Source: Acidimicrobiales bacterium (GTDB lineage Bacteria > Actinomycetota > Acidimicrobiia > Acidimicrobiales > SKKL01). Taken from it: DNA of 64,000 bases. A program made the position numbers and the translations under genes. The stretch lies in NCBI GenBank assembly GCA_034521975.1, contig JAXHLR010000005.1, forward strand, positions 248,001 through 312,000, written 5' to 3'. This document shows positions 1-64,000 of this stretch, piece by piece; within the stretch, counting starts at the first letter, position 1; each line of letters begins with the position of its first letter. Below the pieces are notes generated by a model that had not been told where the DNA came from, searched no databases, and saw only the letters and a list, made by a program, of their open reading frames with translations.

Positions 1-383
1 TCGTTGGCGAGTCGGGCCATGGACTCGTCGACCAGCTCGGTGGGGGTGGGGCGTCCCCGCCAGTGGACCGACAGCTCGATGGCCTTGTGGGCGACGGTGC
101 CGCGGGCGGTGGGGACCGACCACTCGAACCCCGCGTCGTCCTCGGCCAGCATCCGGACCTCGCAGCCGTGCACCGACCCGAGCTTGTGCTTGGACACGAA
201 GAAGGTGTCGTCGGGGTCGAGGTCGCCGGCGAGGTGGGCGAGCTGGGAGTCGAGCTCGGCTCGCAGCTCGTCGCGGAGGGTGGGGTCGAAGGTGGGTCGC
301 TCGTCGGCGGGGGCGCCCAGCAGGTCGAGGACCTGCTGCTGGGCGGGGTTCAGCGCTGGTGGGGCGAGCCCGTCGGTCGACAC
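1..383 (-). CDS. PD-(D/E)XK (RecB-family) nuclease-like protein, N-terminal part
   Basis: The minus strand is open from a GTG at 381-383 to the window edge, giving 127 N-terminal residues; the rest lies to the left. After an alanine/proline start the protein reads NPAQQQVLDLLGAP and later RGTVAHKAIELSVHW. That G-T-x-x-H-x-x-x-E block is typical of the RecB-like PD-(D/E)XK nuclease fold (compare Cas4 and AddB C-termini). The acidic catalytic residues would lie outside the window, so activity cannot be judged. It is divergent from the small gene at 450. A DNA repair or exonuclease role is inferred from the family. Confidence 0.6.
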   Translation of the reverse strand, partial: MSTDGLAPPALNPAQQQVLDLLGAPADERPTFDPTLRDELRAELDSQLAHLAGDLDPDDTFFVSKHKLGSVHGCEVRMLAEDDAGFEWSVPTARGTVAHKAIELSVHWRGRPTPTELVDESMARLAN

Positions 384-449
384 GGCCCCACGGTACCGGC
401 CCTCGCTCACGGCGCACCGGACGCTTCGGTGTCACACGGGGTGGGGAAG

Positions 450-806
450 ATGGTCGGGATGAAGGACACGACCTCACGTTGCGGCCAGTCCGGCTCCGCC
501 GGCACCGCGGTGCGCTTCGCCGCCGCCGCCCGTGCCCTGGGCGAGGCGGCGAGGGCCAGATCGCTCACGGTGCCGGCGTTTCGCAGCCCGCCCCGGCTCG
601 GCGGGGTCGACCGCACCATCCGCCGTCGCCGCGATGGCGGGAGCACCATCGCCATTCACCTGAAGGACCGGCCGTGGCCCGCGGTGCTGGCCGACATGAT
701 CGAGGGCGTGGTGGTGGCCAACGGCCTCGACGGAGCCGACGCCATGCGGGTGCGTACCGCCCTGTGGGCCGCGCTCGACGACGACCACGAGGCCGACGCC
801 GCGTAG
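450..806 (+). CDS. Small conserved hypothetical protein
   Basis: A 118-residue protein that is rich in Ala and Arg in its first half. It contains the blocks VPAFRSPPRLGGVDRTIRRR and IAIHLKDRPWPAVLADMIEG, then an acidic C-terminus. The evenly mixed composition and G/C-rich third positions support real coding, and I have the impression of similar small proteins in acidimicrobial genomes. No catalytic motif or membrane segment is visible. The ATG at 450 follows a G-rich stretch; the ATG at 459 is equally possible. It sits divergent from the nuclease gene and 35 bases before tRNA-Leu. Function unknown. Confidence 0.6.
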   Translation: MVGMKDTTSRCGQSGSAGTAVRFAAAARALGEAARARSLTVPAFRSPPRLGGVDRTIRRRRDGGSTIAIHLKDRPWPAVLADMIEGVVVANGLDGADAMRVRTALWAALDDDHEADAA

Positions 807-841
807 CCCCCGGCTCGTCGGGGTAGCGTGGCCCGACCGCC

Positions 842-930
842 GGGCGAGTGGCGAAATCGGTAGACGCAGCTGGCTTAAACCCGGCAGGGCTCTCGAGCCC
901 GTGGGGGTTCGAATCCCCCCTCGCCCACCA
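842..930 (+). tRNA. tRNA-Leu (anticodon UAA), CCA encoded
   Basis: A seven-pair acceptor stem (GGGCGAG at 842-848 with CTCGCCC at 920-926) is followed by A and an encoded CCA (928-930). The anticodon stem GCTGG/CCGGC (869-873/881-885) closes the loop CTTAAAC, giving anticodon UAA at 876-878. A long variable arm and the T-loop GGTTCGAATCC complete a class II tRNA-Leu. It reads UUA, the rare leucine codon of high-GC actinobacteria (the bldA-type tRNA). Its last 15 bases recur at 4138-4152, marking it as an integration target. Confidence 0.95.
916..930 (+). repeat. Left copy of tRNA 3'-end direct repeat (attL-like)
   Basis: The 15 bases CCCCCTCGCCCACCA, forming the 3' end of tRNA-Leu, are repeated exactly at 4138-4152. 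In both copies GTTCGA stands a few bases upstream. This is the arrangement left when an element integrates into a tRNA gene 3' end. Confidence 0.7.
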
Positions 931-931
931 A

Positions 932-956
932 GAAATCCCTGGTCAACAGGGGTTTC
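932..956 (+). terminator. Hairpin directly after tRNA-Leu
   Basis: A ten-pair stem (932-941 with 947-956, one G-T pair) encloses the loop GTCAA. It lies two bases after the tRNA CCA. It has no clear T-tract, so it may be a processing or termination hairpin, or part of the attachment site. Its left arm and loop (GAAATCCCTGGTCA) recur with one change at 4065-4078. Confidence 0.5.
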
Positions 957-971
957 GAGGACGACTGATCG

Positions 972-996
972 GCCGATCTCTACCGGATCTCTACCG
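972..996 (+). repeat. Left copy of 25-bp direct repeat made of two tandem 11-mers
   Basis: This segment contains GATCTCTACCG twice in tandem, preceded by GCC. The same 25 bases occur exactly at 3987-4011, near the other end of the island. Tandem short repeats at both ends of an integrated element look like arm-type integrase sites. That role is inferred. Confidence 0.75.
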
Positions 997-1112
997 TTGA
1001 AGATTGAACAACCTGCGGCGCAGATCGCCGGACCGGTCCAGGTCGTGCGGCGCGGCTCCCGGCCGGCTGCGGCCATCTCGATGACCGAGGCGCATCACAA
1101 CAAAAATGAAAA

Positions 1113-1135
1113 GGGCCCCGTGAGTTCCGGGGCCC
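1113..1135 (-). terminator. Rho-independent terminator of the AbiEi/DUF3800 operon
   Basis: Eight perfect pairs (GGGCCCCG at 1113-1120 with CGGGGCCC at 1128-1135) enclose a seven-base loop. Read on the minus strand, the stem is followed by TTTTCATTTTTG. It lies about 80 bases after the DUF3800 stop codon and is a textbook terminator for that operon. Confidence 0.88.
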
Positions 1136-1140
1136 AAATA

Positions 1141-1191
1141 CCGCAGGTGCTTCGGTTGCATTCGGCTGACGCCTACTAACCGAACCTGCGG
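1141..1191. repeat. Large imperfect inverted repeat downstream of the DUF3800 gene
   Basis: The arms CCGCAGG plus TTCGGTT (1141-1157, with a TGC bulge) pair completely with AACCGAACCTGCGG (1178-1191), giving 14 pairs. It lies between the DUF3800 stop and the terminator. It could be a second hairpin protecting the mRNA end or an element-end site. Confidence 0.55.
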
Positions 1192-1213
1192 CACTCGCCA
1201 TGGTACCAGTGGA

Positions 1214-1918
1214 TCAGATCACCGTCACGTAGTTCGTGAATGACCGTCCCGTGCACGTGTTGGAGAGGACCTTGGCCGGGCGGATCGACGCGAGGTGGGC
1301 GTCGAACGCCGCCATGGCGGTATCGCCCTCCACAGCCCGCCGCCGAACGGCTGCGACCACATCGGCGACTTGCACGCCCTCGTTTCCATGAGAGCTCGCG
1401 TAGTAGACGCCCGGGTGGACTCGGAGCTTGCGGGAGGCCGCGAAGCTCGCCACACACCGGCTCGCGTGCTGATCGAACTGGTGGGTCGACCAGTCGGCGA
1501 TGACCATGCCGAGCGAGTTGGTCGCTCGGCACTCCACCTCAAAATGTTCGACCAGGCATTGGAGCTGCAGTGGCATCGTCGTGGCCAGCGTCATCGGGTG
1601 GTGGAGGTTGGCCTTGGTGATGGTCGCCGCGTAGAAGGTGCCTCCCAGGTCGCTGACGATTCGGGCCAGCTCATGGGCGAAGTTGCGGTTGTTCGCACGG
1701 TTCCAAGGGTTGGGCTTCACGAGTCCGCTCGACTTGACCTCCCAGCCCTGCGGGACGCCGCGACCTGGGTAGAAGCGAGCCTTCGCTCCGAGGACTCGTC
1801 GCGACAGGGCCGGGTAGCGGAGCGTGTCGATCGACAGTCCGGCGATGACCACCGCTCCTGAGGCGTGGCCGGCGTCGGGCTTGCCCGAGTCGTCGAGGAT
1901 CAAGAGACGCGTGTTCAT
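1214..1918 (-). CDS. DUF3800 domain protein (RNase H-like fold)
   Basis: A 234-residue protein matching the DUF3800 pattern: an N-terminal ILDDSG strand with D9/D10, an E-x-K motif (E60, K62 in GWEVKSS), a mid-protein Asp in VIADW (D142) and a late Q-x-A-D (Q183, D186 in GVQVADVVA). These are the spaced acidic residues expected of an RNase H-like site. The family is known beside toxin and defence genes but its chemistry is not settled. Its ATG overlaps the upstream regulator stop by four bases (ATGA), so the two are translationally coupled. A terminator follows. An effector role is inferred from context. Confidence 0.8.
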   Translation of the reverse strand: MNTRLLILDDSGKPDAGHASGAVVIAGLSIDTLRYPALSRRVLGAKARFYPGRGVPQGWEVKSSGLVKPNPWNRANNRNFAHELARIVSDLGGTFYAATITKANLHHPMTLATTMPLQLQCLVEHFEVECRATNSLGMVIADWSTHQFDQHASRCVASFAASRKLRVHPGVYYASSHGNEGVQVADVVAAVRRRAVEGDTAMAAFDAHLASIRPAKVLSNTCTGRSFTNYVTVI

Positions 1919-2943
1919 GCCTGCACCAGAACGAGATCGATTCGAGAGGTAGGTGCCTCAGTCATGAGTATCTTCGCCCATTCCTCGCCGAAGAACCCGA
2001 GGAGGTCCTGTGTCGGGAGGTTCAGCGAAACCTGCTCGGCCAGCTCGGCGAGAGTCGCATGTATGCCGGACATCGGTGGCATCTCCATGGATGCTGCGAA
2101 GTGCTCCAGCGCTGGGGCGATCGCTTGCGTCACCGACTGAGCGATCGATTCGTTCAGCCCGCGGAGCGCCTGCTCCATCGCGGAACCCCTGACGGCCTCG
2201 GCGAGATCGGTATGGGCGAAGCGCGCCAGGCTGGTGGCGGCGACCAGGTCGGCCAGCGTGCTCGACGTCGCGATCGTCTCAGCGAGTGAGGCGGTGTCGA
2301 GGCCAGCGAGGGCTGTGAGACGGTCGAGCAGCGCGGCGCCGTTGCCCTTGCCTACGCCGTTGCGGGCGGCGAGCGGGCCGAGCAGCTCGATCAGCCGGTC
2401 GGTGTCGAGTTGGCGGACACGGGCAGCGTCGCGCAGCACGTCGGCGACCAGACTCAGATCGGTCCGAGCCCCGACCAGGTCGGCGATGGTTCGTTCGATG
2501 GTGGTCACCGGCAGGCCATGAGCGATCGTCACGTCGCCGGGCTCGAGCTGCTGCTGGCGGTACCTGATCTCTGGCCGCTGGGTCTGACGACGGACGGGGG
2601 AGCTGAGCTCGTGCCGATCGGCAGGCAGGTCGCCCACGCCGTGCAGCGATGCGGCTGACTCACCCATGACCACCACGCCACCTACGAGGTCCCGAAGGCG
2701 GGTTTCGGCGGCGTCCGAAGGATCAGCGGCCAGCCATGCTGCGCGCAGGCTCTCGAATTCGTCAGAAGGGGCGCCGGCGTCGCGATACACCCCGTGTGCC
2801 AGCCGTTCGAGGTGACCGGCCTTTGTCAGACGGGAGAGATCGAGTCGCTGGACCCCGTGCGCGGCAGCCTGAGCCGTCGTCACCATCCCCCATTGGGATG
2901 CCGACAGCTCGGCCAGCACTCGGAGCGCCTCAGACGTCTTCAT
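1915..2943 (-). CDS. AbiEi-like type IV antitoxin/regulator
   Basis: A 342-residue protein. Residues 1-60 form the AbiEi-type winged helix (SQWGMVTTAQAAAHGV, then LTKAGHLERLAHGVYRDAG), followed by the usual AbiEi body with GLPVTTIERTIADLV. The family comprises antitoxins that also repress their own promoters. Usually the partner is an AbiEii nucleotidyltransferase, but here the coupled downstream gene is DUF3800. The C-terminal 100 residues are longer and less typical. The ATG at 2941-2943 is chosen because a promoter places transcription at or near this codon; the alternative ATG at 2979 would lie inside the promoter. Confidence 0.82.
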   Translation of the reverse strand: MKTSEALRVLAELSASQWGMVTTAQAAAHGVQRLDLSRLTKAGHLERLAHGVYRDAGAPSDEFESLRAAWLAADPSDAAETRLRDLVGGVVVMGESAASLHGVGDLPADRHELSSPVRRQTQRPEIRYRQQQLEPGDVTIAHGLPVTTIERTIADLVGARTDLSLVADVLRDAARVRQLDTDRLIELLGPLAARNGVGKGNGAALLDRLTALAGLDTASLAETIATSSTLADLVAATSLARFAHTDLAEAVRGSAMEQALRGLNESIAQSVTQAIAPALEHFAASMEMPPMSGIHATLAELAEQVSLNLPTQDLLGFFGEEWAKILMTEAPTSRIDLVLVQA

Positions 2944-2950
2944 TGCTTCG

Positions 2951-2979
2951 ATAGTATCACCTATCCCGATACTTTCCAA
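2951..2979 (-). promoter_or_regulatory. Leaderless promoter and operator of the AbiEi-like gene
   Basis: On the minus strand TTGGAA (2974-2979), a 17-base spacer and TACTAT (2951-2956) form a sigma70-type promoter. TACTAT ends seven bases before the ATG, so the mRNA should start at or near the start codon. The same stretch holds four alternating TATC/GATA tetramers, including the pair AGTATC and GATACT, a likely operator for the winged helix product. Confidence 0.75.
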
Positions 2980-3003
2980 GCAGTCATCGTGCTGGGTGCG
3001 GAT

Positions 3004-3213
3004 TCACTCAGGAAGTAGACCGGCGTCGCGGAGTGCACCGATGATCTCAGCGGGGGTGCCGACCGCTTCGAGGTGGACGATTTCGCGTGCGGAACTGCCG
3101 GGTTGGATGTCGATCACGCGGGCGAGGAACGGGTCGTCGGCGTCGCCAGCCACGATCACGTTCCCGGGCGCGACGCGCTGGGGATCCTCGGCTTCATCGA
3201 GGTAGGTCCACAC
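3004..3213 (-). CDS. Small hypothetical protein of the island
   Basis: A 69-residue protein from a GTG start, beginning MWTYLDEAEDPQRVAPGNV. It is acidic and mixed in composition, with VIVAGDADDPFLARVIDI in the middle. The frame stays open and protein-like for 12 codons upstream of the GTG to a TAG, without a usual start codon. It starts head to head with the gene at 3214 and is transcribed toward the AbiEi-like gene, 61 bases away. No family is recognised. Confidence 0.5.
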   Translation of the reverse strand: MWTYLDEAEDPQRVAPGNVIVAGDADDPFLARVIDIQPGSSAREIVHLEAVGTPAEIIGALRDAGLLPE

Positions 3214-4032
3214 ATGGCCGGTGTCGTCGATTTGCAGGTACAGGCGTACCTATACGCCGTCGCGGAGCAGTTCGGGACGCTCCTCTACGCGATGCGCAGG
3301 CACGAACGTGGCTCGGACAGTTTCTTCGAATCGTTCGTCGCATCGCCGACCAATCTGCAGACGATCATCGGCGACGTGACAGGCGTCGACCGTACAACGC
3401 TCCTCGCCCTCGTCGGGGACCCGTCCGATGCCGTGCGGCCGCCCGATTCGGAGGCCGTCCCGTCCCTCGATCCGGCGGATGTGGCGACGGTGAACATCGG
3501 CGGGATCGAGGTGCCAGAGCGAATCATCGACGACCAGGCGTTCGACAACCTCGTGCTTCGCGCGGGGGAGCTGGTGGACCTCGTGGTGACCAACATCGGT
3601 CAGCTCCGTGAGATGGTCGAGGCTCCGGAGCCGATTCCCGGTGCAAACCGGCAGCCGCAGAGCCTGCGTGCGGTCGACAACTCATTCCGTCACGGACTGC
3701 GCCTCCTCTTCCATGAGGCATCGCCAGCGGACCGGACCTTTCGAGTCGACGCCCTGACCTCCCCACCGGAACCACCGGGCGTCGACCTCTACCTGCCAGT
3801 CCGAGGCAAAGCGGCCGCGGAGTCCATCAACTTCGCGACCATCTCGTGCACGCCTGGGCGAACCGAGGAACACCTCGCATCCCTCAGGCAGCTTTCGTTG
3901 CGCACTGGCCAGCTCGCTCGCGCCTTCGCCGGCTTCCAGATCACTGGCCGGCCGGACCAACTGCTCGCAGCTACCAGTTTGGAGCTGCCGATCTCTACCG
4001 GATCTCTACCGGACGGGTACATACGGGGGTGA
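3214..4032 (+). CDS. Hypothetical island protein
   Basis: A 272-residue protein with no recognised family. It is mostly soluble-looking and alternates helical stretches (LYAVAEQFGTLLYAMRRHE, DNLVLRAGELVDLVVTN) with polar ones. The C-terminal part carries VDLYLPVRGKAAAE and a regular helix, SLRQLSLRTGQLARAFAGFQ. Codon use is consistent with coding, though third positions are less GC-rich than in chromosomal neighbours. The ATG at 3214 has GAGGTAGG seven bases upstream. A later ATG at 3291 would leave room for a divergent promoter. The last codons run through the right copy of the 25-bp repeat, so the gene end is part of the island boundary. Confidence 0.6.
   Translation: MAGVVDLQVQAYLYAVAEQFGTLLYAMRRHERGSDSFFESFVASPTNLQTIIGDVTGVDRTTLLALVGDPSDAVRPPDSEAVPSLDPADVATVNIGGIEVPERIIDDQAFDNLVLRAGELVDLVVTNIGQLREMVEAPEPIPGANRQPQSLRAVDNSFRHGLRLLFHEASPADRTFRVDALTSPPEPPGVDLYLPVRGKAAAESINFATISCTPGRTEEHLASLRQLSLRTGQLARAFAGFQITGRPDQLLAATSLELPISTGSLPDGYIRG
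3243..3258. promoter_or_regulatory. Palindrome between head-to-head island genes
   Basis: GGCGTA and TACGCC flank CCTA, a perfect 6+4+6 inverted repeat. On the minus strand it contains TATAGG about 36 bases before the GTG at 3213. It may be an operator or -10 region for the small minus-strand gene. If so, the plus gene probably starts downstream, at 3291. Confidence 0.4.
3987..4011 (+). repeat. Right copy of 25-bp direct repeat (two tandem 11-mers)
   Basis: An exact copy of 972-996, again GATCTCTACCG twice in tandem after GCC. The flanking bases differ on both sides, so the match ends sharply at 25 bases. It overlaps the 3' end of the gene at 3214-4032. Confidence 0.75.
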
Positions 4033-4137
4033 ACTGGCTGGTACGGGCTGGACGGCCAGGTCGCGAAACCCCTGGTCAGACGGTACGGAACGACACTCGC
4101 TGGTACGTGACGACACCCCGTTCTCCAGAGTTCGACT

Positions 4138-4152
4138 CCCCCTCGCCCACCA
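4138..4152 (+). repeat. Right copy of tRNA 3'-end repeat (attR-like)
   Basis: An exact copy of the last 15 bases of tRNA-Leu, with GTTCGA seen at 4130-4135. The rest of the tRNA is absent. A copy of the post-tRNA hairpin arm lies at 4065-4078. The sequence 4033-4309 holds no convincing gene, only these repeat remnants. Confidence 0.7.
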
Positions 4153-4309
4153 CAGATTCGGGTTGCGGCCTCACGAGTCGCGGGTTCTCGAATAGAACAC
4201 GGTTACACTATTTGGGTCCGGAGGCTGCGGTCCCGGAACCGACGTCGACCGGGAGGATGGCAGCTTTGGTGAAAGGCGACCGACGTAGCCGAGCGTCGAT
4301 CCGCACCAC

Positions 4310-5821
4310 GTGAGCATCGACGAAGAGGTCGAGCGGGACCCGCCCGCAAGCGAGTCTGGGTCCCCCGAGTCCCTCCCACCGCCGCGGTCGCCGTGGATCG
4401 CGGTGCTGGTGATCCTCGTCGGCAACTACGCCGCGGTGCTCAACATCACCGTCGTCGGCGTCGCGCTGCCGAGCATCGACCAGACCTTCGGCAGTGCCGA
4501 CTCGCTGTCGGTCGACTGGGTGGTCACGATCTTCCTGACGGGAGTGGTGCTGGTCCTGCCGCTCACGGGCTGGCTCGCCGACCGACTCGGACGCCGGGTG
4601 TTGTACATCCTCAGTCTCGTCGCGTTCGGCGCGGGAGCCGCGCTCTGTGCGGTCGCACCCAACATGTTGGTGCTCGTGGCTGGCCGGCTGCTCCAGGGCT
4701 TCGGTGGCGGCGCCCTGATGCCGGTCGGCATGGCGATGGTCTATGACCTGTTCCCACCCCACCGTCGTGGCACCGCCATGGGCATCTGGGGGATCGGCAT
4801 CATGGCTGCACCCGCAGCGGGCCCGCCGCTGGGCGGATTGATGGTCTCCACCGTCGGATGGCGGTGGATCTTCGGCGTGTTCGTCGTGGTGTCGGCGCTG
4901 GCGGTTGCCCTTGCCGTCCGTTGGCTTCCCGACGTCGGCCATCAGGAGCGACGCCGGCTCGACCCGATCGGATGGATCCTGTTGGCGGTCGGCGTCGTGT
5001 TGATCGTGCTCGGCTCCCGCCAGGGCACTGAGTGGGGCTGGGATTCGCTGATCACGTGGGCGGTGATGGGGGTGGCGGTGATCTGTCTCGTCGGGGTCGT
5101 CTTCTGGGCGCGTCGTCGCACCGACCCGATCATCGATCTCGACATGTTCGGGGTACCCACCTTCGCCATGGCGATGGTCGTGATCGCGCTGATGAGCATC
5201 GGCCAGTTCGCGCGGCTCACGTTCCTGCCGATCGAGCTGCAGGTGGTGCGCGAGCTCGACGCCCAACGGGTGGGCCTGCTGCTCGCTCCGGGGGCGATCG
5301 GGGTGGCGATGACGATGCCGATCGCCGGCTGGCTCGCCGATCGCGTTGGTTCGAAGCTGCCTGCGACTGTCGGGCTGGCGATCACCACGGTCATGATGTG
5401 GCAGCTCGCACATCTCAGCCCGGACCTGTCCCAGCGGCGGATCGTCGAGATCCTGCTGGTCCAGGGCATCGGAATGGGCCTGGTGTTCATGCCGACCACC
5501 TTGGCGGCCATGAACTCTCTCCCTTCGCGGTTCGTCGCGCAGGCCGCCGCAGTGAACAACCTGGTCCGTCAGCTCGGAGGAGCGCTGGGAGTCGCGGTGC
5601 TCAGCGCGGTGATCGTCGCCAGCGTGGGCGACGTGAGCCCGGTCGGCCTTCCCGTGGAGGAGACCCAGGCCGCCTACAACCGCGTGTTCGTGGTCGCATC
5701 GTGGTTCTTCCTGTTCGCCACGGTGGTGGCGGCGGTGTTCCTCCCGGGGCGCCGCCAAGCCCTGCAGCACCAACAGGACCGAGCCGAGGAGAGCGTCGGA
5801 GCCGGTTCGCCCCGCGAGTGA
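4310..5821 (+). CDS. DHA2-type MFS drug/proton antiporter
   Basis: A 503-residue membrane protein with about 14 hydrophobic segments. It has the DHA2 (EmrB/QacA) hallmarks: LNITVVGVALPSID in TM1, GWLADRLGRR (motif A) near residue 95, GRLLQGFGGGALMP in TM4 and GPPLGG in TM5. It would export toxic or metabolic compounds using the proton gradient. The GTG at 4310 gives a short polar N-terminus (SIDEEVERDPP). It is the first intact gene outside the island, and no TetR partner is adjacent. The substrate cannot be predicted. Confidence 0.88.
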   Translation: MSIDEEVERDPPASESGSPESLPPPRSPWIAVLVILVGNYAAVLNITVVGVALPSIDQTFGSADSLSVDWVVTIFLTGVVLVLPLTGWLADRLGRRVLYILSLVAFGAGAALCAVAPNMLVLVAGRLLQGFGGGALMPVGMAMVYDLFPPHRRGTAMGIWGIGIMAAPAAGPPLGGLMVSTVGWRWIFGVFVVVSALAVALAVRWLPDVGHQERRRLDPIGWILLAVGVVLIVLGSRQGTEWGWDSLITWAVMGVAVICLVGVVFWARRRTDPIIDLDMFGVPTFAMAMVVIALMSIGQFARLTFLPIELQVVRELDAQRVGLLLAPGAIGVAMTMPIAGWLADRVGSKLPATVGLAITTVMMWQLAHLSPDLSQRRIVEILLVQGIGMGLVFMPTTLAAMNSLPSRFVAQAAAVNNLVRQLGGALGVAVLSAVIVASVGDVSPVGLPVEETQAAYNRVFVVASWFFLFATVVAAVFLPGRRQALQHQQDRAEESVGAGSPRE

Positions 5822-5827
5822 CCCCGG

Positions 5828-6253
5828 TCAGACGCGGTCGAGGGCGAGGACAGGGATGGTGCGGTCGGTGTTCGCCTCGTAGTCGGCGAACTGTGGGAAC
5901 GCCGCCTTCTGCTGCTCCCACACCCGGTCGCGCTCGGCGCCGGCCAGCTCGGTGACCCGCACCGCCACATCGGACTCGTCACCGATCTCGATGGTGGTCT
6001 CGGGGTGGGCGAGCAGGTTGTGGTACCAGTCGGGGTTGTCGGGCGCCCCGGCCTTGGAGGCGAAGATGTAGACGCGGTCGCCCTCGATCCGACACATCAG
6101 CGGATTGATCCGCTCGGTGCCGGTCTTGGCGCCGGTGTGGTGCACCAGCACCATGGGTGCGCCCTCGAAGGGGCCGCCGACCTTGCCGCCGTTCTCTCGG
6201 AACTCGGCGATGACCTTGGCGTTCCAGTCGTTCATCTCGTCGATGGAGCTCAT
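5828..6253 (-). CDS. Deazaflavin (F420)-dependent nitroreductase-fold protein (DDN family)
   Basis: A 141-residue protein matching the actinobacterial split-barrel DDN/nitroreductase family: VIAEFRENGGKVGG near the N-terminus, VLVHHTGAKTGTERINPL forming the F420 phosphate-binding loop, and PDWYHNLLAHPETTIEIG. The C-terminus FPQFADYEANTDRTIPV is also typical. Such proteins reduce quinones or other substrates with F420H2. It is complete and convergent with the MFS gene, with only six bases between. Confidence 0.9.
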   Translation of the reverse strand: MSSIDEMNDWNAKVIAEFRENGGKVGGPFEGAPMVLVHHTGAKTGTERINPLMCRIEGDRVYIFASKAGAPDNPDWYHNLLAHPETTIEIGDESDVAVRVTELAGAERDRVWEQQKAAFPQFADYEANTDRTIPVLALDRV

Positions 6254-6464
6254 GGTGCCTCCCCTGATCGATCCCTGATCGGTGGTTGCGCGTTGAGTGG
6301 GGGTATCGACGCCGCGACTCGGTTCCCTCTGGAGCAGCGGGGGAGGAGGTGTCAGAGATCACAGCCGTGGTGGAGCCGATCGGCGTCACTCTGCCCCTAA
6401 TCTAGGGTCTGTACCGATATAGAACTCCTGGGCCCACCCCCCTCGACCCAGATGGAGAACCACC

Positions 6465-6698
6465 ATGCATCCTCCCGCCCTCCTCCCCGAGCTGGTCAGC
6501 CGACCCTCGTCCTCGCAACTGGGCCACAGCGCGCTGCCCGATGCCCCCGTTCGGCCTCACGGACCCGACCCGCGCCTGCGCCGTGCCACCCGCGCCATGC
6601 AGCGCTCGGCCTCCTGGGTGCAGGCCGTGGCCAGTCGTCGCGGCGTCGGTCGAACCCGACCCGTCCCTGTCGTCACCACCGCAGCCGACCCCAGCTGA
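6465..6698 (+). CDS. Possible small Arg/Pro-rich protein
   Basis: A 77-residue reading frame starting MHPPALLPELVSRPSSSQLG, with GGAG eight bases before the ATG. It is rich in Arg, Pro and Ser with no recognised domain. It lies in the 526-base gap between the deazaflavin protein and the LacI regulator, where no other gene is visible. The good ribosome site is the main support; composition alone would not distinguish it from chance. Confidence 0.3.
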   Translation: MHPPALLPELVSRPSSSQLGHSALPDAPVRPHGPDPRLRRATRAMQRSASWVQAVASRRGVGRTRPVPVVTTAADPS

Positions 6699-6779
6699 AG
6701 CACCGCGGCCCGTCCCTGGCGACCCACGGTGCCCGACCCCAGCCGAGGTCGACGCTGGGGATCGGGCACACTGCCACCC

Positions 6780-7820
6780 ATGGCTCGAGTGACCCTGCAG
6801 ACCATCGCCGACCAAGTCGGGGTCAGCCGGATGACGGTGTCGAACGCCTTCTCGCGTCCCGACCAGCTCTCGTCCGAGCTGCGCGACCAGATCCTGGCGG
6901 TGGCAGACGAGCTGGGCTACGTCGGGCCCGACCCGCGAGGCCGTGCTCTGGTCCGGGGGACCTCGGGCGCGGTCGGGGTCTTGCTCACCGACTCCCTCGG
7001 TGAAGCCTTCGCCGACGAGGTGGCAACCGGCTTTCTCGGGGCCATGGTCGACCAGCTGGCACCAACCGGGCTCGCCCTGACCCTGCTGGCCTCCGAGCCT
7101 CAGGGCGAGGCCGTGCCCGCTCGTGACGTCGCCATCGACGGGGCGGTGGTGTACTCGTGTCGCCCCCGCTCGAGTGCCCGTGGGTGGCTCGAGCGCCGAG
7201 GGCTCCCGCTGGTGCAGGTCGATCAGGATCCGGCGCCGGAGGTTCCGAGCGTCAACGTCGACGACCGGGGCGGGGCCCAGGCCGCGGCCCGACACCTGGT
7301 CGAGCTCGGGCACCGCCAGATCGCCGTGGTGACCGTCGCTCCCCTCGATCTCGATGACGAACCGGCGGTGCCCCACCCCCAACGCGAGCGCCTGGCCGGG
7401 TGGACCGAGGTGCTGGACGAGGCGGGGGCGGGACCCGTACCCGTGATCGAGGCCGCAGGCCACAACGACACCGACGCGACCAGAGCCGCCGGCCGGGTGT
7501 TGGCGCTCGATCCCCGCCCCACGGCGGTGCTGTGCTTCTCGGATCTGCTGGCGGTGGCCCTGGTGCAGGCCGCGCACCGCGAGGGGCTGGTGGTGCCCGG
7601 TGACCTGTCGGTGGTGGGCTTCGATGACAGCCCCGTCGCCCAGCGGATCGAGCCCGCGCTGACCACGGTCCACCAGGACATCGCCTCCAAGGGACGCCTC
7701 GCGGCCGAGCTGTTGACCGCCGCGATCGACGACCGTCGCGACGGCCGGCGCCGACCGCCCCGCCACGAGCAGCTCCCCACTCGGCTCGTCGTTCGCGACA
7801 GCACTGCACCGCCCCGGTGA
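6780..7820 (+). CDS. LacI-family transcriptional regulator
   Basis: A 346-residue repressor. Residues 3-50 are the LacI helix-turn-helix (VTLQTIADQVGVSRMTVSNAFSRPDQLSSEL) followed by the hinge helix. Residues 60 onward form a periplasmic-binding-protein-like sensor (GAVGVLLTDSLGEAFADEV; GAVVYSCRP; HLVELGHRQIAVVT; GFDDSPVAQRIEPALTTVHQD). It should bind a sugar or related metabolite. The ATG lies 17 codons into a longer open frame; it is chosen because the HTH begins at residue 3. No transport or sugar genes are adjacent, so the target is unknown. Confidence 0.92.
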   Translation: MARVTLQTIADQVGVSRMTVSNAFSRPDQLSSELRDQILAVADELGYVGPDPRGRALVRGTSGAVGVLLTDSLGEAFADEVATGFLGAMVDQLAPTGLALTLLASEPQGEAVPARDVAIDGAVVYSCRPRSSARGWLERRGLPLVQVDQDPAPEVPSVNVDDRGGAQAAARHLVELGHRQIAVVTVAPLDLDDEPAVPHPQRERLAGWTEVLDEAGAGPVPVIEAAGHNDTDATRAAGRVLALDPRPTAVLCFSDLLAVALVQAAHREGLVVPGDLSVVGFDDSPVAQRIEPALTTVHQDIASKGRLAAELLTAAIDDRRDGRRRPPRHEQLPTRLVVRDSTAPPR

Positions 7821-7884
7821 GCGTCGTGCGCGAGTGTGGTCATGACAAATGGAACCAATCCGGCCCCAGGGACGTCATACAGAC

Positions 7885-8199
7885 ATGCTGAGAATGATCA
7901 CACTCCTGTGCGTGGCGGTCCTGCTCGCCGCTTCCTGTGGCGACGACGGCGATGACGCGGTGGGGTCGGGTCCCGACGACCTGCCCGAGCCGGTGTGCAT
8001 CGAGAACGTCGAGGATCCGGTCCCCGAGTACGTCGGATTGGGCGAGGCCGAGGCCACCGAGCGGGCCGAGGATGACGGCCTGCAGGTCCGTGTCGTCGGA
8101 CGCGACGGTGAGTGCTTCGCCGTCACCATGGACATCCGCGACGACCGCGTGAACTTCGAAGTGGCCGACGACGTGGTGATCGCCGCCGCCATCTACTGA
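7885..8199 (+). CDS. Lipoprotein with I78-like peptidase-inhibitor domain
   Basis: A 104-residue secreted lipoprotein. MLRMITLLCVAVLLAASCG is a signal peptide with a lipobox ending in Cys at residue 18. The mature part after an acidic linker reads YVGLGEAEATERAEDDGLQV, then VTMDIRDDRVNFEVADDVV. This follows the I78/potato-inhibitor-I-like pattern (Y-x-G-L, V-T-x-D-x-R-x-D-R-x-N). It probably sits on the outer face of the membrane and may inhibit proteases; that function is inferred from the fold only. Confidence 0.7.
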   Translation: MLRMITLLCVAVLLAASCGDDGDDAVGSGPDDLPEPVCIENVEDPVPEYVGLGEAEATERAEDDGLQVRVVGRDGECFAVTMDIRDDRVNFEVADDVVIAAAIY

Positions 8200-8277
8200 T
8201 CCGGGTCGCTGGAGCCGGTCCTGCTCGTCCTCGTCGAGCACCTGGTAGCTGGCGTGCTCGTCGGCCAGCTCCATGGG

Positions 8278-8664
8278 TCAGGTGATCGAGGTCAGCAGAC
8301 CGACGGTGGTGGTGAGGGTGCCGAGGACGCCGACGGTGACGATCATGTTGGTGCGCAGCGAGCGGTGGAGCTCGATGCGCAGGTCGGCGATCTCGGTCCG
8401 CAGGTTCGCCTGGCAGGTGTCGAGCTTGAGGTCGAAGTTGTCGGCGGTCTGTCCGAAGCGTTGGTCGATCTGGTCGAAGCGCTGGTCGATCTCTTCGAAG
8501 CGTGCGTCCATGCGGTCGGCGAGGTGGGCGAGATCGGCCTTGGTGGCGACGTCGGCCCAACCAACTGGAGGTAGTAGCTCCATGAGCGTGTCCGCTTCGT
8601 CGATTCCGATGGTCTCGTTGAGCCGTTGGTACAACTGGTGACGTGCGTGCTCGGTGGTTGCCAT
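8278..8664 (-). CDS. Coiled-coil protein with C-terminal membrane anchor
   Basis: A 128-residue protein starting MATTEHARHQLYQRLNETIG. It carries ADTLMELLPPVGWADVATK, a block I recall from many small actinobacterial coiled-coil proteins. A heptad-repeat coil follows (RFEEIDQRFDQIDQRFGQ), with the DNA repeating every 21 bases. It ends with one membrane segment (TNMIVTVGVLGTLTTTVGLL). It probably forms a membrane-tethered oligomer; the role is unknown. An upstream in-frame ATG exists at 8724, but MATTEH matches the usual start. Confidence 0.75.
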   Translation of the reverse strand: MATTEHARHQLYQRLNETIGIDEADTLMELLPPVGWADVATKADLAHLADRMDARFEEIDQRFDQIDQRFGQTADNFDLKLDTCQANLRTEIADLRIELHRSLRTNMIVTVGVLGTLTTTVGLLTSIT

Positions 8665-8735
8665 GGTTCGGGCTCCCGGGAGTGGCGGTCGCGAGGGAGC
8701 ACAGGCTCCGAGTGCCGCTTCCACGGCGTGTCGCC

Positions 8736-9086
8736 ATGCTAGCGATCTGTCGTGACATCCAGCGTGGGTGGTCGGCTCGCCTCAACACCATCCGCGCCAA
8801 ACACCTCGGGCGAGACATCGGGGCCGGCTTGAAGAACCTGGTGGGCGGGGAGCTGCGCACCTACACCGACCTGATGACCGAGGCCCGAGGCGAAGCGGTC
8901 GGGCGCATGGTCGATCAGGCGACGAGCCTGGGTGCCAACGCGGTGCTGAACGTCCGCTTCACGACCTCCCAGGTGGCGGGGTCGGCGGCCGAGCTCTACG
9001 CCTACGGCACTGCGGTGGTGGTGGAGCCGAACGAGGGCGCCTCATTGGAGAATACGATCGAGCCGTCGGAGACATTCGAGATCTGA
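8736..9086 (+). CDS. YbjQ/DUF74 family protein with degenerate N-terminus
   Basis: A 116-residue frame whose body is clearly YbjQ-like: TIRAKHLGRDIGAGLKNLVG, then GELRTYTDLMTEAR, LGANAVLNVRFTTSQV and YAYGTAVVV. The family forms pentameric beta-rich shells of about 105 residues. The normal first beta strands (pattern V-T-T-x-x-I-P-G then G-x-V-x-G-N) are missing and replaced by MLAICRDIQRGWSARLN, which suggests a small upstream deletion. It may still be expressed, or be an early pseudogene. An extra acidic tail follows the usual end. Confidence 0.6.
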   Translation: MLAICRDIQRGWSARLNTIRAKHLGRDIGAGLKNLVGGELRTYTDLMTEARGEAVGRMVDQATSLGANAVLNVRFTTSQVAGSAAELYAYGTAVVVEPNEGASLENTIEPSETFEI

Positions 9087-9100
9087 CAGACAGCACGTCC

Positions 9101-10762
9101 TCAGACCGCGGCGTAGAGCTCCCAGGTGCCGGGTACGTCGTCGAGCGCGTTGGCGCCTCGTGGCTCGAAGCGCAGGCCCGAGCCCGCAACCAGGTCCCGC
9201 ACCGTTCGGGTGACCCACACCTCGCCGTCGTCGGCGAGCCGGGCGACCCCGGCCCCCACCAGAACCCCGATCCCTTCGAGCTCGTCGCCGCGGCGCTCCA
9301 CCTCCGAGGTGTGGACGCCGCAGCACACCGCCAGGTCGAGGTCCTCGGCGATCCGCGCCAGGCGCTGCCCACAGCGCACCGCCCGCGCCGGGCCGTCGAG
9401 GGTCACCAAAAGCCGCTGCCCGGTGGCCCGTACGATGGTGCCGCCGAGACGTCCGACCTCGCGCTCGGTCCGGTTCAGCAGCCGTTCGACCTGCCCGCGT
9501 GAGGTCTCGGCCGCCCCTTGAGCGGGGACGCCGGCCACCTCGACGAAGAGCATCGTGGCGAGCACCCGGTCGGCTCCGGTCATCGCGGGGACGCCGGTGA
9601 CGAACTCGGCGACCAGATCGAGGACCGGGCCGCTGTCGCGGTAGGGCAGGTGATCGGCACCCTCCTGCTCGACGAAGCGGGCTCCGGCGACGCCCGCCGC
9701 CAGGCTCCGGCCCCGGTCGATGGGGATGATCGGATCGTTGGTGCGGTGGATAACCAGCGTCGGGGCGCCGATCGCCGGCAGCGCCGGCCGGGCGTCGATC
9801 TCGGTGGCGAGCTGCACCAACCGGGCGGCTGAGTCGGGGTTGGCCGACAGCCGCTCGTAGCGCGCCACCTGGGCCATCCCCCGCTCGTCGAGCTCCCAGG
9901 TCGGCGCCAGCATCTGGAACGTCTCACCGGTTCCCCAGCGTTCGTTCACGAACTCGGCCATCTCGTCGGCGCCGACGAACGGGTCGTGGGTGAACGAGCC
10001 GTAGATGACGAGCCGGTCGACCCGCTGGGGTTGCGAGGCGGCGAACAGCAGCGCGAGCGGCCCTCCCTCGGAGATCCCGAACAGGGTTGCGCGCGACGAT
10101 CCCGCGGCGTCCATCACCGCTCCCACGTCGTCCATCCGCTCCTCGAGGGTGGGCAGGCGGCTGGGCGCCGTACGCTCGGACAACCCGGTGCCCCGCTTGT
10201 CGAACACGATCAGGCGTCCGAGCTCCGCCAGGCGGCGCGAGAACTCGGCGAGGGGCGGCAGCTCCCACCTCAGGTCGAGGTTCGACACGAACCCCGGGAT
10301 GAGGACGATGTCGCCCGGGCCGTCGCCAACCACCTGGAAGGCGATGTCGTACCCGCCGCTGCGGGTGTACTGCACCGCCGGGGGAGCGCCCGTCGGCTCC
10401 GCTCCGGCGGAGGACCCCGCCGGCGAGGGTGCGGCATCGACCGACCGGCTGGGACGAGGCTCGAGCGGGGCGACGAACTGGTAGCCACGGCCATGGACGG
10501 TGCGGATCACCTCCTGGCGCCTGCCGTCGTCCTCGACCGCCCGACGGGCGTCCTTGATCCGGCTGGTCAGGGTGGCTTCGCTCACGAACCGATCGCCCCA
10601 CACCTCGTCGAGGAGTTCCTCTTTGGTGACCACCCGATCGTGGTGCGCGGCGAGGTGGATCAACACGTCGAGCACCTGGGGCTCGACGGCCACCGCCGTG
10701 CCCGAGCACCGCAGCTCGAACCGCTCGGCGTCGATCTCCCGTTGGCCGAATCGCCAGATCAC
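9101..10762 (-). CDS. Three-domain fusion: winged helix, alpha/beta hydrolase, inactive cyclase-like domain
   Basis: A 553-residue protein. Residues 1-100 are an OmpR/PhoB-type DNA-binding winged helix (VVTKEELLDEVWGDRFVSEA, VIRTVHGRGYQFVAPL) with no receiver domain. Residues 130-390 are an alpha/beta hydrolase with a full triad: S231 in GISEGG, D343 in TNDP and H371 in GADHLPY. Residues 397-553 match class III nucleotide cyclases, but the metal Asp site is FVEV (406-409) instead of F-T-D-I and the second metal motif is GQR (448-450) instead of G-D-G. The cyclase is therefore probably inactive and a regulatory part. Targets are unknown. Confidence 0.85.
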   Translation of the reverse strand: MIWRFGQREIDAERFELRCSGTAVAVEPQVLDVLIHLAAHHDRVVTKEELLDEVWGDRFVSEATLTSRIKDARRAVEDDGRRQEVIRTVHGRGYQFVAPLEPRPSRSVDAAPSPAGSSAGAEPTGAPPAVQYTRSGGYDIAFQVVGDGPGDIVLIPGFVSNLDLRWELPPLAEFSRRLAELGRLIVFDKRGTGLSERTAPSRLPTLEERMDDVGAVMDAAGSSRATLFGISEGGPLALLFAASQPQRVDRLVIYGSFTHDPFVGADEMAEFVNERWGTGETFQMLAPTWELDERGMAQVARYERLSANPDSAARLVQLATEIDARPALPAIGAPTLVIHRTNDPIIPIDRGRSLAAGVAGARFVEQEGADHLPYRDSGPVLDLVAEFVTGVPAMTGADRVLATMLFVEVAGVPAQGAAETSRGQVERLLNRTEREVGRLGGTIVRATGQRLLVTLDGPARAVRCGQRLARIAEDLDLAVCCGVHTSEVERRGDELEGIGVLVGAGVARLADDGEVWVTRTVRDLVAGSGLRFEPRGANALDDVPGTWELYAAV

Positions 10763-10886
10763 ACCACCGCTCCGATCTCGGCGTCGGGTCCAGCCCGTAC
10801 GCCGATGGTACCAATGCGCTCCCGGTCGGGTCGGGGTGACGCGGTGTGGCCGCCGACCCGCTGCGGGCCGGCGACCACACCACGGC

Positions 10887-11459
10887 TCACCCCGTGGTCG
10901 TCGAGATGCTCACCGGGACCGACCCGGTGACGATGTCGAACACCGCCGAACGCTTCCGGGATGCCTCGACGATCTCCTCGAGGGTCTCCGCTGGCGCGTC
11001 GCCCCGGATCTCGAAGCGCACCTCGATGTTGCCGAACCCGTTGCGAACCTCGGGGTCCAGGCCGAGCACGCCGTTGAGGTCGATGTCGCCGACGACCGTG
11101 GACCCCACCTCGTGGAGGGTGACGCCTCGGGCGGCGGCGATGTTGCCGATTCCCGCGGTCAGACACGAGGCCAGGGCGACGAGGACCATCTCGGTCGGGC
11201 TCGGGCCCTGGTCGGTCCCCACCAAGGGCAGGGGGTGGTCGGCGTCGAAGTGGAACGTCCGCTGGTGGTCGCGCTCCTCGCCGACGCCGAAGTAATCGAC
11301 GACGGTGGTCTGGCTGTGCACGCCCGAGACCCACCGGTTGTGGGCCCGGAACTGGAACCGGGCCGCCTCCGGCGACTCGCGGACCGCGTCGAGGGTTGCG
11401 AACAGCGTGGCGGTGTCCACGCCGTTGCGGGTCGATGGTGTCGGGTCGGTGGTGGTCAT
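10887..11459 (-). CDS. OsmC-family protein
   Basis: A 190-residue OsmC/Ohr-fold protein with the central block GPSPTEMVLVALASCLTAGI holding the peroxidatic-type Cys. The usual second Cys region is SAVFDIVTGSVPVSI, so it lacks the resolving Cys of classical OsmC and Ohr. It may act on hydroperoxides with other thiols or have another thiol-related role. It is transcribed in the same direction as the FAD enzyme upstream, 70 bases away. Confidence 0.88.
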   Translation of the reverse strand: MTTTDPTPSTRNGVDTATLFATLDAVRESPEAARFQFRAHNRWVSGVHSQTTVVDYFGVGEERDHQRTFHFDADHPLPLVGTDQGPSPTEMVLVALASCLTAGIGNIAAARGVTLHEVGSTVVGDIDLNGVLGLDPEVRNGFGNIEVRFEIRGDAPAETLEEIVEASRKRSAVFDIVTGSVPVSISTTTG

Positions 11460-11529
11460 GGTGGTCCTCCCTTTCTCGTGGGTCGTGTCTCTCTGGTGGG
11501 TCGTGCTGATCGAGAGCTCCGAGCTGGCG

Positions 11530-12753
11530 TCAGGCTCCCGCCGGGGCGAGCTGGGGCAGCGATGGCCGGGAAGCGAGCCACTCGGCCTCGCGGTCGTTCT
11601 CCTTGCCGAGGCGCTTCAGCAGCGCCATGAACTCCTCCGCCGGCGGATGTGTGGTGAGTGCGGCGGCCAGCTCGAGGAACGGCGCCGAGGCCTCGCGCCG
11701 GTCCCGGTCGTAGCAGGCGAGGGCCTCGTCGAGGTCCGCCCGACCGGTCAGCGCCCCGTGGACCGCCCCCGCGAGCAGCTCGGCGTCGCGGAGCGCGTCG
11801 GTCATGCCGTGACCGGTCATCGGGTCCTGGTGGAACGCGGCGTCGCCGACGAGGGCCCAGCCCTGGCCGGCGGCGCGACGGACCTGGATCGGGAAGCGAA
11901 CACCGCCGCGCACACCGGTGGCGCGGCGGCGGTGGCGGGCGCGGCCAGCCAGCGCTGGGGACACCTCGTCGAGCAGCGTCTCGTGGCTGGCGGCGCGCTG
12001 GCGGCGTCCCGCGGCGAGCACCCGGTCGGCGCGCTCGGCGGGCACGCACACCCACACGTTGGCGAGGTCATCGTTGGTGGGGAAGACGCCGGCGAAGCCC
12101 GCGTCGCCCACGTGGAACTCGAAGCGGTGAGGGTCGAAGCCCTCGTAGTAGGCGTAGTGACATGAGCTGGCCGAGGGTCGCTGCTCGACGATCGGTGCCT
12201 CGACGGCACGCGCGACACGGGATCGGAGCCCGTCGGCGCCGATCACGACCTCGGCCGAGATCCGCTGCTCCCCACCGTCGGGGTCGAGCGTGGTCACCCC
12301 CGTGACCCGCCCCGTGTCGTCACGATCCAGCGAGGTGACCCGGGTCCTCAACCGCAGTTCGGCTCCCGCGGCGGCCGCCGCCGCGGCCAGCAGTGGATCG
12401 AACACCTGCCGCCGCGGCGCGAGGAGATGATCCACGCCGCCCTTGGCGTCGATCTCGCGAACCTGTTCGCCGCTCCCCGCACCCCGCAGCACTTGGCGGA
12501 TCGGTGGGGCGCCGCCGGACACCACCTCGTCGAGCAGACCCCACCGGGTCAGCTGGACGACCCCGCCGCGGGCGAGGGCGTGGGTGGAGAGCGTGTCGCC
12601 GGCGAGGTCGCTCCGGTCGACGACGACCACGTCGTGGCCGGCACGGGCGAGCAGCAGCGCCGTGGCCGCGCCCGCGCACCGTGCACCGACGACCACGACG
12701 TCGGCGTGGCGGTCCACGCCGTGCTGGGGGCTGAGCGAGCGGGTGATCTGCAT
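11530..12753 (-). CDS. FAD-dependent oxidoreductase (PHBH/geranylgeranyl-reductase-like)
   Basis: A 407-residue flavoprotein. ADVVVVGARCAGAATALLLA is the dinucleotide-binding site and GADGLRSRVARAVEAP is the group A monooxygenase DG motif. WALVGDAAFHQDPMTGHGMT is the GD motif that binds the FAD ribityl chain. It is of the type that hydroxylates or reduces isoprenoid or aromatic substrates; the substrate is unknown. The start MQITRSLS at 12753 is chosen because the FAD site follows 15 residues later. It is divergent from the GGDEF gene, sharing a short region with two GTGTGGGGACC repeats 21 bases apart. Confidence 0.87.
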   Translation of the reverse strand: MQITRSLSPQHGVDRHADVVVVGARCAGAATALLLARAGHDVVVVDRSDLAGDTLSTHALARGGVVQLTRWGLLDEVVSGGAPPIRQVLRGAGSGEQVREIDAKGGVDHLLAPRRQVFDPLLAAAAAAAGAELRLRTRVTSLDRDDTGRVTGVTTLDPDGGEQRISAEVVIGADGLRSRVARAVEAPIVEQRPSASSCHYAYYEGFDPHRFEFHVGDAGFAGVFPTNDDLANVWVCVPAERADRVLAAGRRQRAASHETLLDEVSPALAGRARHRRRATGVRGGVRFPIQVRRAAGQGWALVGDAAFHQDPMTGHGMTDALRDAELLAGAVHGALTGRADLDEALACYDRDRREASAPFLELAAALTTHPPAEEFMALLKRLGKENDREAEWLASRPSLPQLAPAGA

Positions 12754-12817
12754 GTATCCCACCCTGAAGGCACCACCCCGCCCAGGCTTGGAGTCGGTGT
12801 GGGGACCACCGGGGGAG

Positions 12818-14197
12818 GTGTGGGGACCGCGACCCGGCCCAGAGGGGACCACCGACCCTTGTGCGGGGCGGTTCCACAACCGACGATGGGCGGGTCCCGG
12901 CGTCCTTCACGCGGCCCGCGATGGAAAGGGAGTCACCACCGTCGACGCGCTCACCGGCTGCTTCAACCGGGCCACGGTGATGCACTCGCTCGAGACCTGC
13001 GTGGCCGGCCCCGACGAGTCGATCGCGGTGGTGTTCCTCGATCTCGACCGCTTCAAGGCCATCAACGACGAGCTGGGCCACGCGGCAGGCGACGAACTGC
13101 TCGTCCTGGCCGCCGAGCGCCTCCGCCGTGCGGTCCGACCCGGTGACATCATCGGCCGCCTCGGCGGTGACGAGTTCCTCGCCGTGTGCCGCGAGGTGGT
13201 GAACAAGGAAGAGGCGATCGCCATCGCCGAGCACGTCGCCGCCTCCATGTCCCGTGAGGTCACCCTCGACTGCGGAGTGATCGAACTGCGAGCCAGTGTC
13301 GGGGTGGAGTGGTCGGGAAGCGGAGGCCACTCCGCCGACGAGCTGGTCGCCCGCTCCGACGCCGCCATGTACGAGTCGAAGCGTCGGGGCACCGGTCGCG
13401 CCGTGCCCTACTCCGAGGTGCTGCGGCGACAGGAACACCCCAACCTGGGCGAGGAGCACGCCCTGCACCAGGCGATCGAACGAGGCGACCTGCACGTGCG
13501 CTTCCAACCGATCGTGCGCCTGGCCGCCGGCGACACCATCGGCTACGAGGGCCTCGTCCACTGGGCCGGACCCGACGGCGACAGCATCGCCGCCTCGGCG
13601 TTCATCGCCATGGCCGAGGACACCGGACTCATCCACGAGCTGGGGCTGGCCGCACGCGACGAGCTCATGTGCACCGCGGCACGCCACAGCGGGCGGGTGG
13701 GCGATGCCGACCGCTGGTTCTGCAACCTCTCGGCCCGGGAGCTGCAGATGCCCGGAGCCGTCGAGTCGATCCTCGACACGATCGACCGATCGGGACTGGC
13801 TCACCGCTCGGTGGTCGTCGACTTCCGCTGCGACGTCGGCCCAGACCAGCTCGAGCGAATGACCTCGGCCCTGTCCGAGCTGCGCGCCGCGGGGGTGGAG
13901 CTCGCGATCGACGACTTCGGCGAGGGTTGGGCGCCCCTGGAGCTCCTGCGGGCCGCCACACCGACCTGGCTGAAGCTCGCCCCCTCCGTCACCTGTTCGA
14001 CCACCACCGACCCCATCGCCGCCGGCATCGCCGGGGCCGCCATCGACCTCGCCGCTCGCCTCGGTGCGAGCGTGGTGGCCAAGGGGATCGAGTCGAGCGA
14101 ACAGCGCGACGCGCTCGTGGAGCTCGGCATCGAGCTCGGCCAGGGGCACCTGTTCTCCCCGGCCGCCCCCATCGAGACGTTCCTCGCCGCTCGCTGA
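12818..14197 (+). CDS. GGDEF protein with degenerate EAL domain
   Basis: A diguanylate-cyclase-type protein of about 459 residues. The first domain has DALTGCFNRATVM, FLDLDRFKAINDELGHAAGD and an intact RLGGDEF motif near residue 118, so c-di-GMP synthesis is plausible. The second domain is EAL-like but altered: YEGLVHW replaces E-A-L, DFRCDV replaces the usual E-I-T-E, and DDFGEGWAPLELLR resembles DDFGTGYSSL. Phosphodiesterase activity is doubtful, and this half may instead bind c-di-GMP. No sensor domain or membrane segment is seen. The start is uncertain: GTG at 12818 or 12797; no ATG lies close upstream in frame. Confidence 0.85.
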   Translation: MWGPRPGPEGTTDPCAGRFHNRRWAGPGVLHAARDGKGVTTVDALTGCFNRATVMHSLETCVAGPDESIAVVFLDLDRFKAINDELGHAAGDELLVLAAERLRRAVRPGDIIGRLGGDEFLAVCREVVNKEEAIAIAEHVAASMSREVTLDCGVIELRASVGVEWSGSGGHSADELVARSDAAMYESKRRGTGRAVPYSEVLRRQEHPNLGEEHALHQAIERGDLHVRFQPIVRLAAGDTIGYEGLVHWAGPDGDSIAASAFIAMAEDTGLIHELGLAARDELMCTAARHSGRVGDADRWFCNLSARELQMPGAVESILDTIDRSGLAHRSVVVDFRCDVGPDQLERMTSALSELRAAGVELAIDDFGEGWAPLELLRAATPTWLKLAPSVTCSTTTDPIAAGIAGAAIDLAARLGASVVAKGIESSEQRDALVELGIELGQGHLFSPAAPIETFLAAR

Positions 14198-14260
14198 ACC
14201 GCACCGCCGACACCGAGCCCCGAGCCATGCGCTCGTCGCCGGCTCAGCGCCTGGCGCGGC

Positions 14261-15655
14261 TCAACGCTGGGACCAGAGCTGCTCGAGGTTCACCAGCGCC
14301 GGTTCGGCGTTGGTGATCAGCCGGGTGAGCGCCGACTGCATCGTCGGGTCGTCGGCGTGGTCGCCGATGCCGCGGCCCAGGTTGAGCCGCGTCGACTCGA
14401 GCCATGCCGCCAGGTCGGGGGCTCCTCCCCAACGGGACTGGGCCAGGTTGGACAGGTAGGTGTTGGGGATCCAGTCGACGGCGTCATTGGGGTACGGGTT
14501 CGGTGGTGCGAGCCGGTTGCGGTCGGCGTCGTCGCGCTCGGAGGTCTCGAGGAACCCGACCAGCGCCGCGTTGAAGGTCGGCTGGCACATGCGGACCTGT
14601 TGCAGGGTGATCCGCCCCGGCTCGAAGATCGGGCGTGCTGTGGTGGCGCGCAGACCCGGCGCGCTGCAGTCGACGTGCACGGTGCTGGTGTCGGTGGGGA
14701 TGGACCCTTCGTCCAGGGTGATCTGCTCGGTGCCGATGTGTTGCACCCGACCCCGGCGCACCACGTTCTCGATCCGCCGCAGCTGGTCGAGTTCGTAGGC
14801 ACTGAGCATGGCGCACCGGAACGTGCTCGGCTCGACGTCGGGATTGAGTCGCAGGAGCTGCCCCGCCGCTTCGAGCCGGTCGAACAGCTCCTCCACGGTC
14901 TCGGCGCCGGCAGCGGCCTCCATCTGCTGAGCCTGGCCCTCGATCAGGCCCGGGAGCAGCTCGAGGGGTTGAAACGAGGCTCGGTCGAGGAACCAGGCGT
15001 CGCGTGGTTTGATCCAGCGGATGCGGTCGGGGCCGACCCCGTTCTCGAGGAGCCAGATGCAGGCGTCGATGCCGGTCTTGCCCGCGCCGACGATCGTGTA
15101 ACCGCCGGCCGGGCCGTCGAGCTCGGCGAGCTCGTTGATCGGGATGAACCGAACCTCGGGGTCGATGTCGAAGGTCGGGGTGTGGGTGGCGGGAACCGGG
15201 GTCTCGAACCAAGTGGCGTCGACCACGCGCCGCCGCGATCGGACCGTGGTTTCCTCGCCGTCGGACAGCGAGACGAACCGGTGACCGTGAGGGCCCGGCC
15301 CCAGGTACTCGCAACCGCCGTAGAAGCGCACCCGCCCCGAGCCGAGCAACGTCTCGGCCAGCACGTCCCGGTAGTAGGCGTTGATCTCCTCGCCGGTGGC
15401 GCGCTCGTACAGCCCGGCGTTGGGGCCCGACGCGTCGATGGTGTCGGTGCCCAGGCTTCGCGAGCTCACCCCGTAGTTGGCCGACGGGAGGTGGAGGCGG
15501 ACGAAGGGGTAGACGTCGTTCCAGTGCCCGCCCGGTTGCTGGCGCCGTTCGACCATCACCACGTCGGCGTCGCTGTGGGCGATCAGCTCGTCGACGAAGG
15601 CCAAGCCCGCCGCGCCGCCTCCGATCACCAGGTAGTCGGTCTCGATGTCGGCCAC
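14261..15655 (-). CDS. FAD/NAD(P)-binding oxidoreductase, flavin-monooxygenase-like
   Basis: A 464-residue flavoprotein. ETDYLVIGGGAAGLAFVDEL is the N-terminal FAD motif, followed by VMVERRQQPGGHWNDVYPF. A second dinucleotide site, YTIVGAGKTGIDACIWLLE, binds NAD(P). The pattern resembles FMO/lysine N6-hydroxylase-type monooxygenases, but the exact FMO signature is not seen. The GTG at 15655 is chosen (VADIETDYL); an ATG at 15700 is also in frame. It is convergent with the GGDEF gene. The substrate is unknown. Confidence 0.83.
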   Translation of the reverse strand: MADIETDYLVIGGGAAGLAFVDELIAHSDADVVMVERRQQPGGHWNDVYPFVRLHLPSANYGVSSRSLGTDTIDASGPNAGLYERATGEEINAYYRDVLAETLLGSGRVRFYGGCEYLGPGPHGHRFVSLSDGEETTVRSRRRVVDATWFETPVPATHTPTFDIDPEVRFIPINELAELDGPAGGYTIVGAGKTGIDACIWLLENGVGPDRIRWIKPRDAWFLDRASFQPLELLPGLIEGQAQQMEAAAGAETVEELFDRLEAAGQLLRLNPDVEPSTFRCAMLSAYELDQLRRIENVVRRGRVQHIGTEQITLDEGSIPTDTSTVHVDCSAPGLRATTARPIFEPGRITLQQVRMCQPTFNAALVGFLETSERDDADRNRLAPPNPYPNDAVDWIPNTYLSNLAQSRWGGAPDLAAWLESTRLNLGRGIGDHADDPTMQSALTRLITNAEPALVNLEQLWSQR

Positions 15656-15748
15656 TGTCCACCCCCAGCGCGGCTTCTCACCGCAATGGTGCTGGACCAT
15701 AGCAACGCCGGGCATCCGCCGCAGGTAGCGTCGGTGCAGCGACTCGCG

Positions 15749-15789
15749 GGCGCCGGCGCCCGACGCCCCGTTGCGTTGGCGCCGGCGCC
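15749..15789. repeat. Two copies of a GC palindrome before the KaiC/XRE/cupin gene
   Basis: The self-complementary 12-mer GGCGCCGGCGCC occurs at 15749-15760 and 15778-15789, 29 bases apart. Each copy can form its own hairpin, or they can pair together. They lie between divergent genes in a 220-base gap that otherwise holds the promoter of the regulator at 15876. Confidence 0.5.
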
Positions 15790-15875
15790 CACGAAACCTG
15801 GGTGGGGCGATCCGCCCTGACCATACCAGCGCTATTGGCCATGTGGGGAATCTTTAGCTGTGCTTAACTGGTGGC

Positions 15876-17000
15876 ATGCAGCATCGGACCAGCGGGATCC
15901 CCAGCCTCGATGACCTCCTCGGGGGCGGGCTGGTGCTGGGCGACAACGTGGTCTGGCTGGGTGAGGCCCGCTCCGACGTCGATGGCGCGGCGGCCGCGTT
16001 CCTCGGACCCGACGATGCGGACCGACACCTCGTCTCGCTCGGCCCGCGCGCCATCGACGTGGCCGGTGGTGTCGCGGTCCACCGAATCGATCTGGCCACC
16101 ACCAGCCTCGCCGACCTCGAAGCGTTGCTCGTCGGCCACCACATCGTCGACGGTACCCGGCTCGTCATCGACGGGCTCGACGAGCTGCTCACCCATCTCG
16201 GTGCCGACGCCACCGTCGCCTTCTACCGGCGGATGTGTCCCCGGCTGCTCGACCTCGGCGCCATCGCCTACTGGACCGGCACCCGCGGCCAGCTGAGTCC
16301 CGCGGTCATCGGTGGCGTGTCCAAGATCGCACAGTGCGTGCTCGAACGGCGCGACGACCGGCTCCGGATCACCAAGGCCGAGGGCCGCCCCAATCGGGTC
16401 CAGGGCATGCTGGTCGACTTCGCCGCCGATCCCGACACCGGCTCGCTCCGGGTCGGACGCGAGCACGCCGTCGGGCGCCTCGGCGAAGGCCTGCGCCGCA
16501 TCCGCAACGACCGCAACCTCACCCAGGGCCAGCTCGCCGCCCTTGCCGGCATCACCCCGGCCGCCATCTCCCAGGCCGAGACCGGCAGGCGCGGCCTCTC
16601 CCTCGACACCGTCGTGCCGCTGTGCGAGGTCCTCAGGGTCACCGTCGACGAGCTGCTCGGCGGCCAGGGACGGATCGACCATCAGTTGGTCCGCCACGAC
16701 CGCAGGCGCGACGACGCCACCGGCCGCGGCACCGGGGTGGTGCCCCTCTTCGACGACCCGACCATGTCGGTGCGGGCCTTTCTCACCGTCCTCGACCCCG
16801 ACGAGTCGGGCGCTCCCACCTTCGCCCACAAGGGCATCGAGCTGATCCTCGTGGCCGATGGCCTGGTCTTGATCGACCTCGGCGACCAGACCCCGGTGTT
16901 GCGGGCGGGCGACGCCCTGATGGTCAACCGGGTCCCGATACACAGGTGGGAGAACCTGCGGCGAGACCCTGCCCGGCTGTTCTGGGTCGTCGCCGACTAG
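15876..17000 (+). CDS. Regulator: KaiC/RecA-like pseudo-ATPase, XRE helix-turn-helix, cupin
   Basis: A 374-residue protein. Residues 1-190 look like a KaiC/RadA-type RecA fold (GIPSLDDLLGGGLVLGDNVV), but the Walker A loop is GEARSDVDG, with no G-K-T/S. A Walker B-like strand (TRLVIDGLDELL, 95-105) is kept. Residues 203-262 are an XRE helix-turn-helix (RNLTQGQLAALAGITPAAIS). Residues 275-374 are a cupin (GIELILVADGLVLIDLG, DALMVNRVPIHRWEN). XRE-cupin proteins usually repress genes in answer to a small molecule; the added inactive RecA-like domain is unusual. The ATG follows TTAACT by six bases, suggesting a leaderless mRNA. Confidence 0.8.
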   Translation: MQHRTSGIPSLDDLLGGGLVLGDNVVWLGEARSDVDGAAAAFLGPDDADRHLVSLGPRAIDVAGGVAVHRIDLATTSLADLEALLVGHHIVDGTRLVIDGLDELLTHLGADATVAFYRRMCPRLLDLGAIAYWTGTRGQLSPAVIGGVSKIAQCVLERRDDRLRITKAEGRPNRVQGMLVDFAADPDTGSLRVGREHAVGRLGEGLRRIRNDRNLTQGQLAALAGITPAAISQAETGRRGLSLDTVVPLCEVLRVTVDELLGGQGRIDHQLVRHDRRRDDATGRGTGVVPLFDDPTMSVRAFLTVLDPDESGAPTFAHKGIELILVADGLVLIDLGDQTPVLRAGDALMVNRVPIHRWENLRRDPARLFWVVAD

Positions 17001-17031
17001 CCACCGTGGCCCGGCGGCGTCGCGGCCCCGC

Positions 17032-19676
<2,645 letters not shown>

Positions 19677-19680
<4 letters not shown>

Positions 19681-19868
19681 ACCCAAGGGTCGAACACGGA
19701 GCGCTGGTGGCCGGCATGGTCTTCGTCGTCGTCGGGGTGGCGTTCCTGCTCCAAGAGCTCGACGTGTGGGAGGTCCAGCTCCCGCACCTGCTGGCCGTGC
19801 TCCTGATCGGTCTCGGCGCGGCCCTGCTGGTGGACCGCTCCCCAGACGCGTCACCAGGCGGGGGCTGA
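19677..19868 (+). CDS. Small LiaI/LiaF-type two-helix membrane protein
   Basis: A 63-residue protein starting at the ATG that overlaps the stop of the PspC gene. It has two membrane segments (GALVAGMVFVVVGVAFLLQE and LPHLLAVLLIGLGAALLVD), matching the LiaI/LiaF transmembrane unit. It is translationally coupled to the PspC protein and probably works with it at the membrane. Its last 18 bases overlap the 3' end of the convergent oxidoreductase gene. Confidence 0.75.
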
Positions 19869-20858
19869 CACCTCGACGGGACGGCCCGAGGTCGCCGACT
19901 CGTAGGCCGCGACGATCACCGCCACCGCCGCTCGGCCGTCGGCCGCGTTGACGGTCGGGGTGCCGCCGGTGACCGCCTCGACGAACACCGACTCGATCCC
20001 CGGCGTCGCCTGTTCGGGTGACCGCAGCCGCTCCTCGGTGCCGTCGGAGCGGATCAGGCGGGGCGGCCCCGTGGAGTCGAGCCGCAGCGACGCGTCGTCG
20101 CCCGAGAGCTGCACCACGTTGGCCGGTCCCTCCCAGCTCGCCACCACCTCGGCGATCGCCCCCGAACCGAATCGCAGGCGGGCTTCGGCACGGGTCTCGA
20201 CATCGCCCCGCTCCCCGGCGACCGCCGCGGTCACCTCTACCACCTCGGCCCCGATCGCCAGCCGCAGCAGGTCGATGATCGGAACCCCGAGGTCCATGAG
20301 CGCACCACCCCCCGACTTGGATCGTTCGAGGTACCAGGAAGCGGCGGGGTAGAGGTGGTCGGGGCCCCGGTGCCCGAGCTCCACCCGGGCCCGGGTGATC
20401 GGACCGACCTTGCCCGAGCGGGCCGCATCGGCCAGCGCCGCGTACGGACCGATGAACCGGACGCTGTGGGCAGGCACCAGCATCTTGCCCTTGCGGGCCG
20501 CCGCCTTCAGCAGCGCATCGGCCTCCTTGACCGTGATGGCCATGGGCGACTCGACCAGCACGTGTTTGCCCGCCTCGAGGGCGGCCATCGCCATCTCGGC
20601 GTGGAGATGGTTCGGCGTGGCGACGTCGACCGCGTCGATGTGGGGCGACGCCACCAGCTGGCGCCAGTCGTCGGTGGCCATCGCCTCACTGCTGGACTGG
20701 GCAGCCGCGGCTTCGGCATCGGCCAGCGGCTTGCTGGCGAAGCGGATCACCTGCGCGCCCGCCTCCTCGAGCCGTGGCAGATGCACCCGCCGGGCCGCGT
20801 CGCCACACCCGATGATCCCGATCCGCAAGCCCTCGTCCCCCCGTTGGTGCATCGTCAT
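19851..20858 (-). CDS. Gfo/Idh/MocA-family oxidoreductase
   Basis: A 335-residue NAD(P)-dependent dehydrogenase. It has the N-terminal Rossmann motif RIGIIGCGDAARRVHLP, the sequence DAVDVATPNHLHAEMAMAAL and the family EKP-like site here as ESPMAI. The C-terminal Gfo/Idh/MocA alpha/beta domain includes HRGPDHLYPAASWYLERSKS and GGALMDLGVPIIDLL. The normal catalytic Lys of E-K-P is replaced by Ser, which may change chemistry. Several in-frame starts are stacked; the ATG at 20858 lies nine bases after GGAGG. The substrate is unknown, probably a sugar or inositol derivative. Confidence 0.88.
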   Translation of the reverse strand: MTMHQRGDEGLRIGIIGCGDAARRVHLPRLEEAGAQVIRFASKPLADAEAAAAQSSSEAMATDDWRQLVASPHIDAVDVATPNHLHAEMAMAALEAGKHVLVESPMAITVKEADALLKAAARKGKMLVPAHSVRFIGPYAALADAARSGKVGPITRARVELGHRGPDHLYPAASWYLERSKSGGGALMDLGVPIIDLLRLAIGAEVVEVTAAVAGERGDVETRAEARLRFGSGAIAEVVASWEGPANVVQLSGDDASLRLDSTGPPRLIRSDGTEERLRSPEQATPGIESVFVEAVTGGTPTVNAADGRAAVAVIVAAYESATSGRPVEVSAPAW

Positions 20859-21007
20859 CGACATCAACCTCCGCCTTGGTCCATCGGCATGTCAAGCCCG
20901 CTCCTCAACCACCTCCGGTCCGAGGTTGCCGTCGTGAGCGTTGCTCTAGAGTCGTCGATCACGCAGATCGCCGCCGTGGAGGGCGGCGGATAGGGAGGTC
21001 ACGCCCC

Positions 21008-21052
21008 ATGTTCGAGACGCTCGTCGGTGCGAGTCCGGACGGTGGACGGTGA
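21008..21052 (+). CDS. Putative 14-residue leader peptide
   Basis: ATG at 21008 with GGGAGG ten bases upstream encodes MFETLVGASPDGGR and stops in the TGA that overlaps the GTG start of the dehydrogenase (GTGA). The good ribosome site and exact stop/start overlap suggest translational coupling. The peptide shows no run of a regulatory amino acid. It could also be chance. Confidence 0.35.
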   Translation: MFETLVGASPDGGR

Positions 21053-21966
21053 GCGCGCCGAAGGTGGCCGTGGCGCCACGATCCGGACGCTACGAGTCGT
21101 TGGTGGCCGCGGTCGAGCAGGGCGGGGGAGTGGTCGTGGACCCGACCGAGGCCGATGCCCTGGTGTGGGCCGACGCCGCGCGACCCGACCTGCTGCCAGA
21201 CGTGCTGGCGTCGGCACCCCGGCTGCGGTGGGTGCAGCTTCCCTTCGCCGGGATCGAGAACTTCGTCGACCTGCTGGACCGCGAGCGGACATGGACCTGC
21301 GGCAAGGGCGTCTACGCACCACCGGTCGCCGAACACGCCCTGGCCATGACCCTCGCCGGACTGCGGCACCTCGTGGGCTATGGCCGGGCGACGCGGTGGG
21401 AGGGTCCCGCCGGCCAGAACCTGTTGGGGGCCGAGGTGGTGATCCTCGGTGGCGGCGAGATCACCCGCGTCCTGCTCGGCTTGCTCGACCCGTTCGGCTG
21501 CACCACCACGGTGGTGCGCAACCGCGACGAAGCGGTACCGGGCGCCACCCGCACCGTCGGCCCCGACCGGTTGCCCGACGTGCTCCCCGGAGCCGACGTC
21601 GTGGTGCTGGCACTGGCGCTCACCCCCGAGACCACCGGCATCATCGGTGCGGCCGAGCTCGAGCTCATGGCCGATCACGCGTGGCTCGTCAACGTGGCCC
21701 GCGGGCGCCACGTCGTCACCGACGAACTCGTCGCCGCCCTGAGCGAGGGCGCGATCGGGGGCGCCGGCCTCGACGTCACCGACCCCGAACCGTTGCCATC
21801 CGAGCACCCCCTGTGGTCGTTGCCCAACGTGCTCATCACCCCGCACGTGGGCAACACACCCGAGATGGGGGTCCCGCTGCTGGCGGCGCGGGTGACCGAG
21901 AACGTGCGCCGCTTCGCCGCCGGGGACGAACTGCTCGGCGTGGTGGACATCGATCTGGGCTACTGA
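21049..21966 (+). CDS. D-isomer-specific 2-hydroxyacid dehydrogenase
   Basis: A 305-residue NAD-dependent enzyme. The nucleotide site is VVILGGGEITRVLLGLLDPF, which departs from the strict G-x-G-x-x-G. The catalytic Arg lies in WLVNVARGRHV, the Glu in DVTDPEPLPSEHPLW and the His in NVLITPHVGNTPEM. The N-terminal half is short, as in the GhrA/CtBP-like branch. It interconverts 2-oxo acids and D-2-hydroxy acids; the substrate is undefined. The GTG start overlaps the stop of the possible leader peptide. Confidence 0.9.
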   Translation: MSAPKVAVAPRSGRYESLVAAVEQGGGVVVDPTEADALVWADAARPDLLPDVLASAPRLRWVQLPFAGIENFVDLLDRERTWTCGKGVYAPPVAEHALAMTLAGLRHLVGYGRATRWEGPAGQNLLGAEVVILGGGEITRVLLGLLDPFGCTTTVVRNRDEAVPGATRTVGPDRLPDVLPGADVVVLALALTPETTGIIGAAELELMADHAWLVNVARGRHVVTDELVAALSEGAIGGAGLDVTDPEPLPSEHPLWSLPNVLITPHVGNTPEMGVPLLAARVTENVRRFAAGDELLGVVDIDLGY

Positions 21967-21994
21967 GACCTGGGCTCCTGGTCGGTGATCCGAT

Positions 21995-22033
21995 GCCTCA
22001 GATGTCTGCCTCTGATGTCTGCCTCAGATGTCT
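21995..22033. repeat. Three tandem 13-bp repeats
   Basis: The unit GCCTCAGATGTCT occurs three times head to tail (the middle copy has CTG for CAG). It lies just after the dehydrogenase stop and about 165 bases before the TetR start. Regular spacing of 13 bases suggests protein-binding sites or a slipped duplication. Confidence 0.65.
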
Positions 22034-22101
22034 CCCGACCGGCCGGCGATGGTTCGAAACCGACTCGCCGACCGGTCCGGAGCGCTCCCCCTGATACCGA
22101 A

Positions 22102-22127
22102 CAGTGTAGACACAGGTGTGTACACTG
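22102..22127. promoter_or_regulatory. Near-perfect 26-bp palindromic operator upstream of TetR gene
   Basis: The arms CAGTGTAGACAC and GTGTGTACACTG flank a central AG; 11 of 12 positions are complementary. It lies about 70 bases before the TetR start and stands out as AT-richer than its surroundings. It is a strong candidate autoregulatory operator. Confidence 0.75.
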
Positions 22128-22195
22128 CACAAGCGCGACGTTGCCACACTGACCACCGAGCACGTTCCGCTCACCCGGGGGAGACCAGCGGCACG

Positions 22196-22834
22196 ATGGC
22201 CATCGACGACACCACCGACATCGCCACCGATCACGACGGCCCCCGGCGCCTCATGGGCCGCGACGAGCGCCGCCGGCAGATCCAGCGAACCGCCGCCCGC
22301 GCCTTCGCCCGCGAGGGGTTCGTCTCCACCTCGATCGACGACGTCGCCACCGAGGCCGGCATCACCCGCGCCATCGTCTACCGCCACTTCGACTCCAAGG
22401 AGGCGCTCTACCGCGCAGTCCTTCTCGACGTCAGCGAGCGACTCGGCGAGGAGTTCCAGCGCCGCCTCGCCGCGCCCCAGAGCGGTGTCACCATCTACAC
22501 CCACCTCACCGTGGCCCGCGAGGACCCCGACGGCTACCGCCTGCTGTGGGAGCACTCGCCGCGCGAGCCCCGCTTCGCCGACTACGTCGAGGACTTCCAG
22601 GAACGGTCGCTGCGTTCGACCGCCCGCCTGTTCGAGGGCCGGATCGAGGACGAGGCCAAGCGTCGCTGGGCGGTGCGCCAGACCCTGTCGCTGATCGTGT
22701 CGTCGGTGCTTCTGTGGCTCGACGAAGGCGACCCGGCCGACGATCCCGAGTTCCTCCGCTTCGCCACCGACGGCTTGTGGGCCGCCATCAACGCCTGGCG
22801 GGAGAAAGAGCCCGACCCCGCCCCCGAGCGATAG
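22196..22834 (+). CDS. TetR-family transcriptional regulator
   Basis: A 212-residue repressor. Residues 21-67 form the TetR DNA-binding domain (RRRQIQRTAARAFAREGFVS, then ITRAIVYRHFDSKEALYRAV). The helical C-terminal half has no recognisable ligand signature. The start MAIDDTTD is preceded by the palindromic operator. It is followed on the opposite strand by an F420-type oxidoreductase. Its regulated gene may be itself or the upstream dehydrogenase; this is inferred from proximity only. Confidence 0.9.
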   Translation: MAIDDTTDIATDHDGPRRLMGRDERRRQIQRTAARAFAREGFVSTSIDDVATEAGITRAIVYRHFDSKEALYRAVLLDVSERLGEEFQRRLAAPQSGVTIYTHLTVAREDPDGYRLLWEHSPREPRFADYVEDFQERSLRSTARLFEGRIEDEAKRRWAVRQTLSLIVSSVLLWLDEGDPADDPEFLRFATDGLWAAINAWREKEPDPAPER

Positions 22835-22868
22835 GGCTCCAGCCACCCACCGGCGCTGCCCGTGTGGT

Positions 22869-23765
22869 TCAGTTCTCGAGGGGGAGCACGGCCTCGGCCA
22901 GGGCCGCGAGCTCGTCGCCCCAGGTGGCCGGCTCGACCAGGGGCAGCATCACGAACTTCGATGCGCCGACCTCGGTGAAGGCCCGGATCCGATCGGCCAG
23001 AGCGTCGAAGCCGACGGGGATGATCTCGGACGGATCGAGCTCGGGGCGGCGTCGCTGGAGGAACGCCGCGATCGCGGAGGGGAGCTCGCCGTGGGCGTAG
23101 GCCAACAACACCCCGTAGTGCTCCTCCTCGATCTCGCGCTCGTGGTCGGCCGCCACCTGGCGGATGGTGGTGATCCCCTCGCCGACCTCGGACGGGGTGC
23201 AGAACGAGGGGAGCCAGCCGTCGCCCAGCCTCCCCACGCGACGCAGCTCCGAGGGGGCCACCCCTCCCATCCACACCTCGAGGGGGTCCTGCACCGGTCG
23301 CGGTAGCACCCGCACCCCTTCGAGTTGGAAGCGCTCGCCGTCGTGGTCGACGGGTTCGCCCGACCAGAGCCGGCGGATGAGCGGCAGCGCCTCGTCGAAG
23401 ATCTTGGCTCGCTCCTCGCGCGTGACCCCGAAGGCCTGGTGCTCGACCGCCTCGGCCGCTCCCAACCCGAAGGCGGGGAGCAACCGGCCATTCGACATGC
23501 GATCGAGGCTGGCGAGCTGCTTGGCCACCACCACCGGGTTGCGTCCCGGCAGCACCATCACGCTCATGCCGAACTTCAGGCGGGTGGTGTTGGCCGCGGC
23601 CATGGTCATGGCCACCACCGGGTCGGGAGCCTCACCGCTGAGACGGTCAGACACCCACAACGAGTCGAACCCCAGGCGTTCGAGGTCCTGCACCAGGGAG
23701 ACGAAGCGATCGGGGTCGGTGGTCTGGCTGCGGGTCCCGAGACCGAAGCCGATGCGGATCTTCAT
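22869..23765 (-). CDS. LLM-class F420-dependent oxidoreductase
   Basis: A 298-residue luciferase-like (TIM barrel) protein. It begins MKIRIGFGLGTRSQ and carries LERLGFDSLWVSDRLSGEAP, LKFGMSVMVLPGRNPVVVAK, and the binding-loop block LPAFGLGAAEAVEHQAFGV. GVAPSELRRVGRLGDGWLPS is the usual late motif. Members use F420 (sometimes FMN) for hydride transfer to varied substrates. It is divergent from the acyl-CoA ligase gene at 23850. Confidence 0.88.
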   Translation of the reverse strand: MKIRIGFGLGTRSQTTDPDRFVSLVQDLERLGFDSLWVSDRLSGEAPDPVVAMTMAAANTTRLKFGMSVMVLPGRNPVVVAKQLASLDRMSNGRLLPAFGLGAAEAVEHQAFGVTREERAKIFDEALPLIRRLWSGEPVDHDGERFQLEGVRVLPRPVQDPLEVWMGGVAPSELRRVGRLGDGWLPSFCTPSEVGEGITTIRQVAADHEREIEEEHYGVLLAYAHGELPSAIAAFLQRRRPELDPSEIIPVGFDALADRIRAFTEVGASKFVMLPLVEPATWGDELAALAEAVLPLEN

Positions 23766-23849
23766 GTCCCGATCCTGTCACGTGGCGACCGGCGCGGCCG
23801 GGGTCGCTAGCGTGACCGACACGTTGGCCGACTCGACAAGGGGGACAGG

Positions 23850-25385
<1,536 letters not shown>

Positions 25386-25425
25386 GGCCTGCCCCGGCCT
25401 GGCGACACCACCACGGAAACGATAC

Positions 25426-25440
25426 TAGAGTCTGGTTACA
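25426..25440. promoter_or_regulatory. Operator-like box 1 (enoyl-CoA hydratase)
   Basis: TAGAGTCTGGTTACA, preceded by GATAC, lies 25 bases before the hydratase start. It fits the cluster consensus TAGAATCTRATTCTA at 9 of 15 positions, with two further purines agreeing. Confidence 0.5.
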
Positions 25441-25465
25441 GTCTGAGTCGTCCGCGGAGGTTGAG

Positions 25466-26299
25466 ATGAGCGAGTCCCTGGTGCTGGTAGACGAGCCGGT
25501 CGAACGTGTGCGTCGCGTCACGCTCAACCGTCCCGAGAAGCGCAACGCCCTCAACGCATCGCTGCGCAGGGCGATCCTCGACACCTTGGGCGAGCACGAC
25601 GCGGACCCTGATGTATCGCTCACCATCGTCCGGGGCGCGGGATCCTGCTTCTCCGCTGGCTACGACCTCAATCCCGGACCCGACGAGGCTGGCGACGGCT
25701 ACCCGAGAGGCGGTGGTGTCGGCAGCTTCCAGCGTGAGGTCACCGAGGGATGGATGAGCATCTGGGACCTCGCAAAGCCGGTGATCGCCCAGGTGCACGG
25801 CTACTGCCTCGCCGGTGGCTCGGAGCTGGCCACGGGATGCGATCTGGTCTACGCGGCGGACGATGCGCAGATCGGGTATCCCGCCGTTCGCTTCGGAACG
25901 CCCGACATGCAGTACCACGCGTGGTTGCTCGGGATGCGGCGCGGCATGGAGCTGATGCTCACAGGTGACTCGATCAGTGGGAAGGAAGCGGCCGAGCATG
26001 GGTTCGCGACCCGGTCCTTCCCTGCTGAGGAGCTCGAGGAGCGGGTGCTCGATGTTGCCACCCGTATCTCGCACATCCCGAGCGACGTGGTGCAGATCAA
26101 CAAGCGCACCGTCCACCGGGCGATGGCGGTGATGGGGATGCCCGACGCGATCCGCGGCGGAACCGAGCTCAGTGCACTCGCCGTTCACACCGAGGGCTTT
26201 CAGGCCTTCATGGAGGCCCGCGACTCCGGCGGGCTCGTGGGCGCGCTCAACCAGCGCGACGGCCAGTTCGGCGACTATCGAACAGGGCACGGGACGTGA
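25466..26299 (+). CDS. Enoyl-CoA hydratase/isomerase family protein
   Basis: A 277-residue crotonase-fold enzyme. It has VRRVTLNRPEKRNALNASLR, the oxyanion-hole segment GSCFSAGYDLNPGP, and HGYCLAGGSELATGCDLVYA. The C-terminal part, with many Met and His (MQYHAWLLGMRRGMELMLTG), suggests a specialised substrate. It should hydrate or isomerise an unsaturated acyl-CoA. GGAGG lies eight bases before the ATG. It is the first gene of the operator-linked cluster and is followed at once by the VOC gene. Confidence 0.9.
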   Translation: MSESLVLVDEPVERVRRVTLNRPEKRNALNASLRRAILDTLGEHDADPDVSLTIVRGAGSCFSAGYDLNPGPDEAGDGYPRGGGVGSFQREVTEGWMSIWDLAKPVIAQVHGYCLAGGSELATGCDLVYAADDAQIGYPAVRFGTPDMQYHAWLLGMRRGMELMLTGDSISGKEAAEHGFATRSFPAEELEERVLDVATRISHIPSDVVQINKRTVHRAMAVMGMPDAIRGGTELSALAVHTEGFQAFMEARDSGGLVGALNQRDGQFGDYRTGHGT

Positions 26300-26335
26300 T
26301 CGTTTCGGCGCCCCCTGCTCGCAGGCTTCGTTCCG

Positions 26336-27166
26336 ATGGTTGATCGACCGGTCTTCGACCACGTGGCGGTGGCGGTGCACCACTGGTCCGATGGGTTCCC
26401 GACCTTCATCGAAGAGCTCGGCGGCGGTTGGTGCCGTGGTGGTGTGGCGGTCGACTTTGCTCCGTGCCAGCTCGCCTTCGAGCACGGCATGAAGGTGGAG
26501 CTGCTGGAGCCCCCCGCCGACGGTGGCGGTTTCGTGGCCAGGTTCCTGGACGGACGAGGTCCGGGGCCGCACCACATCACCTTCAAGGTGCCCGAGCTCG
26601 ACGCGTTCATCCGAGGCTGCAGCGAGCTCGGCCTCGAGTTGCTCCCCGATCACATCGACGTGCCGGATCGCCGTGAGGCCTTCGTCCACCCCAAGGCCAG
26701 CGGGTTGGGGACCTTGCTACAGGCGATCCAGGCCGACGAGAGCTTCGACCGGACGACGTCTGCTCCGGTTGGTTTCCCGATACCCGAGGGTCCAGCGCAC
26801 GCGTTGGCGTGGGTTGGCTTGTCGGTCCGCGACCTCGCCGCCGCGCTGAAGCTGTTCGGGCGGGTGCTCGGCGGTCGGGTCACGATCGACGGCTCCACCG
26901 ACCGGGGCAGCTGGGCCCTCGTGGAGTGGGAACCCGGGCGGCGCCTGCTGGTGCTGGGCCCCATGGCAGCTCGATCCATCGGTCGAAACGGGGGAGCCCT
27001 CGGCGTGGATCACCTCCTCTTCACACCGCCGGGTGCAGCCCTGCCCGTACCCTGGTCTTTGGGCGATGCTGTCCCGCTCACGTCGGGCGATGCCATAGGC
27101 GCCCGGAGCGTGCTGTTCGGTTCCTGGTCGGGTTCTAGGCGCCCAGCCCGCCGTCGACGCGGATGA
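26336..27166 (+). CDS. VOC-superfamily (glyoxalase/epimerase-like) protein
   Basis: A 276-residue protein with two vicinal-oxygen-chelate halves. The first has FDHVAVAVHHWSDGF, CQLAFEHGMKVELLEPP and GPGPHHITFKVPELD, like methylmalonyl-CoA epimerase and lactoylglutathione lyase (metal ligands H, E and H visible). The second is more degenerate (ALAWVGLSVRDLAAALKLFG; GVDHLLFTPPG). It lies 36 bases after the hydratase and probably shares its mRNA. Its 3' end overlaps the opposite SDR gene by 32 bases. The exact reaction is unknown. Confidence 0.8.
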   Translation: MVDRPVFDHVAVAVHHWSDGFPTFIEELGGGWCRGGVAVDFAPCQLAFEHGMKVELLEPPADGGGFVARFLDGRGPGPHHITFKVPELDAFIRGCSELGLELLPDHIDVPDRREAFVHPKASGLGTLLQAIQADESFDRTTSAPVGFPIPEGPAHALAWVGLSVRDLAAALKLFGRVLGGRVTIDGSTDRGSWALVEWEPGRRLLVLGPMAARSIGRNGGALGVDHLLFTPPGAALPVPWSLGDAVPLTSGDAIGARSVLFGSWSGSRRPARRRRG

Positions 27167-27893
27167 TCTCGCCGGTCACATACGATGAGGCATCGGCGCA
27201 CAGCCAGGCCACGGTCCTGCCCAGTTCGGCGGGTTGAGCAGCCCTCCCGAGCGGCACCGTGGCGCGGAGGCCGTCCTCCCCTTGGGACTCGAGGACGAAC
27301 CGGGTCATGTCGGTCTCGAAGATGCCAGGAGCGACCGCGTTCACGCGCACGCCGTGGGGGGCTAGCTCGAGGGCGAGTGTCCTGGTCAACGAGTTCACCG
27401 CCGCCTTGCTGGCGCTGTACGCGCCCTGGGTCGCAGTTCCCCTGAGACTCCCGACGGTAGAGACGAAGACCATGGAGCCGTGCCCCCCGCTGTCGACGAG
27501 ATGGTTGATGGTGGCCTTCGCCGTGTGGAAGGCGCCGTCCAGGTCGACGCTGAGGATCTTTCTCCACCGGTCGACCGGGAGATCGGCGATCGCGAGGTTC
27601 GGGCTGGCGATGCCAGCGTTCCCTATCACGATCTCGAGTCCCCCGAGCTCGCGCACCAGCGAGTTCACGGCGGTCTCCACGTCCTCCCACACCGCGACGT
27701 CGGCTTGGGCGATCGGTGCATGCCGGCCGAGTGCCTCGATCTCGGCCGCTACCTCCTTCGCCTCGTCCGCACGCTTGCGGTAGACGAGGCCGACGTCGGC
27801 GCCGGCCCGCGCGAGCTCGAGAGCGATGCCTCGTCCGAGGCCACGTGACCCACCGGTGACGATCGCTCTGCAACCTTCGAGGATGTCGACCAT
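27135..27893 (-). CDS. Short-chain dehydrogenase/reductase (FabG-like)
   Basis: A 252-residue SDR. It shows the cofactor motif VTGGSRGLGRGIALELARAG, VIGNAGIASPN (NAG motif), the catalytic Ser in FVSTVGSL, and the Y-x-x-x-K in GAYSASKAAVNSL. RVNAVAPGIFETDMT and YVTGEIIRVDGGLGA close the classical pattern. It would oxidise a 3-hydroxyacyl-CoA or reduce a ketone, fitting a beta-oxidation-like cluster. It is divergent from the TetR gene with an operator-like box in between. Confidence 0.92.
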   Translation of the reverse strand: MVDILEGCRAIVTGGSRGLGRGIALELARAGADVGLVYRKRADEAKEVAAEIEALGRHAPIAQADVAVWEDVETAVNSLVRELGGLEIVIGNAGIASPNLAIADLPVDRWRKILSVDLDGAFHTAKATINHLVDSGGHGSMVFVSTVGSLRGTATQGAYSASKAAVNSLTRTLALELAPHGVRVNAVAPGIFETDMTRFVLESQGEDGLRATVPLGRAAQPAELGRTVAWLCADASSYVTGEIIRVDGGLGA

Positions 27894-27930
27894 GGGAAGT
27901 TCTCCGTTCTGCCGCCAGCCGAAATGGAAG

Positions 27931-27945
27931 TATAATCTAACTATA
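27931..27945. promoter_or_regulatory. Operator-like box 2 (between SDR and TetR genes)
   Basis: TATAATCTAACTATA matches the cluster consensus TAGAATCTRATTCTA at 12 of 15 positions. It lies 38 bases before the SDR start and about 220 bases before the TetR start, in an AT-rich patch that contrasts with the surrounding GC-rich DNA. Confidence 0.6.
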
Positions 27946-28163
27946 GTTGCCAGCTGGATTCGGCGTGGCTGGGCTTCCGGGCTGCGAAGTCGGCCGAGTG
28001 ATATGGTGCCGAACCGGTTGGATCGGTGAGTTCGCAGGACGTGAGCGCGTCACCGATGGCATCCCCATCGATGGCTACCCAGGGATTGCGGTGGAGTTAT
28101 GGAAGCGTGCAACGTCTCGGAAGTGGCCGATCCGTCGCGGCAACCGTTGCGAGCGGAGGCTGG

Positions 28164-28889
28164 ATGCGCTCGGGTGGCCTGTTGACCGCAGACGACGCCG
28201 ACCTGGACCTGGGCAGTGCTGCGCCTGGTGGCGGGGAGGTGTTCAGTGGTGCCCGGAAGGCGGGCGTACGGGTGCTGTCGCCGAAGCAGCAGTCTCGGCG
28301 TACCGATGTGGTCGAGGCAGCCCTCGAGCTCGGGCGCAAGGGAGGCTACGCGGCCGTTCAGATGCGCGAGGTGGCCAGCGAGGCGAACGTTGCTCTGGGC
28401 ACCCCCTACCACTACTTCTCGTCCAAGGACCACCTCTTGGCCGAGGCCATGGCCGCGTGGGCAGAGCAGCTCTCTGGTCGTATCGACACCCGACCGCTCA
28501 AGGGCTCCACGGCTGCGGAACAGCTGAGCAACTACTACACCCGTGCCTGTCACGCGCTCGCGAGCGAGCCTGCCCTCACCTCGGCGATGGTCACGGCACT
28601 GGCATCCACCGATACGGGGGTCGCCAGGTCGGTAGCAAGGCTGAACGCAGATGTGACGGCCACCGTGACAGCGGTGCTCGACGGTCACTACCAGCCTGAG
28701 GTGTGCCGAGGCATCGTCTCGGTTCTGGGCCACGTCTGGTACTCGTCGCTCATCTCATGGGTGTCGGGCCGGCGCAGCCTCGACGAGGTCGCTGGCGAAC
28801 TGGAGAAGGCCATCGGCGTCCTCTGTCGAGGGGCGGAGACGCCGTCGAGCGTTGAGCGCGCCTTCGAAGTTGGCTCGGACGGTCCCTAG
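28164..28889 (+). CDS. TetR-family regulator, KstR-like DNA-binding domain
   Basis: A 241-residue regulator. After about 40 loosely composed residues, the TetR domain reads QQSRRTDVVEAALELGRKGG, AAVQMREVASEANVALGTPY and HYFSSKDHLLAEA. This is the version seen in KstR-type repressors of lipid and steroid catabolism. The C-terminal half is helical (GIVSVLGHVWYSSLISWVSG). The ATG at 28164 has GGAGG four bases upstream. KstR binds TAGAAC-n2-GTTCTA-type sites, similar to the boxes scattered in front of this cluster, so this protein is the likely repressor. The ligand would be a CoA intermediate by analogy. Confidence 0.85.
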   Translation: MRSGGLLTADDADLDLGSAAPGGGEVFSGARKAGVRVLSPKQQSRRTDVVEAALELGRKGGYAAVQMREVASEANVALGTPYHYFSSKDHLLAEAMAAWAEQLSGRIDTRPLKGSTAAEQLSNYYTRACHALASEPALTSAMVTALASTDTGVARSVARLNADVTATVTAVLDGHYQPEVCRGIVSVLGHVWYSSLISWVSGRRSLDEVAGELEKAIGVLCRGAETPSSVERAFEVGSDGP

Positions 28890-29015
28890 TCCAGCGCTTC
28901 GGGGTCACCGGCGCAGCACTGACCGCTTCGCCGGCCGATCGCGCATCGCCGAGCCCCGCCCGCCGTCGGCATGCATGAGGGGGCGCCAAGACGTCTCCTT
29001 GCCGTGCTGGCGGTC

Positions 29016-29030
29016 TAGATCTAGATTCTA
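29016..29030. promoter_or_regulatory. Operator-like box 3 (MFS gene)
   Basis: TAGATCTAGATTCTA, inside a run of overlapping CTAGAT units (29015-29034), lies 28 bases before the MFS start. The ends TAGA and TTCTA match the cluster consensus; the centre is shifted. Confidence 0.5.
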
Positions 29031-29058
29031 GATATCCCGGCAGTATCCCGGGGGCCCA

Positions 29059-30405
29059 GTGAGGACGTGGAGGTTCTTGGTGCAGAAGCCGGTGCTGGAC
29101 TCGGGACCTCGTGAGGTCGACAACGAGACCGGAGGGCCACCCAGCGCAGAGGGCGGTGTTGGCGCGTCCGACGCCTCGGGTGCGGCCACCGGCAGGAGGA
29201 GAGCGGACGGCGTCCGCACCCTGTTCGGCATGCGGGACTTCCGCAACTACTGGTACGGGTCCGCCGTGTTCGGAATCGGGATCTGGGCGTTCTTGACCGC
29301 GATGGGATGGACGGCGCTCGAGCTCACCGACTCCGCCTTCGCGGTGAGCCTGACGAACGTCGTGTACTTCTTGCCGATGTTCGTGTTCGCACTCCCCGCC
29401 GGCGTGCTCGCCGACGTGTGGGACCGTCGGTGGACGGCGATCGTCGTCCGCGCAGGTGGTGGGCTGGTCGCCGTCGCCCTCGCGCTTCTCGCCGGCACCG
29501 CTGCTCTGAGCTTCACGTGGCTCCTGGTCCTCTCGTTCCTCGTCGGTCTCTCGGTCATCGGGGAGCTGGCCTCGCGCCAGGCGTACATCGCTCAGATCGT
29601 CACGCCCGACCGGCTCACCAACGCCACCGCCCTCACCTCGTTCCAAGGCGGGGTGGCCCGGGTCGTGGGGCCGTTGATGGCGGGATGGTTCATCGACAGG
29701 TTCGGCGACTCCGGCGGTTACGCGATGTTTGCGGTCTCGAACCTGTTGTTCGTCGTGTTCTTCCTCCGGATCCGCACCCCTGGGACGGCACCGACCCGTG
29801 AGCGCCGCCGGATGCGAACCGAGCTGGTCGATGGCCTCGGGTACCTGAGACGGCACCGCGATGCCGCCACGATCGTGATGATGAGCGTGTTCACCGGCAC
29901 GGTGGGCTGGGTCTATCTCGCGCTGATGCCGGTGATGGCGCGCGACGTGCTCGATGGCGATGCGGTGGTGCTCGGATCGCTCAGCATGGCGGTGGGCCTG
30001 GGCTCGATCCCCGGAGCCCTCCTCCTCTCGCTCCGGAACCGCGTCGCGGGTGAGGGGCGCATCTACATCGCGTCCCTGCTGGTCTGGGGCGCGGGCATCA
30101 TCGTCTTCGGCGCCTCCCGTTCGCTGCCCCTCTCCCTGATCGCACTGTTCGTCGGCGGCGTCGGTTTCGGGATGCAGACCATCCTGTCGCGGACGCTTCT
30201 CCTGCGGATCGTGGATGCGGCGTACCACGGGCGCGTACTCGGGCTTCTCATGCTGACCTGGGGCGCCAACATCGTTGGCACGCTCACCGCGGGCTCGTTG
30301 GCGGACCTCCTCAGCGTGTCGGTGGTGATCGGTGCATCGGGAACGCTGGTCGTGATCCTCACCATCGGCTTGGTGGCCGGCAACCGTCGTGTGGCCGAGC
30401 TGTGA
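29059..30405 (+). CDS. MFS transporter, EntS/MFS_3-like
   Basis: A 448-residue membrane protein with about 12 hydrophobic segments after a 55-residue polar N-terminus. Features are LFGMRDFRNYWYGSAVFGIG before TM1, VFALPAGVLADVWDRRWTAI (motif A between TM2 and TM3), and LTNATALTSFQGGVARVVGP, a typical MFS_3 (enterobactin exporter-like) block. It probably moves an intermediate or the substrate of the cluster; direction is unknown. The GTG start lies just after operator-like box 3. Confidence 0.87.
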   Translation: MRTWRFLVQKPVLDSGPREVDNETGGPPSAEGGVGASDASGAATGRRRADGVRTLFGMRDFRNYWYGSAVFGIGIWAFLTAMGWTALELTDSAFAVSLTNVVYFLPMFVFALPAGVLADVWDRRWTAIVVRAGGGLVAVALALLAGTAALSFTWLLVLSFLVGLSVIGELASRQAYIAQIVTPDRLTNATALTSFQGGVARVVGPLMAGWFIDRFGDSGGYAMFAVSNLLFVVFFLRIRTPGTAPTRERRRMRTELVDGLGYLRRHRDAATIVMMSVFTGTVGWVYLALMPVMARDVLDGDAVVLGSLSMAVGLGSIPGALLLSLRNRVAGEGRIYIASLLVWGAGIIVFGASRSLPLSLIALFVGGVGFGMQTILSRTLLLRIVDAAYHGRVLGLLMLTWGANIVGTLTAGSLADLLSVSVVIGASGTLVVILTIGLVAGNRRVAEL

Positions 30406-30450
30406 CATGGCCTGGGCGCGCCACTGGTCGCTGGCGGGTTCGAACCTGCC

Positions 30451-30555
30451 TTGACACGGTCGGACGTAGATCTAGAATTCGGTTCACCAGAGCAGTGGCG
30501 TTTGACACGCGGCATGGCCTGGACTTAGATGAACCGGGTTCTAGAACTCGTTCAG
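30451..30555 (+). promoter_or_regulatory. Tandem promoters with operator-like boxes for the ABC importer
   Basis: P1 is TTGACA (30451-30456), 16 bases, then TAGAAT (30473-30478). P2 is TTGACA (30502-30507), 17 bases, then TTAGAT (30525-30530). Operator-like boxes overlap P1 (TAGAATTCGGTTCAC, 30473-30487) and lie just after P2 (TAGAACTCGTTCAG, 30542-30555). The last fits a KstR-type site at 12 of 14 positions. A bound repressor would block both promoters. Confidence 0.7.
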
Positions 30556-30582
30556 TTCCACTAGACGGAGGGAAGTAACTGT

Positions 30583-32205
30583 ATGCGGAAGCTGCGTTTG
30601 TGCCTGATCGCCGCGCTCCTGGTCTTGGCGGCCTGTGGGAGCGGAGATGACGGCGAACCCGCTGCGGGGGCCGGCGACGATCCCGACGAGGAGCAGTCAC
30701 CGGACGACCAAGACGGCGGGGACCAGAACGGGGAGGATGAGGCCGGTGAGCCGGTTGCGGGTGGAACTCTCACCTACGGCATCTATGCCGAATCCACTGG
30801 CTACGACCCGATCAAGCGCAGCACGACCTATGCCAACCCGGCGATCTACGACTCGTTGATGCGCTTCGACGACGAGGGCAACGTCGAGCCCTACATGGCC
30901 GAGTCCATGGAGACCGAGGACAACATCACCTGGACGATGACGCTCCGCGAGGGCATCAACTTCCACGATGGCACGCCGCTGGACGCCGAGGCGGTGATCT
31001 TCAGCATCGAGCGACACCTCGACCCCGACAACGCCTCGGGTGCATTCGCCCTCGCCGAGCCGATCGAATCGATGGAGGCGATCGACGACCTCACCATCGA
31101 GTTCACGCTGAGCCGGCCGTTCGCGCCGTTCGCGGCGTCGTTCGCCCAGGCCAATGGCATTGGTCTGATCCCGTCGCCGACAGCAGTGGAAGAGCTCGGT
31201 GACGACTTCAACCTCAACCCGGTCGGTGCCGGTCCATTCAAGTTCGTGGAGTGGATCCCCGATGACCGGCTCGTCCTCGAGAAGAACGAGGATTACTGGC
31301 AGGAGGGCCTGCCCTACCTCGATGAGATGATCTACCGTCCGATCGCCGACACCCAGACCCGCCAGCAGGCGATCCTCAACGGTGACGTCGACCTCACCTA
31401 CATGATCACCGCACGCGAGATCCTCGATGCCCAGGAGCAAGGCAACCTCCAGGTGCTCTCGGAGCAGGCGAACGGCGGTGAGGGCATCGTCCTCAACGAC
31501 AACCGTCCGCCGTTCGACGATCCACGAATTCGCGAGGCGTTCGTCGCGTCGCTGAACCTCGACGTGATCGCCGACGTCCGCCTCGGCGGTCAGCGCGACT
31601 GGGCAGGGACCGTCGGGCTCATCGCTCCGGACTCGCCGGTGTACAACGAGACCAAGCACGATGTCTGGCCGGACTTCGACCCCGACCGAGCGAGGAGCCT
31701 CATCGAGGACTACGAGTCCGAGGGGAACGACGCCAGCTTCACCTTCGTCCTCCCCAACACGCCCGACAGGCGAGCGTTCGCCGAGATGGCCGGCCAGTTC
31801 TTCCGTGATGTCGACTGGGACGTGGAGATGGAGTTCCTCGACATCTCCGAGTTCGTGACCGGCATCCTCCAGACCGGCGACTTCGAGGCCGCCATCATGT
31901 CCTATCCCGCCTTCATCGGTGAGTACCCACAGATGTGGAACGCCTACCACAGCACCGGGCTCTCCAACTGGGCGCACTTCGAGGATGCCGAGGTCGACGC
32001 CGCACTCGAACGTGCCGTCTCGGCTACCGACGAAGCTGCTCAAGTCGAGGCGTGGAAGGAAGTTCAGGTCCTCGTCGCCGAGAAGATCCCCTTCGCCACC
32101 TACGGACGTCCTCCGTCGGCACTCATCACCCAGGACGACGTCCACGGCGTCGACAAGTACCCGGACAACACCCTGTGGCCAGCGACGCTCTGGATCGAGC
32201 AGTAG
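30583..32205 (+). CDS. ABC importer substrate-binding lipoprotein (peptide/nickel family 5)
   Basis: A 540-residue lipoprotein. MRKLRLCLIAALLVLAACG is a signal peptide with lipobox Cys18, followed by a very acidic linker. The body is an SBP_bac_5 protein: GGTLTYGIYAESTGYDPIK, then MTLREGINFHDGTPLDAEAV and NPVGAGPFKFVEWIPDDRLV. It would capture an oligopeptide-like or other organic solute outside the membrane and deliver it to the two permeases downstream. The size and full motif set indicate an intact gene. A strong hairpin follows and may raise its expression above that of the permeases. Confidence 0.93.
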   Translation: MRKLRLCLIAALLVLAACGSGDDGEPAAGAGDDPDEEQSPDDQDGGDQNGEDEAGEPVAGGTLTYGIYAESTGYDPIKRSTTYANPAIYDSLMRFDDEGNVEPYMAESMETEDNITWTMTLREGINFHDGTPLDAEAVIFSIERHLDPDNASGAFALAEPIESMEAIDDLTIEFTLSRPFAPFAASFAQANGIGLIPSPTAVEELGDDFNLNPVGAGPFKFVEWIPDDRLVLEKNEDYWQEGLPYLDEMIYRPIADTQTRQQAILNGDVDLTYMITAREILDAQEQGNLQVLSEQANGGEGIVLNDNRPPFDDPRIREAFVASLNLDVIADVRLGGQRDWAGTVGLIAPDSPVYNETKHDVWPDFDPDRARSLIEDYESEGNDASFTFVLPNTPDRRAFAEMAGQFFRDVDWDVEMEFLDISEFVTGILQTGDFEAAIMSYPAFIGEYPQMWNAYHSTGLSNWAHFEDAEVDAALERAVSATDEAAQVEAWKEVQVLVAEKIPFATYGRPPSALITQDDVHGVDKYPDNTLWPATLWIEQ

Positions 32206-32225
32206 CGACCACCGGCACCGGTGCC

Positions 32226-32259
32226 GGGGTCGGTGCGGCGTCAGCGCCGCACCGACCCC
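32226..32259 (+). terminator. 15-bp perfect hairpin after the binding-protein gene
   Basis: The arms 32226-32240 and 32245-32259 are perfectly complementary, with the four-base loop TCAG. There is no T-tract, so it probably acts as a partial terminator or mRNA-stabilising hairpin between the binding protein and permease genes, as in many importer operons. Confidence 0.7.
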
Positions 32260-32355
32260 GCGGCCGCCGCCCTGGGCGCCAACCCCGGCAGCTGAACCCG
32301 TTCTGAACGCGCCGGGCGGCACCCGTCCCCCCGACTGAAGGAGTTGCACCAAGCC

Positions 32356-33296
32356 GTGCGCAGTGCTTTCCGACGAGCCCGCCACCTACTGATCGTCCTG
32401 CTCATCGTGACGGTGGGAACGTTTCTGCTCATCGACCTCCTACCGGGCGATCCCGCAGCAGCGTTGCTCGGCGAAACGGCGCAACCCGAACAGATCGAGA
32501 GGGTTCGCGACGACCTGGGACTCGATGATCCTCTCCCCGTCCGCTATGTGAGATGGCTGGGGGCGTCGTCACGGGTGACTTCGGGGAGTCGTATCGGACG
32601 AACCAGCCCGTCCTCACCAACCTCGCCAACCGGGTACCGGTGTCGCTCGAGCTCATGGTCTTGGCCCAGGCCGTCGCGCTCTTGATCGCCATGCCGCTCG
32701 GCATCTACACGGCGTACCGGCCCGGCAGGAACTTCGACAAGACGACGATGGCCATCGGCTTCGGTCTCGTCTCCTTGGCTCCGTTCATCCTCGCGATGTT
32801 GCTCATCCTGCTCTTCGCGGGTCAGCTCAACCTCCTACCCGCCACCGGCTTCACGCGATGGAGCAACGATCCACTGGGCAACCTCCGCTCGCTGATCCTG
32901 CCAACCATGACCCTCGCGCTGAGCCAGGTGGCCATCTACCACCAGCTGCTGCGCTCCGATATGATCGCGACGCTGCAGTCGGACCACGTACTCATGGCCA
33001 AGTCCAAGGGATTGCCGACGTGGCACGTGCTCATCCGCCACGCGCTGCGCCCGTCGTCGTTCTCACTGCTCACGCTCACCGGCGTGAACGTGGGACGGCT
33101 CATCGGCGGGTCGGTGATCGTCGAGGTCATCTTCGGCATCCCGGGCATCGGGCAGATGCTCGTGCAGTCGATCTACAACCGCGACTTCATCGTTCTTCAG
33201 GGCGCCCTGCTCTTCGTCGCCGCCGCCTATGTCCTCGTCAACATGATCGTGGACATCATGTACACCTTCCTCGACCCGAGGGTGAAAAGTGCCTGA
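32356..33296 (+). CDS. ABC importer permease 1 (DppB-like), one-base frameshift
   Basis: A complete DppB-type permease if one missing base is restored near 32559-32563. The first frame reads HLLIVLLIVTVGTFLLIDLL, LPGDPAAALLGETA, ending LPVRYVRWLG. The second continues GGVVTGDFGESYRTNQPV, then the six-helix body with the EAA loop (MAKSKGLPTWHVLIRHALRP) and IPGIGQMLVQSIYNRD. Where GGGGGG is expected only five G are present. Restored length is about 313 residues, normal for the family. It is either a decayed gene or a homopolymer sequencing error. GTG start 12 bases after AAGGAG. Confidence 0.82.
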
Positions 33297-34281
33297 CGAC
33301 CAGAATCCAGCCGCCAAGGTGGAGTCGGTCCCGACCGATCCCGCCGACCGAGTTCAAGAGATCCATCCCTTGGAGGACCAAGCTGCGGAGACCGGCGCTC
33401 GCACCCCCCGAGACCTCGGGGAGGATGCGTTGCCGCCAGCCCCCGACGACGATCCGGCGGTGCGGCGGAAGCCGCTCGCCATCGCCTACTGGCTCGCTGT
33501 GGGTTGGGTGGTCCTGGTACTCGCCGCCGCGGTGTTCGCCGACCTCCTGCCACTTCCGGATCCGATCGAGTCGGACTTCACCGTCCTCGCTCAGCCGCCG
33601 TCGCTGGATCACCCCTTGGGCACCGATGAGGTCGGCCGAGACATCCTCTCTCGATCGGTGTTCGGCGCTCGAGTCTCACTCGTCGTCGGCATCTCCTCGG
33701 TACTGCTCGGGCTCGTCATCGGCGGACTCTTCGGACTGGGGGCGGGCTACCTTCGTGGCCGGACCGAGCGAGTGATCATGACCATGACCGACGCGCTTCT
33801 CGCCCTCCCGGCCCTGGTCCTGCTACTGACCATCGCCGCGGTGCTCGGCCAGAGCTTGCGGAACATCGTGCTCGGCCTCGCCATTCTGAGCATCCCCACG
33901 TTCATCCGCCTCACACGCGCGAGCACGCTGGTGGTCTCCCAGCGGGAGTTCGTGATGGCGTCGCGCTCCTACGGCTCGCGGGCGGTACGGGTGATGCTGC
34001 GGGAGATCCTTCCCAACGTCGTGCCCCCCGTTGCCGCGTACTCGTTCATCATCATCGGTGTGGTCATCGTTGCCGAGGGGTCGTTGAGCTTCCTCGGCCT
34101 CGGTGTGCCCCCGCCCACGCCAAGCTGGGGCGGCATGATCGCCGGGGGGCGGATCTCCTTGACCGAGACGCCGCACATCGCGTTGAGCCCCAGCCTCGTC
34201 ATGTTCCTGACTGTGCTGTCGTTCAACTTCATCGGTGAGCGGCTCAGGAAGAAGTTCGACGTGAAGGAGAGCTCGCTGTGA
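33289..34281 (+). CDS. ABC importer permease 2 (DppC-like)
   Basis: A 330-residue permease. A 65-residue polar N-terminus precedes the first membrane segment (AYWLAVGWVVLVLAAAVFAD). It then has the DppC landmark HPLGTDEVGRDILSRSVFGA and five more helices. The EAA loop is FVMASRSYGSRAVRVMLREI, and the late block is GSLSFLGLGVPPPTPSWGGM. It pairs with permease 1 to form the channel. It overlaps permease 1 by eight bases and the next gene by four (GTGA). No frameshift is seen. Confidence 0.93.
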   Translation: MPDDQNPAAKVESVPTDPADRVQEIHPLEDQAAETGARTPRDLGEDALPPAPDDDPAVRRKPLAIAYWLAVGWVVLVLAAAVFADLLPLPDPIESDFTVLAQPPSLDHPLGTDEVGRDILSRSVFGARVSLVVGISSVLLGLVIGGLFGLGAGYLRGRTERVIMTMTDALLALPALVLLLTIAAVLGQSLRNIVLGLAILSIPTFIRLTRASTLVVSQREFVMASRSYGSRAVRVMLREILPNVVPPVAAYSFIIIGVVIVAEGSLSFLGLGVPPPTPSWGGMIAGGRISLTETPHIALSPSLVMFLTVLSFNFIGERLRKKFDVKESSL

Positions 34282-35371
34282 GGCTGAGTGGGAACGGTTT
34301 CAGGAGCGACGACCAGCCGCTCCTGGAGGTCGACGATCTCAGGGTCCACTTCGACACGGCGGCTGGACGTGTTCGTGCTGTGAACGGCGTGTCGTTGAGC
34401 CTTGCCCAGGGCGAAACACTCGGCATCGTGGGCGAGAGCGGATCCGGCAAGTCGGTGCTCTCCCGGGCGATCATGGGTCTGATCGCCGAGGGTGGTCCGA
34501 ACCACAGATCTGGCTCGGTGCGATTCGACGGGCTGGAGCTCTCAGACCTGTCGAGCCGGGAGCTGCGCAACTACTGGGGCACCGAGATGGCGATGGTCTT
34601 CCAGGATCCGATGACCTCGCTGAACCCGGTGAAGCGGATTGGTGCCCAGTTCACCGAATCGCTCCGCCACCACCTCGACATGGGCCGCAAGGAAGCGACC
34701 GAGCAGGCGATCGAGGTGTTGAGATCGGTGGGGATCCCAGGGCCAGAGGGCATGATCCGGCGATACCCCCACGAGCTTTCCGGCGGGATGCGCCAGCGGG
34801 TGACCATCGGCATCGCGCTGGCCTGCAGTCCACGGCTCCTCTTCGGTGATGAGCCAACGACGGCGCTCGATGTCACGGTGCAAGCACAGATCCTCGACCT
34901 CCTGAAACAGCAGCAGGTCGATCGCAACATGGGCCTGATCCTCGTCACTCACGACCTCGCCGTCGTTCGCGGACGCAGCGATCGGATCGCGGTGATGTAC
35001 GCGGGGAGGATCGTCGAGACGGCGCCCACAGCGACGCTGTTCACCTCGACCCGGATGCCCTACACCGAGGCACTCATCGGCGCATTGCCTCCGCTCTCGG
35101 GCCCTACACACGCCCGATTGAGGGCGATCCCGGGGCGCCCCCGGACCTCGTCCATCCTCCGGAAGGTTGTCCGTTCAACCCGCGGTGTCCCTATGCCCAG
35201 GATCGCTGCCTGGTCGAGACACCCCCGCTGCTGGCTCAGGAGGATCCCACCCACCAGTCGGCGTGCTGGTATCCCGTCGGATCGCTCGAGGGCAAGGAGG
35301 CGTTGGAAGTGAACCTGCGTCGCGGCAAGACCGCCACGGGAAATCCGATGGAGAAGGAGATGGTGGTCTGA
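34278..35371 (+). CDS. ABC importer ATPase 1 (DppD-like), one-base frameshift near the end
   Basis: An ABC ATPase with Walker A (GIVGESGSGKSVLSRAIMGL), Q-loop (MVFQDPMTSLNPVK), signature (YPHELSGGMRQRVTIGIALA), Walker B (LLFGDEPTTALDVT) and H-loop (LILVTHDLAVV). In the C-terminal oligopeptide-ATPase tail the frame breaks at a C run (35138-35142, five C). Adding one C restores PPDLVHPPEGCPFNPRCPYA with its conserved Cys residues and a tail ending in a TGA that overlaps the next ATG (TGATG). Restored length is about 364 residues. The core ATPase is unaffected by the shift. Confidence 0.85.
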
Positions 35372-36399
35372 TGGCCGGCGCTGGAATCGCCCATCTGCGC
35401 GACGGTGAGGACATCGTGCTGCGGGTCGAGGATCTCGTGGTGGAGTTCCCAACGGAAGGGAAGCGGACCGTGCACGCCGTGTCCGGGATCAGCTTCGACG
35501 TCAAGCGCGGCGAAACCCTGGGTCTGGTCGGAGAGTCGGGCTGTGGCAAGTCGACCACCGGGCGGTCGGTGATGCAGCTGCCTCCGCCGACCTCGGGGTC
35601 GATCCGATTCGCCGGACGAGACCTCACGTCGCTGTCCTCCTCGGAGCTGCGGTCGGTGCGGCGCAAGGTACAGATGATCTTTCAGGACCCGATCTCGTCG
35701 CTGAACCCGCGTCGCCGAGTCCTCGACATCGTCGCCGATCCCCTCGTGGTCTGGGGAGAGAAGAAGGCGGACACACGCGCGAAGGTGGCGGAGGTGCTCG
35801 ACGCGGTCGGTCTCGATGTCGACCAGGCCGGCGATCGCCACCCGCACCAGTTCTCGGGCGGGCAGTGCCAGCGCATCTCCATTGCTCGCGCGTTGGTCGT
35901 CGAGCCCGAGATCATCATCTGCGACGAGCCGGTCTCGGCGCTCGACGTGTCGATCCAGGCGCAGATCTTGAACCTGCTCGAGGACATGAAGGAACGCTAC
36001 GCGCTGACGCTCGTGTTCATCGCGCACGACCTTGCCGTGGTGCGCAACATCAGCGACCGCGTCGCGGTGATGTATCTCGGCAAGCTCTGCGAGATCGGCG
36101 CGCCCCAGGAACTCTACGACGGGCCCAGGCACCACTACACCAAGCTCCTTCTCAACTCCATCCCCGCCATGGGCGACGATCAGGTCGATCCCGTGGCGAA
36201 GTCCGAGATGCCGTCGCCGATGGATCCACCCTCGGGGTGCCGGTTCCGGACGCGCTGCCCGGCAGCCACCGAGATCTGCGCGGAGGAGGAGCCGTCGATG
36301 CAAGAGGTCGGCGAGGGTCACTTCTTGGCGTGCCACCACCCGCTGCCGCTACCAGATGGGGACGTCGCCGAGCCTTCGGTTCCCGGGAGCAGGGTCTGA
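35371..36399 (+). CDS. ABC importer ATPase 2 (DppF/OppF-like)
   Basis: A 342-residue ABC ATPase. Motifs are LGLVGESGCGKSTTGRSVMQ (Walker A), MIFQDPISSLNPRRR (Q-loop), HPHQFSGGQCQRISIARALV (signature, with Cys for the usual Arg), IICDEPVSALDVS (Walker B) and LVFIAHDLAVVRNI (H-loop). The C-terminal Cys block SGCRFRTRCPAATEICAEEE is that of oligopeptide-type ATPases. It is translationally coupled to ATPase 1 and completes the importer. It is intact. Confidence 0.93.
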   Translation: MAGAGIAHLRDGEDIVLRVEDLVVEFPTEGKRTVHAVSGISFDVKRGETLGLVGESGCGKSTTGRSVMQLPPPTSGSIRFAGRDLTSLSSSELRSVRRKVQMIFQDPISSLNPRRRVLDIVADPLVVWGEKKADTRAKVAEVLDAVGLDVDQAGDRHPHQFSGGQCQRISIARALVVEPEIIICDEPVSALDVSIQAQILNLLEDMKERYALTLVFIAHDLAVVRNISDRVAVMYLGKLCEIGAPQELYDGPRHHYTKLLLNSIPAMGDDQVDPVAKSEMPSPMDPPSGCRFRTRCPAATEICAEEEPSMQEVGEGHFLACHHPLPLPDGDVAEPSVPGSRV

Positions 36400-36423
36400 G
36401 CGGTCTTCCCAGCGAGGAGGACG

Positions 36424-36483
36424 ATGTGGCTGGGGAGCGTCGATCCTCCATCTCCTGACCAGGCAACAAGGATCGGATTCTGA
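36424..36483 (+). CDS. Possible 19-residue peptide between importer and amidohydrolase
   Basis: ATG at 36424 with GAGGAGG four bases upstream encodes MWLGSVDPPSPDQATRIGF and stops inside the operator-like box. The ribosome site is strong but the peptide matches nothing I know. It may be a remnant or a chance frame. Confidence 0.25.
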   Translation: MWLGSVDPPSPDQATRIGF

Positions 36484-36488
36484 TTCTA
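36474..36488. promoter_or_regulatory. Operator-like box 5 (first amidohydrolase-fold gene)
   Basis: CGGATTCTGATTCTA matches the cluster consensus TAGAATCTRATTCTA at 12 of 15 positions, counting the variable purine as a match. TACTAT at 36487-36492 may be the -10 of this promoter. It lies 55 bases before the ATG at 36544. Confidence 0.5.
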
Positions 36489-36543
36489 CTATAAGCTATG
36501 ATGCAAGCGTCGAACCCGCACCTGCGATCTCGGAGGGGACCCC

Positions 36544-37413
36544 ATGACCATGCCCGGCAGCATCCCGATCATCGACACGATGATCGGGTTCCCGATGCGC
36601 GACAAGCGGGACACCTACAGCTTCATCACTCGGCAGACCAAGGATGCCGAATCGAAGGGGGAGTTCACGTTCCCGGCGCAGTACATGTTCAAGGACGTAC
36701 CCGAGGAGAACAACGAAGGTGACGACCCCGTCGCCGTCACACTCGCCGAGATGGACAAGCACGGTATCCAGAAGGGCATGATCGGCATCGGGGGCGAGGA
36801 CGGCGAGCGGGCGCTGCAGGAGCACCCCGACCGGTTCATCCCGTCGATGGGTGCGGATCCGAACGAGGGCATGGACGCGGTGCGCAAGATCGAGGAGGCC
36901 CACGAGCAGTGGGATGTCCGCGCGGTGTCGATGTTCCCTGCGGGCTTTCTGCCCCAGGTGCCCATCAACGACAAGAAGATGTACCCCATCTACGCCAAGT
37001 GCTCCGAGCTGGGTATCGCGGTGTTCGTCTGCGCGGGGATCCCCGGACCCCGGCTGAGGTTCGCTCCGCAGCACGTCGAGCTCATCGACGAGGTCATGTA
37101 CGACTTCCCGGATCTGGTCTTCGTCACTCGCCATGGCTGCGAGCCGTGGGCGGACCTGGCGGTGAAGCTGATGCTGAAGTGGCCCAACCTCTACTACTCC
37201 ACCAGCGCGTTCGCCCCCAAGCACTACCCGAAGGCCATCATCGACTACGCCAACACCCGCGGCGCCGACAAGATCATCTACGCCGGGTACTACCCGATGG
37301 GCCTCTCACTCGACCGAATCATGGGGGACATGCCCAACGTCTCGTTCAAGGACGAGGTCTGGCCCAAGTTCCTGCACGACAACGCCGCGCGAGTCCTGAA
37401 GACGGACAGCTGA
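36544..37413 (+). CDS. Amidohydrolase-fold (ACMSD-like) protein A, HxH motif absent
   Basis: A 289-residue TIM-barrel protein of the COG2159 amidohydrolase type. The first strand reads SIPIIDTMIGFPMRDK, where active members have D-x-H-x-H, so two metal ligands are missing. Later conserved parts are kept: VRAVSMFPAGFLPQVPINDK, LVFVTRHGCEPWADLAVKLM and STSAFAPKHYPKAIIDYANT. It is clearly paralogous to the protein at 39922. The two flank the CoA-transferase, suggesting a shared complex or successive steps. A hydrolase, decarboxylase or CoA-ester role is possible; none can be assigned. Confidence 0.8.
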   Translation: MTMPGSIPIIDTMIGFPMRDKRDTYSFITRQTKDAESKGEFTFPAQYMFKDVPEENNEGDDPVAVTLAEMDKHGIQKGMIGIGGEDGERALQEHPDRFIPSMGADPNEGMDAVRKIEEAHEQWDVRAVSMFPAGFLPQVPINDKKMYPIYAKCSELGIAVFVCAGIPGPRLRFAPQHVELIDEVMYDFPDLVFVTRHGCEPWADLAVKLMLKWPNLYYSTSAFAPKHYPKAIIDYANTRGADKIIYAGYYPMGLSLDRIMGDMPNVSFKDEVWPKFLHDNAARVLKTDS

Positions 37414-37425
37414 GGCCGAGTCGAC

Positions 37426-39839
37426 ATGGAGAGCATCGATCAGGTGAACGGTACGCTCCCGCTGGAGGGTCTACGGGTGGTCGACTCCGCCGACGAGAAG
37501 GCGGAGATGGCCGGTCGGCTGTTGGCCGACCTCGGGGCCGACGTCATCCGCGTGGAGCCGCCGGGCGGTGCCGTCTCGCGCCGCCTTCCGCCGTTTCACG
37601 GCGAGGAGAGCCTGTACTTCGCCGTCCGCAACACCAACAAGCGATCCGTCGAGATCGACCCGCACTCCGAGACCGGTCGCGAGAGGCTGCTCGGGCTGCT
37701 GGAAGGCGCAGACATCTGGCTCGAGACGAGCCGCCCGGGCGAATGGGCCGCCATCGGCCTGGATCCCCCCGAGCTGTCCCGCCGCTTCCCCCAGCTGGTC
37801 ATCACCTCGATCTCCGACTTCGGAGCGACGGGACCCTACAGGGACATGAGCGGCACCGACCCTGTCTTGGTCTCGCTCTCATGGATGTTGTTCAAGGCCG
37901 GCGTGCCCGAGCTGCCACCCGTGCTGCCACCAGGCGCCCTCGCCTACGACATCGCCGGCATCACGGGTGCGTTCGCGGCGCTGGCAGGATACCGGCAGCG
38001 ACTCCACAGCGGCCGCGGTCAATGCATCGACCTCTCGGTCATGGAGTCGGTCGCGCAGACGACCGACTGGGGCCTCGCCAACGTGAGCCCCTCCGGTGCG
38101 CCCCCTGCCATGAGCGAGGTGCGCAACGGCGCCGGTCCGATCTATCCGATCGTCCGATGTGCCGACGGGTGGATCCGCCCGTCCGTGGTCACCGTGGCCG
38201 AGTGGCGCAAGTTGCGGGCGTGGCTCGGCGAACCCGAGGAGCTCCAGGACGAGAGCTTCGACACGACGACGGGTCGCTACATGGCCTTCGAGACCGTCCT
38301 TCGTCCGATCTACGAGCGGTTCTTCAGCCAACTTTCGATGATCGAGGCGTGTGAGGAGGGTCAGCGACGCCGGATCCCCGTGACGCCCCTGCTTCCGCCC
38401 AACCGTGTGCTCGAGGCACCACAGTACAGGGCACTGGAGTCGTTCGTCGACATCGAGATCGGATCGGGTGACCGAGGTCGGATCGCCAGCGGCTTCTATC
38501 TCGTCGACGGCGAACGCGTGGGGGTGCGCGAGCCGGCTCCCGCTCCTGCATCGCGCGATGACTCGCCGCAGTGGCAGAGCCGCGCCGAACCAGTCGTTGT
38601 CAGTCCGTCCCGAGATGGTGATGCAGGGCCCTTCAGCGGTCTGCGGGTCCTCGATTTCGGCGTGGCGGGGGCCGCCCCCGAGATCGCCCGCCTCTTGGGC
38701 GAGTACGGGGCCGACGTCATCCGGATCGAGAGCCCGCGTCGCCCGGACCTGTTCCGTCAGCTCGGTGGCCCCTCGGGAGTCAGCGCCGTCTTCGCGTCCT
38801 CCAACCGCACGAAGCGCAGCTTCGGTGTGGACTTCACGGAGCCGGAGGGGGTGGAGGCGGTCATGGAGCTCGTGGGTTCCGCCGATGTCGTGGTGGAGAA
38901 CCTTCCCCCCGACACCCTGGCGCGATGGGGCTTGGGTCCCGAGGTCATGCGAGCAGCCAACCCCAACCTGTTGGTGATCAGCAGCCAGACCATGGGCCTG
39001 CGTGGCCCATGGCGGGAGTGGCGCGGCTATGGAGCCAACACCCAGCCCGTGGGTGGGATGACCGCCCTGTGGAGCCTTCCCGACCACGACGAGCCGGTGG
39101 CTTCGAACGTGGCCTTCCCCGACCACGTCGTGGGGCGGCTGGGAGCCGTCGCCGCGACCGCGTACCTGATCGGTCGAGAGCGATCGGGCCGAGGGGTCCA
39201 CGTCGAGATCGCCCAGGCCGAGGTGTGCCTCAACATCCTCGCCGATCTCTTCCTGAAGGAGTCGCTCGAACCTGGTTCGGTCGGGCCGCGGGGCAACCGC
39301 TCTGAGCGAGGGGCCCGTGGGGTGTCTACCCGTGCGCAGGGGATCAGCAGTGGTGTGTCATCACGTGCCGCTCCGACGAGGAGTGGAGATCGCTGCGCCG
39401 GGCGATGGGTGAGCCGGAGTGGGCCGCCGATGCCGACCTCGAGGCCGTAGAGGGCCGTCGATGCGGCCATGACGAGCTCGACGAGCGCATCAGCACGTGG
39501 ACGCGCCTCCGCAGCAGCCAAGAGGTCATGGAGCTCCTACAGGCTGATGGGGTGCCGGCCGGCCGGATGATGTACGTCAGCGAGCAGGCGAAGGACCCAC
39601 ATCTCCTCGACCGGGGCTACATCCTCGAGATCGACCAACCAGGACACGGGCCGATGTTGCTCGACGGACCATCGTTTCGGGGCTCAGACCTGTCCGGGCC
39701 GATCACCACCCCCGCGCCCCTCCTCGGTGAGCACACGCGCGAGATCGCCGAGCGCGAGCTCGGGCTGTCCCCAGACGAGGTGGAGCGCCTCCTCGGATCC
39801 GGCGCCCTGCATCAGGCGGACCCCGCCGAGCCCTCATGA
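37426..39839 (+). CDS. Double-domain CaiB/BaiF (family III) CoA-transferase, one-base frameshift
   Basis: Two CoA-transferase domains in tandem, about 804 residues when one missing C at 39314-39316 is restored. Domain 1 has LEGLRVVDSADEKAEMAGRL, NTNKRSVEIDP and GRGQCIDLSVMESVA with the catalytic-type Asp. Domain 2 has FSGLRVLDFGVAGAAPEIAR, SNRTKRSFGVDF and GRGVHVEIAQAEVCLN, where Glu stands at that place. The second frame continues WGVYPCAGDQQWCVITCRSD, then AMGEPEWAADADLEAVEGRR. Family III enzymes move CoA between acids. Real decay or a sequencing error cannot be decided here. Confidence 0.82.
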
Positions 39840-39921
39840 GGTCGTTGTCCGTCCCGATGGTCGCCAACCTCTGATCGGTCCATCTGCGCGAAGCGCTCGA
39901 CACCACCAAAGGAGCTACTAC

Positions 39922-40802
39922 ATGGCATATCCAACCGACATCGGGATCGTCGACCTCGGCATCGGTTTCCCACATCAGAGCATCGAGGAGAAGATGTCCA
40001 CCTACGACTTCTTCCGCCCGTTGCTGAAGGACCGCCAGAGCATCGAGGAGTTCGAGTTCCCGGCTCAATACATGTTCAAGGATGTTCCCGACGTCATCGA
40101 TCCCGACGAAGATCCGGTCGAGTGGATCGTCGCGAAGATGGACGCCTTCAACATCGAGAAGGCCGTCACCGGGCTCTCCGAGAACGGCATCCGCGCCAAG
40201 AAGGAGTACCCGGGCCGGTTCTTCCTGAGTGGGCGCGTGGATCCGAACGAAGGCATGGAGACCCTCGAACGCATGGAGCGCGCAAAGGCGGAGCACGACA
40301 TCGTGTCCGTCTCCTGCTTCCCGAGTGGAACGTTTCCGCAGGTGGCGGTGAACGACAAGAAGATGTACCCGATCTACTCCAAGTGCGTCGAACTCGGGAT
40401 CCCGATCTGCATCAACGGAGGCATCGTCGGCCCCCGGATGCCGAGCTGGCCGCAGAAGGTCGAGCACTTCGACGAGGTTCTCTACGACTTCCCCGAGTTG
40501 GTCATGGTCATGATGCACGGCGCGGAGCCGTGGACCGCCCTGGCTGTGAAGTTGATGTTGAAGTGGCCGGGGCTGCACTACATGACGAGCGCCTTTGCCC
40601 CCAAGCACTACCCGAAGGACATCATCAACTACGCCAACACCCGAGGTTCGGACAAGATCATGTACTGCGGGTACTTCCCGCCGGGCTCACGCTCGAGCGC
40701 CAGTTCCGCGACATGCCCAACGTCCCGTTCAAGGACGAGGTGTGGCCCAAGTTCCTGCGGGAGAACGCCATCCGGGTCTTTGGCCTCGACCGCTCGTCCT
40801 GA
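39922..40802 (+). CDS. Amidohydrolase-fold protein B, paralogue of A, one-base frameshift
   Basis: A paralogue of protein A sharing FPAQYMFKDVP, NDKKMYPIY, AVKLMLKWP and TSAFAPKHYPK. The first strand is DIGIVDLGIGFPHQSIEEKM, again without the H-x-H metal pair. The frame breaks at 40683-40686; adding one base changes the tail to FPPGLTLERQFRDMPNVPFK and then DEVWPKFLRENAIRVFGLD, matching the end of protein A (VWPKFLHDNAARVL). Restored length is about 293 residues. It is preceded by AAAGGAG and followed by terminator hairpins. Confidence 0.8.
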
Positions 40803-40811
40803 GATCGGTGG

Positions 40812-40844
40812 GGGTGGCACTCATTGCAGCGGTGGGTGCCACCC
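40812..40844 (+). terminator. Hairpin after amidohydrolase-fold protein B
   Basis: Nine perfect pairs (GGGTGGCAC with GTGCCACCC) enclose a 15-base loop, ten bases after the stop. No T-tract is seen. Confidence 0.45.
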
Positions 40845-40877
40845 GGTCTGGCTCATGGCCGGCGGTTCGGTGCGGGA

Positions 40878-40918
40878 GGGCTTCGCCGTCGCGACGAGGT
40901 GAGGCGACGGCGAAGCCC
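40878..40918. terminator. 15-bp perfect hairpin between convergent genes
   Basis: The arms 40878-40892 and 40904-40918 are fully complementary, with an 11-base loop. It lies between the ends of two convergent genes and ends 15 bases before the stop of the amidohydrolase at 40933, so it probably serves as a two-way terminator. Confidence 0.7.
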
Positions 40919-40932
40919 CACTCCGGCTTGGG

Positions 40933-42153
40933 TCAGGCGGCTGTGACGCCCTTGAGCAGGGCATCGTTGGGGTTCTCGGGCAACTCGGTGAGCGGCTCGG
41001 CGAGCTCGCTCACACTCGGGCCGACCGCTGCCGTGTACGGGGCGAGCGCCTCGAGGTCGAAGCCGTAGAGCTTTGCGGCGTTGGCTGAGAGGATCCGTTC
41101 CATCTCCTCACGCTCGACATCGTGGAAGATCTGGCGGAGGTGCTCCCGGGTGAAGGGGTAGGTGCCTTCGTCGTGGGGGTAGTCCGAGCCCCACATGAAG
41201 CGGTCCTCGCCGAGGACGTGCCGCGCTGCGGCATCTTCTGGGCCGGGCTGGCTGACGCCCATCCACACGTTCTGCTCGAACACCTCGCTGGCGGTCATCG
41301 TGCGCTTGTTGCCCTCGGTGTAGCGGATCTCGCCGGTGGCACCGGTGTCGCGGATCTGGATGATCATCTTGTCGAGGCGCTCCAGCAGCGGTGGGACCCA
41401 TGCACAACCGGTCTCGGTCATGACGAACTTCAGGTTCGGGAATCGCTCGAAGACACCGCCAAGCAGCATGTGAACGAAGGGACGCTGGGAGAAGAAGCTC
41501 ACCTCGTTGATGTAGAGGAGCATCGAGAAGTCGTACTTGCCGTAGTCGGGAGCCCCGGTCCCACCGTGGACGTTGACCGGGATCTCGTTGTCCTCGAGGA
41601 ACGTCCAGAGCCGGTCGTACTCGGGGTCATAGAGCGGCGTCATCCAGGTCGCGTCGGGCGGGATGTTGGGCAGCAGGACCCCGCCCCGCAGACCGTTGTC
41701 CTTGATGTAGGCGGCGTCGGTGATTGCGTCGTCGATGTCGTTGAGAAAGATCTGGCCGATCCCAGCACGACGCTCGGGGGCTTCGGCGACGAAGTCCACC
41801 AGCCAGCGGTTGTGGGCGCGGATGCCGGCCAGGCGGTGCTGGTAGTCCTCGGGGCGCGGCTGCGGGGCAAAGAGGACGAAACTCGGGAAGAACGGAGGGA
41901 CGGTGTTCGGAAAGACAACCTCTCCAACGATCCCGTCGGCTTCCTGCTCGGCGAAGCGTCGCTCAGTGTCCCAGTTGCGTTCTCGCCGGTCGTCCTTCAG
42001 ATCCTTGAAGGGATTGCGGTACTTGGCACGCCACGCGTCGAAGTCCTCGTGGTACTTCGACTCCAGGTACTCGCGGTACTGGGCGTGGCTCGCGCCAGCG
42101 TGACTGTCAGCGGTGATGATCGTGTATCGGTCGTCAACGACGGTTGCACTCAT
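40933..42153 (-). CDS. Amidohydrolase family 2 protein
   Basis: A 406-residue metal-dependent hydrolase/decarboxylase-type TIM barrel. YTIITADSHAGASHAQYREY holds the first metal region (one His at S-H, then HAQ). Later come VNVHGGTGAPDYGKYD, LKFVMTETGCAWVPPLLERL and FMWGSDYPHDEGTYPFTRE with the conserved Asp. Unlike the two proteins at 36.5 and 39.9 kb, it keeps most expected ligands. It is read toward them from its own operator-like box and probably belongs to the same pathway. It may cleave a C-C or amide bond; the substrate is unknown. Confidence 0.85.
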   Translation of the reverse strand: MSATVVDDRYTIITADSHAGASHAQYREYLESKYHEDFDAWRAKYRNPFKDLKDDRRERNWDTERRFAEQEADGIVGEVVFPNTVPPFFPSFVLFAPQPRPEDYQHRLAGIRAHNRWLVDFVAEAPERRAGIGQIFLNDIDDAITDAAYIKDNGLRGGVLLPNIPPDATWMTPLYDPEYDRLWTFLEDNEIPVNVHGGTGAPDYGKYDFSMLLYINEVSFFSQRPFVHMLLGGVFERFPNLKFVMTETGCAWVPPLLERLDKMIIQIRDTGATGEIRYTEGNKRTMTASEVFEQNVWMGVSQPGPEDAAARHVLGEDRFMWGSDYPHDEGTYPFTREHLRQIFHDVEREEMERILSANAAKLYGFDLEALAPYTAAVGPSVSELAEPLTELPENPNDALLKGVTAA

Positions 42154-42201
42154 GGTCGTCTGTCCTCTCGTCGGGTCTTTCGAAGGCCCCCTGTATGTGC
42201 C

Positions 42202-42216
42202 TAGAATCTAATTCTA
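42202..42216. promoter_or_regulatory. Operator-like box 6 (amidohydrolase at 40933-42153), perfect palindrome
   Basis: TAGAATCTAATTCTA is a perfect 6+3+6 inverted repeat, 49 bases before the amidohydrolase start and about 100 bases before the ABC-F gene. It is the best example of the cluster consensus and resembles the KstR-type box TAGAAC-n2-GTTCTA with one extra central base. Confidence 0.65.
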
Positions 42217-42317
42217 TGGAGAGCGAACCCCGCACGCAAGCCCCGCTCGGGTTCTGATGTGGTCGTGTTGGGTGAAGTCGGTGCGGTGTCGAGCCAGATC
42301 GCTGCGAGACTGTCCCG

Positions 42318-43925
<1,608 letters not shown>

Positions 43926-43959
43926 TCGCAACCGTTGGCGCGCCATGGGCGGCAACCGT

Positions 43960-44310
43960 TCATGGCAGCGGTTCGCGCCATGGCCTGACCGCGCAGGCGG
44001 CGGCGTTGGCACGGCCCGGTCCATCGGGGTGGGCTCGAGTCCGAAGACCTCGGTGACCGCCGACGAGTCGAGGACCCACGGGTTGGCGAACTGGTGGCGG
44101 GTCTCCTCCAGTTCGCGCACCATCGGCATGGCCACCCCGAGCCCACGCTGGAGCCAGTGGGGGATGGCCGACACCTTCGGCGCCGGGGCACCGGCCTCGA
44201 CGGCCATCAGCTCGGCCATCTGCCGGTAGGTCCTCGGTGGGTTGGTCGGGACGTGCCAGGCCCTGCCCCACGCCCGTTCGTCGGTGCCGAGGGTGGCCCC
44301 GTTGTCAAGA
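43960..44310 (-). pseudogene. Remnant of an NAD-dependent epimerase (C-terminal part)
   Basis: On the minus strand a continuous frame reads TLGTDERAWGRAWHVPTNPP, RTYRQMAELMAVEAGAPAPK, WLQRGLGVAMPMVRELEETR and then HQFANPWVLDSSAVTEVFGL. I recognise this as the last 100 residues of an actinobacterial NAD-dependent epimerase/dehydratase. The Rossmann half is missing on the 5' side (replaced by the TetR promoter region), and the frame runs on past the usual end into antisense of the ABC-F gene. It is a broken gene fragment. It explains most of the 438-base gap here. Confidence 0.65.
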
Positions 44311-44350
44311 GCGGTGCTCTCGGAACAGTGCAGCGATCGCGAGTTCGAGC

Positions 44351-44356
44351 TAGGAT
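44351..44356 (+). promoter_or_regulatory. -10 box of a likely leaderless TetR gene
   Basis: TAGGAT lies seven bases before the GTG at 44364, the spacing typical of leaderless actinobacterial messages. No clear -35 is visible. Confidence 0.4.
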
Positions 44357-44363
44357 CGAGCGC

Positions 44364-45050
44364 GTGAACGCACCCCGCACCGCTCGCGAGCGGGCCCGCG
44401 CTGAACTCACCGCCGAGATCACCGAAGCTGCACGGCGCCAGCTTGCCGAGGTCGGCCCCACCGACCTGTCCCTGCGCGCCATCTCCCGCGACCTGGGCAT
44501 GGCGTCGTCGGCCCTGTACCGCTACTTCCCCAGCCGCGACGCGTTGCTCACCGCGCTCATCGTCGCGGCCTACGACGCAGTGGGCGAGGCCGCCGAGTCG
44601 GCTGAGGCGACGGTCGAGCGCGACGATCTGATGGGCCGCTGGCGCGCCACCACCCGTGCGGTCCGGACCTGGGCGCTGGCCCATCCCCACGAGTACGCCC
44701 TCATCTACGGGTCGCCGGTGCCGGGCTACGCCGCGCCCACCGACACGATCGACCCCGCCGGTCGGGTCGGGCTGCTGCTCGCGGGCATCCTGGCCGATGC
44801 GACCGAGACCGGTGCTCTCGGTCCGGTGCCGGGCCCGGACCCCGCCGACGGCCTGCTCGAACCCGGGCTGGGTGACCAACTCGGCACCGATCCCGCCCAT
44901 GCGGTGGCCGGGGTCCTGGCTTGGACCTGGCTCTTCGGCGTGGTCAGCTTCGAGCTCTTCGGTCACTACCAGAACGTGATCGCCGACCGCGACGCCTGGT
45001 TCGACGACGCCATGCTGCGCCTCGCCCGCCTCGCCGGCCTCGCCAGTTGA
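44364..45050 (+). CDS. TetR-family regulator
   Basis: A 228-residue regulator. The DNA-binding domain reads AEITEAARRQLAEVGPTDLS, LRAISRDLGMASSALYRYFP and SRDALLTALIVAAYDAV. The C-terminal region has the TetR_C_13-like block RTWALAHPHEYALIYGSPVP and VAGVLAWTWLFGVVSFELFG, common in actinobacteria. It starts where the epimerase remnant lies on the other strand; that lost gene may have been its original target. It is followed by a very strong hairpin. Confidence 0.9.
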   Translation: MNAPRTARERARAELTAEITEAARRQLAEVGPTDLSLRAISRDLGMASSALYRYFPSRDALLTALIVAAYDAVGEAAESAEATVERDDLMGRWRATTRAVRTWALAHPHEYALIYGSPVPGYAAPTDTIDPAGRVGLLLAGILADATETGALGPVPGPDPADGLLEPGLGDQLGTDPAHAVAGVLAWTWLFGVVSFELFGHYQNVIADRDAWFDDAMLRLARLAGLAS

Positions 45051-45059
45051 CCCACCCGA

Positions 45060-45110
45060 CGAAATCGCGCGGATCTGTCGCGCCAGGCGCGACAGATCCG
45101 CGCGATTTCG
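45060..45110. terminator. 24-bp perfect inverted repeat between convergent genes
   Basis: The arms 45060-45083 and 45087-45110 are perfectly complementary with only the loop CAG between. It lies ten bases after the TetR stop and 24 bases before the fumarase stop, so it can end transcription from both sides. Its length and perfection also fit a REP/MITE-like mobile repeat. Confidence 0.75.
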
Positions 45111-45133
45111 GTGAGGGTGGGTCGAGTGGGCTA

Positions 45134-46777
<1,644 letters not shown>

Positions 46778-46816
46778 GTACTGAACGGTACCGACTGCTC
46801 TCAGGGGATCACCAGC

Positions 46817-47530
46817 TCAGGGGATCACCAGCTCGTCGCCGACGGCGACCGGGCCGGGCCGGGTGACAACGGCGCCGATGCCGAGCGTGCCGTCGCGCTC
46901 GCGGTTGATGGTCTTGAGCACCGACGTGTCGCGCTCGATGCCGTCGGGCTGGGGGCGGGTCACCATGACGCAGCGGCCGATCGCCTTCCGCACGTCGAGT
47001 CGGACCTCGCCGAGGCGGATCGACCGGCCCACCAGATCGTCCTCGCCCGAGCCGTCGACGATCACGTTGAACCGGAAGCGGCGACGGTCCCATTCACCGA
47101 GCGCAGTGATGGAGCAGATCGACACCTGGGTGCGACCCGAGTCGTGGAACACGCCCGATGGTCCCTCCCATGCCGCCCACTCGGACTCGACGTGGTCCTC
47201 GACCACCAGCGGGTTCTCGTAGGTGCCGGCACCGTGGTCGAGTGCCGAGCGCAGGGCGACCGGTCGCCCGAGCCACTCGGATAGCGCCGCGTCGTCGCTC
47301 ACATCGGTTCCGTCGGGGAGCCTCACCTCGACCTCGTCGGGGCTGCGGTAGAGGACCGAGGCCAGCAGGAGTTCGGGCACTCGCCGCGCCGTGAGAACGT
47401 ATCCGGTCGAGGTGTCGACGACTCCCCATTGGCGATCGCCGATGATCCCGTGCTCACCGACCTCGCAGGAGTCGAGCTGCTCGCCCTGCATGGACTTGAC
47501 CGGGTAGCGCCACAGCTCGACCACTCGCAC
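46817..47530 (-). CDS. MOSC-domain protein
   Basis: A 237-residue protein with the N-terminal MOSC beta barrel (VVELWRYPVKSMQGEQLDSC, then GIIGDRQWGVVDTSTGYVLT) and the C-terminal MOSC domain (GRCVMVTRPQPDGIERDTSV, LKTINRERDGTLGIGAVV) with the conserved Cys. MOSC proteins bind the molybdenum cofactor and carry sulfur or reduce N-hydroxyl compounds. The GTG at 47530 is chosen; an ATG at 47566 (MCDCGREL) is possible. The last 16 bases of the gene, including the stop, are duplicated directly downstream. Confidence 0.88.
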   Translation of the reverse strand: MRVVELWRYPVKSMQGEQLDSCEVGEHGIIGDRQWGVVDTSTGYVLTARRVPELLLASVLYRSPDEVEVRLPDGTDVSDDAALSEWLGRPVALRSALDHGAGTYENPLVVEDHVESEWAAWEGPSGVFHDSGRTQVSICSITALGEWDRRRFRFNVIVDGSGEDDLVGRSIRLGEVRLDVRKAIGRCVMVTRPQPDGIERDTSVLKTINRERDGTLGIGAVVTRPGPVAVGDELVIP

Positions 47531-47694
47531 GCCACCCGACGCTAGCTCCCGTCCACAATCGCACATGGCAGCAGTTTGCTCCCCCTGTGGGAGAGGAATG
47601 CTGCCAGTGGACCAATGGCGGGAGCGGGCTTCGGTCATCGCCAGGTCGGTGAACGCATAGGGTGGCACGCGGTTCCGACGAGGGAGGACTCCCC

Positions 47695-49095
47695 ATGACC
47701 GAGCAGTGGCGCATCGAGCACGACTCCATGGGGGAGGTGCGTGTCCCGATCGATGCCAAGTGGGGGGCACAGACCCAGCGTGCGGTCCAGAACTTCCCGA
47801 TCTCGGGGATGACGATCGACCGGCGCCTGATCCGGGCGCTCGCCCTGGTCAAGGCCGACGCGGCGTTGGTGAACGCCCGCTCCAAGGACGTTCCGGCGGT
47901 CACCAGCAGGATCGCCAAGGCGATCGCCACCGCGGCCGAAGACGTGGCCGCGGGGGAGTGGGACGACCAGTTCCCCGTCGACGTGTTCCAAACCGGTTCC
48001 GGCACCTCGTCGAACATGAACATGAACGAGGTCCTGGCCCACCTGGCCAACGAGGAGCTCGGGGCCGACGACACCGTCCACCCCAACGACCACGTCAACG
48101 CCTCGCAGTCCTCCAACGACGTGTTCCCGACCGCCATCCACCTCGCGGTCACCGACGCGATCGCCAACGAGGTCATCCCCGCGTTCGAGAACCTGTCGTC
48201 GAGCCTGCGCCGCAAGCAGGGTCAGTTCCGCAAGGTGGTCAAGGCGGGTCGCACCCACCTCATGGACGCGACGCCGGTCACCCTCGGTCAGGAGTTCGGG
48301 GGCTACGCCGCCCAGGTGGAGGAGTGCGCCGAGCGGTTGTGGGACGCCATCGCCCGGGTCGGGCGTCTCCCGCTCGGGGGGACCGCGGTCGGCACCGGCA
48401 TCAACGCGCCGAAGACCTTCGGCCGGTCGGTCATCAAGCGACTCGCCGAACGCACATCGCTGCCACTCCTTCCCGCCCGCGACAGCTTCGCCGCGCAGTC
48501 GTCGCGGGACGCCCTGGTCGAGGTGTCGAGCCACTACCGCACCGCGGCGGTGGCGCTGGTCAAGATCGCCAACGATCTGCGCTGGATGGGATCCGGACCC
48601 CGTACGGGTCTGGCCGAGATCTCGATCCCCGATCTGCAGCCCGGTTCGTCGATCATGCCGGGGAAGGTCAACCCGGTGATCGCCGAGGCGGTCACCCAGG
48701 TGTCGGCCCAGGTCATCGGCAACGACACCGCCATCGCCTTCGGTGGGAGCCAGGGTGCGTTCGAGCTCAACGTCTACATGCCGATGATGGCCCGCAACCT
48801 CTTGGAGTCCGGCAGCTTGCTGGCCAACGTGTCCGCGGTGTTCGCCTCGCGGATGATCGACGGCATCGAGGCCAACGAGGACACCTGCCTGGCCTATGCC
48901 GAGTCGTCTCCGTCGATCGGCACCTCGCTGAACCCCTACATCGGCTACGAGCAGGCGGCCCAGGTGATCAAGGAGGCCGGTGCCAGCGGTCGCACCATCC
49001 GCGAGGTCGTGGTCGAGTGGGGGCTGATGACCGACGACGAGCTCGACCGCGCACTCGACATCATGGCGATGACCAGGGGCGGCATCATCCGCTGA
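47695..49095 (+). CDS. fumC: Class II fumarate hydratase
   Basis: A 466-residue enzyme of the aspartase/fumarase superfamily. It has the N-terminal block [55 protein letters not shown], the active-site segment [20 protein letters not shown] and the signature [16 protein letters not shown]. It is oxygen-stable and iron-free, and does the same reaction as the class I enzyme nearby. The ATG follows GGGAGGA. Both forms in one neighbourhood suggest conditional use. Gene intact. Confidence 0.96.
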
Positions 49096-49111
49096 TCGCC
49101 CGCTGGGTGGC

Positions 49112-49606
49112 TCAGGCGGCGCCCGACGCGGGGCTGCCGGGGAAGGCGACCGGATCTCCGGCGGCGGGGATCAACGGGTAGCTCCAGCTCATGCGCTTGG
49201 CCAGGGCCTTGGCGACCTCGCGCCACGCGGCAGGATCCCATCCCTCGGCCTTGGCCGCCACCAGCCCGGTGGGGGCGAGATGCACGAACGCGGGCAGGTG
49301 CTCGAGCCCCACGGCCTTCACCAGCGCCCGGTCGGGATCGCACAGGGTGAGCACCTCGTCGGTGATCGGCCCGAGGAACGACTTGGCTTCGTCGTCGGTG
49401 CCGGTGACGATGAACGCCACCCGGCAGTCGGCCTCGCGAAAGTGGCGGAGGATCCGGCGGGCGGGGTCGAGGATCCAGGCGCTCTCGTAGGTGTAGGGGT
49501 CGAGGACGACCGCGGCCATGTGGAAGGTGGTCAGCCACTCGCCGAGGGTGCGCTCGTCGTGGTCGACGGGGTTGAGTGGAAGATCGAGTGGTACCTGGTC
49601 GCTCAC
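49112..49606 (-). CDS. Thioredoxin-fold-like protein without active Cys
   Basis: A 164-residue protein. The middle reads RVAFIVTGTDDEAKSFLGPI, LCDPDRALVKAVGLEHLPAF and VHLAPTGLVAAKAEGWDPAA, which follows the peroxiredoxin/TlpA order of strands and includes a probable cis-Pro (LPAF). No C-x-x-C is present, so normal redox chemistry is unlikely. The N-terminal 30 residues are unique. It is convergent with fumC. Assignment to this fold is tentative. Confidence 0.6.
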   Translation of the reverse strand: MSDQVPLDLPLNPVDHDERTLGEWLTTFHMAAVVLDPYTYESAWILDPARRILRHFREADCRVAFIVTGTDDEAKSFLGPITDEVLTLCDPDRALVKAVGLEHLPAFVHLAPTGLVAAKAEGWDPAAWREVAKALAKRMSWSYPLIPAAGDPVAFPGSPASGAA

Positions 49607-49723
49607 GGGCCGACAACCTAGCGCGCCCCGGGCTCCCGGCTCGACCCGAGGGATCCGGGACTCGTATCGTCTCGGTGCGATCGTCAGGACCTGCTGGTCC
49701 TCGAACCCAGGGGAGCATCAACC

Positions 49724-50773
49724 ATGCGCAGCGCGAAGGACTTCTTCAAGCCGTTGGCGGTCGGCGCACCTGATCCGGTACGGGAGATCCCGGTTCGTCC
49801 GTCGAGGATGATCCACTTCTTCCCGGCCAACAACGAGAAGATGCGGACCAAGGCGCCGGACATGGCCGGCCAGGTCGACGTGCTGCTGGCCAACCTGGAG
49901 GACGGCGTGCCGGCCGGCGACAAGGACGCGGCTCGCACCGGGCTCATCGAGGTCGCCAAATCCTGGAACAGCTCCGACACCCAGCTGTGGACCCGGGTCA
50001 ACTCGCTCGACTCGCCCTGGGGTCTCGACGACCTGATCGCCGCGGTCACCGAGGTGGGCCACGCCCTCGACGTCATCATGGTCCCCAAGGTCGAAGGTCC
50101 CGAGGACATCCACTACGTCGACCGGCTCGTCGCCCAGCTCGAAGCCAAGGCCGGCCTCGACCGTCCGATCCTCATCCACGCCATCCTCGAGACCGCTCAG
50201 GGTGTGGCTCGCGTGGAGGAGATCTGTGGTGCATCACCCCGCATGCAGGGCCTGTCGCTCGGTCCAGCCGACCTCGCCGCCAACCGACGCATGAAGACCA
50301 CTCGTGTCGGTGGCGGCCACCCCGGCTATCTCGTGCGCCAGGATCCCGATCCCGATGACGCCGAGCAGCCGCGCACCACCTACCAGCAGGACCTCTGGCA
50401 CTACACCATCGCCCGCATGGTCGACGCCTGTGTCATGCACGGCATCCTTCCCTACTACGGACCGTTCGGCGACATCGCCGACACCACCGCCTGCGAGGAC
50501 CAGTTCCGCAACGCCTACCTGCTCGGCTGTGTCGGGGCCTGGAGCCTGCACCCCGCCCAGATCCCCATCGCCAAGAAGGTGTTCAGCCCCGACCCCGCCG
50601 ACGTCGCCCACGCGGCGCGGGTGGTCGAGGCCATGGGCGACGGCACCGGCGCCCTCATGCTCGACGGCAAGATGGAGGACGACGCCTCGGTGAAGCAGTG
50701 CCAGGTCATCCTCGGCCTGGCCCGGGAGCTGGCCGAGCGCGACCCCGAACTGGCCGAGACCTACGGCTTCTGA
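49724..50773 (+). CDS. HpcH/HpaI-type CoA lyase (malyl-CoA lyase-like)
   Basis: A 349-residue TIM barrel of the malyl-CoA/citramalyl-CoA lyase group. It has [40 protein letters not shown] (metal-binding Glu/Asp region), [35 protein letters not shown] and [20 protein letters not shown]. These enzymes split (or form) a malyl-type CoA ester into acetyl/propionyl-CoA and glyoxylate or pyruvate. A second lyase follows 14 bases later, so the two are probably co-transcribed. Confidence 0.88.
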
Positions 50774-50787
50774 AGGAGATCGACCTG

Positions 50788-51663
50788 ATGACCGACGAAT
50801 CGCTGCGCCCCCGCCGCTCGGTGCTCTACATGCCGGCGGCCAACGCTCGGGCGCTGGAGAAGGCCAAGACCATCGCCGCCGACGCCCTGATCTTCGACCT
50901 CGAGGACGCCGTCGCCCCCGACTCCAAGGAGACCGCCCGCGACCAGGCCTGCGCCGCGGCCGCCTCCGGCGACTATGGCCGTCGCGAGCTGACGATCCGC
51001 TGCAACGGGCTCGACACCCCCTGGGGAGCCGACGATCTGGCCGCCGCGGCCAAGGCAGCGCCGGCCGCGGTCGTGATCCCCAAGGTGTCCGGAGCCGCCG
51101 CCCTCGCCGAGGTGGCGGGTCGCCTCGAGGCCGCCGGAGCACCCGACCACACCCGCATCTGGGCCATGGTCGAGACCCCCGAGGCCATCTTCAACGCTCG
51201 CGAGATCGCCGCCTTCGAGCGGGTCGCCGTGCTGGTCATGGGCACCAACGACCTGGCCAAGGAGCTGCGGGCCGAGCTGGTACCGGGGCGCGCGCCGCTG
51301 GTACCGCACCTGGCCACCGCGCTGCTCGCCGCCCGCGAGGCCGGCACGGCGATCGTCGACGGCGTCTACAACGACGTGCGAGACCCCGAGGGCTTCGAGG
51401 CCGAGGCCCGTCAGGGCTTCGAGATGGGCTTCGATGGCAAGACCCTGGTGCACCCCGACCAGGTCGAGCCCGCCAACCGGATCTGGGCCCCCACCGAGGA
51501 CCAGATCGCCGACGCCCGCAAGGTGATCGAGGCCTTCGAGGCGGCCCAGGCCGACGGCAAGGGGGTGGTCACCGTCGACGGGCGCATGATCGAGAACCTC
51601 CACGTCGACAACGCACGTCGTAGCCTGGCCGTGGCCGAGGCCATCGCGGCCCTGGCCGAGTAA
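50788..51663 (+). CDS. HpcH/HpaI-type CoA ester lyase (CitE-like)
   Basis: A 291-residue member of the citrate lyase beta-subunit-like family. It has RRSVLYMPAANARALEKAKT, ADALIFDLEDAVAPDSKETA (metal site), TIRCNGLDTPWGADDLAAAA, AAVVIPKVSGAAALAEVA and MVETPEAIFNAREIAAFERV. The protein-lysine GF-DGKTLVHPDQVEPANRIW block is typical. It probably cleaves a beta-hydroxyacyl-CoA such as citramalyl-CoA or acts as a thioesterase. AAGGAGA lies before the ATG. It is not close enough to the first lyase to be a simple tandem duplicate. Confidence 0.9.
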   Translation: MTDESLRPRRSVLYMPAANARALEKAKTIAADALIFDLEDAVAPDSKETARDQACAAAASGDYGRRELTIRCNGLDTPWGADDLAAAAKAAPAAVVIPKVSGAAALAEVAGRLEAAGAPDHTRIWAMVETPEAIFNAREIAAFERVAVLVMGTNDLAKELRAELVPGRAPLVPHLATALLAAREAGTAIVDGVYNDVRDPEGFEAEARQGFEMGFDGKTLVHPDQVEPANRIWAPTEDQIADARKVIEAFEAAQADGKGVVTVDGRMIENLHVDNARRSLAVAEAIAALAE

Positions 51664-51685
51664 CCGATCCGACAGAGGAGCACTC

Positions 51686-52150
51686 GTGTTCGCCGTCTTG
51701 CGCCAGGACAACTTCGCCTACCAGCTCGTCTACCTGCTCCACATCGCCGCGGTCATCGTGGCCTTCGCCTCGGCCTTCGTGCATCCCCGCCTCGGCGGTC
51801 TGGCCAAGCGGCTGCCGGGCGATGCCGCCAGGGCCCTCAACCAGACCATCGTCGACGGGTCGGTCAAGATCCACTTCCCTGCGCTGGCGCTTGCCGGCGT
51901 GCTCGGCGTGGCCATGATCCCGATGTCCGACAGCGCCTATGAGTTCAGCGACCCGTGGATCTCGGCCGCGTTCGCGATCTGGTTCGCGATGCTGGCGGTG
52001 CTGTTCCTCGTCCTGATCCCCGCCGAGCGGTCGGTGGCGCGGGAGCCGGGCGACGAGGCCGCCTACAAGAAGGCCGCCATGTTCGGCGGGATCCTCCACC
52101 TGCTGCTGGTGCTGATGCTGATCATCATGGTCTGGAAGCCGGGCGTCTGA
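51686..52150 (+). CDS. Four-helix membrane protein, unknown
   Basis: A 154-residue membrane protein with four predicted transmembrane helices near residues 13-33, 64-82, 92-112 and 130-150. There are His residues in the first helix (LLHIAAVIVAFASAFVHP) and in the fourth (GGILHLLLVLMLIIMV), which might bind heme, but this is only suggestive. It follows the CoA lyase by 22 bases with AGAGGAG before the GTG, so it is probably in the same operon. No family is recognised with certainty. Confidence 0.7.
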   Translation: MFAVLRQDNFAYQLVYLLHIAAVIVAFASAFVHPRLGGLAKRLPGDAARALNQTIVDGSVKIHFPALALAGVLGVAMIPMSDSAYEFSDPWISAAFAIWFAMLAVLFLVLIPAERSVAREPGDEAAYKKAAMFGGILHLLLVLMLIIMVWKPGV

Positions 52151-52189
52151 CCCGACTCGCCTCCGTCGCACCCCGGTAGCGTCGTCTCC

Positions 52190-52984
52190 GTGCACCCGAT
52201 CGAGCGGCTTCGCTACGTGGCCAGGGCCTCAGGCGCGCCCCACGCGCTGCTGGTCCGCGAGACCGCAGCCGCGCTCGGATCCTTCGGTTCGGACCCCTCG
52301 GGGCTGATCACGGCCTGTCGCCGGGTGGTCGCCCGCCAGCCCTCCTCGGGTCCGATGTGGTGGCTCGCGGCCCGGGTGCTGACCGCTCCCGATCCGCTCC
52401 GCGAAGCGTGGGCGGCGGTCGAGGAGATGGACGCCGATCGCACGGCCCGCGAGCTGTCGTACGCCCTGCCCGACGATGCCACCGTCTGCCTGTTGGGCTG
52501 GCCCGACACCGTTGCCGAGGCCCTGATCCGACGTGGCGATGTCGTGGCACTGGTGGTCGACGCGCTGGGCGAGGGGTCCGGGCTGGTGCACCGGTTGATC
52601 CTGAGCGACATCGACGCGGTCGACGTCCCCTCGATCGGGCTCGGCGCTGCCGCGGCCGACTCCGACCTGGTGTTGTTGGAGGCATCGGCGATCGGCCCCG
52701 ACGCCTTCCTCGGGGTGGCGGGGTCGCGGGCCGCGGCGGCCACGGCCCGCCACGCAGGGGTACCCGTGTGGCTCGTGGGTGGCGCCGGCCGGCTCCTGCC
52801 GCGACGGATGTGGGACGCCCTCGTGTCGAGGGTGGAGGTGGACGATCCGTGGGACGCCGACGATGAGGTGGTGCCACTCGAGCTGGTCGATCAGGTGGCC
52901 GGCCCGCAGGGCCCCGAGCCCGTGGCCGACGCGCTCGCGCGCACCGACTGCCCGATCGCGCCGGAGCTGTTCACCCAGCTCTGA
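52190..52984 (+). CDS. eIF-2B/MtnA-like fold protein
   Basis: A 264-residue protein. A helical N-terminal third (SGAPHALLVRETAAALGSFG) precedes a Rossmann-like part: DDATVCLLGWPDTVAEALIR, VALVVDALGEGSGLVHRLIL, ADSDLVLLEASAIGPDAFLG and AATARHAGVPVWLVGGAGRL. The order matches the eIF-2B alpha/beta/delta and 5-methylthioribose-1-phosphate isomerase fold, but the isomerase active-site Cys and Asp pattern is absent. The true role may be sugar-phosphate binding. Start GTG at 52190; about 40 bases after the membrane protein gene. Confidence 0.6.
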   Translation: MHPIERLRYVARASGAPHALLVRETAAALGSFGSDPSGLITACRRVVARQPSSGPMWWLAARVLTAPDPLREAWAAVEEMDADRTARELSYALPDDATVCLLGWPDTVAEALIRRGDVVALVVDALGEGSGLVHRLILSDIDAVDVPSIGLGAAAADSDLVLLEASAIGPDAFLGVAGSRAAAATARHAGVPVWLVGGAGRLLPRRMWDALVSRVEVDDPWDADDEVVPLELVDQVAGPQGPEPVADALARTDCPIAPELFTQL

Positions 52985-53017
52985 GGAGACCGGGCCAGCG
53001 CCGATCCGACCTCTTGC

Positions 53018-54622
53018 TCAGCCGGTGTGCTGGGCGACGAGCTTGCGGGCGATCACCTTCAGGCAGAGCGTCTCGTCGGCACCCTCGAAGATCGACAGCA
53101 CCCTCGCATCGACGAAGTACCGGCTGACCGGGTACTCCTCGGCGTAGCCGAAGCCGCCGTGGATCTGCATGGCCTCGCGGGTGACCCACTCGGCGGCCCG
53201 ACACACATAGGCCTTGACCATCGATGCCTCGAGCGAACCCTCGCCCTTGGCCATCAGGTTGGCGACGAGGTACGAGAACTGACGTGCGGCCTGGATCGTG
53301 AAGGCCATGCGGGCGAGCTTGGTTTGGGTGAGCTGGTACTCGGAGATGGGCTGGCCGAACACCTTGCGGTCCTCGGCGTAGCGGACCGCCTCCTCGTAGG
53401 CGGCCTGCATGACGCCAACGGCGCGGGCCGCGGTCTGAAGTCGACCGTTCTCGAACCCCGACATCTGGTAGTAGAAGCCGCGGCCAAGACCGTCCTCGCC
53501 CCCGACCTGGTTGTCGTCGGACACGAACCAGTTGTCGAACGCGATCTCATAGGAGTGCATGCCCCGGTAGCCGATCGTGTCGATCGGACGGCCCTCCATC
53601 TTCGCGCCCCCGGGTGCGCCCCCGTCGGCCCCGGCCTCCTGGGTGAGCTCGAAGCCGTGACCGTCGCCGCGCTCCTTGGGCACGCAGAACAGCGTGAGGC
53701 CCTTGTGGGTCTTCGACCGGTCGGTGTCGGTGCGGGCCAGCAACATGAGCACGTCGGCACGGGCCCCGAAGGTGCACCAGGTCTTCACCCCGTTGACCAG
53801 CCACCCGCCATCGGTCTTGGCGGCGGTGACCTTGATGTTGGCCACGTCGGAGCCGTAGTCCGGCTCGGTGACCGCCACCGCGGCCATCGCCTCGGCCGAG
53901 GCCAGCTTGGGCAGCCAGTACTCCTTCTGGGCCTCGGTCCCGCCGGCTTCGAGGGCTCGGGTGAGGATCTCGGGGCGGGTGATCAAGGACCCGCCGGCAC
54001 CGAGCGAACCGCGTGAGAGCTCCTCGGTGGCCACGACCATGCCCATGTAGTCGCTCTCGGTGCCGCTGGCGAAGCCGCCGTAGGCCTCGGGCACCGACAT
54101 GGCGAAGCCGCCCATCTCGGCCAGCCCCGCGATGATCCGTTCGGGGATGTCCTCGTTGTGACGGTGGATGTGCTCGGCGACCGGGCGGATCTCGTTCTCG
54201 GCGAAGCGTCGGAACGTGTCCTGGACCATCTCGAAGTCGTCGTCGAGGTGGCGGGGACCGGCCTGGCCGGCCAGGCCGGCCAGGAACTCGGGGTCGCGGT
54301 AGGTGCCGACCAGCTCCCGGGTGGTGTCGAGCGCATCGGGTTCGACACCCCACAACGCTTCGCGCCCGAAGACCTTGGTGGCCAGGTCGGCCACGGCGTC
54401 GGCGACGAAGGCACAGGTCAGTTTGGCCTCCAGCTCGCCGTTGTTGCCGTAGTCGAGCATGGCCCGACCCGTCGCCATCGCCGATGCGGCATGGGCGAGG
54501 TCGTAGGCCAGCACCTGGTCGTCGTCGACCGACCCGTTGGCGAGCCTCGTGGTGGCGGCGGCGACGACTCGGTCGGCGGCATCGATGGCAGCGGCAGCGG
54601 CATCCAGATCAGGCGTGGTCAT
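53018..54622 (-). CDS. Acyl-CoA dehydrogenase with extra N-terminal helical domain
   Basis: A 534-residue flavoenzyme, about 150 residues longer than usual. Residues 1-125 form an added helical region (VLAYDLAHAASAMATGRAML). The standard fold then follows: EYWLPKLASAEAMAAVAVTE (FAD site), VNGVKTWCTFGARADVLMLL, and the C-terminal block IHGGFGYAEEYPVSRYFVDA with VLSIFEGADETLCLKVIARK. It desaturates an acyl-CoA, passing electrons to ETF. The MaoC dehydratase lies divergently 150 bases away and could act next. The ATG at 54622 gives MTTPDLD. Confidence 0.9.
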   Translation of the reverse strand: MTTPDLDAAAAAIDAADRVVAAATTRLANGSVDDDQVLAYDLAHAASAMATGRAMLDYGNNGELEAKLTCAFVADAVADLATKVFGREALWGVEPDALDTTRELVGTYRDPEFLAGLAGQAGPRHLDDDFEMVQDTFRRFAENEIRPVAEHIHRHNEDIPERIIAGLAEMGGFAMSVPEAYGGFASGTESDYMGMVVATEELSRGSLGAGGSLITRPEILTRALEAGGTEAQKEYWLPKLASAEAMAAVAVTEPDYGSDVANIKVTAAKTDGGWLVNGVKTWCTFGARADVLMLLARTDTDRSKTHKGLTLFCVPKERGDGHGFELTQEAGADGGAPGGAKMEGRPIDTIGYRGMHSYEIAFDNWFVSDDNQVGGEDGLGRGFYYQMSGFENGRLQTAARAVGVMQAAYEEAVRYAEDRKVFGQPISEYQLTQTKLARMAFTIQAARQFSYLVANLMAKGEGSLEASMVKAYVCRAAEWVTREAMQIHGGFGYAEEYPVSRYFVDARVLSIFEGADETLCLKVIARKLVAQHTG

Positions 54623-54771
54623 GGGGCCCAACAGTACCGATCGGTAGCGGCGGGCTCATATCCGGGCGGTGGGACTTGGTGATGGGGGGAGCCGCATCCC
54701 TACGATCGGGGCGACCGCACACCATGGGGTCGGCGGCGCCCGCCGGCCATCCCTGCCTCGGAGGAACACCC

Positions 54772-55284
54772 GTGACGACCCATGACCGCCCGTTCGGCCG
54801 CTACCTCGAGGACTTCCAGGTGGGCGACATCTACCGTCACTGGCCGGGCAAGACGATCACCGAGGCCGACGATCACCTGTTCTGCATGATCACGATGAAC
54901 CATCACCCGCTGCACACCAACTCCTGGTTCGCCGAGAACGAGACGGTGCACGGAAAGAACGTGGTGGTCGGTAACCTCGTCTACTCGCTGGTGCTGGGCA
55001 TGAGCGTTCCTGATGTGAGCGGCGCGGCGATCGCCAACCTCGAGGTCGAGACCCTGTCGCACAAGAAGCCGACGTTCCACGGCGACACCATCTATGCCGA
55101 GACGAGGGTGCTGGAGGTGAAGGAGTCGTCCTCCAAGCCCGACCGCGGGATCGTCAGCGTCGAGACCAAGGGCCTCAACCAGCGGGGCGAAGAGGTCTGC
55201 TACTTCCGCCGCAAGGTGATGGTCTGGAAGCGTGAGCACGCTCCCGCGCGCCAGCGGCCCTACGGTGACGACATCTGGGAGTGA
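54772..55284 (+). CDS. MaoC-family hydratase
   Basis: A 170-residue hot-dog-fold hydratase. It begins RPFGRYLEDFQVGDIYRHWP, then has KTITEADDHLFCMITMNHHP with the D and H of the hydratase-2 motif, LHTNSWFAENETVHGKNVVV, and HKKPTFHGDTIYAETRVLEV. This resembles mesaconyl-CoA/methylfumaryl-CoA hydratase (Mch)-type proteins, which fit beside malyl-CoA-type lyases. That link is inferred. GGAGG lies seven bases before the GTG start. Confidence 0.88.
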   Translation: MTTHDRPFGRYLEDFQVGDIYRHWPGKTITEADDHLFCMITMNHHPLHTNSWFAENETVHGKNVVVGNLVYSLVLGMSVPDVSGAAIANLEVETLSHKKPTFHGDTIYAETRVLEVKESSSKPDRGIVSVETKGLNQRGEEVCYFRRKVMVWKREHAPARQRPYGDDIWE

Positions 55285-55303
55285 CGTCTCCGGCGGTGGC
55301 CAG

Positions 55304-56167
55304 GTGACCCCCGACCAGCAACGGGTCATCGACTGGGGTCACCGGCACCTCAGCGACCTGCCATGGCGGCGGACCCGTGACCCGTGGGCGGTGTTGGTGT
55401 CGGAGGTGATGGCCCAGCAGACCCAGGTCGCCCGCGTCGTCCCGAAATGGGCATCGTTCCTGGCCCGTTGGCCCGATCCCGCATCCTGTGCGACCGCACG
55501 CCTCGGTGAGGTGGTCGAGCTGTGGTCCGGCCTCGGCTACCCGCGCCGGGCCCGGCACCTGCATCGGGCCGCCGGGGTGATCGTCGGCCGGCACGGGGGA
55601 GCGGTTCCCGAGGATCACGAGGCGTTGCTGGCGTTGCCCGGTGTCGGCCCGTACACGGCGAGCGCGGTGCTGGCGTTCGCGTTCGAGCACGACGTTGGGG
55701 TGGTCGACACCAACATCGCCAGGGTCCTCGCCCGTTGGCACGGACGTCGACTGACCGCGACCGAGGCGCGAGCGGCATCGGCGGCCGCGGTCCCGGACGG
55801 GCACGGCTGGTGGTGGAACCAGACGCTGATGCAGCTGGGATCGACCGTGTGTCGCCCGAGGGAGCCCCGGTGCGACGAGTGCCCGGCCGAGCCGTGCTGC
55901 GCCTGGCGCTCTGCCGGCAACCCGCCCCCGGACCCGGCCAGCGGCTCGGCGCTGGTGAGCGGCCGCCAGGCCCCCTTCGCCGGTTCGGACCGCCAGGCCC
56001 GCGGTCGCCTCCTGGCGGCGGTCGCCGGTGGCACGGTGTCTGCCGGTGACGTCGGCGGCGCCGCCGGGCTCCCCTCGGACCCGGCCAGAGCGGAACGAGT
56101 CGCCCGATCCCTGGTCGCCGATGGTTTGATCGAGCGCGACGCCGACGGCGCGCTTCGCCTCCCCTGA
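55304..56167 (+). CDS. mutY: A/G-specific adenine glycosylase
   Basis: A 287-residue HhH-GPD base-excision enzyme that removes adenine opposite 8-oxoguanine. LPWRRTRDPWAVLVSEVMAQ carries the catalytic Glu, LPGVGPYTASAVLAFAFEHD is the helix-hairpin-helix, and VVDTNIARVLARWHG has the catalytic Asp. The 4Fe-4S cluster Cys follow in TVCRPREPRCDECPAEPCC. It lacks the C-terminal NUDIX-like (MutT-like) domain of longer MutY, as in many actinobacteria, and ends instead in a small winged-helix-like tail. It starts 19 bases after the MaoC stop. Confidence 0.93.
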   Translation: MTPDQQRVIDWGHRHLSDLPWRRTRDPWAVLVSEVMAQQTQVARVVPKWASFLARWPDPASCATARLGEVVELWSGLGYPRRARHLHRAAGVIVGRHGGAVPEDHEALLALPGVGPYTASAVLAFAFEHDVGVVDTNIARVLARWHGRRLTATEARAASAAAVPDGHGWWWNQTLMQLGSTVCRPREPRCDECPAEPCCAWRSAGNPPPDPASGSALVSGRQAPFAGSDRQARGRLLAAVAGGTVSAGDVGGAAGLPSDPARAERVARSLVADGLIERDADGALRLP

Positions 56168-56218
56168 CCGGCGGTGGACCCCGAACCCCGGGCGCCGTCG
56201 GTCGCTCCGCGCTGTCGG

Positions 56219-57094
56219 TCAGGTCTCGCCGAGGAACTCCAGGATCACCCCGTTGGCCAGCTCAGGACGTTCGAGGTGCAGGAAGTGCCCCGCACGCTCG
56301 ACCACCACCACCTGTGAGTCCGAGCCGGCGAGGGACCCCTGGATCCCCTCGGCCACGCTGGGGGCGATGCAGCCGTCGTCGAGCCCGTGAAGGTAGAGGG
56401 TGGGCTGTGACGGCATCTGGCCGGTGGCTTGCTGGGCGGCGTCGTAGGTGGGCGACCGTGGCCCATCGCCGAGGGTCGCCCGGTAGTAGCCGAGCGCGGC
56501 AGCGAGGTTCGCGGGATCGCGCATGGCGTCTTTGACCCGGGGGAGGTCGTCGGACGCGTCGTAGCCCGGTGACCAGTCGGCCCAGAGCCGGTCGATGAAG
56601 GCCAGGTCGTTCATGGGAACGACCACGTCGGCCAAACCGTGCTGGAAGAAGAACATGTACCAGGACAACCGCAGCTGGTCGTAGTCGAGGAAGGCGTTGG
56701 CCAGCGCTCCCCCCGGGGGAACCGCCGCACCGACCACCTTGGACCAGCGATCGGGTTCGAGGCTCGCAGCCCCGTAGGTGGCCACCGCACCCCAGTCGTG
56801 GCCGATGATCACCGAATCGGCATCGCCCCCGAGCGCCTCGTGCAGGGCACAGGCGTCGGCAGCCAGCGCGCCGGTCTGGTAGACGCCGTCGTCGGGGACC
56901 GAGGTGGGTGCGTACCCGCGCATGAACGGAGCCACCGCCCGGTAGCCCGCTTCGGCCAGCTCGGGAAGGAGGTGGCGCCACGTCCACGCACAGTCGGGGA
57001 AACCGTGCAGGCACAGAGCGAGGGGTCCCTCGCCCGCGTCGAGATAGGCGAAGTTGACCCCGTTGGCCGACACCTGACCGTGGCTGATCGTCAT
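56219..57094 (-). CDS. Alpha/beta hydrolase, epoxide-hydrolase-like
   Basis: A 291-residue hydrolase. LALCLHGFPDCAWTWRHLLP holds the HG-F-P oxyanion region, and SVIIGHDWGAVATYGAASLE is the nucleophile elbow with Asp as nucleophile (G-H-D-W-G), as in epoxide hydrolases and haloalkane dehalogenases. RAGHFLHLERPELAN has the catalytic His. The cap domain (about residues 125-215) has LSWYMFFFQHGLADVVV. The substrate is unknown. It is convergent with mutY and divergent from the metallo-beta-lactamase-fold gene. Confidence 0.88.
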   Translation of the reverse strand: MTISHGQVSANGVNFAYLDAGEGPLALCLHGFPDCAWTWRHLLPELAEAGYRAVAPFMRGYAPTSVPDDGVYQTGALAADACALHEALGGDADSVIIGHDWGAVATYGAASLEPDRWSKVVGAAVPPGGALANAFLDYDQLRLSWYMFFFQHGLADVVVPMNDLAFIDRLWADWSPGYDASDDLPRVKDAMRDPANLAAALGYYRATLGDGPRSPTYDAAQQATGQMPSQPTLYLHGLDDGCIAPSVAEGIQGSLAGSDSQVVVVERAGHFLHLERPELANGVILEFLGET

Positions 57095-57203
57095 GGTGCG
57101 CGACTCTAGGGGAGCGGCCCGACCCGCGGAGACTGAGACTTCAGTCACACGTTGTGAGCCCGGGCGGGACGTTCCGTTACGCTCGCCCCCGAAGGGGGAG
57201 TCT

Positions 57204-58064
57204 GTGGTCAATGTGACGTTCTTCGGAGTACGTGGATCCACACCGTGTCCGAGTCCCGCGAACGCGCGCTATGGCGGCAACACCGCCTGCATCGTGGTCG
57301 ACCGGCCCGGTGGCGGGCGCGACGCCGAGCACGGGTCGCAACCGATCATCTTCGACATCGGAACCGGCTTGCGTGCCTACGGCGAGACCGTGGCCGCCGA
57401 CGTCGATTTCCGAGGTTCGGCCTTCGTCACCCACCTGCACTGGGACCACGTCCAGGGCCTGCCGTTCTTCCTCCCCACCCTCCGCTCCGGTGGCATGCTC
57501 GACATCTACGGTCCTCGGGCCGAGCCGGGAACCAGCCTCAGCGAGTCGTTCGCGGGGTTCATGCGTCCGCCGTACTTCCCGGTCACCATCGCCGACCTCA
57601 AGGGCGACATCTCGTTCCACGACTTCGCCTCCGGCACCGTCTCGGTCGGTGACGCCACCATCACCGCCGCGCCGGTTCCCCATGTGGGAGTCACCAACGG
57701 CTACCGGCTCGACTGGGCGGGGGCGTCGGTCGCCTACGTCAGCGATCACCAGCAGCCCGACGGCCAGTCCTTCGAGGTCGACCAGGGCGTGCTCGACCTG
57801 TGCCGCGACGTCGACCTGTTGATCCACGATGCCCAGTACACCGCCGATGAGTACGCCGCCAAGTGCGACTGGGGCCACTGCACCGTCGACTACGCGGTGC
57901 ACGTCGCGAACCAGTGCGGTGCCCGCCGCCTGGCGCTGTTCCACCACGATCCCATGCACGACGACGGCTGGCTCGACTGCCTCCTGGGTGCCGCGCGCAG
58001 ACTGGCTGCGCCCGACCTCGAGGTCGTCTCGGCCTACGAGGGCCTCACCATCTCACTCAGCTGA
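57204..58064 (+). CDS. Metallo-beta-lactamase-fold hydrolase
   Basis: A 286-residue MBL-fold protein. It starts VTFFGVRGSTPCPSPANARYGGN (shown in part), as in class II cyclic-phosphodiesterase/RNase Z-like members. FVTHLHWDHVQGLPFFLP is the metal motif H-x-H-x-D-H. More ligands follow in VPHVGVTNGYRLDW, AYVSDHQQPDG and LFHHDPMHDD. The active site looks complete. Members often act on phosphodiesters or carbon-phosphorus products; the substrate here is not known. GGGGGAG lies before the GTG. Confidence 0.85.
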   Translation: MVNVTFFGVRGSTPCPSPANARYGGNTACIVVDRPGGGRDAEHGSQPIIFDIGTGLRAYGETVAADVDFRGSAFVTHLHWDHVQGLPFFLPTLRSGGMLDIYGPRAEPGTSLSESFAGFMRPPYFPVTIADLKGDISFHDFASGTVSVGDATITAAPVPHVGVTNGYRLDWAGASVAYVSDHQQPDGQSFEVDQGVLDLCRDVDLLIHDAQYTADEYAAKCDWGHCTVDYAVHVANQCGARRLALFHHDPMHDDGWLDCLLGAARRLAAPDLEVVSAYEGLTISLS

Positions 58065-58079
58065 TCGGAGCCGTTGTCC

Positions 58080-58580
58080 GTGACCACCGACGATCCCGTG
58101 TCGTTCGACCCACTCGACCTGCGCCGCGCCTTCGGCAACTTCCCCACCGGGGTGACCGTCGTGACCGCTGCCCCCGACGGCGAGCCGACGGGCATGACGG
58201 TGGGGTCGTTCTTCTCGGTGTCGCTCGACCCGCCGTTGGTCGGGCTGTGTGCCGACAAGGGTTCGAGCTCGTGGCCGCGGATCGCTCCCGCCAACTGCTT
58301 CGCGGTGAACTTCCTGGCCGACGACCAGGCCGGGGTGAGCAACCACTTCGCCAGTCGCATCTACGACAAGTTCACCGACGTCGCCTGGCGGCCGGCGAGC
58401 ACTGGGTCACCGCTGCTCGACAACGTGATCGGCTGGGTCGATTGCGTCACCGAGCAGACCGTCGATTCGGGCGATCACTGGATCGTCATCGGCAGGGTCG
58501 TCGACCTGTCGATCGAGCGCGAGGCCGATCCCCTGGTGTTCTTTCGGGGTGGCTACGGCTCGTTCCGTCCGGTGGACTGA
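58080..58580 (+). CDS. Flavin reductase family protein
   Basis: A 166-residue split-barrel flavin reductase (HpaC/RutF type). It carries LRRAFGNFPTGVTVVTAAPD, PTGMTVGSFFSVSLDPPLVG (FMN-binding block), NCFAVNFLADDQAGVSNHFA and HWIVIGRVVDLSIE, ending FFRGGYGSF. These proteins supply reduced flavin to two-component monooxygenases or act on other substrates. It follows the MBL gene by 15 bases and precedes the carbonic-anhydrase-like gene by three, so the three genes are probably co-transcribed. Confidence 0.9.
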   Translation: MTTDDPVSFDPLDLRRAFGNFPTGVTVVTAAPDGEPTGMTVGSFFSVSLDPPLVGLCADKGSSSWPRIAPANCFAVNFLADDQAGVSNHFASRIYDKFTDVAWRPASTGSPLLDNVIGWVDCVTEQTVDSGDHWIVIGRVVDLSIEREADPLVFFRGGYGSFRPVD

Positions 58581-58583
58581 CCC

Positions 58584-59102
58584 ATGGCCCTCTACGCCCT
58601 CGGCGCCCAGGAACCCCGGATCGACCCGACCGCCTATGTCCATCCCGAGGCCGTGGTGATCGGCGATGTCACCATCGGGGCCGAGTCGTCGGTGTGGCCC
58701 GGGGCGGTGCTGCGTGGCGACGACGGGGGCATCGTCATCGGCGACCGCACCTCGATCCAGGACAACTCGGTGCTCCACACCACCGCCGAGGCTCCGACCA
58801 GGGTCGGCTCGGACTGTGTGATCGGCCACATCGTCCACCTCGAGGGGTGCACGATCGAAGACGGTGCGCTGGTGGGTTCCGGATCGGTCGTGCTGCACCG
58901 GGCGATCGTCCGCTCGGGCGCGCTCGTCGGCGCCAACGCGGTGGTCCCCAACGACATGGAGGTGCCGGCAGGTGCCATGGCGCTCGGCGTCCCGGCCAAG
59001 ATCCGCCCCGACTCGGTCGAGCCGAGCCAGATCAGCCGTGGCGTCGAGTCCTACGTCGCTCGCGCCACGCGCTACGCCGCCGACCTGCGACGTCTCGACT
59101 GA
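58584..59102 (+). CDS. Gamma-class carbonic anhydrase-like hexapeptide protein
   Basis: A 172-residue left-handed beta-helix protein. Hexapeptide repeats run from VHPEAVVIGDVTIGAESSVW to GALVGANAVVPNDMEVPAGA. The zinc His pattern is present in DNSVLHTTAEAP, then VIGHIVHLEGCTIEDGALVG, as in gamma-carbonic anhydrase-like PaaY/YrdA proteins. A role as carbonic anhydrase or in CoA-linked metabolism (PaaY is a thioesterase) is possible. It ends with a helix that may form the trimer (GVESYVARATRYAADLRRL). Confidence 0.9.
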   Translation: MALYALGAQEPRIDPTAYVHPEAVVIGDVTIGAESSVWPGAVLRGDDGGIVIGDRTSIQDNSVLHTTAEAPTRVGSDCVIGHIVHLEGCTIEDGALVGSGSVVLHRAIVRSGALVGANAVVPNDMEVPAGAMALGVPAKIRPDSVEPSQISRGVESYVARATRYAADLRRLD

Positions 59103-59125
59103 GCACGTCCACCCGTCGCCGAACT

Positions 59126-59164
59126 GTGAAGGGTTTCCAACCGCATGGGTTGGATTCGCTTCAC
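59126..59164. terminator. Hairpin between convergent genes
   Basis: Two 17-base arms (59126-59142 and 59148-59164) pair at 14 positions around a five-base loop. It lies between the carbonic-anhydrase-like gene and the AlkB-like gene and could end both transcripts. Confidence 0.55.
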
Positions 59165-59186
59165 GGAACGGATCGGCTGGCGAAGG

Positions 59187-59849
59187 TCAGCGGCTGTAGA
59201 CGCGCGGGGCCCGGTACGAGCTGCCGATCTCGGGGCGACCACGGCGCGAGGTCCACCGCCACTGCACCGAGATCCGGCCGTCGGCCACACCGAGGGCGGC
59301 GGGCACCGAGTGCTCCCAGCGGGCCTGGCAGGCCCCGCCCATGACGATGAGGTCGCCTCGGCCGGGGGAGAGGTCGACGATGGCGCCCTTCGCCGCTGCC
59401 TCGTGGTCCCACCGGTTGGGTCGTGGTCGGAGGTGGAACGGCCGTCGGGCGCCGAGCACCAACAGCGCGATCACGGTGTCGTCGAGCCACCGCATGTCGC
59501 GGTCGCGGTGGAACGCCATCATGTCGTCACCATGGCGGTAGTAGGCCAGTCCCGGCCGGCCGAACTGGACCCGATAGTGGTGCTGCAGGGTGCGCTGGGT
59601 GGCGGCGATCGCCGGGTGGACCTGGGTCCCCTCGGCGAAGCGACCTCCCAGGCGCGGCTCATCGACCCACCGTTCGTAGCGCCAGAGCCGGCCCTGGCGC
59701 CAGGGCACCGACTCGCGGACCGCTTCGTACACCTCATCGGGCTCGGCCAGCCAACCCCGTGCCAGATCGACCCAGGCCGACCCGTCGAGCCAGGTCCGCT
59801 CCAGCCCGACCCCGGCCAGGCCCCCGGTGTCGGCAGGCGGTGTCACCAC
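59187..59849 (-). CDS. AlkB-like 2-oxoglutarate/Fe(II) dioxygenase
   Basis: A 220-residue AlkB-family protein. Iron ligands are H and D in MMAFHRDRDM and a later His in ARWEHSVPAALG. The 2-oxoglutarate-binding Arg is in GRISVQWRWTSRRG. GLAYYRHGDDMMAFHRD and GDLIVMGGACQARWEHSVP follow the expected order. It removes alkyl groups from DNA or RNA bases in known members. It lies 0.05 kb from an F420 oxidoreductase on the other strand. Start GTG; no RBS is obvious. Confidence 0.87.
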   Translation of the reverse strand: MVTPPADTGGLAGVGLERTWLDGSAWVDLARGWLAEPDEVYEAVRESVPWRQGRLWRYERWVDEPRLGGRFAEGTQVHPAIAATQRTLQHHYRVQFGRPGLAYYRHGDDMMAFHRDRDMRWLDDTVIALLVLGARRPFHLRPRPNRWDHEAAAKGAIVDLSPGRGDLIVMGGACQARWEHSVPAALGVADGRISVQWRWTSRRGRPEIGSSYRAPRVYSR

Positions 59850-59896
59850 GGGACCACCGTACCGGCGGATCGACCGTGGCGGGGTACCGTCACACC

Positions 59897-60778
59897 ATGG
59901 AACTCGGACGGGTGGGGATCTGGACCTTTGCGCTCGACCTGCAGCCCGCGTCGGAGAGCGCGGAGGCGGTCGCCGAGCTCGAGTCGCTGGGCTACGGCAC
60001 GATCTGGGTGCCCGAGGCGGTCGGGCGCGAAGCGCTGGCCAACGCCGCGCTGCTCCTCTCGGCGACCGAACGGGCGATCATCGCCACCGGCATCGCCAGC
60101 ATCTGGATGCGTCACCCCATGGCTGCGGCCGCGGGGTGGAGGACCCTGAACGAGGCCTACGGCGGGCGCTTCCTGATGGGGTTGGGCGTGAGCCATGCAC
60201 CGTCGGTCGACCAGATGCTGGGCCAGCGGTGGGACCGACCGCTCGAGCGGATGCGCGCCTACCTCGACGCCATGGACGAGGCGGTGTTCTTCGCCGCCCA
60301 GCCGGCGGTGCCGCCGTCGCGGATGCTGGCCGCGCTCGGACCTCGGATGCTCGATCTGGCGCGCGAACGCGCACTCGGTGCGCACCCGTACTTTGTGCCC
60401 GTCGAGCACACGGCCTTCGCCCGCGAACACCTGGGACCGGGGCCCGTGCTCGCTCCGGAACAGGCCGTGTTGCTCGAGACCGATGCCGACACGGCCCGCA
60501 CCCTCGCCCGCTCACACATGGCCGGCTACCTCCAGCTTCCCAACTACGCGAGGAATCTGTTGCGGATGGGGTTCACCGAAGACGACCTCGCCGGTGGTGG
60601 CAGCGATCGTCTCGTGGACGCCATCGTGGCATGGGGCGATGTCGATGCCATCGGCGAGCGGGTCCGGGCCCACCACGAGGCCGGGGCCGACCACGTGTGC
60701 ATCCAGGTGATCGACAGCGATGCGACCGCGTTGCCGATGGACGCCTGGCGGCGGCTCTCCCCAGCGCTGCTCGGCTGA
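59897..60778 (+). CDS. LLM-class F420-dependent oxidoreductase (TIGR03620-like)
   Basis: A 293-residue luciferase-like protein. It begins ELGRVGIWTFALDLQPASES, then ELESLGYGTIWVPEAVGREA, IATGIASIWMRHPMAAAAGW and RFLMGLGVSHAPSVDQMLGQ. The C-terminal region (AGADHVCIQVID) is usual for the actinobacterial TIGR03620 subfamily. It probably uses F420 for reduction or oxidation of an unknown substrate. The ATG at 59897 follows a weak ribosome site. Confidence 0.9.
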   Translation: MELGRVGIWTFALDLQPASESAEAVAELESLGYGTIWVPEAVGREALANAALLLSATERAIIATGIASIWMRHPMAAAAGWRTLNEAYGGRFLMGLGVSHAPSVDQMLGQRWDRPLERMRAYLDAMDEAVFFAAQPAVPPSRMLAALGPRMLDLARERALGAHPYFVPVEHTAFAREHLGPGPVLAPEQAVLLETDADTARTLARSHMAGYLQLPNYARNLLRMGFTEDDLAGGGSDRLVDAIVAWGDVDAIGERVRAHHEAGADHVCIQVIDSDATALPMDAWRRLSPALLG

Positions 60779-60814
60779 GCGCCAACCCGGCCCGGCCCGA
60801 GGGCATCGGCGGCC

Positions 60815-60838
60815 GGCACGAACTCGATTGTTCGTGCC
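60815..60838 (+). terminator. Hairpin after the F420 oxidoreductase gene
   Basis: Nine perfect pairs (GGCACGAAC with GTTCGTGCC) enclose a six-base loop. It lies 37 bases after the stop of the preceding gene. No T-run follows, but it is likely the end of that transcript. Confidence 0.6.
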
Positions 60839-60852
60839 CGGGGCCTGATCAT

Positions 60853-60858
60853 TAGACT
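60853..60858 (+). promoter_or_regulatory. -10 box of the ABC exporter operon
   Basis: TAGACT is a good TANNNT box just after the hairpin. It would start transcription near 60865, leaving a leader of about 40 bases that carries GAGGGG nine bases before the proposed ATC start codon. Confidence 0.5.
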
Positions 60859-60906
60859 CTGGAAGCAATTGCTGCCGGGGCGGACGATCAACGAGGGGAC
60901 GAACTC

Positions 60907-62694
60907 ATCACGACCGCGGAACCACTGACCACCCGAGCGGGGTGGTCGCTGCTCGCCGAGCGGGTCAGGATCCAGAAGCGGGGCATCGCCCTCGGCGTGG
61001 TCATCGGGGTCTTCTGGACCATCGGCAAGGTGACGGTCCCGTGGGTGGTCCAGCAGGGCGTCGACCGGGGCATCGAAGCCGAACCTCCCGACTTGGACCA
61101 GATCCGCTTCTGGGCGCTGATGGTGCTGGTGGCCGGGGGGACCTCGGCCGTCTTCGCCGGGGCGCGGCGGTACCAGGCGTTCCGCGAGGCTCGCCGCACC
61201 GAGGCGGCGCTGCGCGACCAGGTGTACGCCCACATCCAGCGGCTGCACTTCGCCTACCACGACCACACCCAGGCCGGTCAGCTGATGAGCCGGGGCAACA
61301 CCGACCTGCAACAGGTCCAGCAGGTCGTCGTGATGATCCCCATCACGATCTCCAATGCCCTCACCGTCAGCGCGGTGACCGTGATCCTCTTCGTCATCGA
61401 CCCGATCCTCACCCTGTTCGCCCTGGGGGCGTTGCCGCTGGTGAACATCCTCGGTCGCAAGTTCTCCACCAACCTGTTCCCCAACGTCATGCGCATCCAG
61501 GAGGAGTCGGCGCAGCTGGCCTCGGTCGTCGACGAGACCGTGCAGGGGATACGGGTCGTGAAGGGCTTCGGTGCCGAGCGGGCCCAGTCCCAGCGGCTGG
61601 GGACCGAGGCCGGCGATGTCTTCGACGCGGCGATGGACGCGTCGAGGGTGCGGGCCAGGTACCTCCCCGCGATCGAGCTGATGCCCAACGTCGGCCTCAT
61701 CGCCGTGCTCGCCTATGGCGGCCACCAGGTGCTCAACGGCGATCTCACCATCGGAACCCTGCTGCAGTTCAACCTCTATGTCGTGCTGCTGATCCAGCCG
61801 TTGCGGATGTTGGGGATGATCATCGCCCAGGCCCAGCGGGCCGCAGCCGCGGGTGCCCGCGTGGCCGAGGTGCTCTCCACCGCCCCGCGCATCGTCGATC
61901 CCGCCCATCCGACCTCGTTGCCCTCGGCCGGGCCCCATCTCGGTGCCGTGACCTTCGACCGGGTCGGGTTCTCGTACGCGAGCGGTGAACGGGTGCTCGA
62001 CGGGCTCGACCTGCAGATCGAGGCGGGGGAGTCGGTGGCGCTGGTCGGGCCAACGGGTGCCGGCAAGAGCACCATCGCCCGGCTCATCCCCCGCTTCTAC
62101 GACGTCGAGGAGGGTTGTGTCCTCATCGACGGCGTCGACGTCCGCGACGTGCCGCTGGCCGAGCTGCGACGCGCCGTTGGCATCGTCTTCGAGGAGACCT
62201 TCCTGTTCTCCGACACCATCGCCGCCAACATCGCCTTCGCCGACCCCGATGCTCCCGAGGAGCAGATCGAGCGGGCGGCGCGCCTGTCGGGTGCCCACGA
62301 CTTCATCACCGAGCTTCCCTTCGGGTACCTCACCGAGATCGGCGAGCGGGGCTTCTCGCTGTCCGGGGGCCAGCGCCAACGCATCGCCATCGCCCGGGCG
62401 ATCCTCGCCGACCCCCGGGTGCTGATCCTCGACGACGCCACCTCCTCGGTCGATCCCACCAAGGAGCACGAGATCCGCGACGCCCTCGGCGAGGTGATGG
62501 CCGGGCGCACCACGGTCGTGATCGCCCACCGTCCTGCCACCATCGCCCTGGCCGATCGGGTCGTGCTCCTCGACGGTGGCCGCATCATCGCCGAGGGGTC
62601 CCACGACGAGCTCCTCCGCTCCAGCGCGCGCTACCGCGAGGTCCTCGCCGCCATCGAGGCACCTGGCGAGCTGACCGGGGAGCCCCAGCAGTGA
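60907..62694 (+). CDS. ABC exporter half-transporter 1, with degenerate ATP site
   Basis: About 595 residues: six membrane helices followed by an ABC ATPase. Walker A is [20 protein letters not shown], the signature [16 protein letters not shown], and Walker [12 protein letters not shown], where Asp replaces the catalytic Glu. In heterodimeric exporters one subunit has such a weakened site, and the next gene supplies the partner. No standard start codon precedes the first helix; GAGGGG stands nine bases before ATC ACG ACC (60907), which would read MTTAEPLTT. The first GTG (60997) would cut into helix 1. The start is thus either ATC or a base error. Confidence 0.88.
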
Positions 62695-64000
62695 GGGGCG
62701 TTCCCGCAGGCATCGACGAGGCCGACAAGCTCGACGCCGAGCAGGCCAAGCACGTGATCCGCCGGGCCCTGGCGATGATGGGCCCCTATCGGCGGCGGCT
62801 GTGGATCGCGATCGCGCTGATCGGCACCTACACCACCTGCATCCTGCTCGGGCCTCGCCTGGTCGGCTGGGCGATCGACTCCGGGATCACCCCGCGCGAC
62901 ACCGGGGTGCTCAACACGGCGATCGTGCTCTATGTCCTGGTGGCCATCGTCCACTACCTGGCCCAACGCAATGCGATCGTGAGCCTGGCCACGGTGGGCG
63001 AGAGCTTCCTGCGCGACATCCGCGTGCGGGTGTTCGCTCACCTGCAGCGCCTCTCGATGCCGTTCTACGACCGCGAGAAGGCGGGCGTGATCATCTCCCG
63101 CATGACCTCTGACGTCGACGCCATGCAGGAGCTGGTGCAGGTGGGCCTGCTCCACTTCGTGTCGGCGATCATGTTGCTCGGCATCGCCCTGGTGTGGCTG
63201 ACCGTCACCTCGTGGCAGCTGATGCTGGTCTGTGTTGTCGCCGTCCCGTTCGTGGTGATCGCCAGCGTGAAGTTCCAGCGCGACTCCAACCGGGCGTACC
63301 TGACCGTCCGTGACCGGATCGGCAACACCCTCTCGCGCCTCCAGGAGGGCATCGCCGGGGTCCGGGTCATCCAGGCCTACGGCCGTCAAGAGGTCGAGGC
63401 CGGGCGCTTCGCCTCCGACAACCGCGAGCTCTACGACGCTCACATGGAGTCGGTCAAGGTTCAGGCCTGGTACGTGCCGATCATCGAGTTCGCCGGCTAC
63501 TTCACCACCGCCATCGCGTTGGGTGTCGGTGGCTGGATGGTCACCGAGGACATCGTCACCATCGGCGTGGTGGCGTTCTTCGTCCTCACATTGTCGAACC
63601 TGTTCGAGCCGATCCAGCAGCTCAGCCAGCTGTTCAACCAGCTCCAATCGTCGGGGGCCGCGCTGCAGAAGCTGTTCCAGCTCCTCGACACCGACGTCGA
63701 CGTCGAGGAACGGCCCGGTGCGATCGACCTGCCCGAGCGCGGCGACATCGAGGTCGATGGCGTGTCGTTCCGCTACAGCCCCGACGGCGAAGAGGTCCTC
63801 GCCGACGTCGACCTCACCATCTCCGCCGGCGAGCGCCTGGCCCTGGTGGGCCCGACCGGTGCCGGCAAGTCGACCCTCGCCAAGCTCATCGCCCGCATGT
63901 ACGATCCGGTCGGCGGCTCGATCCGCATGGGCGGGGTCGACCTGCGCGACGCGACGCTGCGGTCGCTGCGCGAGCAGATCGTGGTGGTACCCCAGGAGGG
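62691..64000 (+). CDS. ABC exporter half-transporter 2, truncated by window end
   Basis: At least 436 residues are present; the gene runs off the right edge. GTG at 62691 overlaps the upstream stop (GTGA), so the two are translationally coupled. A 25-residue polar start precedes helix 1 ([18 protein letters not shown]). The intracellular coupling region and the ATPase beginning follow: [20 protein letters not shown] (Walker A) and a Q-loop ending VVVPQE. The signature and Walker B lie outside, so whether this subunit has the intact catalytic Glu cannot be seen. It should be the heterodimer partner of the first gene. Confidence 0.9.

Follow-up and report, generated by a model that had tools for sequence, protein, structure and literature searches.

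A KaiC/RecA-like domain without Walker A in a predicted XRE-cupin regulator encoded beside glutamate dehydrogenase in Actinomycetota

The locus and the layout of the protein

The stretch of DNA analysed here (the window) comprises 64,000 nucleotides of a contig from an Acidimicrobiales bacterium. An open reading frame (ORF) on its forward strand at positions 15876-17000 (ATG at 15876, stop codon at 16998-17000) encodes a 374-aa protein that starts with MQHRTSGIPSLDDLLGGGLVLGDNVVWLGEARSDVDGAA. The protein is composed of a degenerate KaiC/RecA-like domain at residues 1-198 (15876-16469, + strand), recognized by profile-profile comparison (hhalign), VIA-align and the invariant residues of 45 sequences, an XRE helix-turn-helix (HTH) at residues 206-260 (16491-16655, + strand; Pfam HTH_3, E 1e-13), and a Cupin_2 barrel at residues 303-372 (16782-16991, + strand; Pfam Cupin_2, E 2.8e-9, and alignment). 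HTH_3 followed by Cupin_2 is the Pfam layout of XRE-cupin regulators, and for residues 1-201 neither Pfam nor NCBIfam gave a significant family. The ORF is not a chance one, because full-length orthologs spanning 36-79% identity to the window protein were found together with 45 homologous N-terminal domains that lack Walker A. The gene is present in a single copy in its own genome, where the only other match is an XRE-cupin protein at 28% identity. In the cupin, H318 is nearly invariant in an alignment of 13 full-length proteins and the position of H356 is not conserved in most members; since this second histidine is not retained, classical metal binding is unlikely, and the domain is, judging from the alignment, probably not a classical metal cupin.

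Convergent with the regulator gene lies gdhA (17032-18372, - strand, GTG start), which encodes a type-I (NADP) glutamate dehydrogenase (GDH; ELFV_dehydrog, E 1.2e-87) whose nearest solved structure is 5gud/5ijz; its start was assigned from a conserved 10-residue protein stretch. Elsewhere in the window, inspection by eye of an ORF at 12443-14197 (+ strand) showed a GGDEF motif that is intact, while its C-terminal part resembles a degenerate EAL domain, with EGLVHW for EALxRW.

A KaiC/RecA-like fold that has lost its P-loop motif

The preliminary description had read the ORF as a protein with a RadA/KaiC-type opening, a P-loop without lysine, and a fusion to an XRE HTH and a cupin. The opening is indeed of the KaiC/RadA type (SGIPSLDDLLGGG), and the Pfam domains bear out the fusion. 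The loss at the P-loop goes further than had been described: GDNVVWLGEARSDVDG occupies the place of the KaiC motif GR.TLV.G.PG.GKT, so the entire G-x4-GK[ST] is gone and not just the lysine. According to the sequence and the profile alignment, the former P-loop segment at residues 22-38 (15939-15989, + strand) reads GDNVVWLGEARSDVDGA instead of Walker A.

The family was defined as 45 collected N-terminal domains from Actinomycetota, window protein included. A class-wide search yielded 11 more full-length proteins from other genomes at 37-50% identity, and a scan of genome contigs with the window sequence added one further full-length relative at ~79% identity. In the alignment of 13, the N-terminal domain is conserved along its whole length and Walker A occurs in none. 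A phylum-wide profile search found the domain in further classes and in two architectures, the XRE-cupin form of ~400 aa and a fusion to PPDK_N of ~876 aa (PF01326, E 2e-44). The tree resolves an Acidimicrobiia-type XRE clade, a second XRE clade and a single PPDK clade (support 100/99). The PPDK_N fusions L087, L088, L090 and L091 measure 876-882 aa, with L090 represented by an internally shortened ORF of 566 aa. Viral contigs contained no relatives, and plasmids gave matches to the PPDK_N part only.

The motif GxxxxGK[ST] is missing in all 45 members, which sets the family apart from active KaiC-type ATPases. This uniform loss is also what would favour regarding the domain as a decaying, functionless relic. 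Against that stand five residues, D23, N24, C121, P122 and Q153, that are invariant in all 45 domains and kept down to 21% identity with the order of secondary-structure elements preserved; in addition, G7, D12, G22, V26, L124 and A131 are nearly invariant. The relic explanation is thus hardly credible, and the pattern of conservation indicates that the N-terminal domain is under purifying constraint.

Descent of residues 1-200 from RecA/KaiC proteins, also claimed beforehand, was borne out by several comparisons. When the family profile was compared by hhalign with 25 Walker-A-positive KaiC domains from the same phylum, it matched KaiC with 97.2% probability (E 3.3e-11) over 195 columns end to end, and the P-loop region aligned without gaps to the KaiC GxxGxGKT. 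Sixty column-shuffled control profiles reached at most 1.4% probability and the reversed profile 0.3%. The match does not depend on the opening motif alone, because a profile deprived of its first ~44 residues still reached 89%. By clade, the KaiC probability was 97% for the Acidimicrobiia type, 88% for the other XRE proteins and 40% for the PPDK clade, and the PPDK clade domain matched the other two clades at 99.5-99.6%. A search of PDB sequences with the 45-sequence profile (hmmsearch) ranked KaiC first (E 2.4e-4).

Structure prediction points the same way at modest confidence, and an unrelated predicted fold, which would have spoken against RecA descent, was not obtained. AlphaFold2 was run with two sequences only (the window protein and L003), and the resulting shallow models are of low to medium confidence, with a pLDDT of about 60-85 in the core (residues 25-145) and 48 overall. 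For this model, the top rank in VIA-align was KaiC (Z 12.3, 3.1 A, 145 residues, model residues 7-172), RAD51 scored Z 10.4, and Foldseek listed the KaiC relative FlaH at probability 1.00; for a model of the N-terminal part only, the best Foldseek matches were BcsE assembly chains and KaiC. These results confirm that residues ~1-198 belong to the KaiC/RecA-like fold superfamily, with a RecA-like core in KaiC strand order.

With the KaiC/RadA-Sms/FlaH proteins (PF06745) the family shares the fold, the (S/T)G(I)xxLDxxLGG opening, the strand order and a C-terminal (L)RVxKAEGR segment that aligns with the KaiC KxRG region, but it lacks both Walker A and the KaiC Glu-Glu pair after strand 2, is fused to DNA-binding and cupin domains, and mostly falls below Pfam detection: PF06745 did not match the window protein and matched five of the 45 members weakly (best E 4.5e-5). 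Eight of the 45 also matched PAXNEB (Elp4) weakly (best E 2.8e-4), and in the window protein this match was confined to the opening motif (residues 6-24). Elp4-6 are RecA-fold proteins of Elongator, and by analogy they offer a possible parallel for the loss of the P-loop. Membership in MEDS (PF14417) was rejected, given no match of the window protein and marginal matches in three of the 45 members (best E 0.0088), and MEDS was not found elsewhere in the genome. Similarly, the protein is not a PuuR equivalog, as it scores 33.2 bits with PRK09943 against a cut-off of 211 bits. It is therefore a member of the KaiC/RecA fold, but not a KaiC ATPase, not PuuR and, by the tests made, not MEDS.

The nearest functional precedents are BzdR, MEDS/DcmR and the N-terminal domain (NTD) of BcsE. 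BzdR, a sensor of benzoyl-CoA, combines an XRE HTH with a shikimate-kinase-like sensor domain in which Walker A is retained (PMC3602430). It likewise places a nucleotide-binding enzyme fold as a regulatory module on a metabolic promoter, but the P-loop fold is another one, sits C-terminally and has a conserved Walker A, there is no cupin, and the targets differ (PMC3602430). MEDS/DcmR proteins (PF14417; PMC11507031) also carry a sensory domain in HTH regulators, although in another domain order and with simple hydrocarbon derivatives as known or predicted ligands. The BcsE NTD has a RecA/KaiC-like fold with a diverged Walker A and serves in oligomerisation and protein binding (PMC7439463); BcsE, however, regulates cellulose secretion and has neither an HTH nor a cupin. 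PuuR-type XRE-cupin repressors resemble the C-terminal HTH-cupin half (NCBIfam PRK09943, E 3.6e-8), but have no N-terminal KaiC-like domain and act on other targets. For the GDH link described below, the nearest precedent is GltC-RocG of Bacillus subtilis, where glutamate metabolism is controlled and GDH is tied to a regulator as well, although GltC is an unrelated, LysR-type protein and its target is gltAB. No description of such an architecture, or of an XRE-cupin regulator of gdhA, was found in the open-access literature searched.

Predicted operators and the link to glutamate dehydrogenase

A 15-bp palindrome, ATTAGC-N3-GCTAAT, forms a predicted operator 5' of the regulator gene. The main predicted site, TTTAGCTGTGCTTAA (15853-15867, + strand), ends 8 bp before the start codon and is backed by the strict motif and by family conservation, and a second, weaker predicted site, CATACCAGCGCTATT (15822-15836, + strand), lies exactly 31 bp upstream. 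An AGC-N3-GCT palindrome (consensus ATTAGCAATGCTAAT) precedes the regulator in all 17 Acidimicrobiia-type members, where 1.2 would be expected and the maximum among 500 shuffles was 5. The offset of -31 for the second site stands out across 16 members (z 9.6; next best offset 4.4). A search of the 3.3-Mb genome for the strict form WWAGCN3GCTWW returned a single instance, at 15854-15866, immediately 5' of the start codon of the regulator; G656, G655, G087 and G157 each have one as well, always at the regulator. The same pattern written backwards, used as a control, occurs three times in the own genome and 4 to 11 times in the other four. As far as sequence goes, the gene thus has a palindromic operator at its own promoter, as sought for XRE-cupin regulators. 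A wider regulon was discarded, since genome searches with the strict operator gave almost no further sites.

GDH is the most frequent conserved neighbour of the family (13 of 21 neighbourhoods). Of 42 family loci, 21 have it at a distance of no more than 1.5 kb, as against none of 19 plain XRE-cupin loci and none of 30 Walker-A-positive KaiC loci, which rules out GDH proximity as a general trait of either group. Within the own genus and family, GDH is convergent with the regulator at 22-44 bp; it is convergent with one small gene in between in G027, and divergent in G087 and G157. In the second XRE clade and the four PPDK_N fusions (L087, L088, L090 and L091), GDH is immediately upstream on the same strand, the fusion genes lying directly 3' of it. 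Both groups of loci use a second GDH type (type II), which is ~34% identical to the window GDH and closest to GudB (7mfm/3k8z) and Thermotoga GDH. The link between the domain and GDH has outlasted a change of GDH type, because in G304 the gene adjoining the regulator is of type II and the type-I gene lies elsewhere. The linkage therefore holds for two GDH types and for either fusion partner, XRE-cupin or PPDK_N. This gives a more definite shape to the conjecture of the preliminary description that the former ATPase could act in sensing or in docking a protein partner; that description had included neither gdhA nor the operator nor the PPDK_N architecture. In 8 of 21 loci (L070-L077), the regulator has as a neighbour, on either side, a small protein whose C-terminus resembles a C4 zinc finger and which looks like DksA/TraR.

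Paired sites were sought with a scoring matrix trained on other genomes only, the window's site being left out. The 64-kb window holds just two pairs spaced by 31 bp, one at the regulator (15822+15853, score 26.8) and one at the gdhA promoter (18417+18448, score 23.0), and the next independent pair scores 1.5. The gdhA pair, which also emerged from the genome-wide pair search, consists of predicted sites on the - strand at 18448-18462 (ATAAGCGCCGCTTGT in + strand reading) and, 31 bp away, at 18417-18431 (ACAAGCACCGCTTGT in + strand reading). Contig C6 of the own genome gave two more pair matches, which is no more than chance would produce (8-9 per strand for the control pattern). In the sister genome G656, the whole-genome pair search returned the regulator and gdhA promoters only. 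G087 and G157 have a single pair 5' of the regulator, facing the divergent gdhA and hence in a shared divergent promoter, while G654, G655 and G027 have a site at the regulator only. The gdhA genes of G002, G105 and G034 showed no paired site, and no gdhA-promoter sites were found in more distant Acidimicrobiia, where there was no excess (2 of 11 against 0.7 expected). As distant Acidimicrobiia lack sites at gdhA, the case for this target rests on the present genus (two genomes), the divergent promoters of G087 and G157, and the operon promoters of the second XRE clade. The interval that contains the gdhA site pair (18373-18522) separates gdhA from a divergent gene at 18523; the product of the latter resembles, by eye, a PspC-domain membrane protein, and this gene might be co-regulated with gdhA.

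In the second XRE clade, TGAAGC-N3-GCTTCA, which has the same core, is found 5' of the GDH-regulator operon in eight of nine loci, followed at once by a -10-like TAnnnT, and the ninth locus has a near-match. An unbiased palindrome search in this clade recovered AAGC-N3-GCTT in 8 of 9 loci, whereas the largest count for any palindrome in shuffled sequences was 5. In the PPDK_N-fusion clade, which has no HTH, the motif is absent 5' of GDH (0 of 4). A highly conserved inverted repeat, GACGCAACGGCGCGTC, is located 31.5-32.5 bp 3' of the operator palindrome and 5' of the type-II GDH gene in L080, L081, L082, L084, L094, L095 and L096 (and L085). It is close to where transcription probably starts, and might serve as a second site for a protein or form a hairpin in the 5'-UTR.

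These data bear on the explanation that GDH proximity is inherited synteny devoid of functional meaning and that the regulator controls only itself. GDH is missing from the vicinity of half of the loci and the strict motif is mostly confined to the regulator's own promoter, as this explanation would have it. Yet the linkage persists in three clades of the domain, with either GDH type and in differing orientations, two genomes have paired operators at the gdhA promoter, and the core motif precedes the GDH-II operon in eight of nine loci of the second XRE clade, which makes mere synteny improbable.

Possible roles of the dead KaiC domain

From the computed fold, loss of Walker A, conservation, operator sequences and gdhA linkage, we infer DNA binding by the protein, the direction of control, the signal and the respective tasks of the dead KaiC domain and the cupin. 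The gene probably encodes an autoregulated transcription factor, likely a repressor, with the adjacent gdhA as its main other target and the dead KaiC domain as a sensor or assembly module. The XRE HTH would bind the palindrome ATTAGC-N3-GCTAAT, and since the sites are 31 bp, or three helical turns, apart, two dimers would be placed on the same face of the DNA over the core promoter. The closeness of the sites to the -10 element and the start codon suggests repression of the target promoters. The dead KaiC domain cannot bind ATP through a P-loop; it would most likely sense a signal linked to glutamate, 2-oxoglutarate or NAD(P)H, and/or bring the dimers together, and the cupin may provide a second ligand site.

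The fixed 31-bp spacing of the site pair would also fit a narrower role, in which the dead KaiC domain only oligomerises two dimers on DNA and the cupin alone senses a ligand, and the BcsE NTD, RecA-like with a lost Walker A, does homo-oligomerise (PMC7439463). Nevertheless, a role in DNA cooperativity is insufficient, because PPDK_N fusions without an HTH keep the domain, with the same five invariant residues, and are still encoded beside GDH; assembly as the sole function is accordingly rather unlikely. The retention of the domain in these fusions beside GDH also speaks for a role tied to the signal and not confined to DNA binding.

Another candidate, suggested by analogy and in our judgement unlikely, is a trigger-enzyme arrangement, in which the dead KaiC domain would dock GDH and the abundance or substrate occupancy of GDH would gate DNA binding. 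RocG controls GltC via a transient complex in Bacillus subtilis (PMC6794564), other RecA folds without Walker motifs bind proteins, for example the BcsE NTD (PMC7439463), and the linkage holds whichever GDH type is present and whether the effector domain is XRE-cupin or PPDK_N. A single docking surface for two GDH types that share only ~34% identity would, however, be demanding, genomes without an adjacent GDH retain the domain too, and the case tying GDH to the regulator consists of genomic linkage and operator sequences only.

A broader form of the sensor role, which we put forward tentatively as possible but somewhat doubtful, is that the dead KaiC domain is a dedicated GDH-coupled sensor, acting by docking or through the substrate/product pool, with interchangeable XRE-cupin or PPDK_N outputs. 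The PPDK_N half would then be a phosphotransfer-type output, and the fusion of the dead KaiC domain to PPDK_N, an unnamed architecture, may act on GDH or pyruvate metabolism. If true, the glutamate/2-oxoglutarate node in Actinomycetota would be controlled in parallel at the transcriptional and the post-translational level.

To conclude, the family is a clear example from bacteria in which a KaiC-type ATPase fold has lost its P-loop and been built into a transcription factor whose target and operator are predicted; it seems that an old ATPase fold was turned to the control of nitrogen metabolism. That a PPDK_N fusion has the same domain, with the same invariant residues and again GDH as a neighbour, suggests a sensor module that Pfam and NCBIfam do not name. 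For the deep-branching, mostly uncultured Actinomycetota, the protein provides a candidate regulator of GDH.
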